A stretch of 64,000 nt of DNA from Pseudolabrys sp. GTDB taxonomy: Bacteria > Pseudomonadota > Alphaproteobacteria > Rhizobiales > Xanthobacteraceae. The stretch is from the NCBI GenBank assembly GCA_026125895.1, contig JAHCKG010000007.1, positions 1 to 64,000 of the forward strand. Direction: 5' to 3'. The position numbers and the translations under genes are program-made. How positions within the stretch are numbered: position 1 is the first letter of the stretch; every line of letters begins with the position of its first letter. Below are positions 1 through 64,000 of the stretch, piece by piece. Below the pieces are notes generated by a model that worked only from the letters and a program-made list of their open reading frames with translations, had not been told where the DNA came from and searched no databases.

Positions 1-1
1 C

Positions 2-232
2 GACCATCGCCGGCGGATCGAGCGCCGCGTCGCCGAATTGCTGGTGCTGTCCGCAAGCGATGTGGTGCTGATCCTGTCGAGCGGCTGCCCGGCCTGTCCC
101 TGCGAAGAAAGTGAAACGACGGTCGTGGTCATCCAGCCGAACCGCGAGGCGCGCACCATGACGTTCTCCCAGAGCCTCGACAAGATTTCCGATCGGGACA
201 TCATCGCGGCCATCGACCGGATGGCCTCGTAG
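2..232 (+). CDS. small hypothetical protein, 5' end outside window
   Basis: The frame is open from the first bases of the window to a TAG at 230-232, so only the last 76 residues are seen. The codons are rich in G/C at third positions, as in the neighbouring genes, which supports a real gene rather than a chance frame. A TTG at 38 is the first possible start inside the window, but the frame continues upstream of it. The visible part has a Cys-Pro rich turn (CPACPC) followed by a hydrophobic strand and an acidic helix near the C-terminus. The CPACPC cluster could bind a metal, but I recognise no family and propose no function. Confidence 0.55.
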   Translation, partial: DHRRRIERRVAELLVLSASDVVLILSSGCPACPCEESETTVVVIQPNREARTMTFSQSLDKISDRDIIAAIDRMAS

Positions 233-365
233 CGGCCACGCGGAGCCCGTCCATCCCCGAACCTTCTTTCGAACTTGCAGCGCGCACGGCCGGATGCGCC
301 GGTCGTGCTATCGTCGGGCGCCAGCGAATCCATGCGCTGGCGCCTGTCTCCGTTCGAGGATCGCC

Positions 366-992
366 ATGTCCCCTCCCCTGCTCCACGCCGACGGCCTGCA
401 CCGCTGCCCATGGCCGGGCAAAGACGACGCGCTCTACGTCGCCTATCACGACGACGAATGGGGCGTGCCGGAGTACGACGACCGCGCGCTGTTCGAGAAG
501 CTCGTGCTCGACGGCTTCCAGGCTGGGCTGTCGTGGATCACCATCCTGCGCAAGCGCGACAACTTCCGCCGTGCCTTCGACGGCTTCGATCCGCAAAGAA
601 TCGCGCGCTACGACGCGCGCAAGAAGGCGAAGCTGATGGCCGACGCCGGCATCGTGCGCAACCGGCTGAAGGTCGAAGGCGCGGTGCTGTCGGCGCGCGC
701 TTGGCTCGAAGCGATGGAGAAAGGCCCGGGATTCTCGGCGCTATTGTGGAACTTCGTCGACGGCAAGCCGAAGGTGAACAACTTCCGCGACACCAAGCAG
801 GTGCCGGCCGAAACGCCGCTGTCGCGTGCGATCTCGAAGGAGCTGTCGTCGCGCGGCTTCAAGTTCGTCGGCCCGACCATCGTCTATGCCTTCATGCAGG
901 CGGTCGGCATGGTCAACGACCACGAAGTGACGTGCTGGTGCCACGCCGAGTGCAACAAGCTGGCCACCAAACACGCCAAGAAGAAACGATGA
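366..992 (+). CDS. tag: DNA-3-methyladenine glycosylase I
   Basis: Base-excision repair enzyme that removes 3-methyladenine from alkylated DNA. The 208-residue product has the usual family length. The family zinc ligands are recognisable: Cys in RCPWPG near residue 13, His in AYHDDEWG near 29, and a C-terminal HEVTCWCHAEC segment. The core carries the FEKLVLDGFQAGLSW helix and RDNFRRAF typical of Tag. An upstream in-frame start at 294 would add 24 residues unlike the family, so ATG 366 is preferred. The stop overlaps the start of the HD-domain gene by four bases (ATGA), so the two are probably translationally coupled. Confidence 0.95.
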   Translation: MSPPLLHADGLHRCPWPGKDDALYVAYHDDEWGVPEYDDRALFEKLVLDGFQAGLSWITILRKRDNFRRAFDGFDPQRIARYDARKKAKLMADAGIVRNRLKVEGAVLSARAWLEAMEKGPGFSALLWNFVDGKPKVNNFRDTKQVPAETPLSRAISKELSSRGFKFVGPTIVYAFMQAVGMVNDHEVTCWCHAECNKLATKHAKKKR

Positions 993-1642
993 AGAAGCCC
1001 GCCCCCGCGCCGAGCGCGGCGCCGCTGCCGCGCGCCACCGCCGTTCGCGCAAAGTCTGTACGGGCTTGGCAGCGCATGTTGTCCGGCCGCCGTCTCGACC
1101 TTCTCGACCCCTCGCCGCTCGACGTCGAACTCGACGACATCGCGCATGGGTTGGCCCGTGTCGCGCGCTGGAATGGCCAGACCAAGGGCGCCTACATCTT
1201 CTCGGTAGCGCAGCATGTGCTGCTGGTCGAGACTTTGGCGCGCGCCAAATCCCCCAATCTCGACGAGCGCATGCGCCTTGCCATCCTGCTGCATGACGCC
1301 GCCGAATATGTCATCGGCGACATGATCTCGCCCTTCAAGGCCGTGATCGGCGACAGCTACAAGGTCGTGGAAAACCGCCTGCTCGGCGCCATCCATCTGC
1401 GCTTCGGCCTGCCGGCCAAACTGCCGGAAACCTGGACCAAGCTCATCAAGGCCGCCGATCGCAATGCGGCGTATCTGGAATCGACGCGGCTCGCCGGTTT
1501 CGAGGAGGCCGAGGCGCGCAAATTCTTCGGCCAGCCGCCGAAGTTTTCCGCCGCCATCGAACGCGATTACCTCACCCCCTGGCCGGCCTCGACCGCGGCC
1601 AAGCGCTTCACCGAGCGGGTGGAAAAACTTCTGCGGAACTGA
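989..1642 (+). CDS. HD-domain phosphohydrolase, YfbR-like
   Basis: A 217-residue protein of the HD superfamily of metal-dependent phosphohydrolases, resembling the YfbR/HDDC group of nucleotidases. The metal-binding signature is seen as an upstream His in SVAQHVLL, the LLHDAAEYVIGD motif near residues 107-118, and a later KAADRNAA helix supplying an Asp. The N-terminus is Ala/Pro-rich and basic for about 25 residues. The start overlaps the tag stop (ATGA at 989-992). A much longer open frame runs upstream to 275 but only reads tag out of frame. The substrate is unknown; a deoxynucleoside monophosphate would fit the family and the repair-gene neighbour, as inference only. Confidence 0.85.
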   Translation: MKKPAPAPSAAPLPRATAVRAKSVRAWQRMLSGRRLDLLDPSPLDVELDDIAHGLARVARWNGQTKGAYIFSVAQHVLLVETLARAKSPNLDERMRLAILLHDAAEYVIGDMISPFKAVIGDSYKVVENRLLGAIHLRFGLPAKLPETWTKLIKAADRNAAYLESTRLAGFEEAEARKFFGQPPKFSAAIERDYLTPWPASTAAKRFTERVEKLLRN

Positions 1643-1680
1643 GCCTTCTCAAGCCAGCCGGTTCGGCATAGATAGACGTC

Positions 1681-2187
1681 ATGATCCATGTCTGCTCGCT
1701 GGCCCGTCTTTATAAAACCGTCGAAGAGACCCGGGCTCTGCACATCGTCACGCTGCTGCGCCTGACCGACCGCGTGACACGGCCGGCACATATTGCGGCG
1801 GATAATCATCTCGTTCTCGCGGTCGATGACATCGTCGATGCCGAAGACGGCTACACCGTGCCGGCGCAGGAGCACGTCCTGCGGCTGATCGATTTCGCGC
1901 AAGCCTGGGACCGTTCGGCGCCGATGGTGGTGCATTGTTTCGCCGGCATCAGCCGCTCGACCGCGGCGGCCTTCACCGCCGCCTGCGCCCTCAATCCGCA
2001 GCGCGACGAGGCAACCATTGCGCAAGCGATCCGCGCGGCGTCACCGACCGCCGCGCCCAACAAGCGCATCGTCGCCATCGCCGACGACATCCTCCAGCGC
2101 GACGGCCGCATGATCCGCGCCGTCGAGGCGCTCGGCCGCGGCCAGGAAGCGATGGAAGGCCATCCGTTCCGGCTCGAGCTCACATGA
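1681..2187 (+). CDS. tyrosine phosphatase-like protein (dual-specificity type)
   Basis: The 168-residue product has a cysteine-phosphatase P-loop, HCFAGISRSTAAA near residues 85-97, matching HCxxGxxR[S/T] with catalytic Cys and Arg. An upstream Asp-rich stretch (AVDDIVDAEDG) may supply the general acid. It is a single-domain cytoplasmic protein without signal peptide, similar to small proteobacterial proteins annotated as tyrosine phosphatase family. Its TGA overlaps the ATG of a 16-codon mini-ORF leading into the thioesterase gene, suggesting coupled translation of three frames. Physiological substrate cannot be told from the sequence. Confidence 0.85.
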   Translation: MIHVCSLARLYKTVEETRALHIVTLLRLTDRVTRPAHIAADNHLVLAVDDIVDAEDGYTVPAQEHVLRLIDFAQAWDRSAPMVVHCFAGISRSTAAAFTAACALNPQRDEATIAQAIRAASPTAAPNKRIVAIADDILQRDGRMIRAVEALGRGQEAMEGHPFRLELT

Positions 2188-2234
2188 ACGAAGGCAGCGT
2201 GCGACAAGGCTTGCGCGCAGGGAGCAAAACGTGA
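2184..2234 (+). CDS. 16-codon mini-ORF bridging two genes
   Basis: An ATG at 2184 overlaps the phosphatase stop (ATGA), and the frame ends in a TGA that overlaps the GTG start of the thioesterase (GTGA at 2231-2234). The peptide is 16 residues and basic. It also covers the thioesterase Shine-Dalgarno AGGGAG. Exact tiling of both junctions suggests a translational-coupling leader, but it could be coincidence in a short interval. Confidence 0.25.
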   Translation: MNEGSVRQGLRAGSKT

Positions 2235-2707
2235 CGACACTGCATTACGGACTGGTCGATCCCGACGTCCTCAGGTCGCATGACGGCCTGAGCTTTCTCA
2301 AGGGCATCATCGCCGGGGAATTTCCGCAGCCGCCGATTTCGCAGGTGCTCGGTTTTCATCTCGCCGAAGCCGAGCCGAACCGCGTCGTGTTCGAGGGCTT
2401 GCCCGAACAGCGCCACTACAATCCGATCCACACGGTGCACGGCGGCTTCGCCGCGACGCTGCTCGATTCCGCACTCGCCTGCGCGATCTATACGACCATG
2501 CAGAAGGGCGACAGCTGGACGACGCTCGAACTGAAACTGAATTACGTGCGGCCGCTGACCAAGAACACCGGCCCGGTGCGCGCCGAAGGCCGCGTCATTC
2601 ATCGCGGCCGCAGCGTCGCGACATCCGAAGGCGATCTGAAGGATATGAGCGGCAAGCTCTACGCCCACGCCACGACGACGTGCATGGTCTTTCCGGCGAA
2701 GACGTGA
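2231..2707 (+). CDS. PaaI-family hotdog thioesterase
   Basis: A 158-residue hotdog-fold acyl-CoA thioesterase of the PaaI type. The family motif HTVHGGFAATLLDSALACA near residues 67-85 holds the HGG turn and the acidic residue of the active site, and the C-terminal KLYAHATTTCMVF strand is typical. The start is GTG, preceded at seven bases by AGGGAG. It is the last gene of a short plus-strand run and converges on the minus-strand gene ending at 2712, four bases away. The acyl substrate is not predictable from the sequence. Confidence 0.88.
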   Translation: MTTLHYGLVDPDVLRSHDGLSFLKGIIAGEFPQPPISQVLGFHLAEAEPNRVVFEGLPEQRHYNPIHTVHGGFAATLLDSALACAIYTTMQKGDSWTTLELKLNYVRPLTKNTGPVRAEGRVIHRGRSVATSEGDLKDMSGKLYAHATTTCMVFPAKT

Positions 2708-2711
2708 ATCG

Positions 2712-3170
2712 TCAGTTGTTCTCGGCCGCGAAGGACGAGCGCAGCTTCAGCGGCCCGTTATCCTCAGACACGCTGGCCGACCGCGTCGGCCGCCGCGTGA
2801 ACTCGCAATAGGCGAAGCCGAGACCCGAGATCGCCCCGCGGAACGTGTACTCGTCGACCTTGGTGACGCGGAAGCACGGCTCGATCGGCAGGCCCTTGAG
2901 CGTGGCGCACACCGAACCGTCCTTCACATGCAGCGTGTTGGCCGGCAGCGCCGCGTAGCGCACCTTGCCGGCGCCCTGGAACTGGATCGAGCCGACCACC
3001 GAGCCGTCATGTAGCACGCGACCGCGGCCGCGGGTGCCCTCGAAGCAGCTATAATTGAAGGTCTTGCCGACAACGAAGTGCCGGGCCTGCTCAGCCGTCA
3101 GTTCTTCGGCCGAAGCCATCGACGGCAGCGCGGCCAACAGGCCGATCACGCACGCACCCACACGCAACAT
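2712..3170 (-). CDS. hypothetical periplasmic protein
   Basis: A 152-residue product beginning with a clear Sec signal peptide (MLRVGACVIGLLAALPSMASA, cleavage likely after ASA). The mature part is a small beta-rich domain with four Cys spaced so that two disulfides are possible (near YSCFEG, SVCATL, EPCFRV, AYCEF). ATG 3170 is chosen because the longer frame to 3230 would put 20 polar residues before the signal peptide. I do not recognise a named family. Its promoter region is shared by position with nothing else; the reductase gene upstream on the same strand ends at 3276. Confidence 0.7.
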   Translation of the reverse strand: MLRVGACVIGLLAALPSMASAEELTAEQARHFVVGKTFNYSCFEGTRGRGRVLHDGSVVGSIQFQGAGKVRYAALPANTLHVKDGSVCATLKGLPIEPCFRVTKVDEYTFRGAISGLGFAYCEFTRRPTRSASVSEDNGPLKLRSSFAAENN

Positions 3171-3275
3171 CACGGAACTCCGACTGACGCCACAAGACAG
3201 ATTAGCGGGCGTTCGCCCGCCGGAAAACATCTCGCGGATTATGCCTAACGATCGTTGGCAAATCCTGAATGGAGT

Positions 3276-4262
3276 TTACCCGATCTTGACCACGACGCGA
3301 CCCCGGATCTGCCCGGCCACAATATCGGCGGCGGCTTGGGGCAGCTCGGAAAGGCCGATTTCCTGGGTCATGGCGGCCAATTTTTGGCGATCGAGGTCCG
3401 TTTCCAGCCTTTTCCACGCCTCTTCGCGTTTGGCCAGCGGACACATCACCGAGTCGATGCCCAAAAGACACACGCCGCGCAAAATGAAAGGCGCGACCGA
3501 ACCCGGCAGATCCATACCACCGGCAAGGCCGCAGGCCGCCACCGCGCCACCGTAGCGGATCATCGACAAAAGGTTGGCGAGGGTCGCGGAACCGACCGAG
3601 TCGACGCCGCCGGCCCAGCGCTCCTTGGCAAGCGGCTTCGGCGGACCCGCCAACGCCGCGCGTTCGACGATTTCCGAGGCGCCGAGGCTCTTGAGGTAGT
3701 CCGCCTGCTCCGGGCGACCGGTGGTGGCGCTGACCTGAAAGCCGCGTTTGGACAGGATCGCGACGGCGACCGAGCCAACGCCGCCGGCGGCGCCGGTGAC
3801 GGCGATCGGGCCGTCCGCCGGTGTAAGGCCATGCTTTTCGAGCGCCATCACCGACAGCATCGCGGTGTAGCCGGCGGTGCCGATGGCCATGGCTTCGCGC
3901 GTGCTCATGGTCGCCGGCAGGCGCACCAGCCAGTCGCCCTTGACCCGCGACTTCTCGGCGAAAGCGCCGAGATGGGTTTCGCCGGTGCCCCAGCCGTTGA
4001 GGATGACCTTGTCGCCCGCTTTCCACTTCGGGTGGCTCGAGCTTTCGACCGTGCCGGCGAAATCGATACCGGCGATCATCGGGAAGCGGCGCACCACCGG
4101 CGCCTTGCCGGTGAGCGCCAGGCCGTCCTTGTAGTTGACGGTGGAGTATTCGACCCGGACGGTGACATCGCCATCCATCAGATTGGCTTCGTCGAAATCG
4201 GCCAGCGCCGCCTTCGTGCCGCTCTCGGCCTTCTCGATCACCATCGCCTTGAATGTCGACAC
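3276..4262 (-). CDS. acuI: YhdH/AcuI-type MDR oxidoreductase (acryloyl-CoA reductase-like)
   Basis: A 328-residue zinc-free medium-chain reductase. The N-terminal GroES-like half carries STVNYKDGLALTGK and IAGIDFAGTV, diagnostic of the YhdH/AcuI subgroup, and the Rossmann half has the NADPH-binding VTGAAGGVGSVAV near residue 150. AcuI reduces acryloyl-CoA to propionyl-CoA. No ATG fits: a GTG at 4262 gives the normal family N-terminus, while a longer frame to 4601 only reads through the MFS gene antisense-in-frame. It lies 71 bp downstream of the MFS transporter gene on the same strand, so the two may be cotranscribed; the physiological substrate is uncertain. Confidence 0.88.
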   Translation of the reverse strand: MSTFKAMVIEKAESGTKAALADFDEANLMDGDVTVRVEYSTVNYKDGLALTGKAPVVRRFPMIAGIDFAGTVESSSHPKWKAGDKVILNGWGTGETHLGAFAEKSRVKGDWLVRLPATMSTREAMAIGTAGYTAMLSVMALEKHGLTPADGPIAVTGAAGGVGSVAVAILSKRGFQVSATTGRPEQADYLKSLGASEIVERAALAGPPKPLAKERWAGGVDSVGSATLANLLSMIRYGGAVAACGLAGGMDLPGSVAPFILRGVCLLGIDSVMCPLAKREEAWKRLETDLDRQKLAAMTQEIGLSELPQAAADIVAGQIRGRVVVKIG

Positions 4263-4333
4263 GTCTGCGCCTCGCTCAGTCTCGTGAACCTGGGCGCAGG
4301 TTGTCGCGCGCGGCGGCGCCGCGCGCAACTGTT

Positions 4334-5578
4334 TTAGGCCGCCGCCGGAACCAGCGGCCGCGCCACCGGCTTCTCGACGATCGGCAGGTTGATGACCGCG
4401 GACAGGACGCCCAGGGCGACGCCAAGCCACCACACCGGATTGTAGGTGCCGAAGTGGTCGTAGGCGAGACCGCCGAGCAGCACGCCGAGGAAGCCGCCAA
4501 CCTGGTGGCTGAAGAAGGCGATACCGAACAGCATCGCGAGCCAGCGCGTGCCGAACATCACCGCGACCAATGACGACGTCGGCGGCACCGTGGACAGCCA
4601 TAACAGGCCGGTCACCGCGCCGAAGATCAGCGTCGTCGTCGTCGTCACCGGCAGCAGAACGAAGGCGGCGATCGAGGCGGCGCGGCCGAAATAGATGATC
4701 GACAGGATGTAGCGCTTCGGCATGCGAGAACCGAGGTAGCCCGACGTGATCGAGCCAACGATATTGAACAGTCCGATCGCCGCCACCGTCCAGCCGCCGA
4801 CCTCAGCCGACAGGCCGCGATCGAGCAGATAGGCCGGCAAGTGCACCGTGGTGAAGGCCAGTTGGAAGCCGCAGGTGAAGAAGCCGAGCACCAGCAGCAC
4901 GTAGCTGCGGTGGCCGAACGCTTCCGCCAGGGCCTGCCTGTAGGACTGCGCCGGAGCCGCCGCCGCGGCGGCCGCCGCCTTCGGCGGCGCGGCCAGCACG
5001 ATCGACAGCGGCAGGATGATCAGCATCAGCACGGAGAAGACGATCAGCGCGCCGTACCAGCCGACGGAGCCGATCAGCGCAACGGCCAGCGGCGAGAACA
5101 GGAACTGGCCGAACGATCCGGCCGCCGTGCCGAGGCCGAAGGCGGTCGAACGCCATTCATCCGGCAGCAGCTTGCCGAAGGCACCGACCACGATGGTGAA
5201 GGAACAGCCCGATAGGCCGAAGCCGATCAATACGCCGGCCGACAAGGTGAGTGTGGTCGGCGTGGTCGAATAGGCCATCAGAAACAGGCCGGCCGCGTAA
5301 AGCAGCGTGCCGCCCGCCAGCACCCGGGTCGGACCGTAACGGTCGGCGACGGCGCCGGCGAAAGGCTGGCCGACACCCCACAGCAGGTTCTGCACCGCCA
5401 GGGCGAAGGCGAAGACGTCGCGGCCCCAGTTATGTAACTGCGACATCGGGGTGAGGAAGAAGCCGAGCGCCGAGCGCGGGCCGAAGCCGAGCAGCGCGAT
5501 GATACAGCCGCAGACGATGATCACGGCTGGCGTGCGCCACCCCATCGAGGACGAAGGCGCTGCGCTTTGGGCGGACAT
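4334..5578 (-). CDS. MFS transporter
   Basis: A 414-residue major facilitator superfamily protein with about 12 hydrophobic segments and a central cytoplasmic loop near residues 195-215 that is an alanine run (PPKAAAAAAAAPAQS). The loop 2-3 signature AGAVADRYGPTRVL matches the MFS GxxxDRxGxR motif. Overall it looks like the monocarboxylate/oxalate-formate antiporter-like branch. It precedes the acuI-like reductase on the same strand, which would suit uptake of a small organic acid, but that is an inference from position only. Confidence 0.9.
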   Translation of the reverse strand: MSAQSAAPSSSMGWRTPAVIIVCGCIIALLGFGPRSALGFFLTPMSQLHNWGRDVFAFALAVQNLLWGVGQPFAGAVADRYGPTRVLAGGTLLYAAGLFLMAYSTTPTTLTLSAGVLIGFGLSGCSFTIVVGAFGKLLPDEWRSTAFGLGTAAGSFGQFLFSPLAVALIGSVGWYGALIVFSVLMLIILPLSIVLAAPPKAAAAAAAAPAQSYRQALAEAFGHRSYVLLVLGFFTCGFQLAFTTVHLPAYLLDRGLSAEVGGWTVAAIGLFNIVGSITSGYLGSRMPKRYILSIIYFGRAASIAAFVLLPVTTTTTLIFGAVTGLLWLSTVPPTSSLVAVMFGTRWLAMLFGIAFFSHQVGGFLGVLLGGLAYDHFGTYNPVWWLGVALGVLSAVINLPIVEKPVARPLVPAAA

Positions 5579-5751
5579 CGGTGGGCTCCGGCGAATCTGT
5601 GTGGCCGCGTCAAACTAGCGCGGAGGCGCAACATAGTAACGCACCCCTACGCACCCAAACGAATATTCGTGATCAAAGCCATATGCGGGACGCATGGCTG
5701 CTGCGGAAATGATTGAAGAAATCGCTTTGGACCGCCGGGCTCGCCGGCCGT

Positions 5752-7086
5752 CTAGCGGCCGGCCGAACCGAAGACTTCGTTCAGGCGGCGGGTTTCGAGC
5801 CGGGTGAACTTGGCATCGCCCCACTTCGGCTCTTCGGCGCCGTCGCCCCAGTTGCGCGGCCGGTAGAAGATGAGGCCGCCGAGCTTGTCCATCTTCTTCA
5901 TTTCCCGCACCCAGTTGGGGTGCGCCCAGTCGTCGTGATAATGCGTCGACTTCGCCACCTCCGGCATCCACAGTTTGCCGTCGAGCGAGTCGCGGGCGAT
6001 GCTCATGGCTCGGTCGTAAGCCTCCGGCTCCTTGATCGCTTCCGACTTGCCGTCGCAGGCGAAGGTGAACTGGCAGGCCAGATGCCGATGCTTGTTCTGA
6101 TAGACCACGCCGCAGACATCGTTCGGATAATACGGCGAGAAGACCCGGTTGAGGATCACCTGCGCCACCGCGATCTGCGCCGTCACGGGTTCGTCGCGCG
6201 CTTCGAAATAGATGGCGTGGGCGAGGCACTTTTCGGCCTGCGTCCGCTTGGCGCCGGCGAGCGTCAGACGCTCGGCCGGCGAGCGCGGCCGCTGGTCGGG
6301 ACCGGTCACCACGCCCTTCCTCGCGACGCTGGCGCCTTCGTCGATCTTGATGTCGCCGTTGTCGGGCTCGAGCGCCGACATCTTCACATCGGGGTCGCCC
6401 GACGCGACCACGACCGGCGCTTCGCCCGGCGCCCATGGCGACAGCCGCTCGCGCTTGCCGGCCATCGGGTTGCCGCCGAAGAAAATCTTGTCGGGCGCCA
6501 TCGCGCCCAATTTCGCGGCGGGCTTGTCGTGCGCTTCCGGCAGAACCGTCGCCGATGGCGCCGCGGTGAGTTCGTAATTGCGATAGAGCTGAATTCTCTT
6601 GTCGGCGTTGTCGCGCGACAGATCGACCACCGGGCCTTGATCCGGCTCGAGCGCGGACAGCGCCGGCATTGGCGGCATCGGTTCGCGGGCGCGCGACAGG
6701 AACGAGTCGCGCTTGTCCTTGCGGTTGACGGTCGGGAAACGCAGCGGGCCCTGCGTCTCGCCCAGGGGCTGCGAGCCGAGAGAGCGCGCGATGTCGTTGG
6801 GATCGAAGTTGGCGAGCGCATAAACCGGCGGCGCCGGAATGGTGGTTCCGACCGGACGCGGCAGGCTGAACATGGCGGCGTGAATGGTGCCGAAGGGCGA
6901 CGCGATCAGATGCTCGCGGGCGCGCTCTGCGACACCGGGCTGCTGCACGAGCAGCGCGCCGAGATCCTGATAGCCGATGGCGTTCGGCATGAAGGCGAAG
7001 GTGAACACGGCCGACGCGAGCCAGCCGAGCTTCGCCGGCGCACGACGGCGCCGCTGCGATTTCACACTGACCCGACGCGACGCCAC
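5752..7086 (-). CDS. SleB-like cell wall hydrolase
   Basis: A 444-residue protein with one N-terminal membrane anchor (AKLGWLASAVFTFAFMPNAI), a long low-complexity middle, and a C-terminal Hydrolase_2 (SleB) domain from about residue 295. The domain shows the family's CLAHAIYFEARDE with the catalytic Glu, AVAQVILNRV, CGVVYQ and a STHYHDDWAHPNW segment. This family cleaves peptidoglycan glycan strands; in this group the enzyme is probably held on the periplasmic face of the inner membrane for cell-wall remodelling. It is divergent from the chemoreceptor gene, with a CtrA-like box in the shared 196-bp interval. Confidence 0.9.
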   Translation of the reverse strand: MASRRVSVKSQRRRRAPAKLGWLASAVFTFAFMPNAIGYQDLGALLVQQPGVAERAREHLIASPFGTIHAAMFSLPRPVGTTIPAPPVYALANFDPNDIARSLGSQPLGETQGPLRFPTVNRKDKRDSFLSRAREPMPPMPALSALEPDQGPVVDLSRDNADKRIQLYRNYELTAAPSATVLPEAHDKPAAKLGAMAPDKIFFGGNPMAGKRERLSPWAPGEAPVVVASGDPDVKMSALEPDNGDIKIDEGASVARKGVVTGPDQRPRSPAERLTLAGAKRTQAEKCLAHAIYFEARDEPVTAQIAVAQVILNRVFSPYYPNDVCGVVYQNKHRHLACQFTFACDGKSEAIKEPEAYDRAMSIARDSLDGKLWMPEVAKSTHYHDDWAHPNWVREMKKMDKLGGLIFYRPRNWGDGAEEPKWGDAKFTRLETRRLNEVFGSAGR

Positions 7087-7137
7087 GCCACAAACTCCCG
7101 CTCACCAATTGCGACCGGAAGAATGCGTCAGGTTTCG

Positions 7138-7152
7138 TTATTGGCTGGTTAA
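7138..7152 (+). promoter_or_regulatory. candidate CtrA box
   Basis: TTAT-N7-TTAA matches the CtrA consensus TTAA-N7-TTAA at seven of eight positions, and a further TTAACC runs on from it. It lies in the divergent interval between the cell wall hydrolase and the chemoreceptor, two functions often under CtrA in Alphaproteobacteria. A short motif, so chance is possible. Confidence 0.3.
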
Positions 7153-7282
7153 CCTTGAGCGGGCGTTAATGACTGCAACCCGGGTGTTGCTGTCGCAGGC
7201 CGCCGCCACTCAACAAAAAATTAACCCTATAGCAATCGGTCGCCGCCAGAATCCTCCGGTATTCCGATCTGCGCGGGACCTC

Positions 7283-8644
7283 ATGGATCCTCTGTTGGAC
7301 CCTCTTTCGCTGCTGACGACCCTGGGCGGCCAGTCCCTGCTCGGCGCGTTGAGCGCCGGCCTGCTCGGCGGCGCCGTGGTCTTCTATCGGCACCAGCGCA
7401 CGCGCTGCCTGCGGCTGTCGATCGCACTCGACAACATGTCGCACGGCTTGAACATGTTCGACGGCCGCGGCCGCATCGCCTTGATGAATCGCCGCTACAT
7501 GGAGATGTACAGGCTGCCGGCCGACGTCGTGAAGCCGGGCTGCTCGCTGCGCGACCTGATGGTCGAACGCCAGAAGACCGGCCTCTTCAAGGGCGATATC
7601 GACGCCTATTGCGCCGACATCCTCGAGCGCAGGCGCAAGGGCAACGACATGGGCGCCTATGTGCCGGCAAGCGACGGCCGCGTCGTGCTCGCCCGCAACG
7701 AGCCGCTCGATGACGGCGGCTGGGTGTCGACCCATGAGGACGTCACCGAACAGCACAAGGCGGAGCTCGAGCGCGCGGCAAACCGCGATGCCGAGCGCCG
7801 CCGCGCGTTGATCGACGGTGCTGTCGCCGAATTCCAGCCCCGCGTGGAGAAGATCCTGTCGCGCGTCGGCAGCAGCGCCGCCACCATGCACGCCACGGCG
7901 AACGGCCTGCTCGGCTCGTCCGACAAGACGTCGAGTTGCGCCAACACCGCCGTGCACGCCTTCAACGAAGCCAGCGTCAATGTCGACACCGCGGCGGTCG
8001 CCACCGAGGAATTGTCGCAGTCCATCGCCGAGATCAGCCGGCAACTGACGCACACCAGCGACGTCGTCCGCCTGACCTCCGACGAGGCACGCGCGATCGA
8101 CGGCGACATCACCGGGCTTGCCGAAGGCGCGCAGAAGATCGGCGACGTGGTCAAGCTGATCAGCGACATCGCCGGGCAGACCAATCTTCTGGCGCTCAAT
8201 GCCACCATCGAGGCGGCGCGCGCCGGCGAAGCCGGACGCGGCTTTGCGGTCGTTGCTTCCGAAGTGAAATCACTCGCCGTTCAGACCGCCAAGGCGACCG
8301 AAGAGATCGCCAATCACATCCACGCCGTGCAGGGCTCGACCGCCGGTTCGATCGAAGCGATCCGCAAGATCGCCGAACGCATGGCCGAGATCGATCGCTA
8401 CACCACCGCGGTCGCCGCCGCCGTCGAACAGCAGAGCGCGGCGACCGGCGAGATTTCGCAGAACGTCGCCACTGCCGCGCACGGCGCCGGACATGTCGTT
8501 TCGGTGCTGGGCGAAGTCGTCGCGGCGGCAAGCGAAACGCGGACCTCCGCCGACATCGTTCGCGAGGCCTCGCAAACCGTGGAGCGCGCCGTCGGCAATC
8601 TGCGGCTCGAGGTCGAGGACTTCCTCAAGCAGGTCGCGGTCTGA
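7283..8644 (+). CDS. methyl-accepting chemotaxis protein with PAS domain
   Basis: A 453-residue chemoreceptor-like signalling protein. One hydrophobic segment lies near residues 12-35, followed by a PAS-like fold (about 45-160; ALDNMSHGLNMFDGRGRI ... STHEDVTEQHK) and a C-terminal MCP signalling domain whose hairpin tip DIAGQTNLLALNATIEAARAG is intact. No periplasmic ligand domain or HAMP is seen, so it probably senses a cytoplasmic cue such as redox or energy state. The start ATG 7283 gives the anchor at the N-terminus; a longer frame from 6977 only antisenses the hydrolase. It has no chemotaxis kinase neighbours here. Confidence 0.92.
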   Translation: MDPLLDPLSLLTTLGGQSLLGALSAGLLGGAVVFYRHQRTRCLRLSIALDNMSHGLNMFDGRGRIALMNRRYMEMYRLPADVVKPGCSLRDLMVERQKTGLFKGDIDAYCADILERRRKGNDMGAYVPASDGRVVLARNEPLDDGGWVSTHEDVTEQHKAELERAANRDAERRRALIDGAVAEFQPRVEKILSRVGSSAATMHATANGLLGSSDKTSSCANTAVHAFNEASVNVDTAAVATEELSQSIAEISRQLTHTSDVVRLTSDEARAIDGDITGLAEGAQKIGDVVKLISDIAGQTNLLALNATIEAARAGEAGRGFAVVASEVKSLAVQTAKATEEIANHIHAVQGSTAGSIEAIRKIAERMAEIDRYTTAVAAAVEQQSAATGEISQNVATAAHGAGHVVSVLGEVVAAASETRTSADIVREASQTVERAVGNLRLEVEDFLKQVAV

Positions 8645-8650
8645 GCCGCC

Positions 8651-8920
8651 CTAGGCGACGCCGCCGCCGAGCCTGATCACGACCATCGCGCCGATACCGA
8701 GACAGAAGCCGAGCACGCGCGTCTTCATCGTCAGCGGCGGCCCGTATTCGAAACCGCGCAGATAGATCGCCACGGTCTCGAACAGCGCCACGGCGATGAG
8801 CACCCAGAAATAGGGCGACACCGCCATGGTGCCGCTCTCCGGCACCATCACCGAGATCACGCCGGCCGCAATGCCGGTGACCAGGCAGAAGCCGAAGAAG
8901 ATCCAGTCAATCCTCTTCAT
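8651..8920 (-). CDS. small three-helix membrane protein
   Basis: An 89-residue protein with three hydrophobic segments (about 7-25, 36-55 and 68-86) separated by short polar turns, one of them FEYGPPLTMKTRV. The gene lies 18 bp downstream of ppdK on the same strand and converges with the chemoreceptor gene. Length, hydrophobicity and G/C-rich third positions support a real gene. I do not recognise a named family and assign no function. Confidence 0.6.
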   Translation of the reverse strand: MKRIDWIFFGFCLVTGIAAGVISVMVPESGTMAVSPYFWVLIAVALFETVAIYLRGFEYGPPLTMKTRVLGFCLGIGAMVVIRLGGGVA

Positions 8921-8938
8921 GGCCCGGCGGTCCCGCGG

Positions 8939-11758
8939 TTAGGCCTGACTCGCGGCGGCCTTGCCGAGCGCCGCCTGCGCCGCGGCCAGCCGCGCGATCG
9001 GCACGCGGAACGGCGAACACGACACGTAATCGAGCTTGGCCTGATGACAGAACGCCACCGAGGCCGGATCGCCGCCGTGTTCGCCGCAGATGCCGACCTT
9101 GAGCTTCGGCCGCACCTTGCGGCCGCGCTCGACGCCGATCTTGACCAACTCGCCGACGCCATCCTGATCGATCGACACAAAGGGGTCGGCCGGGAGGATG
9201 CCGCGCGCGGTATAGATGCCGAGGAAACTCGCGGCGTCGTCGCGCGAAATGCCGAAGGTCGTCTGCGTCAGGTCGTTGGTGCCGAACGAGAAGAACTCGG
9301 CCGACTGCGCGATCTCGCCGGCCATCAGCGAGGCGCGCGGCAGTTCGATCATGGTGCCGACGTCGTAAGTGAGCTTGGCGCCGGTTTCCTTCTTGACGGC
9401 ATCGGCCATGGCATCGATACGCGCCTTGACGAGATCGAGCTCGGCCTTGGTGGCGATCAGCGGCACCATGACTTCGGGCACGACCTTCTTGCCGGTGCGC
9501 TTGGTGACGTCGGCGGCAGCCTCGAAGATGGCGCGCGCCTGCATCTCGGCGATTTCCGGATAGGCGATGGCGATGCGGCAGCCGCGGAATCCGAGCATCG
9601 GATTGAACTCGGCGAGCTCCTTGGCGCGGTCGGCGATCTTGCGCGCCTCGACGCCCATCGCGGCCGCGACCTCGGCGATTTCCTCGTCGCCATGCGGCAG
9701 GAATTCGTGCAGCGGCGGATCGAGCAGACGGATCGTCACCGGACGGCCGTCCATGATCTCGAACAGTTCGACGAAGTCGCCGCGCTGCATCGGCAGCAAT
9801 TTGGCGAGCGCGGCGCGGCGCGCCTTCTCCTCGTCGGCCAGGATCATTTCGCGCACCGCCTGGATGCGCTCGCCGTCGAAGAACATGTGCTCAGTGCGGC
9901 ACAGGCCGATGCCTTCGGCGCCGAAGCGGATCGCCGCCTTGGCGTCGGTCGGCGTATCGGCATTGGCGCGCACGCCCAGCTTGCGTACTTTGTCTGCCCA
10001 GCCGATCAAAGTCGAGAACTCGCCGGAGAGCTGCGGCTCGATCATGTGGACGCGGCCTTCCAGCACCTGGCCGGTCGAGCCATCGATGGTGATGTGGTCG
10101 CCCTTCTTGAAGGTCTTGCCGCCGGCGGTCATCGTGCTGGCGTTGTAATCGACGCGGATCTGGCCGGCGCCGGAGACGCAGGGCTTGCCCATGCCGCGCG
10201 CGACGACCGCGGCGTGCGAAGTCATGCCGCCGCGGGTGGTGAGGATGCCTTCGGCGGCGTGCATGCCGTGGATGTCCTCCGGCGAGGTTTCGACGCGCAC
10301 CAGCACGACCTTGTGGCCGTCGGCCTTGAGCTGCGCCGCCTCATCGGAGGAGAACACGATCTCGCCCGACGCGGCGCCGGGCGAGGCCGGCAGGCCGGTG
10401 GCGATGACGTTGCGATGCGCCTTGGGATCGAGCGTGGGGTGCAGCAACTGATCGAGCGACAAAGGATCGACGCGCAGCACCGCCTCGTTCTTCGAGATCA
10501 GCCCTTCATTGGCGAGCTCGACGGCGATGCGCAGCGACGCCTTGGCGGTGCGCTTGCCGTTGCGGGTCTGCAGCATCCACAGCTTGCCCTGCTCGACCGT
10601 GAACTCGAGGTCCTGCATGTCGCGGTAGTGCTTCTCGAGCTTGTTGTAGAACCGCGTCAGTTCCTTGTAGGCCTCGGGCAACGCCGTCTCCATCGACGGC
10701 TTGTCCGAGCCGGCTTCCTTGCGGGCTTCCTCGGAGATTTCCTGCGGCGTGCGGATGCCGGCGACGACGTCCTCGCCCTGCGCGTTGATGAGGAATTCGC
10801 CGTACAGCTTCTTCTCGCCGGTCGAGGGATTGCGGGTGAAGGCGACGCCGGTCGCCGAGCTCTCGCCCATGTTGCCGAACACCATGGCCTGCACGTTGAC
10901 CGCGGTGCCCCAGCTTTCCGGAATCGAATGCAGGCGGCGATAGGTCTTGGCGCGCTGGTTCATCCATGAACCGAACACGGCGCCGATGGCGCCCCAGAGC
11001 TGCTCGTGCGGATCCTGCGGGAAGTCCTTGCCGAGCTCCTGGCGGACGCGCGCCTTGTAGCGCTCGACCAGCTCCGCCCAGTCGTCGGCGGTCAGATCGG
11101 TGTCCAGCGAGTAGCCTTGCTTCTCCTTGTGCATGTCGAGGATCTCCTCGAAATGCTCGTGGCCGACGCCGAGCACGACATCGGAATACATGGTGATGAA
11201 GCGGCGATAGGAGTCGAAGGCGAAGCGGCGGTCGCCGGACTTGGCGGCGAGCGCTTCGACCGTCCGGTCGTTGAGGCCGAGATTGAGCACGGTGTCCATC
11301 ATGCCCGGCATCGAGGCGCGGGCGCCGGAGCGCACCGACACCAGCAGCGGGTTGGCGGCGTCGCCGAACACCTTGCCGGTGATCTTGCCGACCTGGATGA
11401 GGGCCTTCTCGACCTGCTCCTTGAGCGCGGCCGGGTATTTCTCGCCGTTGGCGTAATAGTAGACGCAGACTTCGGTGGTGATGGTGAAACCGGGGGGCAC
11501 CGGCAGGCCGAGATTCGCCATTTCGGCAAGGTTGGCGCCCTTGCCGCCGAGCAGGTTCTTCATCTCCGTCTTGCCTTCGGCCTTGCCGCCGCCGAACGCG
11601 TAGACCCACTTCCCTTTGGCCGGCGCGGTGGCGGCCTTCTTGGCGGCAGGCTTTTTGGCCTTCGCGGCCGACTTCTTCACCGGTGTCTTCTTCGTCGAAG
11701 TCTTGTTCGTCGAAGTCCTGGATTTGGCGCTGCTGCGCGAAGCCTTGCGTTTAGCCAT
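8939..11758 (-). CDS. ppdK: pyruvate, phosphate dikinase
   Basis: Interconverts pyruvate, ATP and phosphate with PEP, AMP and PPi; central to gluconeogenesis and the PEP-pyruvate node. All three domains are present in the 939 residues: N-terminal ATP-grasp (GGKGANLAEMANLGLPVPPG), the swivelling phosphohistidine domain (GGMTSHAAVVARGMGKPC, His near 515), and the C-terminal PEP/pyruvate barrel (SFGTNDLTQTTFGISRDD and GICGEHGGD, catalytic Cys near 890). The family begins near KWVYAFGGGKAEG; here about 48 residues of Lys/Ala/Ser/Thr-rich, histone H1-like sequence precede it, with no internal start that would remove it cleanly. That extension is unusual. Confidence 0.97.
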   Translation of the reverse strand: MAKRKASRSSAKSRTSTNKTSTKKTPVKKSAAKAKKPAAKKAATAPAKGKWVYAFGGGKAEGKTEMKNLLGGKGANLAEMANLGLPVPPGFTITTEVCVYYYANGEKYPAALKEQVEKALIQVGKITGKVFGDAANPLLVSVRSGARASMPGMMDTVLNLGLNDRTVEALAAKSGDRRFAFDSYRRFITMYSDVVLGVGHEHFEEILDMHKEKQGYSLDTDLTADDWAELVERYKARVRQELGKDFPQDPHEQLWGAIGAVFGSWMNQRAKTYRRLHSIPESWGTAVNVQAMVFGNMGESSATGVAFTRNPSTGEKKLYGEFLINAQGEDVVAGIRTPQEISEEARKEAGSDKPSMETALPEAYKELTRFYNKLEKHYRDMQDLEFTVEQGKLWMLQTRNGKRTAKASLRIAVELANEGLISKNEAVLRVDPLSLDQLLHPTLDPKAHRNVIATGLPASPGAASGEIVFSSDEAAQLKADGHKVVLVRVETSPEDIHGMHAAEGILTTRGGMTSHAAVVARGMGKPCVSGAGQIRVDYNASTMTAGGKTFKKGDHITIDGSTGQVLEGRVHMIEPQLSGEFSTLIGWADKVRKLGVRANADTPTDAKAAIRFGAEGIGLCRTEHMFFDGERIQAVREMILADEEKARRAALAKLLPMQRGDFVELFEIMDGRPVTIRLLDPPLHEFLPHGDEEIAEVAAAMGVEARKIADRAKELAEFNPMLGFRGCRIAIAYPEIAEMQARAIFEAAADVTKRTGKKVVPEVMVPLIATKAELDLVKARIDAMADAVKKETGAKLTYDVGTMIELPRASLMAGEIAQSAEFFSFGTNDLTQTTFGISRDDAASFLGIYTARGILPADPFVSIDQDGVGELVKIGVERGRKVRPKLKVGICGEHGGDPASVAFCHQAKLDYVSCSPFRVPIARLAAAQAALGKAAASQA

Positions 11759-11863
11759 TGTACGCTTTCAGTCCTGACTCGGAGGGAGATGGAACCCGGG
11801 GCCGTCAAATCACGGCGGCCTTGACGGCGCAAGCCCGGAAATCTGCGGTACCGAGGGGCCGGC

Positions 11864-12007
11864 CTAGCGGAAGATACCGAGACCAATAAGGCCGACGACG
11901 ATCAAATAAGCGGCGACGATGTAGTTCAGCAGCCGCGGCACGATCAGGATCAGGATGCCGGCCAGGAGCGCGACGATAGGCTGCAAATGGGCAACGCCGA
12001 TGACCAT
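11864..12007 (-). CDS. DUF3096-type small membrane protein
   Basis: A 47-residue hydrophobic peptide with two membrane segments, LQPIVALLAGILILIVP and NYIVAAYLIVVGLIGLG, of the length and pattern of the small DUF3096 proteins of Proteobacteria. Start ATG 12007 is preceded by an AAAGGAAAAACC purine-rich stretch acting as ribosome binding site. The longer open frame upstream to 12286 runs through repeat DNA and is ignored. The function of the family is unknown. Confidence 0.7.
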   Translation of the reverse strand: MVIGVAHLQPIVALLAGILILIVPRLLNYIVAAYLIVVGLIGLGIFR

Positions 12008-12128
12008 GGGGTTTTTCCTTTTGGGGGCAGGAGGGATGGAACCTTCAACGGTTGAACTAGCACGGAGTTCCGTGCGGTTGTGAGCGGCGTCCACAGGTTT
12101 GGCGAGGTGCGGCGTCGGCTGCGCGACA

Positions 12129-12176
12129 TTGCGCTGCTTCTTCACCCTCCCCTGGAGGGGGAGGGTGAAGCGCGCA
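12129..12176. repeat. palindromic repeat, family A, single hairpin
   Basis: A near-perfect palindrome whose core is CTTCACCCTCCCCTGGAGGG followed by GGAGGGTGAAG, with flanking TTGCGC-type arms extending the stem. It is the same outer hairpin that forms the ends of the DUF559 unit at 17781-18314. Confidence 0.75.
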
Positions 12177-12200
12177 ATCCGCGCCTCCGTGTATCCCGAT

Positions 12201-12458
12201 TCAATTTTCAAACAGCGGACGTGATGGTTCGCCCCTGTTGTTAAAGGCCCGGGGCGGCCTGCCTTCCTCTTCCACCCTCGACGCATGCCGAGGGAATGGA
12301 GCGCCGCGAAGCGCCCAAAGTGTGCACCTTGCGGTGCACGGCCCCTCCTTGCGATCGGAGAAGGCCTGCGCCCCGCGGCGCTCCATCGCGGTGTCTTTAA
12401 CGACGCCGGGCCGCGCTTCTGGCGGCTGATCCGTCTTGCGACGGGTAGCGCTCACCAT
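12201..12458 (-). CDS. uncertain ORF in hairpin-rich region
   Basis: An 85-codon frame starting at ATG 12458 with an excellent Shine-Dalgarno (AAGGAG at 12466-12471, seven-base spacing) and a promoter-like TTGACT-N18-TAGTAT about 160 bp upstream. The product is Arg/Pro-rich, without a fold I recognise. The DNA is packed with inverted repeats (for example 12296-12308 with 12374-12386, enclosing 12322-12339), which argues for a structured RNA or repeat rather than a protein. Very similar translated sequences are, as far as I recall, common hypothetical ORFs in Bradyrhizobium-like genomes. Treat as a low-confidence gene. Confidence 0.25.
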   Translation of the reverse strand: MVSATRRKTDQPPEARPGVVKDTAMERRGAQAFSDRKEGPCTARCTLWALRGAPFPRHASRVEEEGRPPRAFNNRGEPSRPLFEN

Positions 12459-12600
12459 CAGCAAGCTCCTTGCGGCCGGTCCTAGTGCCGGCGGGCGGAG
12501 CCCCGGCGCCGCCCGAGCGCTCAAGGTGCGTTTCCTTGAGCCCGCGGGCACCGCATCCTCTCCCACTGACAAGACGCCTCATGACAGCGCCCCCGGCCGG
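12238..12600. other. hairpin-rich noncoding-like block between glyS and the DUF3096 gene
   Basis: Within a gene-poor 12008-12753 interval this block has several perfect stems: GTGCACC-TTGC-GGTGCAC (12322-12339), ATGGAGCGCCGCG at 12296-12308 pairing with 12374-12386, CTCAAGG/CCTTGAG (12520-12540) and further GC stems near 12480-12515. The nesting of one stem inside another suggests a folded RNA or a composite palindromic repeat. It does not show the conserved cores I would expect of RNase P RNA or tmRNA. Confidence 0.45.
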
Positions 12601-12613
12601 ATCGGACGAGTGG

Positions 12614-12643
12614 ATACTATCCTTCGGTAGGAATAACAGTCAA
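12614..12643 (-). promoter_or_regulatory. candidate sigma-70 promoter
   Basis: On the minus strand TTGACT (12643-12638) and TAGTAT (12619-12614) are separated by 18 bases. It points into the hairpin-rich block 12238-12600 and the uncertain ORF there. The local sequence is far more A/T-rich than its surroundings, which supports a promoter role. Confidence 0.4.
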
Positions 12644-12672
12644 GGACTATTTTCTAACGGGCGGGATGGCCC

Positions 12673-12743
12673 GTAGCCCGGGTGGAGCGAAGCTTAACCC
12701 GGGAAGGTCGGCCCCGGATTTCGCTGCGCTTCATCCGGGCTAC
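12673..12743. repeat. palindromic repeat, family F (GTAGCCCGG ... CCGGGCTAC)
   Basis: Begins GTAGCCCGGG and ends with its complement CCGGGCTAC, with GAGCGAAGC/GCTGCGCTTC inner arms. This is the REP-like type widely seen in Rhizobiales. It lies just beyond the glyS stop and may serve as a transcription terminator. Confidence 0.75.
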
Positions 12744-12753
12744 AGAAAAAGCC

Positions 12754-14985
12754 CTATCCCTCAATCCTGGAGAAGTCGGCGACGGCCCGCGTCGCTTCGC
12801 GGATGTCGTTGAGCAAGGTCAGGCGGTTGGCGCGCACGGCCTTGTCGTCGGCGTTCACGGTGACCTTGTCGAAGAAGGCATCGACCGTCGGCCGGAGTTT
12901 CGCCAGAGCGCGCATGGCGGCGGCGAAGTCTTCCTTGGCGACCGCGCTTGCCGCCTCCTGCTTGGCGGTGGCCACCGCCGTAGCGAGCGCCTTCTCCTCC
13001 GGCTCCTTGAGGAGCGCGGCATCGACCCGGCCGGCGTAAGCCTTGCCGTCCTTCTTCTCCTCGATGCGCAGGATGTTCGACGCCCGCTTGACGCCGGCCA
13101 GCAAATTCTTGCCGTCGTCGGTATCGAGGAAGGCGCCGAGCGCCTCGACGCGGCGCACGACCATCAGGAGATCGTCCTGGCCCTCTAAAGCAAACACGGC
13201 ATCGACGAGATCGTGCCGGGCGCCCTGCTCGCGCAACTGCACCTTGAGACGGTCGGCGAAGAAGGCGATGAGGTCGAGCGTCGGCTTGAGGAAGGCATGC
13301 GCCTCGACCAGTTTCGGCGCGGCGATGCTGCGCTCCTTGGCCGAGACCAGCACTTCGAGCTTCATCGCCAGCTCGATATCGGTGGCGCTGATATTGGCGA
13401 TGTCGTCGTGGATCGGATGCAGCACGCTGAAGGCCTCGGTCAGCGCCTCGTCGCGCGCCACCGAACCGAAGTGCCGCCACAGCACGCGGCGCAGCGGCAG
13501 GCGCAACTGGTTGTCGATGATGATGCGGATGATACCGAGCGCCGCGCGGCGCAGCGCATAAGGATCCTTCGAGCCGGTCGGCTTCTCGTCGATGGACCAG
13601 AAGCCGACGAGCGTGTCGATCTTGTCGGCCAGCGCCACGGCGATGGCGACCGGGTCGGAAGGCACCAGATCGTCCGGACCCTTCGGCCGGTAGTGATCCT
13701 CGATGGCGTGCGCCACCGCTTCGTCCTCGCCCTGCGCCTCGGCGTAATAGCGGCCCATCAGGCCTTGCAGTTCGGGGAATTCGCCGACGACTTCGGTGAG
13801 CAGATCGGCCTTGCAGAGCTGCGCGGCGCGTTCGGCCTTTTCACGGTCGGCGTTGACGAGCGGCGCCAGATCGCCGGCGAGCGCGACGACGCGGGCGATG
13901 CGTTCCGCCTGCGAGCCGAGCTTCTCGTGGAAGACGATGGCGGAGAATTTCGCCAGCCGGTCCTCGAGCCGCGTTTTCAGATCGGTGTCGTAGAAGAACT
14001 TGGCGTCCGCCAGGCGCGCGCGGATGACGCGCTCGTTGCCGGCGACGATGGCCTTGCCGCCGTCGGTCGCCTCGATGTTGGAGACCAGGATGAACTTGTT
14101 GACGAGTTTGCTGGTCGAGGGATCGCGCAGCACGAAGCATTTCTGATTGGCGCGGATGGTCGAGCGGATCACCTCGCCGGGGATGGCGAGGAAGTCCTTG
14201 TCGAACGAGCCCATCAGCGGCACCGGCCATTCGACGAGACCGGCGACTTCGGCGGTGAGGCCCTCGTCTTCGACGAGCTCGAAGCCTTGCGCGAAGGCGA
14301 GGTTCCTGGCGTCAGTGCGGATGATGTCCATGCGGCGGCCCGCATCGAGCACGACCTTCGCCTTCTCCAGCGACGCGACGTAATCGTCGAAACGGCGCAC
14401 CTTGAAGGCGCTAGGGGCCATGAAGCGGTGGCCGCGCGTTTCGTTGCCGCCCTTGATGCCGTCGATGTCGAAGGGCAGCACCACCGGCTCTTCGGTTTCC
14501 GGACCGAAGGTGGCGATGATCGAATGCAGCGGCCGCACCCAGTTGAGCTTGCCCGAACCCCAGCGCATCGACTTCGGCCACGGGAAGCCGCGCACGATCT
14601 CCGGGATCATCTCGGCGATGACCTCGGCGGCGTCGCGGCCCTTTTTCTCGGTAATGGCGACGTAGAAGTCGCCCTTCTTGTCGGCCTGCACCTTGGCCTG
14701 ATCGATCGAGGTGAGGCCCGCGGCCTTCATGAAGCCGGCGATGGCCTGTTCCGGCGCGCCGACCTTCGGGCCCTTGCGCTCTTCCTTGAGGTCGGGCTGG
14801 CGCGCCGGCACGCCCTGCACGGTCAACGCCAGGCGGCGCGGCGTGGCGAAGGCCTTGGCGCCTTCATAGACGAGACCCGCCGCGACCAGCCGGTCGGTGA
14901 CCAGCTTCTTCAGATCGTCGGCGGCGCGCGCCTGCATCCGCGCCGGGATTTCCTCGGAGAACAGCTCAAGCAGAAGGTCGGGCAT
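12754..14985 (-). CDS. glyS: glycyl-tRNA synthetase beta subunit
   Basis: Beta chain of the alpha2beta2 glycyl-tRNA synthetase that charges tRNA-Gly. The 743-residue product starts with the family N-terminus [18 protein letters not shown] and shows [12 protein letters not shown], the FKVRRFDDY region, an HD-like central domain and the C-terminal tRNA-binding region with [11 protein letters not shown]. The alpha subunit glyQ lies 3.4 kb upstream on the same strand; a DUF2207 gene, lemA and a DUF559 gene lie between. An unusually long ORF on the opposite strand is only a shadow of G/C-rich codons. Confidence 0.97.
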
Positions 14986-14992
14986 GACTTAA

Positions 14993-15212
14993 CTTCTCTC
15001 ACCCTCCCCCTTGCGGGGTCGGCGTTCTTCTCCCCTCCCCCTTGTGGGGAGGGGTCGGGGGTGGGGGTCGTACGGCCGAATTGTCGGCCGGTACAAATCA
15101 ATATTCAGGAAGTCGTTATTCGAAAACGGCCGGATGCGAAAGCCTCAGCTTGCCACCCCCACCCCGCCGCCTTCGGCGGCGACCCTCCCCACAAGGGGGA
15201 GGGTAAAGAGAG
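14993..15212. repeat. palindromic repeat, family A, inverted pair
   Basis: Two copies of the family A palindrome in opposite orientation (about 15027-15066 and 15153-15206), plus a partial third at 14993-15023, flank about 86 bp without a gene. The right copy has the same order as the DUF559 unit end: GGGTGGGG box, CCGCC-TTCGG-CGGCG hairpin, then ACCCTCCCC/GGGGAGGGT. The pair looks like the ends of a unit without its gene. It fills the whole glyS-DUF2207 interval. Confidence 0.7.
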
Positions 15213-15213
15213 A

Positions 15214-17208
15214 CTACCACCCGCCGCCGCCGCCACCGCCGCCGCCACCGCCCGAGCCGCCGCCGCCGCTGGAGAAGCCGGACGAGCCGGACGACACCGG
15301 CACGGCCGAGGCGAGCGCGCTCGCCGTGCTCGCCACCGTCGAGGCGACCGTGCTGCCGAAATTGGGCCCCGACCATACGCCGGTGGTCCAGCCCGGCTGG
15401 TAATGCCGCATCGGGTCGGCGTCCTCCGGATGCGCGCGCTTGAGCGCGGCGGCGAACGCCTCCGACCACGGCTTCTCGACATTGAGCGCCACCGCAAAGG
15501 GCAGCAGCGCCTCGAAACGCTCGGCGGTGATCTCCGGGGCCTGAAGATTCAGGCGGTCGGATTCGGCGGTCGACAGATAGAGCTTGAAGCCCTCGAGCTG
15601 GTCCATCACCGGGCGGCCGAGCGCGGTCGGCGCCCGCATCAGCCAGACGAACAGGCCGTTGAGCGCGGCAAAGCCGATGATCAGCAGAAAGGGCAGCGGG
15701 TGGCCTTCGACGAAGGACATGACGGCCGGCAGCACGCTGGCGGCGAAGCCGTCCGGCACGATGTCGCGCAGGAACGTCCAGACGACGCCGCCGAAGATGA
15801 CGAGCACGAGCAAGGTCATCGCCGCGCGCACCGCGCCGGCGAAGTTGTGCACGCCGACGATCGCCAGCGTAACCGGCAGCAGGAACATGCCGAGCCAGAA
15901 GCTGGCGAAGGCGGTGAAGACGATGATCAGGACGTCGTCCTCGCGCAGCCCGCCGAGGGCGATGACGCCAGCGATCACCGCCGCGGTCAGCGCCGCGCCG
16001 GCGATCACGTAGCCAAGATTGCGGCGGAAGAAGCGGTTCTTGTTTTCGCTCTCGATCGCGGTGGTGAACTTGTCGCCGATCTCCGCCACCTTCGCGCCGT
16101 TCGCCTTGTCGATGACGATGGCACCGCCATGGCCATCGACCCAGGTTTCGATGGCGCGCTCGCCGGCGGGCAGCGTGGCGGTGCCGCCGGGCGCCTCCTT
16201 GCCGGTCGATTTCAGCGTCAGCGTCTTGCCGCCCGCGTCCTGATCGAAGCGGACGAGGCCGCGCACCGCCAGCGACAGCGCCGCCGCGGTGAAGGCGCGC
16301 CACTTCTCGCGGCCGAAGCCCCAGTTCTCGATGTAGTTGGCGAGGCCCGGCGACACGTCCTTCGGCGGATAGAACAGCGGGATGACGGTGCCGCGCCGCG
16401 GATCGCGGCCGACCGCGCGCCACGCCATGACATAGTAGATCAGCACGGCGAGGAAACCGCCGAGGCCGAGGATCCAGCCGCGATAGTCGCGCAAGGTCCA
16501 CCAGAATTCGTCGGCTTGCGTCGGCGGCGTCACCGCGCCGTCCGGCAGCGCCGCGACGACGGTGAGCCCCTCGCCCGCCGCGAGCGGCCGCGTCGTACTG
16601 ACGACGAGCGCGCCGTCATTGCCGATGGCGCCGCGCCAGTCGGTGCCGCGCGCGCCGCGCGGTCCGGTGAAAGCGGTCCAGCGCGTCGGCCGAAGTCTGT
16701 CGGCGAGTTCGAGCCGATAGCTCGCGGCGTAGATCGAGAAATTCCAGAAATTGCCGGTGACGTTCCAGTTCAGTTCCGGCAATTTCGATTCTAGGTTGCC
16801 ATCGAACCAGCGCACCTGCCGCGCCGTGCGGTAACGAATGACGTAAGTGTGCTCGCCCGCCGGCAGCATCGTGTCCTTGTCGCCGGCATAGATGCGAATG
16901 ATGCCGCCGCTCTTGCGCTCGGTGAAATGCGGTTCGGCCTTGCCGTCGCGCGTGACGTCGAGCAGCGTGAACGACACCTCGCGCAGACGGCCCTGCGCAT
17001 CGGTGAAGGTCAGCGGGAAATCGCGGAAGATGCCGCGGCGGATCTCGCGACCTTCGGCGCGCACGCGGATGCGCTCGGTGACGGTGAGCTCGCCGTCCTT
17101 CGCCAGCGTGACGGCGGAATCGAAATTGAGGATGGCCTCGACCGCCGTGGCATGACCGGTGCCCAGCGCCAGCGTCAGCGCGACGATCAGGCCCGCGAGC
17201 CGCCTCAT
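15214..17208 (-). CDS. DUF2207 domain membrane protein
   Basis: A 664-residue predicted membrane protein: signal peptide (RRLAGLIVALTLALGTGHA), a large extracytoplasmic beta-rich DUF2207 domain to about residue 235, a membrane segment near 240-260, a cytoplasmic region, and a cluster of membrane segments near 400-520. The C-terminus is an extreme Ser/Gly tail ending in eleven Gly and a Trp. Its start overlaps the lemA stop (ATGA), and LemA-DUF2207 pairs are common in Proteobacteria, with a suspected but unproven envelope role. No enzyme motif is visible. Confidence 0.88.
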   Translation of the reverse strand: MRRLAGLIVALTLALGTGHATAVEAILNFDSAVTLAKDGELTVTERIRVRAEGREIRRGIFRDFPLTFTDAQGRLREVSFTLLDVTRDGKAEPHFTERKSGGIIRIYAGDKDTMLPAGEHTYVIRYRTARQVRWFDGNLESKLPELNWNVTGNFWNFSIYAASYRLELADRLRPTRWTAFTGPRGARGTDWRGAIGNDGALVVSTTRPLAAGEGLTVVAALPDGAVTPPTQADEFWWTLRDYRGWILGLGGFLAVLIYYVMAWRAVGRDPRRGTVIPLFYPPKDVSPGLANYIENWGFGREKWRAFTAAALSLAVRGLVRFDQDAGGKTLTLKSTGKEAPGGTATLPAGERAIETWVDGHGGAIVIDKANGAKVAEIGDKFTTAIESENKNRFFRRNLGYVIAGAALTAAVIAGVIALGGLREDDVLIIVFTAFASFWLGMFLLPVTLAIVGVHNFAGAVRAAMTLLVLVIFGGVVWTFLRDIVPDGFAASVLPAVMSFVEGHPLPFLLIIGFAALNGLFVWLMRAPTALGRPVMDQLEGFKLYLSTAESDRLNLQAPEITAERFEALLPFAVALNVEKPWSEAFAAALKRAHPEDADPMRHYQPGWTTGVWSGPNFGSTVASTVASTASALASAVPVSSGSSGFSSGGGGSGGGGGGGGGGGW

Positions 17209-17771
17209 GACGCCGGCCCGAGCGAGACCTGCGGCACTGCGCGCTCGGCTTCGCTGGAGAGTTCGAAGAACGGCCGCTCGCGGAAACCGAACAGCCCGGC
17301 GACGATGTTCGACGGGAACGACTGCACCAGCACATTCTGGTTGCGGGCCGCGCCGTTGTAATAGCGCCGCGCCATTTGCAACTCGTTCTCCAGCGTCGAG
17401 AGCTGCTGCTGCAATTCGAGGAAGTTGGCGCTCGCCTTGAGGTCGGGGTAGCTCTCGGCCAGGGCCATCAACTTGCCGAGCGCGAGCGACAGCGCGCCTT
17501 CGGCCTGCGCGCGACCGGCGATGTCGTCGCGCGGCAGCGCGCCGGCCTGGCCGCGCAGCGTGACGACCTCTTCCAGCACGCCGCGCTCATGCGCGGCATA
17601 GCCCTTCACGGTCTCGACCAGGTTCGGCACCAGTTCGGCGCGGCGCTTGAGCTGCACGTCGATACCGCTCCAGGCCTCGCTCGCCATCTGCCGCGTCCGC
17701 ACCAGGCGGTTGAACAGGACGATGACGAGGATGACGATGGCGGCGAGGATGACGAGGATGATGGTGAGCAT
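17205..17771 (-). CDS. LemA family protein (with DUF2207)
   Basis: A 188-residue LemA protein: one N-terminal membrane helix (MLTIILVILAAIVILVIVLF), then the cytoplasmic helical bundle with the family signatures DVQLKRRAELVPNLVETVKG and SYPDLKASANFLELQQQLS. It overlaps the DUF2207 gene by four bases. The ribosome binding site AGGAAG straddles the edge of the adjoining family A repeat, so the inserted DUF559 unit supplies part of it. ATG 17771 is chosen for that spacing and because it starts at the membrane helix. Function of LemA is unknown. Confidence 0.92.
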   Translation of the reverse strand: MLTIILVILAAIVILVIVLFNRLVRTRQMASEAWSGIDVQLKRRAELVPNLVETVKGYAAHERGVLEEVVTLRGQAGALPRDDIAGRAQAEGALSLALGKLMALAESYPDLKASANFLELQQQLSTLENELQMARRYYNGAARNQNVLVQSFPSNIVAGLFGFRERPFFELSSEAERAVPQVSLGPAS

Positions 17772-17780
17772 GGTTTCTTC

Positions 17781-17836
17781 CTTCACCCTCCCCTGGAGGG
17801 GGAGGGTCGGCGCGCGGAGCGCGCCGGGGTGGGGTG
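17781..17836. repeat. left inverted repeat of the DUF559 unit (family A)
   Basis: The outer 29 bases, 17781-17809, are the exact reverse complement of 18286-18314. Next come a variable hairpin (GGCGCGCGGAGCGCGCC) and a GGGGTGGGGTG box. The DUF559 reading frame runs through this repeat and stops in it at 17783. Confidence 0.9.
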
Positions 17837-18253
17837 GACAGACGACCGCGAAGTCCGCGCGTGCCTCATCGCAATCACCTCACCGTCCAACTCGCCGTAT
17901 AGAGCGGCATAGATTGCCTCCAGCACGCCTTGGATGTCTTGAGTTACATCGTTGTTCCAGAAGCGGAGCACACGATAGCCCTCGCCTTCGAGCCATCGCG
18001 TTCGCTCGCGATCACGAATCAAGACCGGGCCCTCGCCATGCTGCGAACCGTCAACTTCGATGACGAGATGCGCCGCCAGACAAGCAAAGTCGATTATGTA
18101 ATTTCCCAGAGGGACTTGGCGGCGGAAGTGAGTGCCGCGCGTCTCGAGGCGACGGAGATGACGCCAGAGTATCGTTTCGGCTTCGGTCGCATTGCCGCGC
18201 AAGCGCCGTGCCGACGCGCGTTTGAACGTGCTGATTGGCGGACGACTTGCCAT
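17783..18253 (-). CDS. DUF559 endonuclease-domain protein inside an inverted-repeat unit
   Basis: A 156-residue single-domain protein of the DUF559 family, a PD-(D/E)XK-type fold related to Vsr very-short-patch repair endonucleases. Visible core: ATEAETILWRHLRR, FRRQVPLGNYIIDFACLAA (catalytic Asp), LVIEVDGSQH (Glu/Asp) and RVLRFWNNDV. The last 20 residues (TPARSARRPSPSRGG region) are encoded by the left inverted repeat. The start is seven bases inside the right repeat, whose GGGGTG box may act as ribosome binding site. The unit sits between glyQ and lemA and looks like a compact inserted element; target and activity are unknown. Confidence 0.88.
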   Translation of the reverse strand: MASRPPISTFKRASARRLRGNATEAETILWRHLRRLETRGTHFRRQVPLGNYIIDFACLAAHLVIEVDGSQHGEGPVLIRDRERTRWLEGEGYRVLRFWNNDVTQDIQGVLEAIYAALYGELDGEVIAMRHARTSRSSVHPTPARSARRPSPSRGG

Positions 18254-18260
18254 CGCAGAT

Positions 18261-18314
18261 CACCCCACCCCGCCGCCTTCGGCGGCGACCCTCCCCCTCC
18301 AGGGGAGGGTGAAG
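18261..18314. repeat. right inverted repeat of the DUF559 unit (family A)
   Basis: Mirror copy of 17781-17836: CACCCCACCCC box, a different hairpin (GCCGCC-TTCG-GGCGGC type) and the 29-base outer arm 18286-18314, identical to the complement of the left arm. The box and arm are conserved while the hairpin between them differs. Confidence 0.9.
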
Positions 18315-18355
18315 AAGAAGAGAAGAAGGAGACCAGCCTATCCGCTTACGAAACT

Positions 18356-19285
18356 TTAGCCAGCCCCGCCGGCTTCGGTGGCGAGCCAGGCGGCGCCGCA
18401 GGCTTTCGCCAGTTCGCGCACGCGCAGGATGTAGCTCTGCCGCTCGGTGACCGAGATGACGCCGCGGGCGTCGAGCAGATTGAAGACGTGGCTCGCCTTG
18501 ATGCACTGATCGTAGGCCGGCAGCGCCATACCGTGCTTCGACTTGTCGTCGTTGTAGCCGGCGTCGAGATACTTCTTGCACGCCTGCTCGGCCATCTTGA
18601 ACTGCTCGAACAGCATGCCGGTATCGGCGACTTCGAAATTGTGTTTGGAATATTCGCGCTCGGCCTGCAGGAAGACGTCGCCGTAAGTCACCTTGCGGTC
18701 GCCGTCGAGGCCGTTGAAGTTGAGGTCGTAGACGCGATCGACGCCCTGAACATACATGGCGAGGCGCTCGAGGCCGTAGGTGAGTTCGCCGGCGACCGGC
18801 GCACACTCGACGCCGGCGACCTGCTGAAAATAAGTGAACTGCGACACTTCCATGCCGTCGCACCAGCACTCCCAACCGAGGCCCCAGGCGCCCAAGGTCG
18901 GGCTCTCCCAGTCGTCCTCGACGAAACGGATGTCGTGCAGATCGGACGCGATGCCGATCACCTTCAGCGAGTCGAGATAGAGCTGCTGGATGTCCGGCGG
19001 CGACGGCTTCAGGATCACCTGAAACTGATAGTAGTGCTGCAGCCGGTTCGGGTTCTCGCCGTAGCGGCCGTCCTTGGGCCGGCGCGAGGGCTGCACATAG
19101 GCGGCGTTCCAGGGCTTCGGCCCGAGCGCGCGCAAGGTGGTGGCCGGATGGAAGGTGCCGGCGCCGACTTCCATGTCATAAGGCTGCAGGATGACGCAGC
19201 CTTGAGCGGCCCAGAACTGCTGGAGCGCGAGGATCAGGCCCTGGAACGAGCGCGACGGGTCGAGATTGGCTGGCGCGGCAGGCAT
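18356..19285 (-). CDS. glyQ: glycyl-tRNA synthetase alpha subunit
   Basis: Catalytic alpha chain of the tetrameric glycyl-tRNA synthetase. The 309 residues carry all class II features of this family: [31 protein letters not shown], motif 2 [19 protein letters not shown], and motif 3 [13 protein letters not shown]. Length and start match the family. It heads a minus-strand run leading through the DUF559 unit, lemA and DUF2207 to glyS. The 196 bp upstream hold the likely promoter but no clear box. Confidence 0.97.
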
Positions 19286-19481
19286 GGAACGTTCGGGCTT
19301 CCCGGTGGTTTTCTGGGGGCGGCCGTTTTTGACTGATTTTAAAGGCTAACGGCGGCCGGGACCGTATCGGCGGCACCCTGGTGGGTCAAGTCGAGACAGT
19401 TTGAGCGATCGGCTTCAGGCGATCTTGAAAGAGGCGCCTTAGGATACCAACTCAACGGCGGGCAAGAGAACAGGATTGGCT

Positions 19482-19568
19482 ATGTTGACGTTTCAGCTCA
19501 TTGGAATGGGCTTGCTGGCGCTGTTCATCGGCGCCTTGGTCACGGGCGATCACCGCCCGGCCCGTTAA
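19482..19568 (+). CDS. possible 28-residue membrane peptide
   Basis: ATG 19482 opens a 28-codon frame with one hydrophobic helix (LIGMGLLALFIGALV) and a short basic tail ending in DHRPAR. It lies alone in the glyQ upstream interval. A weak purine-rich stretch (GAGAACAGG) precedes it. Only hydrophobic pattern and the clean stop support it. Confidence 0.35.
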   Translation: MLTFQLIGMGLLALFIGALVTGDHRPAR

Positions 19569-19601
19569 CCGGCCCGGCTTCCGCACATCCTCAACGACGT
19601 C

Positions 19602-19805
19602 TTAAGGCCGGTACTCGCCGGTCGTCGGATCGCGACGCAAGGTCGGCCGCGCTTCGCGATCGGTGATGCGCACGCGCACGCGGCGCTGCTCGTCGAGCTC
19701 GTCGTTGATGCGGCGCGCTTCCTTGACGACCCAATGTACGACCATCGCGCCGCCCAAGGTGGCGAGCGACCACTTGACCAAAGGCGAGAGCAAAATCGCA
19801 GGCAT
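19602..19805 (-). CDS. small hypothetical membrane-anchored protein
   Basis: A 67-residue product with one N-terminal hydrophobic helix (PAILLSPLVKWSLATLGGAMVVHWVV) followed by a charged, Arg/Glu-rich tail ending in TTGEYRP. ATG 19805 has AGGGAG five bases upstream; a GTG two codons earlier overlaps that site and is less likely. The next gene upstream on the same strand is the S49 peptidase. No named family was recognised. Confidence 0.55.
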   Translation of the reverse strand: MPAILLSPLVKWSLATLGGAMVVHWVVKEARRINDELDEQRRVRVRITDREARPTLRRDPTTGEYRP

Positions 19806-19891
19806 AGTCACTCCCTGGCGGTCCCTGCCGCCGGGTTCCGATCATTCGGACCAATCGCGGCGATTTCGCGACGGCAGAATAAACCCCGCCG

Positions 19892-20773
19892 TTACAGGCC
19901 GTAGCGCGACCAAAGGGCGCGCTCTTCCACCGCGGAGATGATTTCGTCGGCGAATCCGGTACGCCCTGCTTCGCCGCCGAGCAGGCCGGCGAGCGACAGC
20001 CGGCGCGCCAGGAACGAGCGCTCGTTGGCGATCAGCGGCATGCGCACCTTGTCGCCGTATCTCTCGCGCAGCACGGCGCGCAGCTCACCGCGGCCGTCGG
20101 CAAGACCCAGTTCGATGGCGCGCGTCGCGGTCCAGAACTCGCCGGAGAACATCGTCTTCTCGGCGCCCTTGAGGCGGGCGCCGCGGCGCTTCTTCACCAG
20201 CTCGATGAAATGCTCGTGCATGTCGGCCTGCAGCGCCTTGATGCGTTTGACGTCCTCCGGCTTCTCCTCGAGGAACGGATCGAGCATCACCTTGCGGTCG
20301 CCGGCGGTGTAGATGCGGCGTTCGATGCCGAGCTTCTTCATCAGTTCGGGAAAGCCGAACGAACCACCGACCACGCCGATCGAGCCGACCACGGAAAAGT
20401 CGTCGCAGATGATTTCGTCGGCGGCGCAGGCCAGCATGTAGCCGCCCGAGGCGCCGGCATCCTCGATGAAGGCCAGCACGGTGACCCTCTTCTCTTCGGC
20501 GAGCTGGCGGATGCGGCGGAAGATGAGATGCGACTGCGTCGGCGAGCCCCCGGGCGAATTGATCAGCAGCGCCACCGCCCTCGCCCGCGGCACGGCGAAG
20601 GCGCGGTCGAGCGTCTTGGCGACGCTGGCCAGCGTCATACCCGGCCGCAACGGCGTCGAGACGCCGATGACGCCGGACAGTCGCACCACCGGCACCACGG
20701 GAATGTCCGAGCGGAACCGGGAGGGCACCAGGAACCGCATGGGCGCGGGAAATCGATCGAATACCGTAGACAT
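19892..20773 (-). CDS. sppA: S49 family signal peptide peptidase-like serine protease
   Basis: A 293-residue, short-form SppA/SohB-like peptidase. Core motifs are VVRLSGVIG, LLINSPGGSPTQSHLIFRRIR, the nucleophile region EDAGASGGYMLACAADEI (Ser in GASGG) and the SVVGSIGVVGG strand; a Lys in the KPEDVKRIKALQ helix is the likely general base. No strong signal peptide or membrane helix is seen near the start, so membrane association is unsure. ATG 20773 is preferred; the 70-residue extension to 20983 is not family-like. These enzymes degrade cleaved signal peptides or membrane fragments. Confidence 0.9.
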   Translation of the reverse strand: MSTVFDRFPAPMRFLVPSRFRSDIPVVPVVRLSGVIGVSTPLRPGMTLASVAKTLDRAFAVPRARAVALLINSPGGSPTQSHLIFRRIRQLAEEKRVTVLAFIEDAGASGGYMLACAADEIICDDFSVVGSIGVVGGSFGFPELMKKLGIERRIYTAGDRKVMLDPFLEEKPEDVKRIKALQADMHEHFIELVKKRRGARLKGAEKTMFSGEFWTATRAIELGLADGRGELRAVLRERYGDKVRMPLIANERSFLARRLSLAGLLGGEAGRTGFADEIISAVEERALWSRYGL

Positions 20774-20988
20774 TGCGCCAGTTAGGCAGGCCCGGCCGGG
20801 CAAGTCAAAGCCGGGCGCGATTCGCCGCGGTATCGGGCGCTGCGACACTTGGCGTCCCGCCCCGATCACATAAATTTGCACTTCATTAACCACGCCATGG
20901 TCAGTGGAAATCGATGGCGGGCGTCCTATCTGTTGGCTCGGGGGAACGGATGCACGTCGTTGCAGTTGCAGAGAGCGGAGCAAAGACC

Positions 20989-21114
20989 ATGGACCCCAAA
21001 CTCGCCATCATGTTTCTGCTCATCGGGGCCGTCCTGACGCTGTCGTCGTTCGAAGGCGGCGTGCTCGATCGCGCGCGCCAGCAGATCAAGCGCACCATCC
21101 GCAACGGCCGTTAG
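20989..21114 (+). CDS. 41-residue membrane protein
   Basis: ATG 20989 with a GGAG ribosome binding site about ten bases upstream opens a 41-codon frame: one membrane helix (LAIMFLLIGAVLTLSSF) followed by a basic tail (ARQQIKRTIRNGR). It is divergent from the S49 peptidase gene and converges on the methyltransferase gene one base beyond its stop. An earlier in-frame start at 20914 would add an unrelated-looking 25 residues. Function unknown. Confidence 0.55.
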   Translation: MDPKLAIMFLLIGAVLTLSSFEGGVLDRARQQIKRTIRNGR

Positions 21115-21115
21115 T

Positions 21116-21883
21116 TCAGGGCTCCGCCATCGGCAGCGGCCGCGCCAGACGCAAGATTTCTTCCGCAGCCTGAGTGGGTTTGCCGTCGGCGTCATTGAGC
21201 ACGAGCGGCGTGTCGTCGCGTCGCACGCCGGAAGCTCCCTTCGTACCCCGCACCAGCACGCGGATCGCCTCGGCCCCGGCCCGCGGCAAGACCGGCAACA
21301 CTCCGATCTCACCGAAATGCGGCTGCATCGCCGCGACGAGGTCGTCGCGCCCTGCTCCGCGCCAGATCACCGTGAGCACGCCGCCCGGCTTGAGCAACCA
21401 GGCGGCGCTGGCGATCCAGCGCGCGGCCAGCCCCTCGTCGGCGACATGGGCCCGCCGCCGCTGCGCATCCGGCGAACTCTGCTGCCGGGCGGCATCGTTG
21501 AAAGGCGGATTCATGAGCACGCGGTCGATGCTGCCGGCGGCGAGCCCTGCAGCCGCGATCGCGGCATTGTCCTCGACATTGCAGGCGAGCACGCGGACGC
21601 GGTCGGCAAGGCCGTTGCGCGCGGCATTCTCAACCGCCAGCGCGCACAGCATCGGATCGATCTCGATGAGGGTGACATCGATGCCCGGCACGCGCGCGGC
21701 CAGCGCCAGGCCCGCGCTGCCGATGCCGGCGCCGAAATCGGCGGCGCGCTCGCCGGCCCGGCCGCCGGTCACGGCGGCCAGCAGCATGGCGTCATGGCCG
21801 ACGCGATGGCCGCGCTTCGGCTGAAGCAGGCGCAGGCGGCCGCCGAGCACGGCGTCGTCGGTCGTCTCGCCGCCGGCGGTCAT
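21116..21883 (-). CDS. SAM-dependent methyltransferase, TrmN6/YfiC-like
   Basis: A 255-residue class I methyltransferase. The SAM motif AADFGAGIGSAGLALAAR near residues 47-64 and the adenine-N6/amino target motif VLMNPPFND near residues 122-130 identify the TrmN6 (tRNA1-Val A37 N6-methyltransferase) type. The LRLLQPKRGHRVGHDAMLLAA opening is also typical of this group. The start overlaps the DUF2007 stop by four bases, so the two are coupled. Assignment to tRNA rather than another nucleic acid or protein is by family resemblance. Confidence 0.82.
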   Translation of the reverse strand: MTAGGETTDDAVLGGRLRLLQPKRGHRVGHDAMLLAAVTGGRAGERAADFGAGIGSAGLALAARVPGIDVTLIEIDPMLCALAVENAARNGLADRVRVLACNVEDNAAIAAAGLAAGSIDRVLMNPPFNDAARQQSSPDAQRRRAHVADEGLAARWIASAAWLLKPGGVLTVIWRGAGRDDLVAAMQPHFGEIGVLPVLPRAGAEAIRVLVRGTKGASGVRRDDTPLVLNDADGKPTQAAEEILRLARPLPMAEP

Positions 21884-22110
21884 TTGTTGTCGGGCCGCAA
21901 CTCGTGTCCGAGCCCGGCCTCGGTGAGCAATTGCCGCGCCGCGGCGACTTCGTCGTCAGCGACCAGCACGCGGCGTGGCAGGACGCCGAGCGAGCCTTCC
22001 AGCACGCTCATGTTCTGATCGAACACGAGATGCTCGATGCCGGCGCCGTCGAGCAGCGCGGTGATCGCGGACACCAGCACGGCGTCGTTGGTGCGGACGA
22101 GTTCTTTCAT
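21880..22110 (-). CDS. DUF2007 protein
   Basis: A 76-residue ferredoxin-like small domain: MKELVRTNDAVLVSAITALL, then IEHLVFDQNM and RRVLVADDEVAAARQLL, the pattern of DUF2007 (putative signal-transducing, ACT-like). It overlaps the downstream methyltransferase gene (ATGA) and is divergent in orientation from the polyprenyl synthase farther right. The function of the family is not known; the coupling may mean it assists the methyltransferase. Confidence 0.85.
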   Translation of the reverse strand: MKELVRTNDAVLVSAITALLDGAGIEHLVFDQNMSVLEGSLGVLPRRVLVADDEVAAARQLLTEAGLGHELRPDNK

Positions 22111-22118
22111 AATCTTAA

Positions 22119-22193
22119 TCCCCGCTCATCACCGCGAAGGCGGGGGGCCAGGAAAGAAGAAGAACTGGATCCCCGCTTTCGCGGGGATGACCG
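22119..22193. repeat. palindromic repeat, family C
   Basis: Hairpin-spacer-hairpin element: a CCCCGC...GCGGGG stem, a spacer GGAAAGAAGAAGAA, then CTGGATCCCCGCTTTCGCGGGGATGACC. The last part recurs in altered form at 36129-36207 and the architecture at 30557-30645. Confidence 0.7.
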
Positions 22194-22219
22194 GAGGTTT
22201 GGGAATAGCCTAGCGACAT

Positions 22220-23215
22220 CTACCCTTTCCTTCGCTCATCACCGGCCGCGCGGTGATTGAGATACGCCAGCAGCTTCATCTCGCGGCGGCCGCGCGTCAC
22301 GGTGTCGAGCACGAGGCCGACGGCGAGCGCCAGGAACGCCATCAGCATCAGGCCCATCGCCAGCACGGCCGTGGGCAGGCGCGGCACCAGATGCGTCTCG
22401 AGGAAGGTGACGATGATCGGCACCGCCAGCAAAAGCGCGATCAGCGCCAGCACACAGCCGATGGCGCCGTAGAACGGAAACGGCCGCTCGCTGCGATAAA
22501 GCTGCGCGATCATCCACAGGATGCGGAAACCGTCGCGCCAGGTATTGAGCTTGGAGGTCGAGCCCTCGGGCCGCGCGTAATACGGCGTATCGACCTCGGC
22601 GGCGGGCAGGCCGAGTTCGAGCGCGTGCACGGTGAGCTCGGTCTCGATCTCGAAGCCGGACGACAGCATCGGGAAGGATTTGACGAAGCGGCGGGAGAAC
22701 ACGCGGTAGCCCGACAGCATGTCGTCGAAGGTCGTGCCGAAAACCGTCGAGACGAAAGTGGTGAGCAGCCAGTTGCCGGTGCGGTGGCCGGCGCGATAGG
22801 CGGCGACCTCCTGATCGATGCGCTTGCCCACCACCATGTCGAGGCGCTCGCGCAGCAGAAGGTCGATCATCTTCGGCGCGCTGGGCGCGTCATAGGTGGC
22901 GTCGCCGTCCACCAGCACGTAGATGTCGGCGTCGATATCGCTGAACATGCGGCGCAGCACGAAGCCCTTGCCCTGGTGGCGCTCGTGGCGCACCACGGCG
23001 CCGGCGGCCTGCGCCACGGCGACGGTGTTGTCGGTCGAATTGTTGTCGAAGACGTAGATCACCGCATCGGGCAGCGCCGCCCGGAAGTCGGCCACCACCT
23101 TGGCGACGGCCGCCTCCTCGTTATAGCAGGGCACCAGCACGGCGACGCGGCAGGCCTCCCGCCCGGGCGCCGGATCGTCCATCGCCGCCACCGCGCCCTC
23201 GACGCGCTTGTCCAT
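22220..23215 (-). CDS. GT2 family glycosyltransferase, polyprenyl-phosphate type
   Basis: A 331-residue GT-A fold glycosyltransferase: AVLVPCYNEEAAVAKVV at about 25-41, FDNNSTDNTVAVA, the metal-binding YVLVDGDATYD near residue 105, and EIETELTVHALEL. Two C-terminal membrane helices (GAIGCVLALIALLLAVPIIV and TAVLAMGLMLMAFLALAVGLV) anchor it, as in dolichol-/undecaprenyl-phosphate sugar transferases. It is divergent from the polyprenyl diphosphate synthase gene at 23352, and a polyprenyl-phosphate acceptor would fit. The sugar donor is not predictable. Confidence 0.88.
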   Translation of the reverse strand: MDKRVEGAVAAMDDPAPGREACRVAVLVPCYNEEAAVAKVVADFRAALPDAVIYVFDNNSTDNTVAVAQAAGAVVRHERHQGKGFVLRRMFSDIDADIYVLVDGDATYDAPSAPKMIDLLLRERLDMVVGKRIDQEVAAYRAGHRTGNWLLTTFVSTVFGTTFDDMLSGYRVFSRRFVKSFPMLSSGFEIETELTVHALELGLPAAEVDTPYYARPEGSTSKLNTWRDGFRILWMIAQLYRSERPFPFYGAIGCVLALIALLLAVPIIVTFLETHLVPRLPTAVLAMGLMLMAFLALAVGLVLDTVTRGRREMKLLAYLNHRAAGDERRKG

Positions 23216-23351
23216 CGCCGCCCCTGTTTCCGACCGACCGGCCCGCTTCGGGCGAGGTCTTGCCCCGTCACAATAGCGTTTCTATGCTCGGCTTGTCCCC
23301 GGTGTCGAGGCGCGATAAAGCGACCGTCTATTGTCTTAAGGAGTTAGCGTC

Positions 23352-24362
23352 TTGGCCGTCGTGGTTCCTTTCGAAAATCCGCAGGCTGCCTCGATCGAGC
23401 GCCTGGTCAAGCTGCTGGCGCCGGCGATGGAGCGCGTCAACGCGACGATCCTCGACCGCACCGGCTCGGACGTCACCATGATCCCCGAGGTCGCCAACCA
23501 CCTGATCTCGTCGGGCGGTAAGAGGCTGCGGCCAATGCTGACGCTCGCCATGGCGCAGCTGTCGGGCTATGCCGGCGACGGCCATATCAAGCTCGCCGCC
23601 GCCGTCGAGTTCATGCACACCGCGACGCTGCTGCACGACGACGTCGTGGACCAGAGCGACATGCGCCGCGGCAAGCAGGCGGCCCGCATGCTGTGGGGCA
23701 ACGAGGCGAGCGTCTTGGTCGGCGACTTCCTGCTCGGCCAGGCCTTCAAGATGATGGTCGAGGTCGGCAACCTCACCGCGCTCGATATTCTCTCCTCGGC
23801 CGCGGCGGTGATCGCCGAGGGCGAGGTGATGCAGCTCGGGGCCGCCAAGAACACCGCGACCAACGAGGACGAATATCTCGCCGTGATCCGCGCCAAGACC
23901 GCGGAATTGTTCGCCGCGGCCTGCGAGGTCGGCCCGGTGCTGGCCGGCCGCGACAAGGCGGAGATCGCCGCCTGCCGCTCCTACGGCATGAATCTCGGCA
24001 TCGCCTTCCAGCTCGTGGACGACGCGCTCGATTACGGCGGCAAGTCCGCCAAGCTCGGCAAGAATGTCGGCGACGACTTCCGCGAGGGCAAGATCACGCT
24101 GCCGGTGGTGCTGTCGTTCCGCCGCGGCTCGGACGCCGAACGCGCCTTCTGGAATCGCACGCTCGGCGAAGGCCAGATCGAGGACGGCGATCTCGATCAC
24201 GCCATCGGCCTGATGACCAAGCATCACGCCATCGAGGATACGCTCGGCCGCGCCCGCCACTACGGCTCGATCGCCACCGACGCGCTGGCGCTGGTGCCGG
24301 CGTCGGAGATCAAGACGGCGCTGGAAGAGACCGTGGCGTTCTGTATCGCGCGGGCGTTCTGA
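23352..24362 (+). CDS. ispB: polyprenyl diphosphate synthase (octaprenyl/decaprenyl type)
   Basis: Trans-prenyltransferase that makes the long isoprenoid tail of ubiquinone. The 336-residue product has GGKRLRPMLTL, the first Asp-rich motif LLHDDVVDQSDMRRG near residues 95-109 and the second, LVDDALDYGG near residue 224. The start is TTG 23352, nine bases after AAGGAG; the N-terminus AVVVPFENPQAASIERLV fits the family. Two small residues upstream of the first motif (VEFMHTATLLHD) suit a long chain product, probably C40 or C50. It converges on the gene ending at 24363 with no gap. Confidence 0.93.
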   Translation: MAVVVPFENPQAASIERLVKLLAPAMERVNATILDRTGSDVTMIPEVANHLISSGGKRLRPMLTLAMAQLSGYAGDGHIKLAAAVEFMHTATLLHDDVVDQSDMRRGKQAARMLWGNEASVLVGDFLLGQAFKMMVEVGNLTALDILSSAAAVIAEGEVMQLGAAKNTATNEDEYLAVIRAKTAELFAAACEVGPVLAGRDKAEIAACRSYGMNLGIAFQLVDDALDYGGKSAKLGKNVGDDFREGKITLPVVLSFRRGSDAERAFWNRTLGEGQIEDGDLDHAIGLMTKHHAIEDTLGRARHYGSIATDALALVPASEIKTALEETVAFCIARAF

Positions 24363-24656
24363 TTATTTGGTGACCGTATAGCCGGTCTCGGGCTGACGCA
24401 TGAGCTGGAAGCGGATGTTCGGATCCGGGTCCTGGCCGATGAAGCGGCCATATTCGTGCACCGAGGGCGAGCAGCCATTGGGCCGCGGCTCGGTATTGAA
24501 CCAGATGCCGCGCCAGGTCGGCCCGCCGATTTGATCGTGACAGAGCGAGCGCTTGACCTGCGCCTTGTTGCCCTTGCGGGCGAGCGCCGGATCGGTGGCA
24601 AGAAGCCCCCCGCCGATCGCCACGATCGCCGCCATCGCCAGCCAACGTCCGTTCAT
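24363..24656 (-). CDS. hypothetical secreted protein
   Basis: A 97-residue product with a signal peptide (MNGRWLAMAAIVAIGGGLLATDPALA) and a mature domain of about 70 residues with two Cys, SLCHDQIGG and NGCSPS, that could form a disulfide. ATG 24656 starts exactly at the signal peptide. Its stop abuts the ispB stop, so the genes are convergent. No family was recognised. Confidence 0.65.
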   Translation of the reverse strand: MNGRWLAMAAIVAIGGGLLATDPALARKGNKAQVKRSLCHDQIGGPTWRGIWFNTEPRPNGCSPSVHEYGRFIGQDPDPNIRFQLMRQPETGYTVTK

Positions 24657-24737
24657 CACGCTCTCCGGTCTTCCACGGGCCACCGATATGGCGGCAAATC
24701 ATTGCGGCGGCAACAGTTCCCGTAAAGTACGGGAAAT

Positions 24738-25610
24738 TCAAGGCGCGCCGGCGAGCACGCTGGGGGCCACCCACCAGCCGCGTCCGGTCAGGCGCTCCGC
24801 CGCCGCTGCGGCCTCGGCCGCGGCGGGCGTCGCGAACAGCGCAAAGCAGGTCGCGCCCGAGCCCGACATGCGCGCGAGCCGCGCGCCGGGCAGCGCGCGC
24901 AGCGCGGTGAGCACCTCGCCGATCACCGGCGCGCAGGCCATCGCCGGCTCGGTCAGGTCGTTGCCATGCTTGCCGAGATAATCGATCAGCGCATCGAAGC
25001 CGGATGGCACCTCGCCCAAAGTCGGGCGCGCGCCGGACAGACCCTGCCGCGCCAGCGCGGCGAACACATCGCGGGTCGCGACCGCGACGCGCGGATTGAC
25101 CAGCACCGCCGGCAGCGGCGGCAGATCCAGCGGCGGCGACAGCCGCTCGCCGATGCCGCTCATGATGCAGGCACGCGAGCCGACGCACACGGGCACATCG
25201 GCGCCGGTCTGCAAGGCCGCGGTCATGATGCGCGCATCGTCGAAAGAGAGTTCATTAAGCCGCGCCAGGAGCCGCAACGCGGCGGCAGCGTCGGCCGAGC
25301 CGCCGCCGATGCCCGCCGCGACCGGAATGTGTTTGTCGAGGCTGAAGCGTCCGCCCTTGAGCCCCGGCACCAAGGCCGCCAGCGCGTCATGCGCCTTGAC
25401 GATGAGATTGTCGCTCGCCGCGCCGACGACACCGGCGAACGGTCCGCTCACATCGATGCTGAGATGGCCGGCCGGCTCGAGCGTGAGCGTGTCGGCGACA
25501 TCGGCGAAGACGACGAGGCTTTCCAACTCGTGATAGCCGTCGGCGCGCTTGCCGGTGACGCGCAAAGTCAGGTTGATCTTGGCGCGTGCGGTTTGGGTGA
25601 GATGGATCAC
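24738..25610 (-). CDS. ispE: 4-diphosphocytidyl-2-C-methyl-D-erythritol kinase
   Basis: Phosphorylates CDP-methylerythritol in the MEP isoprenoid pathway. The 290 residues carry the GHMP-kinase features: ARAKINLTLRVTGKRADGYHELESL at the N-terminus, the phosphate loop PVAAGIGGGSADAAAALR near residue 95, and the C-terminal RMSGSGATCFAL. A GTG start at 25610 with AGGGA six bases upstream gives the normal family start; the longer frame to 25649 runs into repeat DNA. It provides precursors for the polyprenyl synthase 0.4 kb away, although the genes are on opposite strands. Confidence 0.94.
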   Translation of the reverse strand: MIHLTQTARAKINLTLRVTGKRADGYHELESLVVFADVADTLTLEPAGHLSIDVSGPFAGVVGAASDNLIVKAHDALAALVPGLKGGRFSLDKHIPVAAGIGGGSADAAAALRLLARLNELSFDDARIMTAALQTGADVPVCVGSRACIMSGIGERLSPPLDLPPLPAVLVNPRVAVATRDVFAALARQGLSGARPTLGEVPSGFDALIDYLGKHGNDLTEPAMACAPVIGEVLTALRALPGARLARMSGSGATCFALFATPAAAEAAAAAERLTGRGWWVAPSVLAGAP

Positions 25611-25628
25611 AGACGATCCCTGAGCGTG

Positions 25629-25755
25629 CTTGTCCCGGGCGCGGTGCAACGTGAAACGTTGCGCCGCAGAACCGGGACCTTAGCGCATTCGGAGGCTGGA
25701 ACGGCCCCGGATCAGCGTCGCATCACTTCGTGCTGCGCCGCGTCCGGGGCAAGAA
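25629..25755. repeat. palindromic repeat, family D, copy 1
   Basis: Bipartite element starting TTGTCCCGGGCGCGGTGCAA and ending GCTGCGCCGCGTCCGGGGCAAG, each half a stem. The ends are mutual complements (TTGTCCCGG / CCGGGGCAA). Two related copies lie at 39868-39981 and 55813-55934. It separates ispE from the TPR gene. Confidence 0.8.
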
Positions 25756-25759
25756 GCCG

Positions 25760-27535
25760 CTAGCCCCCGTTGCCCTGCTTGGCCGGCGGCTTTTCCGTCG
25801 AATTGGCCTGCGAGGTGGCTTCCTCGGGCAGGCCGTGCTCCAGCTTCTTGAGGATCTTCGGCAGCTCTTCCGGGTCGGGCTTGAGATCGCGCGCATGCGC
25901 CCACTGGAAGGTCGCTTCCAGCTTGCGGCCCACGCGCCAGTAGGCATCGCCGAGATGATCGTTGATGGTCGGATCTTCCGGCTTGAGGCCGATGGCGCGC
26001 TCGAGCTCCTTGGTCGCTTCCTCGTAATTGCCGAGCCGGTAATAAGCCCAGCCGAGCGAGTCGACGATGTAACCGTCGTCCGGACGCTGCGCGACCGCCT
26101 TCTTGATCATGGCCATGCCCTCGTCGAGGTTGATGCCCTGATCGATCCAGGAATAGCCGAGATAGTTGAGCACGTGCGGCTGGTCGGGAAATAGCTCCAG
26201 TGCCTTCTTCAGATCGGCTTCGGCCTTCGGCCACTGCTTGGCGCGCTCGAAGCAGATGCCGCGGAAGTAGAACACGGTCCAGTTCGACTTCTCCGGCTTG
26301 CCGATGAGATCGATGGCCTTGGTGTAGGCCTCGCCGCATTCGGCGAACTTCTTGTGGCCGCGCTCGAGGTTGCCGAGCGCCAGGGTCGCTTCGAGGTCCT
26401 TCGGGTCGGCCTTGACGATCTCCTCGAGACGCTTCTGCGCCTCTTCGCTGCGGTCGAGCGCATCGAGGTCGGCCGCCATCTGGATCGAGGCGTTGCGATA
26501 CAAGGGCGAGTTCGCCGGAATGCGCTCATAGACCTTGATCGCCATGTCCGGCTTCTTCAACGATTCATAGAGATCGGCCAGCGACAGCAGCGCCAGCGGA
26601 TGCGCCGGCGACAGATGCAGCGCCAATTGCAGATAGACCAGGCCGAGGTCTTCGCCGCCGCGGCGGCCGAGCGAGGCGCCGAGACCGTACAGCGCTTCGG
26701 CGCCGCCGGCCTGCGGCCCGGTGACCAGCAGCGGCAGCTTGTCGCCAGCCTTGACCTTCGCCATCTCCTCGACGATCAGCGGGTGGCGCGGCAGCACCTT
26801 GTCGAAAGCCTCGAAAACCTCGAGCGCCTCCTTCGACGCCTTGTTGCGCGACAGCCAGCCGCCATAGGCCTCGACCACGCGCAGCGCCGTCGGATCCTGC
26901 TTGTAGGCCCGCTCGAACCGCTTGCCGGCTTCCTTCTTCTGTCCGGCATTGTCGAGGATGAGGCCGGCATGCAGATCCTTGAAGATGCCGTACCACTCGG
27001 GACCCGACAGGCGGTCGATGGTCGCCACCGCGGCCTTGGCATCGCCGGCGCCGGCCTGGCCCCAGGCCGTGAGCAGCGTCGCGGTGAGGTCGGTGATGGG
27101 CCCGCGCACAGATTGCGTCAGATTGCGGCGCGCCGTGGTGAAATGGCCAATCTTGAGGTCGTGCACGCCCATCACCAGGCGGGCGACGCGATCGGACTTG
27201 TCGGAGGCAACGACGCGGTCGGCGAACTTGACCGCCTCGCCGATGTCGCCGCCGACCAGCAGCGACAGGAAGGTGCGGTCGAGCAACTCGGCGTTCTTGG
27301 GATCGCGGCGCAAGGCGGCCCGGTAATAAGCCGCGGCAGCCAGGGCATCGCGCTGCTGGCCGGCATGACGTGCGGCCAGGTAGCTGCCCGACGCCGTCAG
27401 GTTCTGCAGATCCAGCGCACTCGGTCCCGATTCGCGCGCCGCCTGGGCCGTGGCCGATGCCGGCGCGACCGCTCCGGCAAAAGCGGTGAACGCGGCGCCG
27501 GCGGCGAGACACCGGAACAGGCTCGAAAATTTCAC
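25760..27535 (-). CDS. tetratricopeptide repeat protein, exported
   Basis: A 591-residue protein with a signal peptide (KFSSLFRCLAAGAAFTAFAGAVAPASATAQA, split here only for length: hydrophobic core near residues 9-24) and at least nine TPR-like helix pairs, for example PKDLEATLALGNLERGHKKF, PHVLNYLGYSWIDQGINLDE and IVDSLGWAYYRLGNYEEA. The C-terminus is polar and disordered. The GTG start 27535 is chosen because it opens the signal peptide; a frame to 28279 is antisense to the ETF-QO gene's end. TPR proteins of this kind act as periplasmic scaffolds in assembly of envelope or export complexes; the partner is unknown. Confidence 0.85.
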   Translation of the reverse strand: MKFSSLFRCLAAGAAFTAFAGAVAPASATAQAARESGPSALDLQNLTASGSYLAARHAGQQRDALAAAAYYRAALRRDPKNAELLDRTFLSLLVGGDIGEAVKFADRVVASDKSDRVARLVMGVHDLKIGHFTTARRNLTQSVRGPITDLTATLLTAWGQAGAGDAKAAVATIDRLSGPEWYGIFKDLHAGLILDNAGQKKEAGKRFERAYKQDPTALRVVEAYGGWLSRNKASKEALEVFEAFDKVLPRHPLIVEEMAKVKAGDKLPLLVTGPQAGGAEALYGLGASLGRRGGEDLGLVYLQLALHLSPAHPLALLSLADLYESLKKPDMAIKVYERIPANSPLYRNASIQMAADLDALDRSEEAQKRLEEIVKADPKDLEATLALGNLERGHKKFAECGEAYTKAIDLIGKPEKSNWTVFYFRGICFERAKQWPKAEADLKKALELFPDQPHVLNYLGYSWIDQGINLDEGMAMIKKAVAQRPDDGYIVDSLGWAYYRLGNYEEATKELERAIGLKPEDPTINDHLGDAYWRVGRKLEATFQWAHARDLKPDPEELPKILKKLEHGLPEEATSQANSTEKPPAKQGNGG

Positions 27536-27933
27536 TGGCGATGCTCCAAAGAAGCGGCGACGCGGTTCTTCGCGCTGACTCGCTAAGGTTAAGTCCAGAA
27601 TGACCCTTTTGCGCCGCAACCGCAAGAACGCCCCTTGTCGAGCGGCCGCGACCTGACCGCGACAGGTTGACCGCGTCGGTGTGGCGTTACCAAGGCCGCC
27701 GCCGTCTTTGTTCCCTCGGGGCCCGGCGAAGGAATTAGCGCGCGACGCCGCCCGCCAACGCCGCAGAAGCGGTTGAACGGGTTCACTAATTACTGGTTCT
27801 TTTTGTGGATACAGCTTTTGATGGATGCCCGCGGCGCAATTCATCATCCGGGCCGTGAGGTAGCCTGGGCCGGAATCCTGCGCACGCCGATCCCGGCTTG
27901 CGCGGCGCTTCAGCCGGGCTCCGTCGGCCGCCC
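27536..27933. other. 398-bp interval without a gene
   Basis: Lies between the ETF-QO stop and the TPR gene start. It contains the degenerate family F repeat at 27857-27917 and probably the TPR gene promoter near the A/T-rich stretch around 27780-27815. I see no credible coding frame. Confidence 0.5.
27857..27917. repeat. degenerate palindromic repeat, family F
   Basis: GTAGCCTGGGCCGG ... GCGGCGCTTCAGCCGGGCTC repeats the ends of the element at 12673-12743 with several mismatches. It lies just beyond the ETF-QO stop. Confidence 0.5.
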
Positions 27934-29598
27934 TCACATCCCCGAATAATTCGGACCGCCCGAGCCCTCCGGCGGCACCCAGGTGATGTTCTGGTTCGGA
28001 TCCTTGATGTCGCAGGTTTTGCAGTGGACGCAGTTCTGCGCGTTGATGACGAACTTCGGATTGCCCGCTTCTTCGACCCACTCGTAAACACCGGCCGGGC
28101 AATAGCGCGTCGAGGGGCCGGCAAAGACGTCGTGCTCCGACGCCTTCTGCAACGCCATGTCCTTGACCTTGAGATGCGGCGGCTGGTCTTCCTCGTGGTT
28201 GGTGTTCGACAGGAACACCGAGGACAGCCGGTCGAAGGTCAGTTTGCCGTCCGGTTTGGGATACTCGATCGGCGTGCATTCAGACGCCGGCTTGAGCGTC
28301 GCGTAATCCGGCTTGCCGTGCGACTGCGTGCCGAAGAACGAGAAGCCGAGCGTGCGCGTCCACATGTCGAGGCCGCCGAGCGCGATGCCGATCAGCGTCC
28401 CGAACCGCGACCAAAGCGGCTTGGCGTTGCGCACGCGCGACAGGTCCTTGCCGATCGGCGAATTGCGCCAGCCATTCTCATAGTCGGCGAGTTCGTCGTG
28501 GGCGCGGCCGGCGGCCAGCGCCACGCTCGCCGCTTCCGCCGCCATGATGCCGGACAGGATGGCGTTGTGGCTTCCCTTGATGCGCGGCACGTTGATGAAG
28601 CCGGCATCGCAACCGATCAGCGCGCCGCCGGGGAACGTCAGCTTCGGCACCGACTGATAGCCGCCTTCGGTGAGCGCCCGCGCGCCGTAGGATAGGCGCT
28701 TGCCACCTTCGAAGGTGTCGCGCACCAGCGCGTGAGTCTTGAAGCGCTGGAATTCCTCGAAAGGCGACAGATACGGATTCTTGTAGTTCAGATGAACGAC
28801 GAAGCCGACCGACACCAGGTTGTCGCCGAAGTGATAGAGGAACGAGCCGCCGCCGGTCGTATTGTCGAGCGGCCAGCCGAACGAATGCTGCACCAGGCCG
28901 GGCTTGTGTTTGTCAGGCGCCACCTGCCACAGCTCTTTGAGGCCGATGCCGAACTTCTGCGGCTCGCGGCCCTGCTGCAAATCGAACTTGGCGATGAGCT
29001 GCTTGCCGAGATTGCCGCGCGCGCCTTCGGCGAACAAAGTGTACTTGGCGCGCAGCTCCATGCCGCGCGTGAAGTTGGCGTTGGGTTCGTTGTTCTTGCC
29101 GATGCCCATGTCGCCGGTGGCGACGCCGACCACCGCGCCCTGGTCGTCGTACAGCACCTCAGCGGCGGCAAAGCCCGGATAGATTTCGACGCCGAGACCT
29201 TCCGCCTTGGTGCCGAGCCAGCGACAGACATCGCCGAGCGAGGCGATGTAGTTGCCATGATTGTTCATCAGCGGCGGCATCATGATGTTCGGCAAACGCA
29301 GCGCGCCGCTATGCCCGAGGAAATAGAAGCGGTCGTCGGTGACCGCGGTCTTGATGGGCGTGTCTTCCGAACGCCACTCCGGCAGCAGCGTGTCGAGCCC
29401 GATCGGATCGATCACCGCGCCGGACAGGATATGCGCACCGACTTCGGAGCCCTTCTCGACGACGACCACGGATATGTCGGCATTGAGCTGCTTGAGCTTG
29501 ATCGCGGCGGCAAGGCCGGCCGGCCCCGCCCCCACCACGACGACGTCGAATTCCATTGCTTCCCGTGGGGTGGCCTCGTGAGCCGGCAGGTCGGTCAT
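27934..29598 (-). CDS. etfD: electron transfer flavoprotein-ubiquinone oxidoreductase
   Basis: Inner-membrane enzyme passing electrons from the electron transfer flavoprotein (fatty-acid and amino-acid dehydrogenases) to ubiquinone. The 554 residues include the FAD Rossmann motif VVVGAGPAGLAAAIKLKQL near residue 18, FAEGARGNLGKQ, and a C-terminal ferredoxin domain with YCPAGVYEW and NAQNCVHCKTCDIKDP holding the four Cys for one [4Fe-4S] cluster. The last residues GGPNYSGM are the usual family C-terminus. It stands alone; etfAB are not in the window. Confidence 0.97.
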   Translation of the reverse strand: MTDLPAHEATPREAMEFDVVVVGAGPAGLAAAIKLKQLNADISVVVVEKGSEVGAHILSGAVIDPIGLDTLLPEWRSEDTPIKTAVTDDRFYFLGHSGALRLPNIMMPPLMNNHGNYIASLGDVCRWLGTKAEGLGVEIYPGFAAAEVLYDDQGAVVGVATGDMGIGKNNEPNANFTRGMELRAKYTLFAEGARGNLGKQLIAKFDLQQGREPQKFGIGLKELWQVAPDKHKPGLVQHSFGWPLDNTTGGGSFLYHFGDNLVSVGFVVHLNYKNPYLSPFEEFQRFKTHALVRDTFEGGKRLSYGARALTEGGYQSVPKLTFPGGALIGCDAGFINVPRIKGSHNAILSGIMAAEAASVALAAGRAHDELADYENGWRNSPIGKDLSRVRNAKPLWSRFGTLIGIALGGLDMWTRTLGFSFFGTQSHGKPDYATLKPASECTPIEYPKPDGKLTFDRLSSVFLSNTNHEEDQPPHLKVKDMALQKASEHDVFAGPSTRYCPAGVYEWVEEAGNPKFVINAQNCVHCKTCDIKDPNQNITWVPPEGSGGPNYSGM

Positions 29599-29739
29599 CC
29601 AGGTCTCCTCGAGGGGGCTTGTGCGGCCGAACCAGCGCCGTTTGCCCCCGGAACGCAGTTCATAACGCTTCTATTGAACATTTTTGCACAGCGTGGGCAA
29701 TTGCCCGGCCATGCGATTTCATTGTGCTAGAATGCCGCG

Positions 29740-30549
29740 ATGACGGAAATTCCTGATCTCAACGCCCGTGAGCTGCTCGAGTTCTATCTCGCGGCCGGTG
29801 CCGACGCACTGCTCGGCGAGGAGCCGGTTGACCGCTTCGCCGCCGTCGAGGCGCCACCGGTCGCGCCGCGCCAGCCCAGTGAACGGCCGGCGCCCGCGCC
29901 AACCGTCACCGCGCGTCCGGCCGCGACGGCGGCCGCCGTCGTCGCGCCAGACGAAGCCGCCATGGCGGCGCGGGCCGCCGCCAAGAGCGCCGCGACCCTC
30001 GAGGAATTGCGCGCCATCCTCGAAGGATTCGACGGTTGCGCGCTGAAGGCGACTGCGACGCGTACCGTGTTCGCCGACGGCAATCCGCAGGCCCGCGTCA
30101 TGCTGATCGGCGAAGCGCCGGGCCGCGACGAAGACATCGAGGGCCTGCCCTTCGTCGGCCGCTCCGGCAAGCTGCTCGACCAGATGCTCAAGTCGATCGG
30201 GCTCGACCGCACGTCGGTCTACATCGCCAACATCGTGCCGTGGCGGCCGCCGGGCAACCGTACGCCGACGCCGCAGGAGTCGGCGATCTGCTTGCCTTTC
30301 GTGCTGCGGCAGATCGAACTCGCCGATCCCGACATTCTCGTCTGCCTCGGCGGGCCGTCGGCGCAGACGCTGCTCGGCATCAAGGACGGCATCACCAAGA
30401 CACGCGGCCGCTGGTTCACCTTCGACACCGGCAAGCGCGAGATCAAAGCCATCGCCACCTTCCATCCGGCCTTCCTGCTGCGCTCGCCGCTGCAGAAGCG
30501 CTTCGCCTGGCGCGATCTGCTGGCGATCCGGAAGGCGCTAAGCGGTTAG
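29740..30549 (+). CDS. udg: uracil-DNA glycosylase, family 4 type
   Basis: Removes uracil from DNA in base-excision repair. The 269 residues have a disordered Pro/Ala N-terminal third, then motif GEAPGRDEDIEGLPFVGRSG near residues 124-143, VPWRPPGNRTPTPQE and the C-terminal HPAFLLRSP with the conserved His. Family 4 binds a [4Fe-4S] cluster through four Cys. Here Cys100 (DGCALK), one in AICLPF and one in LVCLGG are seen, but the position of the first ligand, three residues before Cys100, is Phe. Either a ligand is replaced or the cluster is atypical. Confidence 0.9.
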   Translation: MTEIPDLNARELLEFYLAAGADALLGEEPVDRFAAVEAPPVAPRQPSERPAPAPTVTARPAATAAAVVAPDEAAMAARAAAKSAATLEELRAILEGFDGCALKATATRTVFADGNPQARVMLIGEAPGRDEDIEGLPFVGRSGKLLDQMLKSIGLDRTSVYIANIVPWRPPGNRTPTPQESAICLPFVLRQIELADPDILVCLGGPSAQTLLGIKDGITKTRGRWFTFDTGKREIKAIATFHPAFLLRSPLQKRFAWRDLLAIRKALSG

Positions 30550-30556
30550 CTCCGCC

Positions 30557-30645
30557 GTCATGCCCGCGCTTGTCGCGGGCATCCACGTCTTTCTTCTGGC
30601 TACGATAAGCAAGGCGTGGATGGCCGGGACAAGCCCGGCCATGAC
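30557..30645. repeat. palindromic repeat, family C-like
   Basis: Begins GTCATGCCCGCGC and ends CCCGGCCATGAC; each half is a hairpin, and the inner CATCCACG/CGTGGATG segments also pair, so the whole element can fold as one long stem. It fills the space between the convergent udg and EamA genes and may terminate both. Confidence 0.75.
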
Positions 30646-30651
30646 AGAGTG

Positions 30652-31083
30652 CTACCGATACGCCACCAATATCGCCCCCGCCGCGATCAGCGCGACGCCG
30701 AGCCAGTTCGGGCCGCTGAGCTTCTCGCCAAGAAAGATGACGCCGAAGATCGCCACCAGCACCACGCTGAGCTTGTCGATCGGCGCCACCTTGGCCGCCT
30801 CGCCGATCTTGAGCGCGCGGAAGTAACAGATCCACGACGCGCCGGTCGCCAGCCCCGATAGAGTGAGGAACACGTAAGTGCGCGGCGCGATCGTGCCCGG
30901 CGACTGGAATTGGCCGGTGGCATAGAGGATGACCGCGAGCGCCATCAGGATGACGATGGTGCGGATGAAGGTGGCGAAGTCGGAGTTGACGTCCGCGATG
31001 CCGATTTTGGCCATGATGGCCGTGAGCGCCGCGAACACCGCCGACAGCCCCGCCCACACCTGCCAGGACGACCAGATGCTCAT
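30652..31083 (-). CDS. EamA-domain (DMT superfamily) membrane protein
   Basis: A 143-residue membrane protein with about five hydrophobic segments and the EamA signatures WAGLSAVFAALTAIMAKIGI at the start and SVVLVAIFGVIFLGEKLSG near residues 105-123. It is a half-length (single-EamA-repeat) member of the drug/metabolite transporter group, so it would be expected to dimerise. No substrate can be assigned. It is divergent from cydA. Confidence 0.88.
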   Translation of the reverse strand: MSIWSSWQVWAGLSAVFAALTAIMAKIGIADVNSDFATFIRTIVILMALAVILYATGQFQSPGTIAPRTYVFLTLSGLATGASWICYFRALKIGEAAKVAPIDKLSVVLVAIFGVIFLGEKLSGPNWLGVALIAAGAILVAYR

Positions 31084-31161
31084 GGAACATGCTCCGCTGG
31101 CTCAACCGTGCGCCCACGCTTTCCTCGCGAATGCTTGACAATTTGTCCAGTGGGCGGAAGC

Positions 31162-31175
31162 TTGAATCAGGTTAA
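31162..31175 (+). promoter_or_regulatory. possible FNR/FixK box before cydAB
   Basis: TTGAATCAGGTTAA matches TTGA-N6-TCAA at seven of eight conserved positions. cydAB is a classic oxygen-responsive target of FNR/FixK-type regulators. However its distance to the cydA start (35 bp) is short for class II activation, so this is a weak call. A TTGACA at 31135-31140 lacks a clear -10 partner. Confidence 0.25.
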
Positions 31176-31209
31176 ACTTGCGTGACATGCCCTCGCCGGA
31201 GGTGACGCG

Positions 31210-32598
31210 ATGGATGCCGATCCCGTCCTGTTGGCTCGCCTGCAATTCGCCTTCACCATCGTCTTCCACATCATCTTCCCGAGCTTCACCATCGGCCTGT
31301 CGGCCTGGCTCGCCACGCTCGGCGGCCTGTGGCTGCACACCGGCGAGGACCGCTTTCAGCTTCTGATGCGCTTCTGGGTGAAGATCTTCGCCGTCTCGTT
31401 TGCGATGGGCGTGGTCTCCGGCATCGTGCTGTCCTATCAGTTCGGGACCAACTGGAGCCGCTTCTCGGCCTTCGCCGGCGACGTCATCGGCCCGCTGCTC
31501 GGCTATGAGGTGCTGGCGGCCTTCTTCCTCGAGGCGACGTTTCTCGGCATCCTGCTGTTCGGCTTCAACAAGGTGCCGCCGTGGCTCTATGTGCTCTCGG
31601 CTGCGGTGGTCGCCTTCGGCACCATGAGTTCGGCGTTCTGGATCCTGTCGGCCAACAGCTGGATGCAGACGCCGACCGGCTACGCCATCAAGAACGGCGT
31701 CGCCGTGCCGGTCGACTGGCTCAAGGTGATCTTCAATCCCAGCTTCCCGTACCGCTTCGCGCATATGCTCAACGCCGCCTATCTGACCACGGCTTTCGTC
31801 GTGCTCGGCGTCGGCGCGCGCTTCCTGCTCGAAAGGCGGCACTTGCGCGAAGGCCGCACCATGCTGCGCATGGGCATCGGCCTCGCCGCCGTCCTCGCGC
31901 CGCTGCAGCTCTTCATCGGCGACCAGCACGGCCTCAACACGCTCGAACATCAGCCGATCAAGGTGGCGGCGATGGAAGGCCACTGGGACGGCTCCAAGCC
32001 CGGCGAGTTGGTGCTGTTCGCGTGGCCGGACGAAAAGAACGAGACCAACCGTTATTCGATCGCCATTCCCAATGCCGGCTCGCTGGTGCTGACGCATTCA
32101 TGGACCGGGCTCTATCCGGGCCTGAAAAGCGTGCCGCCGGACCAGCGGCCGCCGCTGCTGCCGGTGTTCTTCTCCTTCCGGATCATGGTCGGGCTCGGCT
32201 TCTACATGATCGCCGCGGCGCTGTTCGGCGCCTTGCTGTGGTGGCGCGGCGTTCTGTTCGAGACGCGCTGGTTCCTGCGCATCGTCGCCAACACGTGGTG
32301 GGCGGGCTTCGTCGCGGTGATCGCCGGCTGGGTGGTGACCGAAAGCGGCCGACAGCCGTGGCTCATCTATAATGTCATGCGAACCGCCGACGGCGTCTCG
32401 CCGGTGCCGGGCGCCACCGTGCTCGGCACATTGGCGCTGTTCATCGTCGCCTACGGCGTCGTGTTCTCGTTCGGCATCTACTACATGAACCGGCTGATCA
32501 AGCAGGGACCCGACGACGACGGACACGGCGATCCCGAAGCCGGCTTCCTGTCCGGCAACCCTATCGCGGCGGCGCAATCGCCCGGCCGAGAGACCTGA
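31210..32598 (+). CDS. cydA: cytochrome bd-type quinol oxidase subunit I
   Basis: Heme-bearing subunit of the high-affinity, non-proton-pumping terminal oxidase. The 462 residues begin with RLQFAFTIVFHIIFPSFTIG (axial His) and have about nine membrane helices, WVKIFAVSFAMGVVSG, the quinol-loop region near GDQHGLNTLEHQPIKVAAMEG and KSVPPDQRPPLLPVFFSFR. The quinol loop is short, as in the cyanide-insensitive CioAB branch. GGAGGTG eight bases upstream is a strong ribosome binding site. cydB follows after 15 bp; no cydX-like small gene is seen. Confidence 0.95.
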   Translation: MDADPVLLARLQFAFTIVFHIIFPSFTIGLSAWLATLGGLWLHTGEDRFQLLMRFWVKIFAVSFAMGVVSGIVLSYQFGTNWSRFSAFAGDVIGPLLGYEVLAAFFLEATFLGILLFGFNKVPPWLYVLSAAVVAFGTMSSAFWILSANSWMQTPTGYAIKNGVAVPVDWLKVIFNPSFPYRFAHMLNAAYLTTAFVVLGVGARFLLERRHLREGRTMLRMGIGLAAVLAPLQLFIGDQHGLNTLEHQPIKVAAMEGHWDGSKPGELVLFAWPDEKNETNRYSIAIPNAGSLVLTHSWTGLYPGLKSVPPDQRPPLLPVFFSFRIMVGLGFYMIAAALFGALLWWRGVLFETRWFLRIVANTWWAGFVAVIAGWVVTESGRQPWLIYNVMRTADGVSPVPGATVLGTLALFIVAYGVVFSFGIYYMNRLIKQGPDDDGHGDPEAGFLSGNPIAAAQSPGRET

Positions 32599-32613
32599 GG
32601 AAGGAGACGCGCC

Positions 32614-33624
32614 ATGGAATCCATGGAAATGTATCTCCCGCTGATCTGGGCCGCGTTGATCGGCGTCGCCGTGGCGCTCTACATCATCCTCGACGGCTTC
32701 GATCTCGGCATCGGCATCCTGTTCCCTTTCGCCAGGAGCGAAACCGAGCGCGACCAGATGATGCGCACCGTCGCGCCGTTCTGGGACGGCAACGAGACCT
32801 GGCTGATCCTCGGCGGCGTCGGCCTGTTCGTCGCCTTCCCGCGCGCCTATGCAGCGATCATGCCGGCGCTCTATCTGCCGGTCATCATCATGCTCGTGGC
32901 GCTGGTGTTCCGCGGCGTCGCCTTTGAATTCCGCACCGTGTCGCACAGCAAGAAGGGCTGGAGCTTCGCCTTCGCGCTCGGCTCGACACTGGCGACGTTC
33001 GCGCAAGGCCTGGTGCTCGGCGGCCTCGTGCAGGGCATCAACGTCGTGAACGGCCAATATGCCGGCGGGCCGTTCGACTGGGCAACGCCGTTCACGGTGC
33101 TGTGCGGCTTCGCGCTGATCGCCGGCTACGCCTTGCTCGGCACGACCTGGCTGCACATGAAGACCGACGCCGACGTCGCCGCGCGCTCGCAACGTCAGGC
33201 GCGCTACTGCCTGATCGCCGTGCTCGTCTTCATGGCTGCGGTCAGCCTCTATACGCCGATCACCGAACCACGCATCGCGCAGCGCTGGTTCTCGCTGCCG
33301 AATTTCTATTTCCTGTGGCCGGTGCCGACGGTCACGGCGCTCGTCGCCTTCGCCTGCTGGGTGTGGATCGAGCGCGGCCGCGAAGTGCCGCCGTTCCTCG
33401 CCTCGATCGCGCTGTTCCTGCTCGGCTATGCCGGGCTGGTGATCTCGAACTTCCCCTATATCGTGCCGCCATCGCTGACGATCTGGGACACCGCGGCCTC
33501 ACCGGGCAGCCAGATCTTCATGCTGATCGGCACGCTGTTCCTGCTGCCGATGGTGATCGGCTACGTCGTGCTGGTGTACTGGCTGTTCCGCGGCAAGGTG
33601 CACGCGGGGGAGTCGTACCACTAG
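32614..33624 (+). CDS. cydB: cytochrome bd-type quinol oxidase subunit II
   Basis: Second integral membrane subunit of the oxidase encoded with cydA. The 336-residue product starts with LPLIWAALIGVAVALYIILDGFDLGIG (family N-terminus), has RTVAPFWDGNETWLILGGVG, FRGVAFEFR and about eight membrane helices. The gap to cydA is 15 bp with AAGGAGACGC before the start, so the two are one operon. It converges on the glycosyltransferase gene, ten bases away. Confidence 0.95.
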   Translation: MESMEMYLPLIWAALIGVAVALYIILDGFDLGIGILFPFARSETERDQMMRTVAPFWDGNETWLILGGVGLFVAFPRAYAAIMPALYLPVIIMLVALVFRGVAFEFRTVSHSKKGWSFAFALGSTLATFAQGLVLGGLVQGINVVNGQYAGGPFDWATPFTVLCGFALIAGYALLGTTWLHMKTDADVAARSQRQARYCLIAVLVFMAAVSLYTPITEPRIAQRWFSLPNFYFLWPVPTVTALVAFACWVWIERGREVPPFLASIALFLLGYAGLVISNFPYIVPPSLTIWDTAASPGSQIFMLIGTLFLLPMVIGYVVLVYWLFRGKVHAGESYH

Positions 33625-33633
33625 GCGCGGGCG

Positions 33634-35175
33634 TTACGGCTGCGCCTGCGGCCGCAGCACCGACCAGCCGATGCGGATCGGAGGCAGCCGGCCCTGCACC
33701 GCGCGCGAGAACGAGCGCGGAAATTCCGGCACCAGCGCCGGAAACTGCGTGCGCAAATCCGCCGGCACGGCGTTGTTGTCCTCCGCCGGCCAGACCAGAA
33801 CGCCGCCTTGCGTCGCGACGTCGTCGACGCTCGCCCACGGGCTGCGTTGCGGCGCCCAGGCGAAGAACACATGCGGCCGGCCCTCGGGACCACTCGGCGC
33901 CATCATGGCGATGAGCGGCGCGAGCCGTGCATCGCCACTGAGATATTGCAGCGGCTTGCCGGTGCGGCGCTGGAAGCTGTCGGCAAAAAACTGCGCTTCG
34001 GCGACCGCCGGCTGCGCGATGCGCGTGTCCTTGGCGAAGGTCCACGGCACCACGACCATGCCGAGCACGACGATGACCGGCGGCGCCACCAGCAGCGCCA
34101 GCCACGACGACGACACCAGCGCCTCGCGATAGATCAGCACGCGGTTGCCGGCGGCGAGCACGACGGCGAGGCCGGACATGACGACGAGCGGCGCGAGCGC
34201 CGCAAGCGTCGCCAGCGAGCCGAACGAGGTCAGCGCGGCCAGTTGCGGCACGCGCTCGCCGAGCGCGACCAGCGCGACCGCGACAACGGCCGGTGCCAGC
34301 GCGAAGAAATAGACGAAGGCGCGCGCCGCCGGCTCGACCGGGCTGCGGTCGATCTCCGGCGCGCGTTCGTGGCGCCGCCGCGGAAAGCCGCTGGCGAGAT
34401 AGGCCAGCAGCAGCAGGCCGAGATGAACGGCGACGAGCGCGCCGAGCAGCCACAGCGCCGAGGCACGGCCGGCGGCTTCATGCAGCGTCTCGAGCACCAA
34501 AGCGTGCGAGCGATAAAGCCACGCCGCATGCGGCGCGATGACGATTCCCAGCAGCAGGATTGCCAGCCACGGCTCCGGATGCGCGAGCGCGCGGCGGCCG
34601 CGCGCCGTCAGCGGCGTGAAGACGATCAGCAGCGCGATCAGAACGACGCCGATGTAATGCGTCAGCAGCAACAGGCCGAGATAGACGCCGAGCAGGAACC
34701 AGTTGCCGCGCTTTTCCTCGCCCACCGCGCGCCAGTAATGCATCAGCGCCAGCGCCCAGAACGGCATCGCCAGCACCGCCGGGCCGAAATCCGGACTCGG
34801 CACGGTGAAGGCGGCGATGCCGACCATCAGCAGAATGCCGAGCACGGCGTGACGGGTGCCGACCACCGAGCGGCCGAGCGCGAAGACCGCCCACAAGGTG
34901 ACGACGATGCAGATCTGCGAAAGCGCGTAGAGGCCGAGCACGCCGGCGGCGCGGAACGCGATTTCCGCGGCCCAGAAGGCGAGCGGCGGCCCGAGATAGC
35001 TGCCGAGCAGGAATTCGCGGCCTACCGCCAGCACCAGCGGCACGTCGCCGGGCGGCGCCGCGTAGAAAAGTGCCGGGATCACGGTCCACAGCAGCGCCTG
35101 CGTCAGCGCCACGACCCAGAACACCACCTTGGGTCGGCCGCGCAGGAATTCGATGATCAGGGAGACGTGGTGCAT
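33634..35175 (-). CDS. membrane glycosyltransferase, GT39/ArnT-like
   Basis: A 513-residue protein with about eleven hydrophobic segments and a C-terminal periplasmic domain of about 120 residues. The first extracytoplasmic loop holds acidic residues near FYAAPPGDVPLVL, and EEKRGNWFLLGVYLGLLLLTHY follows, the pattern of PMT_2/GT39-type transferases that use polyprenyl-phosphate sugars as donors. ATG 35175 gives the membrane topology expected; a longer frame to 35331 only reads rnhB antisense DNA. Donor and acceptor are unknown. Confidence 0.8.
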   Translation of the reverse strand: MHHVSLIIEFLRGRPKVVFWVVALTQALLWTVIPALFYAAPPGDVPLVLAVGREFLLGSYLGPPLAFWAAEIAFRAAGVLGLYALSQICIVVTLWAVFALGRSVVGTRHAVLGILLMVGIAAFTVPSPDFGPAVLAMPFWALALMHYWRAVGEEKRGNWFLLGVYLGLLLLTHYIGVVLIALLIVFTPLTARGRRALAHPEPWLAILLLGIVIAPHAAWLYRSHALVLETLHEAAGRASALWLLGALVAVHLGLLLLAYLASGFPRRRHERAPEIDRSPVEPAARAFVYFFALAPAVVAVALVALGERVPQLAALTSFGSLATLAALAPLVVMSGLAVVLAAGNRVLIYREALVSSSWLALLVAPPVIVVLGMVVVPWTFAKDTRIAQPAVAEAQFFADSFQRRTGKPLQYLSGDARLAPLIAMMAPSGPEGRPHVFFAWAPQRSPWASVDDVATQGGVLVWPAEDNNAVPADLRTQFPALVPEFPRSFSRAVQGRLPPIRIGWSVLRPQAQP

Positions 35176-35242
35176 GGCGCTCGTTTTGATCCCTCCCCGA
35201 AGACGAGGAGGGATAAGCCAGCAAATCAATAAAGAACGCCGC

Positions 35243-36013
35243 CTAAAGTGGCAACACGGCCGCCAGCGCTTCCTCCGGCACATCCTCGATGCGCTCGCCC
35301 ATCGCGGCGAAGCGGGCGGCGACAGGGGCAAAGGACTTGCGGTGATGCGGCGTCGGGCCCAGCGCCTGCAGCGCGCGGAAGTGCTCGGGCACGCTGTAGC
35401 CCATGTGACGCTCGAAGCCGTATCCGGGGAAGGCTTGGCCGAGTTGCGTCATGTAGCGGTCGCGCGTCACCTTGGCGACGATGGATGCCGCCGCCACCGA
35501 CAGCACCAGCGCATCGCCGGACACCACGGCTTCGCAGTCACAGCCGCAGTCGATCTTCATGTTCCCGTCCATGAAGACGAGCTTCGGCCGGATCGGCAGC
35601 GCCTTCACGGCGCGGGCCGAGGCCCAGAGCGAAGCACGCAGGATGTTGTCGCGGTCGATGCGGTCCACGGCGCCGAATACCACCGAGACATGCGCGGTGG
35701 CGCAAATCTTCTCGTAGAGCTTCTCGCGCGCCTCGGCGTCGAGCTTCTTGGAATCGTTGAGGCCGCGCGGGATGCGGTCGGGATCGAGGATGACGGCGGC
35801 GGAGACCACCGGGCCGGCGAGCGGCCCCCGGCCCGCCTCGTCGCAGCCGGCGACCGGGAAGATGCCCGCTTTCAACGCGCGGCGCTCGCGCCGGAAGGTC
35901 GGCTTCAGGATCGGCTCGGCGAGCGCCAAGCGCGTCGGCACGTCGGCCTTGGCTTTCGCCTTGCCCTTCGCGCTCGCGGCCGGTTTTGCCTTCGGCTTTG
36001 CTTTCGCCACCAT
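35243..36013 (-). CDS. rnhB: ribonuclease HII
   Basis: Cleaves RNA in RNA-DNA hybrids and removes single ribonucleotides from DNA. The 256 residues contain [16 protein letters not shown] (first Asp-Glu pair near residues 56-57), [12 protein letters not shown] and [13 protein letters not shown], giving the four-carboxylate active site. A Lys/Ala-rich N-terminal tail ([19 protein letters not shown]...) of about 50 residues precedes the domain; the family is normally near 200-220 residues, so the tail is an extra, DNA-binding-like extension, reminiscent of the one on PpdK. Confidence 0.95.
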
Positions 36014-36128
36014 GCCGAACGGTTACGCCCGACTCGGGGCCCCGTTCAACCCTATTCGGGGTCCCCGGTGAAATACGGGGATTGGGGCGAGGAACCCCGC
36101 GCCACCTGTCATCGCCCGCCCCGACATT

Positions 36129-36207
36129 GTCATCGCCCGCGAAAGCGGGCGATCCAGCGCTTTCTTTCGAGAGAAAAGCTGGGTCCTCCGCGTTCGCGGA
36201 GGACGAC
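36129..36207. repeat. palindromic repeat, family C
   Basis: GTCATCGCCCGCGAAAGCGG ... TCCTCCGCGTTCGCGGAGGA: two hairpins separated by CAGCGCTTTCTTTCGAGAGAAAAGCTGG, itself an imperfect stem. A partial copy GTCATCGCCCGCC lies just upstream at 36118. It lies between the radical SAM gene stop and rnhB. Confidence 0.75.
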
Positions 36208-36215
36208 ACTCGGCG

Positions 36216-37418
36216 TTAGAACAAACTCATCTGCGCGCTTTCGGGCACCGGATGCCTGAAGTGCTCGGTGGTGAGCTGGCGCTTGGTTTGGTTGAGACCA
36301 AGTTTCTCGCAGGCGAGTTCGAAGCGGCGGCCGATGAGCCAGGCGTAAGGCCCCTTGCCTTTCATGCGCGTGCCCCACTCCGAGTCGTAATCCTTGCCGC
36401 CGCGCATTTCGCGCACCAGTTTGAACACGTGACCGGCGCGATCCGGGTAATTGGCTTCTAGCCACTCGCGGAACAGGTCGCGTACTTCGAGTGGCAGGCG
36501 CAGCATGACGTAGCCGGCTTCCTTGACGCCGGCGGCGGCGGCGGCGTCGAGGATACGCTCGATCTCCGAGTCGTTGAGCGCCGGGATGATGGGCGCGACC
36601 ATGACCGTCGCCGGCACGCCGGCCTGCGACAACTGCCGCAAGGCCTCGAGCCGCTTCATCGGCGTCGAGGCGCGCGGCTCCATCTTGCGCGCCAGCTCGG
36701 GATCGAGCGTCGTGACCGACAGCGCCACCTTGGCGAGGTTGCGCTCGGCCATGCGAGCAAGAATATCGAGATCGCGCGTCACCAGCGCCGATTTGGTGAC
36801 GATGCCGACCGGATGGCCGGCCTTGTCCAACGTTTCGAGGATCCGCCGCATCACCTTATAGCGACGCTCGATGGGCTGATAAGGATCGGTATTGGTGCCG
36901 ATGGCGATGGTGCGCGGCGAATAATTGGCCGCGCCAAGTTCTTTCTCCAGCAGCGCAGCCGCGTCCGGCTTGACGAACAGTTTGGATTCAAAATCGAGCC
37001 CCGGCGACAGACCGAGATAGGCGTGCGTCGGCCGGGCGAAGCAGTAGACGCAGCCATGCTCGCAGCCGCGATACGGATTGATCGAGCGGTCGAAGCCGAT
37101 ATCAGGCGACTGATTGCGGGTGATGATCTTGCGGGTCTGATCGACCTGCACCGTGGTCTTGAACGGCGGCAGGTCCTCGAGCGAGCGCCAGCCGTCGTCG
37201 AAGGCGATGCGCGCATGCGACTCGAAGCGCCCCGAAGCGTTCGACTGCGCGCCGCGGCCTTTGCGGCGCTCGTGATCGACGACGACGCCGAGCAAGCCTG
37301 TCAGATCGTCAACGCGAACGCCCGCCGGCGCGGAGGGCAGCTCCGTTACGGGATCGGGAATGGCGTTCCGATCGGTCGTCGCCGGCGGGCGTTTGAAGGC
37401 TGCATTGCTGTGAGCCAT
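36216..37418 (-). CDS. PA0069-type radical SAM protein
   Basis: A 400-residue radical SAM protein of the PA0069/spore photoproduct lyase-like group. The cluster motif is YRGCEHGCVYCFARPTH near residues 113-129, giving CxxxCxxC, and other family segments are AIGTNTDPYQPIERRYK, TKSALVTRDLDIL and RLPLEVRDLFREWLE. An ATG at 37418 follows a GTG two codons earlier; ATG is preferred. The reaction is unknown; DNA photoproduct repair has been suggested for relatives but is unproven. Confidence 0.9.
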   Translation of the reverse strand: MAHSNAAFKRPPATTDRNAIPDPVTELPSAPAGVRVDDLTGLLGVVVDHERRKGRGAQSNASGRFESHARIAFDDGWRSLEDLPPFKTTVQVDQTRKIITRNQSPDIGFDRSINPYRGCEHGCVYCFARPTHAYLGLSPGLDFESKLFVKPDAAALLEKELGAANYSPRTIAIGTNTDPYQPIERRYKVMRRILETLDKAGHPVGIVTKSALVTRDLDILARMAERNLAKVALSVTTLDPELARKMEPRASTPMKRLEALRQLSQAGVPATVMVAPIIPALNDSEIERILDAAAAAGVKEAGYVMLRLPLEVRDLFREWLEANYPDRAGHVFKLVREMRGGKDYDSEWGTRMKGKGPYAWLIGRRFELACEKLGLNQTKRQLTTEHFRHPVPESAQMSLF

Positions 37419-37573
37419 GACCACTACCTAATGGTGAAATGTGAACATAACAAGAACATTCGACAAAGAAACCTTCGGACCATCGCGCCGCCCGGGATGT
37501 CGTGGGGCGGGTTACCGTCCGCACATGATGTGGTAGCAACCGTAGCCAGAGGGGTTCAGTTCCACCGGGGTCC

Positions 37574-38146
37574 ATGCTCAGCGTCATCGTCGCCACGCAC
37601 GAATCGGAACGCACCCTGGTGCCGACGCTGGCGGCGCTGGTGCCGGGAGCCATGTCAGGACTGGTGACCGAGGTGGTAGTGGCCGACGCCGGATCCCGCG
37701 ACGCCACCGCGGAAGTGGCTGATATTGCTGGCTGCCGCTTCATGATCGCCGAGGGCGATCTGGGCTCGCGCCTCCGGGACGCGGCCCGGTCGACCAGGAC
37801 GCCCTGGCTCATGTTCATGCGCGCCGGCCTCGTTCCGGAGCCGGGCTGGATGGCGGCGGCCGAGAGTTTCATGCAGGCGGCGTCGTTCAGCGAAAGGGCG
37901 CCGCGCGCCGCGATATTCCGCACCGCTTCCGACCAGGCCAGCCCCGGCCTGCGCGAAGTCCTCGCCGTGCTGATGGCCATGCTGGGCGGCGGCGACCGCT
38001 CGGCCCAAGGCCTGCTGGCCGCGCGCAGCCTTTACGAGGAAATCGGCGGCCACCCGGCCGGCGCCGAGGCCGAAGCCGCCATCCTGCGCCGGATCGGGCG
38101 CCGCGGGGTCGCCCTGCTGGGCGCGAGCGCGCGGACGGTCGCCTGA
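37574..38146 (+). CDS. short GT2-like glycosyltransferase
   Basis: A 190-residue protein with a GT-A N-terminus: MLSVIVATHESERTLVPTLAALVPG, EVVVADAGSRDATAEVADIAGC and PWLMFMRAGLVPEPGWM. The usual metal-binding DxD is not obvious; the position reads MRAG. The C-terminal acceptor part is shorter than in most GT2 enzymes. So it may be a degenerate or regulatory relative. It is followed after 42 bp by the MarR-GNAT gene. Confidence 0.7.
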   Translation: MLSVIVATHESERTLVPTLAALVPGAMSGLVTEVVVADAGSRDATAEVADIAGCRFMIAEGDLGSRLRDAARSTRTPWLMFMRAGLVPEPGWMAAAESFMQAASFSERAPRAAIFRTASDQASPGLREVLAVLMAMLGGGDRSAQGLLAARSLYEEIGGHPAGAEAEAAILRRIGRRGVALLGASARTVA

Positions 38147-38154
38147 CAACTACT

Positions 38155-38169
38155 TGACTTTGTCAACTA
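38155..38169. promoter_or_regulatory. palindromic operator candidate for the MarR-GNAT gene
   Basis: TTGACTTTGTCAA is an inverted repeat (TTGAC-TTT-GTCAA) about 20 bp before the ATG of the MarR-GNAT gene. MarR proteins commonly repress themselves through such sites. No footprint or conservation evidence is available here. Confidence 0.4.
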
Positions 38170-38188
38170 ATCGGCCGACGCTCGTCCC

Positions 38189-39172
38189 ATGAGCGCGACA
38201 CCCCGTTCCTCAGCGAAAAAATCCACCGTCCCCGCTCCGCCCGCCGACCGCGTCGCTGCGGTGCGCCGCTTCAGCCGTTTCTACACGCGGCAGATCGGCC
38301 TCCTGCGCAAAACCTATCTCGATACGCCCTACTCGCTCGGCGAAATGCGCGTCCTGCACGAACTGGCGCATCCGAGCGTCGATCATCCGACCGCGAGCGA
38401 TATCGGCCGCGCGCTCGAACTCGACGCCGGCTACCTGTCGCGTGTGCTGCGCAATTTCGAGAAGCGCGGCCTGGTCAAGCGCACCACCTCAAAGAACGAT
38501 GCGCGGCAGAGCCATGTGTCGCTCACCGTGCAGGGCCGCAAATTCTTCGCGCCCGCCGAGCAGCGCTCGCAGGACGACGTCGCGGCGATGCTGACGACGC
38601 TCAGCGACGGTGAACAGAGCGAACTGGTGAATGCCATGCACACGATCGAACGGCTGCTGGAAAAGAACGAGGGCGGCGCGGGCGCCGCGCGCGAGGTCAC
38701 CTTGCGCGAGCCGGCGCCGGGCGATTACGGCTGGATCGTCGCCGAGCACGGCCGCGTCTATTCGCAGGAATACAACTGGGACCGCAGCTTCGAAGGCCTC
38801 GTAGCGCAGATCGTCGCCGACTTCGTCAAGAACTTCGATCCGCAGAAGGAGCGCTGCTGGATCGCCGAGATGAACGGCGCCCCGGTCGGCTGCGTCATGC
38901 TGGTCAAGGACGAACGGCCGGACACGGCGCGGCTGCGCCTCTTGATCGTGGCGCCGCAGGCGCGCGGCCTCGGCCTCGGCCAGCGTCTCACCGACGAATG
39001 CATCGCCTTCGCGAAGTCGCACGGCTACAAGAAAATGACATTGTGGACGCACGACTGCCTCAAAGCGGCGCGGCGCTGCTACGCCCGGCGCGGCTTCACG
39101 CTGACCTCGAGCGAGACCAAGACGAGCTTCGGGCAGAAGGTCGTGTCGGAGATGTGGGATATGGCGCTCTGA
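38189..39172 (+). CDS. MarR-type regulator fused to GNAT acetyltransferase
   Basis: A 327-residue two-domain protein. Residues about 20-160 are a MarR winged helix-turn-helix (TASDIGRALELDAGYLSRVLRNFEKRGLVKR, SHVSLTVQGRKFF). Residues about 175-327 are a GNAT N-acetyltransferase with LRLLIVAPQARGLGLGQRL, the acetyl-CoA binding motif A, and ARRCYARRGFTL. MarR-GNAT fusions are a known arrangement and may link an effector or acetylation to transcription. An unusual feature is that the upstream sequence (TTGACTTTGTCAACT at about 38155) is palindromic, a plausible self-operator. Confidence 0.9.
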   Translation: MSATPRSSAKKSTVPAPPADRVAAVRRFSRFYTRQIGLLRKTYLDTPYSLGEMRVLHELAHPSVDHPTASDIGRALELDAGYLSRVLRNFEKRGLVKRTTSKNDARQSHVSLTVQGRKFFAPAEQRSQDDVAAMLTTLSDGEQSELVNAMHTIERLLEKNEGGAGAAREVTLREPAPGDYGWIVAEHGRVYSQEYNWDRSFEGLVAQIVADFVKNFDPQKERCWIAEMNGAPVGCVMLVKDERPDTARLRLLIVAPQARGLGLGQRLTDECIAFAKSHGYKKMTLWTHDCLKAARRCYARRGFTLTSSETKTSFGQKVVSEMWDMAL

Positions 39173-39174
39173 TC

Positions 39175-39290
39175 CGTCACCCTGAGGCGCTCGGCCGTCA
39201 GGCCGAGCCTCGAAGGGCGACGGCCCGCGAATCCCGGGCTGCCATCCTTCGAGGCTCGCCGCTGACGCGGCTCGCACCTCAGGATGACGA
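39175..39290. repeat. palindromic repeat, family B
   Basis: Starts CGTCACCCTGAGG and ends CCTCAGGATGACG, with inner GCCGAGCCTCGAAGGGCGAC and CCTTCGAGGCTCGCC segments that pair. It separates the convergent MarR-GNAT and moaB genes. The second copy is at 42999-43051. Confidence 0.8.
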
Positions 39291-39291
39291 T

Positions 39292-39855
39292 CTACGCCGT
39301 CGCCCCCTTCGCCTTCTCCCGCCGCAGATGCTCATCGAGCCGCGGCAATATCTCGACGAAGTTGCACGGCCGGTAGCGGTAGTCGAGCTGATGCACGAGG
39401 ATCTCGTCCCAGGCATCCTTGCAGGCGCCGGGCGAGCCCGGCACGCAGAAGATGTAGGTCGAATTGGCGACGCCGGCGGTGGCCCGCGTCTGGATCGCCG
39501 AGGTGCCGATCTTCGGATAGCTCACCATCGTGAACAAGGTCGAGAAGCCGTCCATGCGCTTCTCGAACAAGGGCTCGACCGCTTCCGGCGTGACGTCGCG
39601 GCCGGTGAAGCCGGTGCCGCCCGTCGAGATGATGACATCGATGAACTCGTCCTTGATCCAGGCCTTCATCTTCTGCCGGATCGCCTCGACCTCGTCCTTG
39701 ACGATGGAGCGTTCGGCCAGGATGTGGCCCGCGGCGCGGATGCGCTCGACCAACGTGTTGCCCGACTTGTCGTCGGCGAGTTCGCGCGTGTCGGACACGG
39801 TGAGCACCGCGATCTTCAGCGGCACGAACTGCTTGGATTCGTCGATCCCGGGCAT
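39292..39855 (-). CDS. moaB: molybdenum cofactor biosynthesis protein B
   Basis: A 187-residue MoaB/Mog-family protein that adenylates or binds molybdopterin during cofactor synthesis. Typical segments are KIAVLTVSDTRELADDKSGN, DVIISTGGTGFTGRDVTPEA (the MPT-binding GGTG loop near residues 78-81) and FCVPGSPGACKDAWDEIL. Length is in the upper family range. It is a single gene between two repeats; no other molybdenum genes are here. Confidence 0.94.
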   Translation of the reverse strand: MPGIDESKQFVPLKIAVLTVSDTRELADDKSGNTLVERIRAAGHILAERSIVKDEVEAIRQKMKAWIKDEFIDVIISTGGTGFTGRDVTPEAVEPLFEKRMDGFSTLFTMVSYPKIGTSAIQTRATAGVANSTYIFCVPGSPGACKDAWDEILVHQLDYRYRPCNFVEILPRLDEHLRREKAKGATA

Positions 39856-39867
39856 GGGCTACCTCTC

Positions 39868-39981
39868 GTGTCCCGGACGCGGTGCAGCGTGTAACGCTGC
39901 GCCGCAGAGCCGGGACCGTTTAACATGTGGCGGTCCCGGGTCGGCAGCGCACCACTTCGCGGTGCGCTGCGCCCGGGACAA
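39868..39981. repeat. palindromic repeat, family D, copy 2
   Basis: Starts GTGTCCCGGACGCGGTGCAG and ends GGTGCGCTGCGCCCGGGACA, each half being a hairpin (for example GCAGCGTGTAACGCTGC). Same layout as 25629-25755 and 55813-55934. Confidence 0.85.
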
Positions 39982-39987
39982 ATCAGA

Positions 39988-40908
39988 TCACAACTGCGCG
40001 TTCGCCGCGAAGGTATTGCAGGCCGACACCTTGCCGGATTTCAGGCCGATGTTGAACCAGCGCTGGCGCTGCGCCGAACTGCCATGCGTAAAAGAGTCCG
40101 GTACCACGTAGCCCCTCGACTGCTGTTGCAGGCGGTCGTCGCCGATCGCCGCCGCCGTCTGCAACGCGGCTTCGACATCGCCCGGCTCGATCGACTTCCA
40201 CTTCTGGTCGGAGCGGTTGGCCCAGACGCCGCCGAAGCAGTCGGCCTGCAGTTCGACCCGTACCTGAATGCGGTTGGCCGCAGCCTTGCTGCCGGCGGCC
40301 TGCTGCGCCTCGCGCGCCTTCGGCAGGATGCCGAGCAGGTTCTGCACGTGATGGCCGACCTCATGCGCGATGACATAGGCCTCGGCGAATTCGCAGGCCT
40401 TGCCGGAGCAGCCGCGGAAGCGAACCTGCATGTCGCGGAAGAACGAGGTATCGAGATAGATGCGGCGATCGGTCGGACAGTAGAACGGCCCCATCGCCGA
40501 TTGCGCCAGGCCGCAGCCGCCTTGCAGCGCCCCGGAATAGAGACGCAGGCGCGGCGCGCGGTATGTTTGTCCGCCTTCCTTGAACACTTGCGCCCACACG
40601 TCTTCGGTATTGCCGAGCACGGCGGCGACAAAGTCGCCGGTCTGATCTTTCGGAGCACCGGCCGGGCCGGAGCGCTGCTGCGCGGGCTCCTGGTAATGCG
40701 TGCGTGTGTTGTTGATCATCTCGGCGCCGCCGATCAGGACGCTCGGATCGATGCCGAGCGCCCAGCCGATAATGCCGAGCACGACGATGGTGCCGATGCC
40801 CAATCCGCCGCCGCCGACAGGCAGGCCGAAGCCGCCACCGCCGAAGCCGCCGCTGGAGCCGCGATCGTCTTCGACATTGTCACTGCGGCGGAAGTCGTCC
40901 CAACGCAT
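39988..40908 (-). CDS. neutral zinc metallopeptidase, YpfJ/KPN_02809 family
   Basis: A 306-residue protein with a cytoplasmic N-terminus MRWDDFRRSDNVEDDRGS, a glycine-rich linker, one membrane helix (GIGTIVVLGIIGWALGI) and a zinc peptidase domain. The active site is AYVIAHEVGHHVQNLLG near residues 184-200 (HExxH) with Glu in a downstream ELQADCFGGVWAN helix. The family's FYCPTDRRIYLD strand is also present. Substrates are unknown; the domain should face the periplasm. Confidence 0.92.
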   Translation of the reverse strand: MRWDDFRRSDNVEDDRGSSGGFGGGGFGLPVGGGGLGIGTIVVLGIIGWALGIDPSVLIGGAEMINNTRTHYQEPAQQRSGPAGAPKDQTGDFVAAVLGNTEDVWAQVFKEGGQTYRAPRLRLYSGALQGGCGLAQSAMGPFYCPTDRRIYLDTSFFRDMQVRFRGCSGKACEFAEAYVIAHEVGHHVQNLLGILPKAREAQQAAGSKAAANRIQVRVELQADCFGGVWANRSDQKWKSIEPGDVEAALQTAAAIGDDRLQQQSRGYVVPDSFTHGSSAQRQRWFNIGLKSGKVSACNTFAANAQL

Positions 40909-41008
40909 CTAAAGAGTCTCCTCGGCGCACGAGCGGATCATATATGGCGTTCTATTTTGCATTGTTTAGCATGCCTTGCGTGAAACTTTTGCGCCCTGTT
41001 AACCTCTG

Positions 41009-41023
41009 CTAACTCGCGGTTAA
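41009..41023. promoter_or_regulatory. candidate CtrA box upstream of ccrM
   Basis: CTAA-N7-TTAA; read on the other strand it is TTAA-N7-TTAG, a seven-of-eight match to the CtrA consensus TTAA-N7-TTAA. Another TTAA lies six bases upstream (40999-41002). It is about 130 bp before the ccrM start. In Caulobacter CtrA activates ccrM. Confidence 0.45.
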
Positions 41024-41139
41024 ATCGGCAGAATCTGCTTTCAGATCATTTTCGCCATAAACCGTTTCTTCACCTTGCGCTGCGCATAGTCGGGGCCTGT
41101 CGGTTTGTAGGTCCCGCGTCAGCCGACCGCGTCGTCCTT

Positions 41140-42294
<1,155 letters not shown>

Positions 42295-42297
42295 CCG

Positions 42298-42615
42298 CTA
42301 CCGGCCGGCGGCCACCCCGAGGCGAATTCCCGACACTTTCTGCAATCGGCTGATGACGGCAAACAGATTATCGGCACGGGGGTTGCCCTTCGCGCTGAAC
42401 ATCCGCATGAGGCTTTTCGCTGGCGTACCCGTTTCCTCGGCGAGACGATCGAAGCCGACGGTCGCGTTGATATAGTCACGCAAGACGGCCTTGCCGGTCT
42501 CAACGTCGCCAGCGAGCATCTGCTCGACCGCCTCCGTGAGCAGCGCAGCCCGGAATTCGGCGTCCCTTTCGGCGCGGGCCTTGACCGTTTCCTTGAAATC
42601 TCGCGTCAACGCCAC
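42298..42615 (-). CDS. HTH antitoxin of a RelE-type module
   Basis: A 105-residue protein ending in an HTH domain, AVLRDYINATVGFDRLAEETGTPAKSLMRMFSAKGNP, of the XRE-like antidote family linked to RelE/HigB toxins. The start is probably GTG 42615, with AAGGA seven bases upstream; a longer frame to 42705 overlaps the toxin. The stop is three bases from the ccrM stop. Order is toxin first, antitoxin second, as in higBA. It should neutralise the toxin and repress the shared promoter. Confidence 0.82.
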   Translation of the reverse strand: MALTRDFKETVKARAERDAEFRAALLTEAVEQMLAGDVETGKAVLRDYINATVGFDRLAEETGTPAKSLMRMFSAKGNPRADNLFAVISRLQKVSGIRLGVAAGR

Positions 42616-42619
42616 GTCA

Positions 42620-42940
42620 TCATCCTTTCTTGCGCTTCCGGTAGTCATCCCATCGCAACCGAGCTGCGTCGATGTCGCGCTGCTGCCGTTGCTTCGTGCC
42701 GCCACCGAGCAGGATTACAATGGTGTCGCCATCGCGGCCCAAATAGATGCGATAGCCGGGACCGAAATCGATCCTGTACTCCATCACGCCGCCACCGACG
42801 CCCTTAAGGCTCGACAGGTTATCGTTGGCCAAACGGACCAGGGCGATGGTCACCTTGGCCGCCGCCCGGGCATCGAGACGCTCGAACCATCGCCCGAAAA
42901 CACTGCGGCCATCTCGATCCAAGTATTCGAGAACCTGCAT
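42620..42940 (-). CDS. RelE/HigB-like toxin
   Basis: A 106-residue RelE/ParE superfamily protein of the addiction-module killer type: MQVLEYLDRDGRSVFGRWFERL, VTIALVRLANDNLSSLKGVGGGVMEYRIDFGPGYRIYLG and a basic C-terminus RWDDYRKRKKG. Relatives cut mRNA on the ribosome. The gene is followed after four bases by the antitoxin. Upstream is an A/T-rich stretch (about 42943-42975) which is the probable regulated promoter. ATG 42940 is chosen; the longer frame enters the family B repeat. Confidence 0.84.
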   Translation of the reverse strand: MQVLEYLDRDGRSVFGRWFERLDARAAAKVTIALVRLANDNLSSLKGVGGGVMEYRIDFGPGYRIYLGRDGDTIVILLGGGTKQRQQRDIDAARLRWDDYRKRKKG

Positions 42941-42942
42941 CA

Positions 42943-42975
42943 AGATAGTATCATATATGTTACCAATTATGGCAA
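42943..42975 (-). promoter_or_regulatory. A/T-rich promoter region of the RelE-type module
   Basis: A locally A/T-rich stretch in a G/C-rich background, containing ATATAT and ATTGGTAACATATATGATAC on the minus strand. Its position before the toxin gene fits an autoregulated promoter, but no exact -35/-10 pair can be fixed. Confidence 0.35.
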
Positions 42976-42998
42976 GCACAAGGCGGCATGGATACAAG

Positions 42999-43051
42999 GG
43001 CCGTCGCCCTTCGAGGCTCGCCCGAAGGGCGAGCACCTCAGGGTGACGGGG
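42999..43051. repeat. palindromic repeat, family B, short copy
   Basis: GGCCGTCGCCCTTCGAGGCT followed by CGCCCGAAGGGCGAGCACCTCAGGGTGACGG. It matches the right half of 39175-39290. It lies between the toxin-antitoxin module and the next minus-strand gene. Confidence 0.75.
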
Positions 43052-43072
43052 CCGCGTTAGCGCAAAATCTCC

Positions 43073-43309
43073 CTACCAGTCCGTCCGGCTGGTGGTATCG
43101 AGCGCATCCTTGCCGCGCGCGGCTTCGGCAATCTCCGCCGGCACGATCGGCCGCATGTCGATGAAGGCGGCCGGCTCGACGGCGGCGCGTGACGGCAGCG
43201 GCGGCGCGGCCGCCTGCGTCGGGCGCTGGGTGACCGTGCCGAGCCAGAAACTACCGACCAGCGCGGCGGCAACGAGAACAATGGTGGCCTTGTGCTTGAC
43301 GTTGCGCAT
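43073..43309 (-). CDS. small hypothetical exported or anchored protein
   Basis: A 78-residue product with an N-terminal hydrophobic helix (KATIVLVAAALVGSFWLGTV) after a basic MRNVKH start, then a Pro/Ala-rich linker and an acidic helix PAEIAEAARGKDALD. It may be a secreted or membrane-anchored protein. No family is recognised, and the gene stands alone. Confidence 0.55.
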   Translation of the reverse strand: MRNVKHKATIVLVAAALVGSFWLGTVTQRPTQAAAPPLPSRAAVEPAAFIDMRPIVPAEIAEAARGKDALDTTSRTDW

Positions 43310-43458
43310 CGGGGTTTTCCCTCGAAAGCATCCACGCAGCGCAGCGGCCGGCGGCCGCGCGCCCGTGTCCGCGGACAATCGAGGCGACGGCCGTTCTGAA
43401 CGACGGAAATTTTCTTAAAACTTCCGAAGGCTTTCTGAAGCCGGGGCGGCTCTGCCGG

Positions 43459-43959
43459 TCAGGCGGCGTCGGCGGACAGCACCTGCAACAACAGTTCGAG
43501 CGCCCTTCTCGCGAAGGCTTCCATGTTGGCGGCGCGGTCCGGGCTGCCGGTCTCCAGTGTGACCGCCTTCGCATCCCGTTCTTGCGGCCCGAGGACGGCG
43601 ATGCAGGAGTGACCGGCGGCGTCGCCGTAACGATTGCCGGCCGGACCGGTGGCGCCGGTCTCGCCGAGACCCCAGGTAGCGTTCATCTTGTCGCGGATGC
43701 GGCGCGCCTCGAGCAGCGCATAGGCCTGCGTCGAAGGCCGCATGCCCTTCATCTCGGCCTCGCCGACATCGAGCAAAGCCGCGCGCGACTGCTTGGTGTA
43801 GACCACGGCGCCGCCGAGGAAATAGGCCGAGGCGCCGGGCACGGCGAGCAGCGCCGCCGAGATCAGCCCGCCGGTCGAAGACTCCGCGACGGCGATGGTC
43901 TCCTTGCGCTCGATCAGACGGGCAGCGACCTGTTCGGCAAGCGGCGCGAGCGAATGCAT
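43459..43959 (-). CDS. pncC: CinA C-terminal domain protein (NMN amidohydrolase)
   Basis: A 166-residue stand-alone CinA C-domain, the nicotinamide-nucleotide amidohydrolase of the NAD salvage/pyridine cycle that deamidates NMN to NaMN. Family motifs are IAVAESSTGGLISAALLAVPGASAYFLGG (catalytic Ser region near residues 25-31), VVYTKQSRAALL and GLGETGATGPAGN. The gene starts two bases after the stop of the upstream gene and is the last of the ridA-aminotransferase operon. Confidence 0.92.
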   Translation of the reverse strand: MHSLAPLAEQVAARLIERKETIAVAESSTGGLISAALLAVPGASAYFLGGAVVYTKQSRAALLDVGEAEMKGMRPSTQAYALLEARRIRDKMNATWGLGETGATGPAGNRYGDAAGHSCIAVLGPQERDAKAVTLETGSPDRAANMEAFARRALELLLQVLSADAA

Positions 43960-43961
43960 CG

Positions 43962-44606
43962 TCAAATCCCCAGACTGCGGCCCTTCTGGCAGAGCACGCG
44001 GAAGACACCGACCTCGGCGCCGGCGTAGGCAGACCGCAATGCTTCGCCGAGCTTGACGGCGTCGGCCTCGCGCAAGGTGTCGATCATCAACGCGCCCATG
44101 ATCTTGCGATCGCCGCCGCGGAGCTTTTCTTCCAGCGCCACCGGCTGGCCGGCGGGATCGGTCGCGGTCCAGATTTCGCCCGCGGCGATCGCCGGATCGG
44201 CGATGAGCGTTTCGATGCGCGCCGTCAGGGCAGCGACATCCGGCATCGCGTCGAACCAGCGCGCCGTCACCGCATAGGCGCCGCGGAAATCGCCGCGCCG
44301 CACCGCGCGGTGGCAGAGCGTGCGGTTCATGTCGCGGAAGACTTCCGTCATGATCATGCGCGTCATCGGCGTCGGATTGTCGAGCCGTTCGAGATAAGGC
44401 TGAGAGGTCAGGACCGCCGGGCTCTCGACCAGATAGAAGTTGAAGAACGCCGACGCTCCGGAGATCGCCTGATGCCGGCGGCCGTAGATGAAGCCCGGCA
44501 CGGCGAGCCGCTCCTGCAAATGCTCGCCCTGAAACCAGGTTTCGAAGTCGGCTTCGCGGCCCGGCGCGACGTTATTCCAGATGGCGAGGATGCCGGGCTT
44601 GCCCAT
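43962..44606 (-). CDS. hypothetical protein, likely dimeric alpha/beta-barrel domains
   Basis: A 214-residue protein. The N-terminal half, ILAIWNNVAPGREADFETWFQGEHLQERLAVPGF, has the pattern of EthD/DUF4286-like ferredoxin-fold domains (WNN..PG.E.FE.W...EH..ER..VPGF). The second half looks like a related copy with ALMIDTLREADAVKLGEALR. Thus it may be a tandem dimeric alpha/beta barrel. It lies two bases from both neighbours, so it belongs to the operon ridA-aminotransferase-this-pncC. No catalytic residues can be named. Confidence 0.65.
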   Translation of the reverse strand: MGKPGILAIWNNVAPGREADFETWFQGEHLQERLAVPGFIYGRRHQAISGASAFFNFYLVESPAVLTSQPYLERLDNPTPMTRMIMTEVFRDMNRTLCHRAVRRGDFRGAYAVTARWFDAMPDVAALTARIETLIADPAIAAGEIWTATDPAGQPVALEEKLRGGDRKIMGALMIDTLREADAVKLGEALRSAYAGAEVGVFRVLCQKGRSLGI

Positions 44607-44608
44607 CG

Positions 44609-45838
44609 TCAAGCCTTGACCTGCTCGACATTGGCGCTGCGCGCGGGCACGCCGAATTCGCGGCGGCACACCTCGGCCAGCACCTTGATGCCGTCGCGGA
44701 TTTCCTGATGCGTCGGACTGGCAAAGCAGATGCGAATGCGGCTTTGACTGTGCGCCTTGTCGGTGGACCACTCCGGGCCCGGATTGATCGCGACGCCTTC
44801 CTTCAGCGCCGCCTGGTAAAGCTTCAGGCTATCGACGTTGTCCGGCAGCTTGACCCAGAGGAAGATGCCGCCCTGCGGATCGTCGAACTCCGCCGCAGTC
44901 CCGAACTGTTCGTTGAGCGCCTCCATCAGCGTCTCGACCTTCTTGCGCAAACCCTTGCGCAGCGCCGGCACATGCGTCGTGAAATGCGCGGCGCAGTATT
45001 CGGCGAGCACCATCTGCTCCAGCGCGCCCGAGCCAGCGTCGGTCTTGAGCGACAGCATACGGGACATCACCGCCCACGGCGCGACGACGAAGCCGACGCG
45101 CAAGGCGGGCGCGATCGACTTGGAGAACGAGCCGATATGGATGACGTTGCCGGACTTGCTCATGGCGTGGAGCGCCGGCGGGCGCTGGCCGCTCCAGACG
45201 AGGTCGGCGTAGCAGTCGTCCTCGACGATCGGCACGCCGTACGCGTCGGCCAGCGCCAGCATGCGGGCGCGGCGGTCCTCGTCGAGGATGGTCGCGGTCG
45301 GGTTCTGCACCGTCGGGATGGTGTAGATGAATTTCGGCGTGACGCCCCTGGCCTTTAGGTCCTTCAGCGCCGCTTCCAGCGCGTCCATCCGCATGCCGCC
45401 CCTGTCGAGCGGAATGCCGACCGCGGTGACGCCGAGCTTGGTGAAGCGATTGAGCGAGCCCTGGTAGTTGTCCTTCTCGACGATCACGGTGTCGCCGCGT
45501 TGCAGCAGCGCGGCGTTGACCAGATCGAGCGCCTGCAGCGAGCCGGAGACGATGAGGATGTCGTCCGGCGTGCAGGTCATGCCGGCATCGCGCTGGAGCT
45601 TTTTGGAAAGGAAGTCACGCAGCGGCCGGTAGCCTTGCGGGCCGCTGTTGAGGCCGTAGGTGGCGAGCGTGCGGCCTTCGCGCGACAGCACCGATTGCGC
45701 CGCCGCCATCAAGCCGTCGAGCGGCACCTCGCCCGGGTCGTTGTTGCCGCCGACGAAATTGTATTTCGGCGATCCGGTCCAACGCACCGCCGGCGGCGGC
45801 AGGGTCGACGGGAACAGCGGCGCAAAGTCGAAAGCCAT
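44609..45838 (-). CDS. PLP-dependent aminotransferase, class I/II (2-aminoadipate aminotransferase-like)
   Basis: A 409-residue fold type I aminotransferase of the LysN/MocR-aminotransferase branch without an N-terminal HTH. Landmarks are GLNSGPQGYRPLRDFLSKKL, ILIVSGSLQALDLVNAALL, YTIPTVQNPTATILDEDRR, EDDCYADLVWSG and the PLP lysine in HIGSFSKSIAPALRVGFV near residue 233. A C-terminal arginine for the substrate carboxylate lies in SRIRICFASP. The substrate is not clear. It is tightly followed by the unknown gene and pncC, with ridA 66 bp upstream. Confidence 0.9.
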   Translation of the reverse strand: MAFDFAPLFPSTLPPPAVRWTGSPKYNFVGGNNDPGEVPLDGLMAAAQSVLSREGRTLATYGLNSGPQGYRPLRDFLSKKLQRDAGMTCTPDDILIVSGSLQALDLVNAALLQRGDTVIVEKDNYQGSLNRFTKLGVTAVGIPLDRGGMRMDALEAALKDLKARGVTPKFIYTIPTVQNPTATILDEDRRARMLALADAYGVPIVEDDCYADLVWSGQRPPALHAMSKSGNVIHIGSFSKSIAPALRVGFVVAPWAVMSRMLSLKTDAGSGALEQMVLAEYCAAHFTTHVPALRKGLRKKVETLMEALNEQFGTAAEFDDPQGGIFLWVKLPDNVDSLKLYQAALKEGVAINPGPEWSTDKAHSQSRIRICFASPTHQEIRDGIKVLAEVCRREFGVPARSANVEQVKA

Positions 45839-45904
45839 GTTTCACTCCCTTCATGCCCGGCCTTCTGTGTGCCGGGCATGAAATTGCGTGGTCAGCGGCG
45901 GGCG

Positions 45905-46255
45905 TTATTTCGCCGCCTGCACCATAATCTCGACCTTGTATTCCGGCGCGGCGAGCTTGGCCTCGACGGTGGCGCGGGCCGGCGTGTTGCCGGGCGACAC
46001 CCAGGCGTCCCAGGCCGCGTTCATCGCGGCGAACTCCGACATCGAGGTGACCCAGATATTGGCCGACAGCAGCTTCGACTTGTCGGTGCCGGCCTTGGCC
46101 AGATAGCCGTCGATCTGCGACAGAATGTCCTTGGTTTGCGCCGTCATGTCCTTGCCCTTGGGATCGTTGGCGACGATGCCGGCGAGATAGACGGTGTTGC
46201 CGTGGACGACGCACTTGCTCATGCGCGGATTGGGATCGATGCGTTCGATGGCCAT
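45905..46255 (-). CDS. ridA: RidA family enamine/imine deaminase
   Basis: A 116-residue YjgF/YER057c/UK114 protein. The conserved Arg is in SPGNTPARATVEAKLAAPEYKVEI near residues 88-111 and the Tyr/Gly strand is NTVYLAGIVANDPKG. RidA hydrolyses reactive enamine and imine intermediates released by PLP enzymes. It precedes a PLP aminotransferase on the same strand, which fits that role. Stop and next start are 66 bp apart. Confidence 0.92.
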   Translation of the reverse strand: MAIERIDPNPRMSKCVVHGNTVYLAGIVANDPKGKDMTAQTKDILSQIDGYLAKAGTDKSKLLSANIWVTSMSEFAAMNAAWDAWVSPGNTPARATVEAKLAAPEYKVEIMVQAAK

Positions 46256-46407
46256 CAGGACCTCCTTGCTCGTTTCGTGAACCGGGCGACGTTCTAGCGG
46301 TCTTTGGCGGCAAAGGGAACTCGGAACCCGGCTCGCGATTTATAGCGGCAGGTTACGGGCAAGCGCGCGCTCGATCGTCTCGCCGCGCCGCAACAGGAGA
46401 GTTCACG

Positions 46408-46992
46408 ATGGGCTGGTTTTCCTCCGATATCGACACCTTCGAAGAGCTGTTCATCCACACGCTGCAGGACATCTATTACGCCGAGCATCAGATCAAAAAA
46501 GCGCTGCCGGACATGATCGACAAGGCGTCCGACGCCGAGCTCAAGAAAGGCTTCCGGATGCACCTCAAGCAGACCGACGGCCAGATCAAGCGGCTCGACC
46601 GCGTGTTCAAGCTGATGAAGTCGGTGCCGCAGGGCACCAAGTGCCCGGCCATCGACGGCATCATCGACGAGGCCAACGAGATCGCCGGCGAAATCGAGAA
46701 CAAGACCATCCTCAACGCTGCATTGATCGCGGCGGCGCAGGCGGTCGAGCACTACGAGATCACGCGCTACGGCACGCTCGTGGCCTGGGCGCGGCTGATC
46801 GGCCGTGCGGACGTCGCCAAGATTCTAAACATGAATCTCAAGGAAGAGAAGGCGACGGACAAGAAGCTCGGCGGCATCGCCAAGCGCAAGATCAACAAGA
46901 AGGCGGCGGCGACCAAGCTCAAGCGCCCGACCCGGGCCGAGCAGGCCGAGAACGCGATGCTGGCGGCGGCGGCGGGCATTCCGGCGATATAG
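46408..46992 (+). CDS. YciE/DUF892 ferritin-like protein
   Basis: A 194-residue four-helix bundle of the YciE (DUF892) family: TFEELFIHTLQDIYYAEHQIKKALPDMI at the start, HLKQTDGQIKRLDRVF and AAQAVEHYEITRYGTLVAWAR, giving acidic and His ligands for a diiron site in helices 1 and 3-4. The C-terminal 45 residues are Lys/Ala-rich. Such proteins are induced by general stress in other bacteria. It is flanked by repeats on its 3' side. Confidence 0.9.
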   Translation: MGWFSSDIDTFEELFIHTLQDIYYAEHQIKKALPDMIDKASDAELKKGFRMHLKQTDGQIKRLDRVFKLMKSVPQGTKCPAIDGIIDEANEIAGEIENKTILNAALIAAAQAVEHYEITRYGTLVAWARLIGRADVAKILNMNLKEEKATDKKLGGIAKRKINKKAAATKLKRPTRAEQAENAMLAAAAGIPAI

Positions 46993-47017
46993 GTTGACCT
47001 CGCCGCGTGCACAGCGC

Positions 47018-47134
47018 GCCCCCTCTCCCCTTGGGGGAGAGGGTTGGGGTGAGGGGGCAAGTGACTTTCGATAGTCAGTAACCCCTCACCCGGCCCGCTT
47101 CGCGTGCCGACCTCTCCCTATGGGAGAGGTGAAG
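47018..47134. repeat. palindromic repeat, family A, bipartite
   Basis: CCCCCTCTCCCCTTGGGGGA hairpin, GGTTGGGGTGAGGGGG box, a 24-bp spacer, CCCCTCACCCGG box, a variable hairpin (CGGCCCGCTTCGCGTGCCG) and CCTCTCCC/GGGAGAGG followed by GAAG. It has the same order of parts as the element inside mutY and lies between two convergent genes. Confidence 0.75.
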
Positions 47135-47142
47135 AGAAGCGC

Positions 47143-48114
47143 TCAGCCCCCCTTCACGCCCTGCGTATTGACGTAGAGCGCATAGAGAGAGTGCGCGGCC
47201 GCCATGAACAGGCGGTTGCGCTTGACGCCGCCGAAGCAGACATTGGCGCAGCGCTCGGGCAATGAGATGTGGCCGATCGGCTCGCCCTGCGGCGTGAACA
47301 CGCGCACGCCGTCGAGCTCCGGCGTCATGCCCCAGCCGCACCACAGGTTGCCGTCGATATCGACGCGGAAGCCGTCCGGCGTGCCGTCCGGCCCGGCGTC
47401 GATGAGCACCTTACGGTTCGACAGTTTGTCGCCGGCGCCGACGTCGAAGCTCAAAATCTTGCGCGGCTCGCTACGGGATTCGACGATGTAGAGAATCTTT
47501 TCGTCCGGCGAGAAGGCGAGCCCGTTCGGCTGATTGATGCCTTCCATGACCACCGCGGCTTTGCCGCTTGCGCCATCGACGCGATAGACGTTCATCGGCA
47601 ACTCCGGATCGGCCTTGTCGCCTTCGTAGTTGCCCAGGATGCCGAACTGCGGATCGGTGAACCAGATCGAGCCGTCCGATTTCACCACGACGTCGTTCGG
47701 CGAGTTGAGCCGCTTGCCATCGAATTTGTCGCAGATCACCGTGATGGTGCCGTCATATTCGGTGCGGGTGACGCGGCGGGTCAGATGCTCGCAGGTGATC
47801 AGGCGGCCCTGGCGGTCGCGGGTGTTGCCGTTGCCGTTGTTGGACGGCGCGCGGAACGGGCTGACCTGCCCGCTGGTCTCGTCCCACTTGTACATGACGT
47901 TGCCGGGCACATCGCTCCAGATCAGGCAGCGCGCGTCGCCGAAATAGACAGGTCCCTCGCCCCAGCGCGTGCCGGTGTAGAGCTTCTCGACGCTCGACAG
48001 CGGCAGATGATATTTCTTGAACTTCGGATCGAGCGCCGTGATCAGCGGATCGGGATAGCGCAGGCTGGGCGACCACTGGCCGGACAATACGGCGGCCTTG
48101 GAATCGAGCGACAT
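47143..48114 (-). CDS. SMP-30/gluconolactonase-family protein
   Basis: A 323-residue six-bladed beta-propeller of the SMP-30/Gnl/LRE family, which hydrolyses lactones with a metal held by Glu, Asn and Asp. Visible are GTRWGEGPVYFGDARCLIWSDV (Glu), RLNSPNDVVVKSDGSIWFTDP (Asn) and GINQPNGLAFSPDEKILYIVES, and GFRVDIDGNLWCGWG (Asp). No signal peptide, so cytoplasmic. A sugar lactone is the likely substrate, but the exact one is unknown. Confidence 0.92.
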   Translation of the reverse strand: MSLDSKAAVLSGQWSPSLRYPDPLITALDPKFKKYHLPLSSVEKLYTGTRWGEGPVYFGDARCLIWSDVPGNVMYKWDETSGQVSPFRAPSNNGNGNTRDRQGRLITCEHLTRRVTRTEYDGTITVICDKFDGKRLNSPNDVVVKSDGSIWFTDPQFGILGNYEGDKADPELPMNVYRVDGASGKAAVVMEGINQPNGLAFSPDEKILYIVESRSEPRKILSFDVGAGDKLSNRKVLIDAGPDGTPDGFRVDIDGNLWCGWGMTPELDGVRVFTPQGEPIGHISLPERCANVCFGGVKRNRLFMAAAHSLYALYVNTQGVKGG

Positions 48115-48148
48115 CGGATATTTCCCCCGGGAGGCTTTTCTGGTGAAT

Positions 48149-49447
48149 CTAGTCTAGCGCAGCGGCGAGCACTTTGCGCATGACATTCGGCAGGGCTTCA
48201 TCGCGCAAATGCGCGACCTCAGCCCAGCGCGCGCCGTTCGGTGCCTTTGCGGTCTTCGGCACCTGTGCGACGAACACGGTGAGCGCCAGCGGAAAATGCG
48301 TGAAGACGTGCGTCACTTCACCGGGCAGCTTGCGCCACTTCGCTTTGGCGAATTTCGGCGCGGCGTCGAGCGCGCTTCCGACATCGAAATCGTGCGACCA
48401 GTCGCTGCCGGGCACCTCTGTCATGGCCCCTAACAGGCCCTTCTCCGGCCGCTGGCGCAGCAACACCCGGTTATCCGCCCGCAGCACGACGAAGGCCGCG
48501 CCGCGCCGCAATCTGCCTTCGCGCTTGGGCGCCTTGCGCGGATAGGTCTCCTGATCGCCGCGCGCGCGGGCGACACACTTGTCGTTCCACGGACACAGCG
48601 CGCAGGCCGGCTTCTTCGGCGTGCAGATGGTGGCGCCGAGATCCATCAGCGCCTGCGCGAAATCGCCGGTGCGCGATTCCGGCATCAGCGAGGTGGCCAG
48701 CCGCTTGATCTCCGGCTTGGCCGCCGGCAGCGCCTCTTCTACCGCGAACAGCCGCGTCACCACGCGCTCGACATTGCCATCGACCGGCACCGCCGGCAGA
48801 TCGAAGGCGATCGAGCCGACCGCCGCCGCGGTGTAGTCGCCGATGCCGGGCAGCGCGCGCAACGCCTCCATGTCATCCGGAAATACGCCGCCATGGCGTT
48901 CGACGACGGCAATGGCGCAGGCATGCAGGTTGCGGGCGCGCGCGTAATAGCCGAGCCCGGCCCAGGCCCGCAGCACGTCGTCGAGCGGCGACTGCGCCAG
49001 CGCCTCCACCGTCGGCCACTTTGCCAGAAACTTGGCGTAATAGGGCCCGACCGTCTTCACCGTGGTCTGCTGCAACATGATCTCGGACAGCCACACGGCA
49101 TAAGGCGGCGTACGCTCGCCCTTGCGCGCGCGCCACGGCAGCACGCGCCGGTGGCGGTCGTACCAGGCGAGCAGAGCTTGCGAATTAATAGATGGCCAGG
49201 CGTCGTGCTCGGAGCTTCCCCTCCCCCCATAGGCGAGCGGACGCTCGCCGTTCGGCGAGCTATGAGGGGGAGGGTTAGGGAGGGGGGTATTTTTCTTGCT
49301 CAGAGCTTGTCGCTTACCCCCCTCCCGGCTCGCTACGCTCGCCGACCTCCCCCTCAAGGGGGGAGGTGAAGAAGAGACGTCGTGCTCGCCTTCTGCGACG
49401 CAAATTCCGGTTGTCTTTCTGCTTCGCTTGCGCGCTGCTACGTTCAT
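48149..49447 (-). CDS. mutY: A/G-specific adenine glycosylase with in-frame repeat insertion
   Basis: Removes adenine mispaired with 8-oxoguanine. The catalytic core is complete: LSEIMLQQTTV (Glu), helix-hairpin-helix LPGIGDYTAAAVGSIA and VDGNVERV (Asp), the [4Fe-4S] loop with CTPKKPACALCPWNDKC, then a NUDIX-like C-terminal domain with HVFTHFPL. The only in-frame ATG is 49447, giving 432 residues, of which 59 near the N-terminus come from a palindromic element (49212-49388). Without it the length would be 373, normal for the family. Other starts would need TTG inside the element or ATT. Confidence 0.88.
   Translation of the reverse strand: MNVAARKRSRKTTGICVAEGEHDVSSSPPPLRGRSASVASREGGKRQALSKKNTPLPNPPPHSSPNGERPLAYGGRGSSEHDAWPSINSQALLAWYDRHRRVLPWRARKGERTPPYAVWLSEIMLQQTTVKTVGPYYAKFLAKWPTVEALAQSPLDDVLRAWAGLGYYARARNLHACAIAVVERHGGVFPDDMEALRALPGIGDYTAAAVGSIAFDLPAVPVDGNVERVVTRLFAVEEALPAAKPEIKRLATSLMPESRTGDFAQALMDLGATICTPKKPACALCPWNDKCVARARGDQETYPRKAPKREGRLRRGAAFVVLRADNRVLLRQRPEKGLLGAMTEVPGSDWSHDFDVGSALDAAPKFAKAKWRKLPGEVTHVFTHFPLALTVFVAQVPKTAKAPNGARWAEVAHLRDEALPNVMRKVLAAALD
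49201..49388. repeat. family A element inside mutY, flanked by 11-bp direct repeats
   Basis: CGTCGTGCTCG occurs at 49201-49211 and again at 49378-49388. Between them is a bipartite family A element with CCCTCCCC boxes, a GCTCGCTACGCTCGCC hairpin near the right end and a CGCTCGCCGTTCGGCGAGC hairpin near the left. The distance between repeats is 177 bp, a multiple of three. Confidence 0.85.
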
Positions 49448-49967
49448 GGCCCGGACGATGCCAGAGACCTATTCGATGACCAAGCCCGCCAGGGGTTTTC
49501 CCCGCCCGCTTTCCGAGTTCACCGCCGCGAGCCTAGGCGGCGTGCTCAAGGCGCAGGGCTTTGCCTCGATGGAAATCGTCACACGCTGGCGCGAGATCGT
49601 CGGGCCCGAAGTGGCCGCCTATAGCGAGCCGATGAAGATCAACTGGCCGCGGCCGAAGACCGATGTCGGCGACGTCGAGCAGGCGGAACCGGCCACCCTG
49701 GTGCTGCGGGTCGAAGGGCCGGCGGCGCTGGAAATCCAGCATCTGTCGTCGGTCATTCTGGAGCGGGTCAATCGGTTCTTCGGCTGGCAGGCCATCGGGC
49801 GCCTGGCGCTGCGCCAGGCGCCGCTGCGCCGGAAACTGCCGAAGAAACAGCCGCCCCCGCCCGATCCGGCCATCACCGCCCGTTTGGCGGCATCGATGCC
49901 GGAAATCGAGGACGACGACCTGCGCGACGCGCTGGCCCGTCTCGGCAGCGCCATCAAGACAAAGTGA
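49446..49967 (+). CDS. dciA: DciA family protein (DUF721)
   Basis: A 173-residue DUF721 protein related to DciA, the replicative-helicase loader/operator found in bacteria without DnaC/DnaI. The fold is seen in GGVLKAQGFASMEIVTRWREIVGPEVAAYSEPMKI and the second half LVLRVEGPAALEIQHLSSVILERVNRFFGWQAIGRLALRQ. The start is uncertain: ATG 49446, 49458 or 49476 are possible, none with a good ribosome binding site. 49446 shares its CATG with the mutY start. It precedes dsbA-like and smc genes, a familiar order. Confidence 0.82.
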   Translation: MARTMPETYSMTKPARGFPRPLSEFTAASLGGVLKAQGFASMEIVTRWREIVGPEVAAYSEPMKINWPRPKTDVGDVEQAEPATLVLRVEGPAALEIQHLSSVILERVNRFFGWQAIGRLALRQAPLRRKLPKKQPPPPDPAITARLAASMPEIEDDDLRDALARLGSAIKTK

Positions 49968-50093
49968 GGCACGGTCCCGCCTTGGCGGAACGGCCTGCCA
50001 TTGCCACAATCGTCCTGTCCAGCTAGCAAATATCGAACAGCAAATATCGAGCCCGCGGCCGCCCTTTGGCGCCCCATGTGACGGAGACATCCT

Positions 50094-50768
50094 TTGCGCC
50101 TGACCCGACGTGAATTCTGCCAGAGCACGGCTTTCGTGGCGCTTGCCACCGCGGCGGGACTGTCCGCCCTGCCGTCCCTGACCGATCAGGCGCTGGCCGC
50201 AGAGGGTCCGGCGGTCTCCGAAACCGAGCTCATGGCGCCCGGCGCCCTGCCCGACATGGTGCTGGGCGATCCGAAGGCGTCGGTGACGGTCATCGAATAC
50301 GCCTCGATGACCTGCCCGCACTGTGCGCATTTCCAGGAGACGACTTATCCGGAGATCAAGAAGAAATACATCGACACCGGCAAGATCCGTTACATCTTCC
50401 GCGAATTCCCGCTCGATAACCTCGCCGCCGCGGTGTTCATGCTGGCGCGTTGCAACGCCGACACCAGCGCGGACAAGTATTTCTCCTTCATCGACGTCAT
50501 GTTCAAGCAGCAGCGCACCTGGGCGGTCGAGAAGCCGCTCGACCCGCTGCTGACCCTGTCGAAGCAGGCCGGCTTCACCAAGGAGAGCTTCGACGCCTGC
50601 CTGTCGAACCAGAAGATCCTCGACGGTATCGAGGCCATGCGGCAGCGCGCGGTGGACAAGTTCAAGGTCAATTCGACGCCGACCTTCTTCATCAACGGCA
50701 AGTCCTATTCCGGCGCGCTGACCACCGACGAGATGTCGAAGATCATCGATCCGCTGATCAAAAGCTGA
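50094..50768 (+). CDS. DsbA-like thioredoxin-fold oxidoreductase
   Basis: A 224-residue exported thiol oxidoreductase. The N-terminus RLTRREFCQSTAFVALATAAGLSALP is a signal peptide with a twin-arginine-like RR pair. The mature part has a DsbA/DsbG-type core with active site YASMTCPHCAHFQ near residues 71-83 and the cis-proline loop NSTPTFFING near residue 198. The start is TTG 50094 with ACGGAG eight bases upstream. It lies between dciA and smc and may act on envelope protein disulfides. Confidence 0.9.
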   Translation: MRLTRREFCQSTAFVALATAAGLSALPSLTDQALAAEGPAVSETELMAPGALPDMVLGDPKASVTVIEYASMTCPHCAHFQETTYPEIKKKYIDTGKIRYIFREFPLDNLAAAVFMLARCNADTSADKYFSFIDVMFKQQRTWAVEKPLDPLLTLSKQAGFTKESFDACLSNQKILDGIEAMRQRAVDKFKVNSTPTFFINGKSYSGALTTDEMSKIIDPLIKS

Positions 50769-50812
50769 GCCGGCCGGGCGGGCCCCGCCGGCCCCTTATG
50801 CGGGCCGGCCGG
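50767..50812 (+). terminator. GC-rich hairpin after the dsbA-like gene
   Basis: GCCGGCC and related segments pair to give a very stable hairpin or two alternative hairpins right after the stop. There is no run of T, so an intrinsic terminator is uncertain. The rest of the interval to smc (50813-51062) shows nothing clear. Confidence 0.4.
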
Positions 50813-51062
50813 CACCCCAACATCTAGGCCCCCGGTACAAGGGTAATTTTGTTCCAATCCACAACCGAAAGGTCTGGAAAACCGGGCTTTTCGGGGCCAT
50901 GTGAGTTGCTCCGGCCGCCCCGAGATTTCATTCTCGCGGCGAATGCGGCATACGACCCTTAGCGTCCGGGCCATGCCCCCGGCTGGCGTTTAAACCTATT
51001 CATCAGGCACCCCGAGCAGCCCCGTCTGGCGTTCACCTGCTCCGGGTCGAAGGCGTTGAAGT

Positions 51063-54000
51063 ATGATCCTTACCCGGCTGCGTCTGCTCGGTTTCAAGAC
51101 CTTCGTGGAGCCGACCGATTTCGTCATCGAGCCGGGTCTGACCGGCGTTGTCGGACCGAACGGCTGCGGCAAGTCGAACCTCGTCGAAGCGCTGCGCTGG
51201 GTGATGGGTGAGAACTCATACAAGTCCATGCGCGCCTCATCGATGGACGACGTCATCTTCTCCGGATCGAACACGCGGCCGGCGCGCAACAACGCCGAAG
51301 TCGCGATCATGATCGACAATTCGGAGCGTTCGGCGCCGGCGCAGTTCAACGACACCGACATGCTTGAAATCGCGCGCCGCATCGAGCGCGAGGAAGGCTC
51401 ATCCTATCGCATCAACGGCAAGGAAGTGCGCGCCCGCGACGTGCAGATCGTGTTCGCGGATGCGTCCACCGGCGCGCGCTCGCCGGCGCTGGTGCATCAG
51501 GGCCGCATCGGCGAGATCATTCAGGCCAAGCCCGAACAGCGCCGCCGCGTGCTGGAAGAAGCCGCCGGCGTGTCCGGTCTGCATGCCCGCCGCCACGAAG
51601 CCGAGCTGCGCCTCAAGGCCGCGGAAACCAACCTCACCCGCCTCGAGGATGTCATCGGCCAGCTCGCCGGCCAGATGGAAGCGCTCAAGAAGCAGGCCAA
51701 GCAGGCGATCCGCTATCGCACCGTGTCGGCGCAGGTGCGCAAGACCGAAGCGACGCTCTATCACCTGCGCTGGTCGGCGGCGAATGTCGAACAGACCGAC
51801 GCCGAAGCCGCCAAGGATCTGTGCGTGCGCGAAGTCGCGGCCCGCACCGGCGCGCAGGCCGAAGCCTCGACGCGTCAGGCCGAACTGGCCACCACCTTGC
51901 CGCCGCTGCGCGAGGCCGAAGCGCGCGCCGGCGCGGCGCTGCATCGCCTCAACGTCGCGATGCAGGAACTGGAGCGCGAAGAGCAGCGCGCCAAGGACCG
52001 CATCACCGAACTCGACAAGCGGCTGGTGCAGCTCGCCGCCGACAGCGAACGCGAGCAGAAGCTGGTCGCCGACGCCGAGGCCGCCATCGCGCGGCTCGCC
52101 GAAGAAGAAGAGATGATCAAGGCCGAGGCCGCGGAGAGCGCCGGCCGCCGCAGCGGCGTCGATGCCCGCGTCGAGGAAGCCAGCAGCACGCTGGCGGCCG
52201 CCGAAAAGGTGTTCGCCGAACTCACCGCCCGCCTCGCCGATCTCACCGCGCAGCGCAATCAGCTCGAGAGCGCCCTGCGCCAGCACCGCGACCGCGCCGC
52301 CAAGGTCGAGGCCGAGGTCGCCGAGGTCACCCGCGAGATCGACGCGCTGCAGGCTTCCGCCGGTCCCGATCTCGCCGCGCTGACGCAGGAGGTCGAAGAC
52401 ATCCAGCAGGCGCTGGCCGCGGCTGAAAACGCCGCGATCGACGCCGAGGCCGCGCATGCCGCCGCCCGCGCCGCGCTCGAAGCCTCGCGCAATCCGCTGA
52501 CCGAGGCCGAGCGCCGCGTGCAGCGCCTCGAGACCGAAGCCAAGACCTTGTCGAAGGTGCTCGCGGTCGAGAGCAAGAACCTGTGGCCGCCGGTGATGGA
52601 CAACATCACCGTGGACAAGGGCTTCGAGAAGGCGCTCGGCGCCGCGCTCGGCGACGATCTCGACGCGCCGATCGATCCGTCGGCGCCGATGCGCTGGGTC
52701 GGCTCGGTCGTCGATGCCGCCGATCCGAAGCTGCCGGACGGTGCCACGCCGCTGTCGGCCCATGTCCGCGCGCCGGATGAACTGACGCGCCGTCTCAATC
52801 AGATCGGCGTCGTGGACAAGGATGCCGGTGCGCGTCTCGCCGCGCAGCTTCGTCCGGGTCAGCGGCTGGTGTCGCCGGAAGGCGACCTGTGGCGCTGGGA
52901 CGGCTTTGCCGCCGCCGCGCATGCGCCGACCGGCGCCGCGCGCCGTCTCGCCGAACGCGCGCGTCTGGCCGAGATCGAGTCCGAATTGCTCGTCGCCAAG
53001 GCCGATGTCGAAGCGGCCCGTCAGGCGATGGAAGCCGCGCAAGGCGCGCTCGGCGCCGCGGCGTCTGCCGAGACCGAGATGCGCAACGCGGCGCGCGAGC
53101 GCCAGCGCGAGGTCAATGCCGCGCGCGACCGCCATGAAGCGGCCGAGCGCGAGGTCAACCGCAACGCCGCGCGGCTGTCGGCACTGACCGAGGCGCAGAA
53201 CCGTCTCACCGCCAACCATGACGAAGCGACATCCGGCATCGCGCAAGCCGAAGAGGCGCTCGCCGCGCTGTCGCCCGCCGCCGAGCTCGAATCCGAACTC
53301 ACCGGCGTGCGCGACGACATCGCCGGCAAGCGCGCCCATCTCGCCGAGGTGCGCGCCGAGCAGCAGGCCATCGTCCGCGAGGCGGAGATCGCCGATCGCC
53401 GCCTGCGTCAGGTCGGCGAAGAGAAGGCCGGCTGGTTCCAGCGTCAGGAAAGCGCGCGCGGTCAGACCGCGACGCTGACGCAGCGTATCGAGGAAGCCCA
53501 GCGCGACCGCACCGAACTGGAGAACGCCCCGCAGGTGTTCGCGGAGAAGCGCGACGCGCTGATCAGCGAAGTGCAGCTTGCCGAGACCGACCGCCAGGAC
53601 TGCGCCGATCGCCTCCAGGAAGCCGAGAACGCGCTGGCCGAAGCCGACCGCGACGCCCGCGCCGCGCTGGAGGCTGCCTCTACCGCGCGCGAAGAACTGG
53701 CGCGCGCCGAAGAGCGCTTCGAAGCCTCGAAGCGCCGTCTCACCGACATCGCCCGTGAAATCCACGACATGCTCGAAGTCGAACCGCAGGCGGTCGCCGC
53801 ACTGGCCGAGCTGACGGAAGGCGAAGCCCTGCCCGACCTCACCGAGATCGAGGCGACTTTGGAACGGCTGCGCCGCGAGCGCGAACGGCTCGGCGCGGTC
53901 AATCTGCGCGCCGAAGAAGAGCTCATCGAAGTCGAGACCCAGCACACCTCGCTGACCACCGAGCGCGATGATCTGGTCGAAGCGATCAAGAAACTGCGTC

Positions 54001-54515
54001 TCGGCATCCAGAGCCTCAACCGCGAAGCGCGCGAGCGCCTGATGGCCTCGTTCCAGCAGGTCAACACGCACTTCCAGCAGCTTTTCACCAAACTGTTCAA
54101 CGGCGGCACCGCCGAGCTGCAGTTGATCGAAAGCGACGATCCGCTCGAGGCCGGCCTCGAAATCCTGGCCAAGCCGCCGGGCAAGAAGCCCGCGACCCTG
54201 TCGCTTCTGTCGGGTGGTGAACAGGCCCTGACGGCCATGGCGCTGATCTTCGCGGTGTTTCTCACCAATCCGGCGCCGATCTGCGTGCTGGACGAAGTCG
54301 ATGCGCCGCTCGACGATCACAACGTCGAACGCTTCTGCGACATGCTCGACGAAATGACGCAGTCCACCGATACACGTTTTGTAATCATTACCCACAATCC
54401 GATTACCATGGCGCGCATGAACAGGCTGTTCGGCGTCACCATGGCGGAGCGTGGCGTGTCGCAACTCGTCTCGGTCGATCTCGAAGCCGCCGTTCGCTTC
54501 CGCGAAGCCGGCTGA
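51063..54515 (+). CDS. smc: chromosome segregation protein SMC
   Basis: ATPase core of the bacterial condensin. The 1150 residues have the usual architecture: head half with Walker A VGPNGCGKSNLVEALRWV near residue 30, a long coiled coil to about 500, the hinge near residues 505-615, the return coiled coil, and the second head half with signature LLSGGEQALTAMAL and Walker B PICVLDEVDAPLDDHNVERF near residue 1080. A perfect 12-bp hairpin terminator follows at 54533. scpA/scpB partners are not in the window. Confidence 0.98.
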   Translation: MILTRLRLLGFKTFVEPTDFVIEPGLTGVVGPNGCGKSNLVEALRWVMGENSYKSMRASSMDDVIFSGSNTRPARNNAEVAIMIDNSERSAPAQFNDTDMLEIARRIEREEGSSYRINGKEVRARDVQIVFADASTGARSPALVHQGRIGEIIQAKPEQRRRVLEEAAGVSGLHARRHEAELRLKAAETNLTRLEDVIGQLAGQMEALKKQAKQAIRYRTVSAQVRKTEATLYHLRWSAANVEQTDAEAAKDLCVREVAARTGAQAEASTRQAELATTLPPLREAEARAGAALHRLNVAMQELEREEQRAKDRITELDKRLVQLAADSEREQKLVADAEAAIARLAEEEEMIKAEAAESAGRRSGVDARVEEASSTLAAAEKVFAELTARLADLTAQRNQLESALRQHRDRAAKVEAEVAEVTREIDALQASAGPDLAALTQEVEDIQQALAAAENAAIDAEAAHAAARAALEASRNPLTEAERRVQRLETEAKTLSKVLAVESKNLWPPVMDNITVDKGFEKALGAALGDDLDAPIDPSAPMRWVGSVVDAADPKLPDGATPLSAHVRAPDELTRRLNQIGVVDKDAGARLAAQLRPGQRLVSPEGDLWRWDGFAAAAHAPTGAARRLAERARLAEIESELLVAKADVEAARQAMEAAQGALGAAASAETEMRNAARERQREVNAARDRHEAAEREVNRNAARLSALTEAQNRLTANHDEATSGIAQAEEALAALSPAAELESELTGVRDDIAGKRAHLAEVRAEQQAIVREAEIADRRLRQVGEEKAGWFQRQESARGQTATLTQRIEEAQRDRTELENAPQVFAEKRDALISEVQLAETDRQDCADRLQEAENALAEADRDARAALEAASTAREELARAEERFEASKRRLTDIAREIHDMLEVEPQAVAALAELTEGEALPDLTEIEATLERLRRERERLGAVNLRAEEELIEVETQHTSLTTERDDLVEAIKKLRLGIQSLNREARERLMASFQQVNTHFQQLFTKLFNGGTAELQLIESDDPLEAGLEILAKPPGKKPATLSLLSGGEQALTAMALIFAVFLTNPAPICVLDEVDAPLDDHNVERFCDMLDEMTQSTDTRFVIITHNPITMARMNRLFGVTMAERGVSQLVSVDLEAAVRFREAG

Positions 54516-54532
54516 TCGAGCGCGTAATTGAC

Positions 54533-54561
54533 AAAGATCGGCGGCCTGCCGCCGATCTTTT
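54533..54561 (+). terminator. rho-independent terminator of smc
   Basis: AAAGATCGGCGG-CCTG-CCGCCGATCTTT is a perfect 12-bp stem with a four-base loop, ending in TTTTG. It lies 18 bp after the smc stop. The A-tract on the other side makes it potentially bidirectional. Confidence 0.85.
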
Positions 54562-54706
54562 GTAACAAATAATCCAGATTAAACATTTGGTTGAAGACGC
54601 GGCACATACGCGGGCCGCGCAAAAAACATTTGGCAATCTCTCAATTGGGGGATAGGACGCAGACGCGCGTGAATTTTGTGAAGCTTATCTGATGAAGGAA
54701 TCTGGA

Positions 54707-54919
54707 ATGGCTAAGAAGTCCAAGTCCGCGAAAAAGACCAAAAGTGCCGTCAAGAAAATCCGGCGCAGACCCTGGACCAACGAAGAGTACAAGACCTTGA
54801 AGGCGCATTCGAAGGCGCGCACGCCCGTCGCCAAGATCGCCAAAGAACTCAAGCGTACGCCCGGTGCGCTGCGCCAGCAGGCGCTCAAGCTCAATATCGG
54901 CCTCGGCCACCAGCGCTAA
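54707..54919 (+). CDS. small basic SANT/Myb-like DNA-binding protein
   Basis: A 70-residue protein: a Lys/Ser-rich N-terminal tail (MAKKSKSAKKTKSAVKKIRR) followed by a SANT/Myb-type helical domain with RPWTNEEYKTLKAHSKARTPVAKIAKEL and TPGALRQQALKL. ATG 54707 is preferred because AAGGA lies seven bases upstream of it; ATG 54692 is in frame five codons earlier. The combination of a basic tail and a Myb-like helix-turn-helix suggests nucleic-acid binding, perhaps a nucleoid-associated protein. It lies directly after smc with its own promoter region. Confidence 0.75.
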   Translation: MAKKSKSAKKTKSAVKKIRRRPWTNEEYKTLKAHSKARTPVAKIAKELKRTPGALRQQALKLNIGLGHQR

Positions 54920-55079
54920 GTATCGGGGAACCGTGACGTGGCGGCGTGCCGCCACCTCTTCCCGCCCCAGACCTTAAAAAATCGTCACCAGGCAGGAACC
55001 AACCGAGGTCGGCGCCGTTGTTGCGGTGACTGTTCAGTCGGGCGGCTCCCCCCTTACCCCCCGAATAGCCGTCTGGCTT
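54920..55079. other. noncoding interval with hairpin after the SANT-like gene
   Basis: GTGGCGGC-GT-GCCGCCAC (54936-54953) is a perfect hairpin without a T-run. The rest, up to the terminator at 55080, contains an A-run (CTTAAAAAATCG near 54974) but no gene that I can support. Confidence 0.5.
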
Positions 55080-55114
55080 AGAGCCCCGAACCTCACGGTT
55101 CGGGGCTCTTTTTT
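55080..55114 (+). terminator. strong rho-independent terminator
   Basis: AGAGCCCCGAACC-TCAC-GGTTCGGGGCTCT followed by six T is a textbook intrinsic terminator. It lies 160 bp beyond the SANT-like gene and before the lemA promoter region, so it isolates the two transcripts; a short transcript from the 54920-55079 interval could also end here. Confidence 0.9.
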
Positions 55115-55243
55115 ATGTAATTGCTCTGTTACAGCCGGTTTTCGCCGCGCCCGCGCCTTGTTCCGGTCTGCTATAGTGGGCGGGTTCCGTCTGACCTCAT
55201 CACCGAACTCCCCCTTTCGAACGGCATTCTGAGGAGCGCTGCC

Positions 55244-55807
55244 ATGTCCACCACCGGCTGGGTCGTTCTCGGCGTCATTGTCGTGATCGTGCTCTGGGCG
55301 ATTTCCGTCTACAACGGCCTTGTCGCGATGCGGCAGAGGGTCAATCAGTCCTTCGCCGACATCGATGTGCAGCTCAAGCAACGGCACGACCTCATTCCGA
55401 ACCTGGTCGAGACCGTGAAAGGCTACGCGGCGCACGAGCGCGGCACGCTGGAAGCTGTGGTGCAGGCGCGCAACACCGCAATCGCGGCGCCCGGCGTCGA
55501 GCAGAAAGTGGCGGCCGAGAACATGCTGACCGGCGCGCTGCGTCAGCTTTTCGCGCTGTCGGAGAGCTATCCCGACCTCAAGGCCAACCAGAACTTCCAG
55601 CAGCTTCAGGCGGAACTGTCGGATATCGAAAACAAGTTGGCCGCGGCGCGCCGCTTCTTCAACAATGCGGTGCAAGAATACAACACCGGCATCCAGCAGT
55701 TCCCGGCGGCACTGTTCGCCGGCATGTTCGGCTTCCACGCGCAGCAGTTCTTCGATCTGGGCGAAAGCCGCGCCCAGCTCGATCAGGCGCCGAATGTGAA
55801 GTTCTGA
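55244..55807 (+). CDS. LemA family protein (with M48 protease)
   Basis: A 187-residue LemA: N-terminal membrane helix (GWVVLGVIVVIVLWAISVYNG), then DVQLKQRHDLIPNLVETVKGYAAHERG and SESYPDLKANQNFQQLQAELSDIE. The start ATG 55244 has GAGGAG eight bases upstream. It is the second lemA of the window and is followed by an M48 protease gene, a frequent partner. The two are separated by a 120-bp repeat (55813-55934). Confidence 0.92.
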   Translation: MSTTGWVVLGVIVVIVLWAISVYNGLVAMRQRVNQSFADIDVQLKQRHDLIPNLVETVKGYAAHERGTLEAVVQARNTAIAAPGVEQKVAAENMLTGALRQLFALSESYPDLKANQNFQQLQAELSDIENKLAAARRFFNNAVQEYNTGIQQFPAALFAGMFGFHAQQFFDLGESRAQLDQAPNVKF

Positions 55808-55812
55808 TGTTG

Positions 55813-55934
55813 GTGTCCCGGGCGCAGCGCAACATGAAATGATGCGCTGCAGACCCGGGATCGCCAAATCCGAGACCGTAACGGTCCCGGATCTGCGGCG
55901 CACCGCAAGTGCGCTGCGCCGCGTCCGGGACAAG
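55813..55934. repeat. palindromic repeat, family D, copy 3
   Basis: GTGTCCCGGGCGCAGCGCAA ... GTGCGCTGCGCCGCGTCCGGGACAAG, same bipartite plan as 25629-25755 and 39868-39981. It lies inside the lemA-M48 operon, between two genes of the same strand. Confidence 0.85.
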
Positions 55935-55940
55935 TGAACC

Positions 55941-57068
55941 ATGGCCGCCTACGGTCTCTACACCCACATCCAGTCGAACCGGCGGCGCTCGATCGCGCTG
56001 CTGATCGGCCTTTTCATCCTCATCTACGTGCTGGTCTATGCCGGGGCGTTGCTCGCCGAGGTGATGAGTGTCGGCGATGCGCCGCTCGATTATCTCTTGC
56101 GCGCTGCGGCCTATGATTTCGTCAAGGCAGCGCCCTTCGCCACCATCGGCACCATCATCTGGGTGGCGATCGCCTACAAGTTCCATCAGTCGATGATCGA
56201 CGCCGTCACCGGCGCGCATCAGGTCACCCGTGCCGAGGAACCGCGGCTCTATAACCTGCTGGAGAATCTCTGCATCTCCCGCGGCATTCCGATGCCAAGC
56301 CTGCGCATCGCCGACGACGACGCGCTCAATGCCTTCGCCACCGGCCTCAACCCGAAGCAATATTCGATCACCGTGACGCGCGGCCTCATGGCGGCGCTGA
56401 ACGACCGGGAGATCGAGGCGGTGCTCGGCCACGAGCTCACCCATATCCGCAACGGCGACGTGCGCATGCTGGTGATCGCCGTGGTGATCGCCGGCGTCAT
56501 CTCGTTCTTCGGCGAGATGGTGTTTCGCATCTTCTTCCAAGGTGGCGGCTTTCGGCGCCGCAGCAGCGACGACCGCAAGGGCGGCGGCGCGGGCATCGCC
56601 ATTCTCATCGCCATCGTGCTGATCGTGGTCGCCTGGGTGCTGTCAGTGGTCATCCGCTTCGCACTGTCGCGCCAGCGCGAGTATCTCGCCGACGCCGGCT
56701 CGGTCGAACTGACCAAGGACCCGGACGCCATGATCACGGCGCTGCGCAAGATCGAGAACCGCGGCGAACTGGCGAGCGCGAACTCCGCGGTGATGGAGAT
56801 GTGCGTCGACAATCCGCGGCAGGGTTTCAGCGACATCTTCGCCACGCATCCATCGGTCGATGCCCGCGTTGCGGCGCTGGTCAAATTCGCCGGCGGCCAC
56901 GATCCGGGCCCGCTGGCGCTCGATCCGCCGGCGGCCGAGCAACTGCCGTCGCCCGAGCAAGGTCCGTGGAGCCCTGAGTCACCGCCACAGCCACAACCGG
57001 GCCCGTGGGACACGCCGGGTGTTGACAACCCGGCCGATGGCGGACCCTGGGGACCGAAACCGCGCTAG
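55941..57068 (+). CDS. M48 family membrane metalloprotease
   Basis: A 375-residue HtpX/Ste24-like protease. Membrane helices are near residues 15-40 and 60-80 and again near 180-245; the zinc motif is EAVLGHELTHIRNGDVRMLV near residues 155-174 (HExxH) with the third ligand Glu in REYLADAGSVELTKD. The C-terminal 60 residues are Pro/Gly-rich. HtpX relatives degrade misfolded membrane proteins. It lies after lemA with a repeat in between. Confidence 0.92.
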   Translation: MAAYGLYTHIQSNRRRSIALLIGLFILIYVLVYAGALLAEVMSVGDAPLDYLLRAAAYDFVKAAPFATIGTIIWVAIAYKFHQSMIDAVTGAHQVTRAEEPRLYNLLENLCISRGIPMPSLRIADDDALNAFATGLNPKQYSITVTRGLMAALNDREIEAVLGHELTHIRNGDVRMLVIAVVIAGVISFFGEMVFRIFFQGGGFRRRSSDDRKGGGAGIAILIAIVLIVVAWVLSVVIRFALSRQREYLADAGSVELTKDPDAMITALRKIENRGELASANSAVMEMCVDNPRQGFSDIFATHPSVDARVAALVKFAGGHDPGPLALDPPAAEQLPSPEQGPWSPESPPQPQPGPWDTPGVDNPADGGPWGPKPR

Positions 57069-57104
57069 ACCGGTCGCGGGATCTGCAACCTGCCGGAGGC
57101 ATCG

Positions 57105-57698
57105 ATGGCGTGGCTCGAACCTGTATCGCTCGCGGGCGCGCATGTCCGCCTCGAGCCGCTGTCGCAGACGCACCGCGCCGGCCTGATCGAGGCGGTCAAG
57201 GACGGCGAGCTGTGGACGCTATGGTACACCGCCATCCCCACACCCGACGGCATGGACAAGGAGATCGACCGCCGGCTGGCGTTGCAGGCGGCGGGCTCGA
57301 TGCTGCCTTTCACGGTGTTCGATGCCGACGGCCGCATCGCCGGCATGACGACCTACATGAACGTCGATGCCGCCAATCGCCGCGTCGAGATCGGCTCGAC
57401 CTGGTATGCGCGGCGCGTCCAGCGCAGTCCGCTCAACACCGAGGCCAAGCTGCTGCTGCTCACGCAGGCCTTCGAGCGATTGGACTGCATCGCGGTCGAA
57501 TTCCGCACCCATTTCTTCAACCACCCGAGCCGCCGCGCCATCGAACGCCTCGGCGCCAAGCTCGACGGCATCCTGCGCAGCCACCAGATCGGCGCTAACG
57601 GCACGCTGCGCGATACCGCCGTCTACAGCATCATCGCTTCGGAATGGCCGACGGTGCGCCAGCATTTGTCGTTCGCGCTGGAGCGCACGCCGCGCTGA
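57105..57698 (+). CDS. GNAT N-acetyltransferase (RimJ/YdaF-like)
   Basis: A 197-residue GNAT-fold acetyltransferase with GAHVRLEPLSQTHRAGLIEAV at the start, GMTTYMNVDAANRRVEIGSTWYARRVQRS and a C-terminal RFDC-like segment EFRTHFFNHPSRRAIERLGAKLDG, typical of the RimJ/RimL branch. A small metabolite or N-terminal amine is the probable acceptor. It follows the M48 gene after 36 bp and converges on apt. Confidence 0.9.
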   Translation: MAWLEPVSLAGAHVRLEPLSQTHRAGLIEAVKDGELWTLWYTAIPTPDGMDKEIDRRLALQAAGSMLPFTVFDADGRIAGMTTYMNVDAANRRVEIGSTWYARRVQRSPLNTEAKLLLLTQAFERLDCIAVEFRTHFFNHPSRRAIERLGAKLDGILRSHQIGANGTLRDTAVYSIIASEWPTVRQHLSFALERTPR

Positions 57699-57709
57699 CC
57701 GCCGCCGCC

Positions 57710-58258
57710 TCAGTGCCCCGCGAAGGTCACCAGCGTGCGCACCGGCACGCCAAGGCCGCGCAGCTTCGCGGCGCCGCCGAGATCCGGCAGGTCGATGACA
57801 AAGCACGCGGCCAGCACCTCGGCACCTAACTGCCGCAGCAGCTTGATCGCCGCTTCCGCCGTGCCGCCGGTGGCGACCAGATCGTCGACCAGCACCACCT
57901 TCTCGCCCTTGATCAGCGCATCGGCGTGCATCTCGATCTCGTCCTCGCCATATTCCAGCGCGTAGGTCATGCTCACGCGCTTATGGGGGAGCTTGCCCTT
58001 TTTGCGGATCGGCACGAAACCGGCCGACACCTGATGCGCTACCGCGCCGCCGAGGATGAAGCCGCGCGCCTCGATGCCGGCGACCTTGTCGATCTTGGCG
58101 CCCGCGAAGGGCTGCACGAGTTCGTCGACAGCGCGGCGAAACGCGCGCGCGTCACCGAGCAGCGTCGTGATGTCGCGAAATATGATGCCGGGCTTCGGAT
58201 AGTCGGGGATCGAGCGCACCGCTTCGGCGAGGTCGCTGCGCATGTCGGTTGCATTCAT
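57710..58258 (-). CDS. apt: adenine phosphoribosyltransferase
   Basis: Salvages adenine and PRPP to AMP. The 182 residues have the family's [34 protein letters not shown], the PRPP loop [20 protein letters not shown] near residues 123-142. ATG 58258 is chosen; a longer frame overlaps mtnP. It follows mtnP by eight bases. MtnP releases adenine from methylthioadenosine, which Apt would recycle, so the pair forms a short salvage pathway. Confidence 0.96.
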
Positions 58259-58266
58259 CGGAGATC

Positions 58267-59142
58267 TCACTGTTTGAACAGGCGGCCGGCGACGGCGTCG
58301 AGCTTCTTCATCAGGGCGGGATCGCGTGCCTCGGGCTGCGTGATCAGCGCGTTGTCGAGCGCGCGGTCGGACCCGATCGGGCACGCCTCGTGCTCGCGCG
58401 GAAAGTCGCGCGCCAGCCGCGACACCAGCCGCTTGGCACGGTCGGCGTTGTCGAGCAACACGCCGACGATATCGGCGACCGTGACGGCGTCATGGTCGGG
58501 GTGCCAGCAGTCGAAATCGGTGACCATCGCCACCGTGGCGTAACAAATCTCCGCCTCGCGGGCGAGCTTGGCTTCCGGCATGTTGGTCATGCCGATCACC
58601 GAATAGCCGAGCTGCTTGTAGGTCATGCTCTCGGCATAGGTGGAGAACTGCGGTCCTTCCATGCAGATGTAGGTGCCGCCGAGCTTCGGCTCGATGCCTT
58701 CCAGAAGCGCCGCCTCGGCGATACGGGCGCGCAGCCGCGGCGACACCGGATGTGCCATCGACACGTGCGCGACCAGCCCCTTGCCGAAGAACGAGCTCTC
58801 GCGCTTGTGGGTGCGATCGACGAACTGATCGACCAGGACGAAGGTGCCCGGCGGCATGTCCTCGCGAAACGAGCCGCAGGCCGACAGCGACACCAGATCG
58901 GTGACGCCGGCTCGTTTCAGCACGTCGATATTGGCCCGGTAGTTGATATCCGACGGCGACAGCCGGTGGCCCTTGTCGTGGCGCGGCAGGAACACCACCG
59001 GCAGGCCGTCGATGTCGCCGATGCGCAAGGCGCCGGATGGCTCGCCCCAGGGCGAGGCGATGCGCTCCTCACGAACGTTCTGCAGCCCCGGAAGGTCGTA
59101 AATGCCGGAGCCGCCGATGATGCCGAGGACTGCTTTGGTCAT
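58267..59142 (-). CDS. mtnP: S-methyl-5'-thioadenosine phosphorylase
   Basis: Phosphorolyses 5'-methylthioadenosine to adenine and methylthioribose 1-phosphate. The 291 residues carry [48 protein letters not shown] and the substrate-binding [12 protein letters not shown] and [15 protein letters not shown] with a DFDCWH region. ATG 59142 lies just inside the longer frame. It is cotranscribed with apt. A family E repeat lies upstream. Confidence 0.95.
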
Positions 59143-59167
59143 GGAATGCTTTGCTCGGGTAAGTCCG

Positions 59168-59269
59168 GTCATTCCGGGACGCCGCAAAGCGGCAGACCCG
59201 GAATCCATACTCCGCAGTGCCGGGGTTATGGATTCCGGGCTCACGGCCTTCGGCCGCGCCCGGAATGAC
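59168..59269. repeat. palindromic repeat, family E
   Basis: Begins GTCATTCCGGGACGCCGC and ends GCGCCCGGAATGAC; two hairpins, GCCGC-AAA-GCGGC and CGGCCTTCGGCCG, flank ATGGATTCC/GGAATCCAT arms. It fills most of the petC-mtnP interval. Confidence 0.75.
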
Positions 59270-59304
59270 GGAGTGAAATTCAGCGGCCAGACTACAGCAG
59301 ACTC

Positions 59305-59337
59305 GGCAAAAACAAAGGGCCCCACGAGGGGGCCCTT
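59305..59337 (-). terminator. rho-independent terminator of petABC
   Basis: On the minus strand AAGGGCCCC-CTCGT-GGGGCCCTT is followed by TGTTTTTGCC, a nine-bp stem plus T-run. It lies 24 bp after the petC stop and ends the petABC transcript. Confidence 0.85.
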
Positions 59338-59361
59338 CGATCAGGTTCCGGTGATCGATCC

Positions 59362-60189
59362 TTAGTGGACCGCCGACCACACTTTCTTCTTGGTGAAGTA
59401 CAAGAGGCCGGTGAGCACCAGCAGGAAGATCATGACCTGGAAGCCGATGCGCTTGCGCTGAACCATGTGCGGCTCCGCGGCCCAGACCATGAAAGCGGCG
59501 ACGTCGTGCGAGTACTGCTCGAGCGTCTGCGGCGCACCGTCGTCGTAGGTCACCTGACCGTCGGTCAGCGGCTGCGGCATGGCGATGACGTGGCCGGGGA
59601 AGTACTTGTTGTAGTGACCGCCCGCCGGCACGGTGAAGCCCTTGGGCGCTTCCTCATAGCCGGTCAGGATGGCGTGGATGTAGTCCGGGCCCTGCTCCTG
59701 ATACTGGCTGAAGATGTCGAACACGAACCACGGGAAGCCGCGCTCGTAGGTGCGCGCCTTGGCCAGCGTCGAGAAGTCCGGCGGGGCGACGCCATTGGCA
59801 GCCGCCGCGGCGGCTTCGTTCGGGAACGGCGCCGGGAACGTGTCGGCCGGACGGCCGGCGCGCTCGATCGGCTGACCTTTGTCGTCGAGAGCCGCGATCT
59901 TGTACTCGGCCGCCAGGGCCTCGACCTGCGCTTCGCTGAAGCCGGGGCCGCCCGGCTCGGCGAGGTTGCGGAACGACACCAGGCTCATCGAGTGGCAGCT
60001 CGCGCAGACTTCCTTGTAGATCTTGAAGCCGCGTTGCAACTGGCCCTGATCGAAGTTGCCGAACGGACCGGAGAAGCTCCACTTCTGCGCCGGCGGCTTC
60101 GGAGCGCCATGCTCCTGGGCCTGTGCGGCGCCGGCGGCGCCAAGCGAGGCGGCCAGAGCGAGAGCAATGAAGGCGCGATGCATCGTCAT
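59362..60189 (-). CDS. petC: cytochrome c1
   Basis: Heme c subunit of the cytochrome bc1 complex. The 275 residues have a signal peptide (HRAFIALALAASLGAAGAAQA), the heme motif VCASCHSMSLVSFRN near residues 61-75 (CxxCH at 62-66), the axial Met in HVIAMPQPLTDG, and a C-terminal anchor QVMIFLLVLTGLLYFTKKK. The start is ATG 60189 with GGGAG eight bases upstream. Bradyrhizobium has cytochromes b and c1 fused as one fbcH product; here a 14-bp gap separates them. Confidence 0.96.
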   Translation of the reverse strand: MTMHRAFIALALAASLGAAGAAQAQEHGAPKPPAQKWSFSGPFGNFDQGQLQRGFKIYKEVCASCHSMSLVSFRNLAEPGGPGFSEAQVEALAAEYKIAALDDKGQPIERAGRPADTFPAPFPNEAAAAAANGVAPPDFSTLAKARTYERGFPWFVFDIFSQYQEQGPDYIHAILTGYEEAPKGFTVPAGGHYNKYFPGHVIAMPQPLTDGQVTYDDGAPQTLEQYSHDVAAFMVWAAEPHMVQRKRIGFQVMIFLLVLTGLLYFTKKKVWSAVH

Positions 60190-60203
60190 GGTCGTTCTCC
60201 CGC

Positions 60204-61427
60204 TCAAGCCTTGCTCAACACCGACTCGGAAATCGAGTTGGGCAGCGGCTTGGTCTTCTCGAAGATACCGAGCAGCGGCAGCACGATGATGAAGTGCGCG
60301 AAGTAGTAGAAGGTCAGGACCCGCGCGATGGTGACGTAGACGCCTTCCGCCGGCATGGCGCCGAGATAGCCGAGGCCGATGCAGACCGCGAAGAACAGCC
60401 AGAAGAACTGGCGGAACAGCGGGCGATAGCGCGCCGAGCGCACCTTCGAGGTGTCGAGCCACGGCAGGAAGGCCAGGATCGCGATCGAGCCGAACAGCGC
60501 GATGACGCCGAGCAGCTTGTTCGGGATCGCGCGCAGGATCGCGTAGAACGGCAGGTAGTACCATTCGGGCACGATGTGCTGCGGCGTCACCGCCGGATTG
60601 GCCGGGATGTAGTTGTCGGCGTGGCCGAGGAAGTTCGGCGTGTAGAACACGAACCAGGCGAAGATGATGCAGAACACGGCGATGAAGAAGCCGTCCTTCA
60701 CCGTCGCATAGGGCGTGAACGGCACCGTGTCCTTGTCCGTCTTCGGCTCGATGCCGGCCGGGTTGTTCTGACCGGCCACATGCAGCGCCCAGACGTGCAG
60801 CACGACGACGCCGGCGATCACGAAGGGCAACAGGTAGTGCAGCGAGTAGAAGCGGTTCAGCGTCGGGTTGCCGACGGCGTAGCCGCCCCACAGCCAGGTG
60901 ACGATCGCCTCGCCGACTCCGGGAATGGCGGAGAAGAAGTTCGTGATGACGGTGGCGCCCCAGAAGCTCATCTGGCCCCACGGCAGCGTGTAACCGAGGA
61001 AGCCCGTGGCCATCATCAGGAGATAGATGATGACGCCGAGGATCCAGAGCACCTCGCGCGGCTCCTTGTACGAGCCGTAATACATGCCGCGGAAGATGTG
61101 GATGTAGACGGCGATGAAGAACATCGACGCGCCGTTGGCGTGCAGATAGCGCAACAGCCAACCGTAGTTGACGTCGCGCATGATCGCTTCGACGGACTTG
61201 AAGGCGAAATCGACATGCGGCGTGTAGTGCATCGCCAGCACGATGCCGGTGATGATCTGCACGCCCAGCATGAACGAGAGGATGCCGCCGAAGGTCCACC
61301 AGTAGTTCAGGTTCCTCGGCGTCGGGTAAGCGACGAAAGACGAATGAATGAGACCGCCAATCGGCAGCCGCTTCTCGAACCACTGCAGAAACGCGTTCTG
61401 CGGCTGGTAAGTCGAGTGTCCGCTCAT
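60204..61427 (-). CDS. petB: cytochrome b of the bc1 complex
   Basis: Membrane subunit with two b hemes and the quinone sites. The 407 residues have eight to nine helices, [19 protein letters not shown], the His pair regions near [16 protein letters not shown] and [45 protein letters not shown] (Qo region), and the [13 protein letters not shown] motif. Stop and petC start are 14 bp apart, and petA lies 32 bp upstream. Heavy conservation makes the call secure. Confidence 0.97.
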
Positions 61428-61459
61428 GATCGAACCTTCAAGAATGCAATCGTTGCGGA

Positions 61460-61987
61460 TCAGCCGATCCGGATGCGGGTGTCGGAGACGAATTGATAGG
61501 GCGGCAGCACCAGATTCTTCGGCGCCGGACCTTTGCGGATACGCCCCGCGGTGTCGTACTGCGAACCGTGGCAGGGGCAGAACCAGCCGTGATACTCGCC
61601 TTCGTGCGCGATCGGGATGCAGCCGAGATGGGTGCAGATGCCGATGACGACCAGCCAGGGCTCATGGCCCGGCTTGGTGCGCTGGGCGTCCGTTTCCGGG
61701 TCCGGAAGGGTGGCGACGTCGACGCTCTTGGCCTCGTCGATTTCCTTCTGGGTGCGGTGGAAGATGAAGATCGGCTTCGAGCGCCAGAACACCTTGATGA
61801 TCTGACCGTCGGCGATCGGCGCCAGATCGACCTCGATCGGCGCACCGGCCGCGATGGTCGAGGCGTCCGGATTCATCTGGGTAATGAGCGGCACCAGAGT
61901 CGCCGCTGCGCCAACCGCAGCAACTGAACCTGTAGCGATGTAAAGAAAATCGCGGCGCGAGTGCTCCGCAGAAGGCACGGTCGTCAC
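61460..61987 (-). CDS. petA: Rieske iron-sulfur subunit of the bc1 complex
   Basis: Carries the [2Fe-2S] cluster that takes electrons from quinol. The 175 residues begin with a Tat-type membrane anchor ([23 protein letters not shown]), then the Rieske fold with [11 protein letters not shown] and [16 protein letters not shown]. The start is GTG 61987 with AGGG seven bases upstream; the longer frame to 62131 would bury the anchor. It is the first gene of petABC and is divergent from trmL, so the promoter lies in 61988-62245. Confidence 0.95.
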
Positions 61988-62245
61988 GTCTGAACCCTCT
62001 CCCCCGGCTTGGTTTTCCGCCCGTGGCCGGAGCCTCCGGGGAAGGACTTCCCTGAGCGCTGCGGGGCGGACCGGCATCGCGCGCGCCCCCAATTGTGGCA
62101 GCACGGCGATTTCGAAGCGTTCTATTGGCACCCTTGTGGTGCGAGTGCAAGCCCGCTATCGGGCCAGCCGGGGGGCCCTGCACAAATCGTTCGCCTAGAG
62201 TGGTTTAGGCCCGGCCAAAGGCTCAATCCAGGCAAGGTCCGACCG

Positions 62246-62704
62246 ATGCGGCTCGCGCTTTACGAACCCGATATCCCGCAGAATACCGGCACGATTCTGC
62301 GGGCCTGCGCCTGCCTGGGAATCGAGGCGCATATCATCGAGCCCGCCGGGTTTCCGGTCACCGACCGCGCCTTCCGGCGGGCCGGCATGGACTATCTCGA
62401 CCGGCTGACCATCATCCGCCACGCCTCCTTCGCCGACTTCCAGGACTGGCGCCGCCGCGAGGGCCTCGCCCTCGTCCTTATGACCACCGCAGCAGAGACC
62501 TCCTACCTCGACCACCGCTTTACCGACGGCCAGATCGTCATGGTCGGCCGCGAGAGCGCCGGCGTTCCGGAAGCCGTGCACCAGGCCGCCGACATCCGGC
62601 TGCGCATCCCGATCCGGGAGGGTTTCCGTTCGCTCAACATCGCGGTCGCAGTCGCCATGGTCGCCGGCGAGGCGCTGCGGCAGGCGGGCGGCTCGACTGC
62701 CTGA
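62246..62704 (+). CDS. trmL: tRNA (cytidine(34)-2'-O)-methyltransferase
   Basis: SPOUT-family enzyme methylating the wobble base of tRNA-Leu. The 152 residues show MRLALYEPDIPQNTGTILRACACLG, FTDGQIVMVGRESAGVPEAVHQAAD and the SAM knot IREGFRSLNIAVAVAMVAGEALR, all diagnostic of TrmL (YibK). ATG 62246 is the family start; the longer frame to 62009 is antisense to petA. In related genomes it is next to hemF; here the BrnTA module sits between. Confidence 0.95.
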   Translation: MRLALYEPDIPQNTGTILRACACLGIEAHIIEPAGFPVTDRAFRRAGMDYLDRLTIIRHASFADFQDWRRREGLALVLMTTAAETSYLDHRFTDGQIVMVGRESAGVPEAVHQAADIRLRIPIREGFRSLNIAVAVAMVAGEALRQAGGSTA

Positions 62705-62728
62705 TCTCCTCGGCCCCTTGCCGCGCGC

Positions 62729-62749
62729 TGTATATGATCTTAATATACA
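62729..62749 (+). promoter_or_regulatory. palindromic operator/promoter of brnTA
   Basis: TGTATAT-GATCTTA-ATATACA is a perfect seven-base inverted repeat, A/T-rich in G/C-rich surroundings, three bases before the brnT ATG. BrnA-containing complexes bind inverted repeats in their own promoter, which fits. The transcript would have almost no leader. Confidence 0.6.
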
Positions 62750-62752
62750 CCA

Positions 62753-63052
62753 ATGATCGACCTGACCGCCATCGAGGGGTTCGATTGGGACGACGGGAAC
62801 TCGCGCAAGAGTCTCGATAAACACCGCGTGACGCAGGCCGAGGCAGAGCAGGTCTTTAGCAGCGAAGTCTTGCTGGCCGAAGACATCAAACATAGCCAGG
62901 ACGAGGCCAGATATCAGGCACTCGGATCGACGGCCGAGGGACGATTGCTGCACGTCACATTCACGCTACGGCACGAGAGCAGGAAAATCCGCGTCATTTC
63001 CGCCCGCGACATGCACCGCAAGGAGCGAGCTTATTATGAGCAAGAGCCCTAA
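62753..63052 (+). CDS. brnT: BrnT family ribonuclease toxin
   Basis: A 99-residue RelE-fold toxin: FDWDDGNSRKSLDKHRVTQAEAEQVFSSE at the start and [32 protein letters not shown] at the end, which are the BrnT signatures (FEWD..K...N..KH.V and R.ISAR...RKE...Y). BrnT cuts RNA and arrests growth. It overlaps the antitoxin gene by 17 bases, so the two are coupled. Confidence 0.88.
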   Translation: MIDLTAIEGFDWDDGNSRKSLDKHRVTQAEAEQVFSSEVLLAEDIKHSQDEARYQALGSTAEGRLLHVTFTLRHESRKIRVISARDMHRKERAYYEQEP

Positions 63053-63305
63053 GCCGATTCCCAAATTCCGCAGCGAAGCGGCCGAACAGAAATTCTGGGA
63101 GACGCACGACTCCGCCGATTATGTCGACTGGAGCAAGGCGCAGCGCGTCCGGTTTCCGAATCTGAAACTGTCGACCACGACCATTTCGCTGCGTATGCCA
63201 CAGGGCACCCTCGATCGCATCAAGGTCGCGGCCAACCGTCGCGACGTCCCCTACCAGTCGCTGATCAAGGTCTGGCTGGAAGAAAAGTTGAAAGAAGAAG
63301 CGTGA
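63036..63305 (+). CDS. brnA: BrnA-type antitoxin (ribbon-helix-helix)
   Basis: An 89-residue antitoxin: N-terminal [28 protein letters not shown], which binds the toxin, and a C-terminal ribbon-helix-helix with [35 protein letters not shown] for operator binding. This is the CopG-like BrnA pattern. Its TGA at 63303-63305 overlaps the GTG of hemF, so translation of hemF may depend on this gene. Confidence 0.87.
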
Positions 63306-64000
63306 CCACATCGGCCGACCTCGACGACCGCAAAGCGAAGGCTCGCGCCTGGTTCGAGGACCTGCGCGATCAGATCTGCGCGCGGCTGGAGGCGCTCGAA
63401 GACGCCCTGCCCGCGTCGGCGCCGCTCGGCGAGCGCGCGCCCGGCCGCTTTGTGCGCACGCCATGGCAGCGCACCGACCACAACGGGGCCGAAGGTGGCG
63501 GCGGCGTCATGTCGATGATGAGCGGCCGCGTGTTCGAGAAGGTCGGCGTGCATTGCTCGACCGTGCATGGCGAGTTTGCTCCGGAATTCCGCGGCCAGAT
63601 CCCGGGCGCGGCCGACAACCCGAATTTCTGGGCGTCCGGCATTTCGCTGATCGCGCATCCGCAAAACCCGCATGTGCCGGCGGTGCACATGAACACCCGC
63701 TTCGTCGTCACCTCGAAGGCCTGGTTCGGCGGCGGCGCCGACCTGACGCCGGTACTCGACCGGCGGCGCACGCAGAACGATCCGGACACCGTCGCGTTTC
63801 ACGCCGCGATGCAGGCGCCCTGCGAGGCGCACGCGCCGATTTCCGATTACGCCAAGTTCAAAGCGTGGTGCGACGAGTATTTCCACCTCAAGCACCGCAA
63901 CGAGCCGCGCGGCATCGGCGGCATCTTCTACGATTATCTGGAGAGCGACTGGGACGCGACCTTCGCGTTCACGCAAGATGTCGGCCGCGCCTTTCGGGAT
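63302..64000 (+). CDS. hemF: oxygen-dependent coproporphyrinogen III oxidase, 3' end outside window
   Basis: Decarboxylates coproporphyrinogen III to protoporphyrinogen IX in heme synthesis, using O2. The 233 codons in view include [47 protein letters not shown] (the His-Met-Asn active site region), [12 protein letters not shown] and [13 protein letters not shown]. The GTG start overlaps the brnA stop by four bases (GTGA); the sequence [21 protein letters not shown] right after fits the family start. The frame is open to the window end, so the C-terminus is missing. Confidence 0.95.

Follow-up and report, generated by a model that had tools for sequence, protein, structure and literature searches.

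RAYT proteins are HUH (Y1) enzymes that act on GTAG-tagged hairpins. BoxC/PIT/TM repeats (TM, intrastrand triplex motif) have been known since the 1990s and are reported from more than 260 genomes, with no settled function, and Escherichia coli K-12 carries 23 TMs, with five inverted pairs and raised instability around them (PMC4666352). In the sections of that work available here, the E. coli motif formed a triplex in vitro, formation in vivo was not seen, no mobility gene was found in the surroundings of TMs, and the term "nuclease" stands at the start of a word 0 times (PMC4666352). Among the titles and abstracts of open-licence papers, none was found that links the DUF559/COG2852 nuclease family with these repeats.

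The locus described here lies in the window, which is the whole analysed stretch of 64,000 nucleotides from a draft genome (G000) of 4.52 Mb, 82% complete and with 5% contamination. Its ends are perfect inverted repeats, as the first-pass annotation had observed: the left arm, a palindrome at 17781..17809, is the exact reverse complement of the right one at 18286..18314 over 29 nt. The left palindrome, CTTCACCCTCCCC-TGGAG-GGGGAGGGTCG, would provide the C-rich strand and the G-rich complement of a triplex motif. Inside it follow a private hairpin, which fills the stretch from palindrome to box (17808..17826), and the box GGGGTGGGGTG (17826..17836, forward strand). The right arm repeats this order, with a box GGGGTGGGGTG on the reverse strand (18261..18271), 7 nt upstream of the DUF559 ATG, and a private hairpin unlike the left one in sequence (18271..18287); the hairpin stretch varies from unit to unit. 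A hairpin and a box inside each arm had been described correctly, with the refinement that the box is no motif of its own: together with the palindrome it suits an intrastrand triplex, of which it would be the third strand.

Between the arms, and reaching into the left one, lies the gene for a DUF559 nuclease of 156 amino acids (17783..18253, reverse strand). It was said to start seven bases inside the right repeat and to stop inside the left one, and the positions agree: the ATG stands 7 nt past the right G-rich box, the TGA falls inside the left palindrome, and the C-terminal tail of the protein is encoded into the left arm. Upstream of lemA the sequence reads GGGTGAAGGAAGAAACC-ATG, so that the arm end of the unit abuts a candidate ribosome binding site.

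The unit stands out in the window as a whole. A search for exact inverted pairs of at least 14 nt, separated by 30-600 nt, found 25 nested hits; of these, the longest twelve all come from the DUF559 unit or from a gene-less unit of the same kind at 15033-15203. Near-palindromes of the consensus CCCTCCCC-N-GGGGAGGG match 13 times against 0.14 expected, several of these matches being one-base shifts of a single palindrome. Long inverted repeats at 12673-12743 (GTAGCCCGGGTGGAGCGAAGC..) and 39869-39980 (TGTCCCGGACGCGGTGCAGC..) apparently belong to other repeat families.

The protein matches PF04480 with 128.4 bits (gathering cut-off 20.6, E 1.3e-37). In a Foldseek search with its AlphaFold model (mean pLDDT 77.5), the nearest fold is 3hrl, a DUF559 protein of Neisseria (6.7e-08), followed by the homing endonuclease I-Bth0305I (3r3p, 3.6e-05), and Vsr is less close (1vsr, 1.3e-02). 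Across 43 sequences, E25, D54, E65, D67 and H71 (numbering leaves out the start Met) do not vary, and by analogy they are likely active-site residues. Fold and conserved acidic residues together characterise the protein as a PD-(D/E)XK, Vsr-like nuclease with predicted activity. The C-terminal tail is mostly disordered in the model, with residues 121-148 and 153-155 of 155 under 50; the C-termini that the earlier reader described as resembling the palindrome do exist at many loci, where DUF559 tails read PTPDPSPQRGGEK or PSPxRGEG. The DUF559 core differs from its ortholog in the congener G231 by dN 0.063 and dS 0.284, and LemA in the same comparison by dN 0.053 and dS 0.374, which indicates that the gene has been kept under purifying selection in this one species pair.

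The nature of the arms emerges from the relation between palindrome and box. The box mirrors the palindrome's G-rich half, each A of which is answered by T or A, as in GGGAGAGGG with GGGTGAGGG, GGGAGAAGG with GGATGAGGG, and GGGGAGG with GGTGGGG. This relation is what the antiparallel purine rule demands of an intrastrand triplex, where a C-rich strand and its G-rich complement are joined by an antiparallel mirror sequence as third strand, with G set on G and either A or T on A; on reading, the window arms fit it as well. Of 117 palindromes, 81 have a perfect third strand towards the gene and 28 have one facing away from it; among 117 shuffled controls there is 1. Palindrome and box covary, since perfect fits drop from 73 of 99 arms with their own inward sequence to 19.2+-3.4 when these sequences are swapped among loci (maximum 28 in 200 draws). 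The triplex rule and this covariation identify the arms as motifs of the BoxC/PIT/TM kind, as far as that kind is described in the available part of PMC4666352. Across the class the arms are mostly of the style CCCTCTCCC-loop-GGGAGAGGG or CCCTCCCC-loop-GGGGAGGG, followed by a hairpin or a few bases and then by the G-rich box.

DUF559 genes are associated with such arms in cis well beyond this locus. Among 192 alphaproteobacterial genomes, PF04480 is matched in some form in 63 and over its full length in 46. Bracketing was scored by the highest-scoring inverted match without gaps between the 250-bp flanks of the gene, for all 78 loci outside G000 with E <= 1.5e-25 plus the five of G000 itself; weaker matches, from 1.2e-17 upwards, consisted of fragments or of stretches within long proteins and were left out, and 3 of the 83 loci were dropped as clipped. 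The 80 remaining loci reach scores of at least 12, 14, 16 and 20 in 66, 57, 48 and 39 cases, against 219, 38, 6 and 1 of 5591 control intervals of equal size slid over the same regions; 14 of the 80 score under 12. An exact C/T palindrome with a stem of at least 7 lies on at least one side of the gene in 72 of 79 loci, on both sides in 47, and, with a stem of 7, on neither side in 7, and controls have it in 28 of 2604 windows. In the named set, those 80 of 314 loci from species genomes whose proteins are nearest to the window protein, with 2 clipped loci dropped, scores of at least 16 are reached by 37 of 50 alphaproteobacterial loci, 19 of 25 others and 3 of 3 unplaced ones, and by 6 of 1561, 5 of 705 and 0 of 68 controls, respectively. 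The loci outside the Alphaproteobacteria belong to gamma- and betaproteobacteria, Chloroflexi, Gastranaerophilales and delta-type records; several of these far taxa are MAGs, so single placements are to be taken with care. Four Aeromonas loci score 12 or less, and partial DUF559 genes between intact arms also exist (L187 and L188; G012 and G128). The enrichment of DUF559 genes between palindromic arms elsewhere, which had been proposed as a check, is strong in the alphaproteobacterial set, in the named set and in the C/T palindrome test.

Chance association is ruled out by the sliding-interval controls (6/5591 vs 48/80) together with the reversed-pattern control described below. An artefact of assembly would be conceivable in a draft of this completeness and contamination, but a second assembly has the unit at the corresponding site with 87% identity, and the class-wide controls speak in the same direction, so that chance or artefact can be discounted almost entirely.

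The source genome holds five DUF559 matches, and as read from the flanks all five are enclosed by inverted palindromes, which fall into about four sequence types. One of them (G000:C1:431277-431591; L005, L030) carries an in-frame TAG and is still found between arms. Exact ACCCTCCCC-N5-GGGGAGGGT sites number 34, the reversed control pattern 0, and many of these sites pair in inverted orientation, 97-110 bp apart, without a gene. The gene-less units run from palindrome through private hairpin and box to a spacer, and then on in mirror image. In the genome's own regions 16 pair units were read, and the spacer, parsed for 15 of them, measures 18-25 nt in 13. Ten spacers of one subfamily are related to one another (-1.1 vs -4.6+-0.46 shuffled; ten of the 13 units of the subfamily after setting aside two with long spacers and one unparsed, ends trimmed), which makes the gene-less units diverged copies. 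Hairpins differ among units that have identical palindromes. Two LemA paralog matches with identical scores, located on separate contigs (G000:C35:8453-8959 and C48:55262-55768), suggest a duplicated stretch in the draft assembly.

Palindrome abundance follows the presence of DUF559 from genome to genome. Counted with a single fixed pattern, five or more palindromes turn up in 32 of the 46 alphaproteobacterial genomes that have a full-length DUF559 and in 5 of the 146 that lack it (Fisher p 2e-20, shared descent ignored), two of the latter five holding DUF559 fragments; among genomes of at least 3.4 Mb the counts are 27 of 36 and 1 of 46. The same pattern gives 21 of 27 versus 10 of 159 in 186 other Proteobacteria (p 3e-15, shared descent ignored), and 48 of 59 versus 5 of 54 in a second alphaproteobacterial sample (43 of 51 versus 5 of 38 in genomes absent from the first). 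Shared descent is ignored in all of these counts, within-family contrasts excepted: in the 16 families whose members differ in DUF559, palindromes are more numerous with the gene in 12, fewer in 2 and tied in 2, where 14 of the 16 discordant families gave 11/2/1 and f29 (15 vs 1) and f66 (0 vs 0) bring the total to 12/2/2. The pattern misses differently spelled arms in a few genomes, as seen at their loci.

The first-pass annotation had likened the unit to RAYT/REP systems, which does not hold as far as seen: no match to the Y1 (RAYT) transposase family PF01797 was found in the 82%-complete source genome. Over the 192 genomes Y1/RAYT showed no link with the palindromes either (9/44 vs 28/148), and these two results together rule out RAYT as the mobiliser.

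It is also conceivable that TMs arise and are spread by replication slippage, recombination or another enzyme, with DUF559 merely carried along or tolerated between them. The coupling of arms and gene is loose, as described below, and there are palindrome-rich genomes without full-length DUF559: G020, G119, G170, G014 and G124 in the first alphaproteobacterial sample, G458 (154 copies), G388 (82), G277 (71) and six more outside the class, and, judged by family search in the second sample, G360 (37), G429, G431, G444 and G450. In 15 palindrome-rich genomes without full-length DUF559, a search with the window protein gave only fragments in 3. Against such a passenger role stand the bracketing of 48 of 80 DUF559 genes compared with 6 of 5591 other equal intervals, the strong across-genome association in separate samples, and the fact that the palindromes are unexplained by RAYT; on balance it is unlikely.

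In G458, G388, G426 and G277, which have many triplex-type palindromes, the window protein finds no DUF559 match; the first three share a family with the DUF559-bearing, palindrome-rich G440, G370 and G501. G272, without full-length DUF559, has 27 palindromes and 6 control copies, and four genomes of one genus (G412, G445, G468 and G499) have 8-25 reversed control palindromes, G-rich half first, and 0 forward ones, possibly a separate repeat family. E. coli, among 14 control genomes, gave no PF04480 match, though YcjD of K-12 is annotated as DUF559, so the family search may miss members.

The ycjD gene of E. coli K-12 has TMs on its downstream side only and, among the matches listed, sits at one site in E. 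coli. A fabI-ycjD-sapF query (L292) is covered by at least 80% in 3363 of 5426 E. coli genomes, and in strains that carry eefRABCD this cluster occupies the place of ycjD, according to the available part of PMC12817139. The fabI-sapF locus offers a natural set with and without ycjD. A rough tally of further matching places, made in 59 of 60 listed E. coli rows, gave medians of 3 (37 with) and 1 (22 without); it is given no weight, since it assumes two places for a split locus and follows phylogroups.

In Caulobacter, the DUF559 protein VsrA is needed for the SOS response on loss of a cytosine methylase, and the available part of PMC12907096 reads this dependence as VSP repair. The same observations could also be read as those of a selfish nuclease checked by methylation. 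If DUF559 were a very-short-patch repair enzyme of the host and the TMs merely regulatory or terminator signals around its gene, the SOS dependence of VsrA and the purifying selection on DUF559 would be accounted for. The recurrence of inverted TM brackets in distant taxa would not, nor would the 146 of 192 alphaproteobacterial genomes without a full-length match and the polymorphism of units at their sites; moreover, the available text of PMC4666352 cites no promoter or terminator activity of TM motifs. Such a host-repair role is very unlikely.

Units are polymorphic in presence and absence at syntenic sites, as seen in a comparison with congeners over 17-80 kb of synteny. The gene-less pair at 15032..15204, found by the inverted-pair scan and with a spacer of 88 nt, has no counterpart in G231, G195, G201 and G197, and G209 has a full DUF559 unit of another arm type there. 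The gene-less pair at 47021..47129 belongs to the CCCTCTCCC/CCTCTCCC type, and G231 carries a differently typed unit at that spot; the gene-less pair at 49218..49366 is absent from the orthologous site in G231 and G195. The solo palindrome at 35191..35212, with one mismatch, corresponds to a pair unit in G195, G201, G208 and G209 and to a degenerate solo in G231, as expected from a deletion between two CCCTCCCC copies. A second solo palindrome (12145..12165), of the TGGAG type seen in the DUF559 unit, stands at a site where G195 has no unit.

The DUF559 unit itself is common to the window and G231 (L189) at the same site, with 87% nucleotide identity. Elsewhere the glyQ-lemA interval holds a different DUF559 unit in G201 (protein 58% identical where LemA is 83%), a unit about 600 bp before lemA in G197, palindromes without a gene in G203, a degenerate pair in G199, another gene in G210, a half-palindrome scar in G195, and none in G209 and G208. 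An insertion fixed between glyQ and lemA with no empty sites had been named as evidence against a mobile element; the empty sites and the different DUF559 unit in congeners contradict it.

Among congeners, each of the sites c, d and f is used repeatedly by units of different types, and site c is occupied by a short unit, a DUF559 unit or no unit, which is compatible with homing. No target-site duplication or clean junction was found at sites c, f and g in congeners, where the closest contrasts, at about 87% identity, involve replaced sequence, and the unit-less allele at c and g is replaced or too diverged. At site f, G209 has a GTCCCGGGCGC..-type stretch in place of the triplex unit. The pair Sinorhizobium K101/Ak57 was considered as a clean insertion and rejected, being in fact a DUF559 gene truncated down to a palindrome.

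These sites bear on a transposase-like alternative, in which the nuclease would excise and insert the TM pair from single-stranded or cruciform DNA, like RAYT on REPINs, and not via break repair. The pair is the unit in gene-bearing and gene-less forms alike, the gene-less spacers are related copies, and presence is polymorphic, all of which this alternative would explain. It is nevertheless rather unlikely: the domain has about 110 residues and no strand-transfer partner was found here, hairpins differ between units with identical palindromes, no target duplication was seen, and the different unit types at sites c, d and f fit replacement better.

Gene and arms are inherited together, in a real but weak manner. 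The arm-type test started from 127 loci with arms, of which 19 with differing labels and 13 unlabelled were set aside and 94 stand in the tree; the labels are crude, the CCCTCCCC palindrome of the window being placed in the CCCCTCCC class by its G-rich half. Both arms of a unit are of the same type at 82 of 101 loci, against 24.5 when shuffled. On the 94-leaf protein tree, arm type needs at least 35 changes (shuffled mean 52.5, minimum 41 of 300), and in 46 of 94 cases, versus 22.4 expected, a protein shares its arm type with the closest protein from a different genome. Contrasts within genomes, which are not independent, run 48 to 18; per protein, 17 are nearer their own arm type in every contrast, 4 nearer the other, and 4 mixed or tied. 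Tree and within-genome contrasts together indicate that gene and arms travel together in part and that arms are often swapped. The claim that the gene and its ends form one package is borne out in part: the arms of a unit share a type and the coupling exceeds the shuffled level, and arm type changes at least 35 times on the tree. Partial coupling of this kind is more in keeping with copying by repair from one TM unit to another than with a sealed transposon, though it is no proof.

It is somewhat probable that DUF559 and its inverted TM arms constitute a compact selfish element, with the gene-less pairs as non-autonomous forms. The element would consist of a single-domain DUF559 gene (PD-(D/E)XK, Vsr/I-Bth0305I-like) packaged between two inverted TMs; TM pairs that lack the gene and have a spacer of around 20 nt would be its non-autonomous form and lone TMs deletion products. 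We infer as the most likely mechanism that a TM, once folded or paired, is recognised by the nuclease, which cuts the DNA at that point; repair from another TM unit would then copy that unit, with or without the gene, into the break. The third strands lie about 20 nt apart in a gene-less pair and about 400 nt apart in a DUF559 unit, so that the target would be lost once the gene has entered, as happens in homing. The element would spread in a homing-like way, inside a genome and from one genome to another, with TM sequences kept alike while hairpins and spacers drift.

The arrangement recurs in many unrelated bacteria, which makes the DUF559 nuclease the best candidate for the enzyme that spreads TM repeats. 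The wider proposal is more tentative, a serious possibility: DUF559 may be the missing mobiliser of TM/BoxC/PIT repeats across bacteria, a homing-type nuclease addressed by the triplex or its hairpin and not by a linear site, which spreads itself together with gene-less repeats. If true, it would assign a function to the widespread but so far uncharacterised DUF559 domain and would suggest that a non-B DNA structure can address a mobile nuclease. The link between DUF559 and TMs makes the spread of the repeats and the instability of their sites a bench question in E. coli or a soil bacterium.

The unit shares with the TM/BoxC/PIT repeats of PMC4666352 a C-rich palindrome with a mirror third strand, an intergenic position and inverted pairs, as in E. 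coli K-12; the available part of that source has no nearby mobility gene, whereas here DUF559 lies inside inverted TM pairs in many taxa. Caulobacter VsrA has the same domain, and was read as acting in VSP repair of methylated motifs in the available part of PMC12907096, which makes no mention of TM flanks. REP/REPIN-RAYT systems are alike in having a small enzyme gene flanked by inverted palindromes and many gene-less inverted pairs (16 here), but the source genome has no Y1_Tnp match and the palindromes do not track Y1. As in pairs of MITEs and insertion sequences, there are gene-bearing units, deletion derivatives and gene-less units; compared with an insertion sequence, the unit has the inverted ends, while its sole gene is DUF559, no known transposase, and sites c, f and g show no target duplication. 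In Sinorhizobium K101, a unit of the ATCTCCCCC..GGGGGAGAT type, which we take to be a RIME element of rhizobia, stands beside a DUF559 gene with the same order of palindrome, hairpin and box. Free-standing homing genes such as that of I-Bth0305I share a near fold, a single small nuclease and site-dependent presence and absence with the unit described here, which differs from them in that its putative target is a dispersed TM pair and that the gene carries inverted arms of its own.
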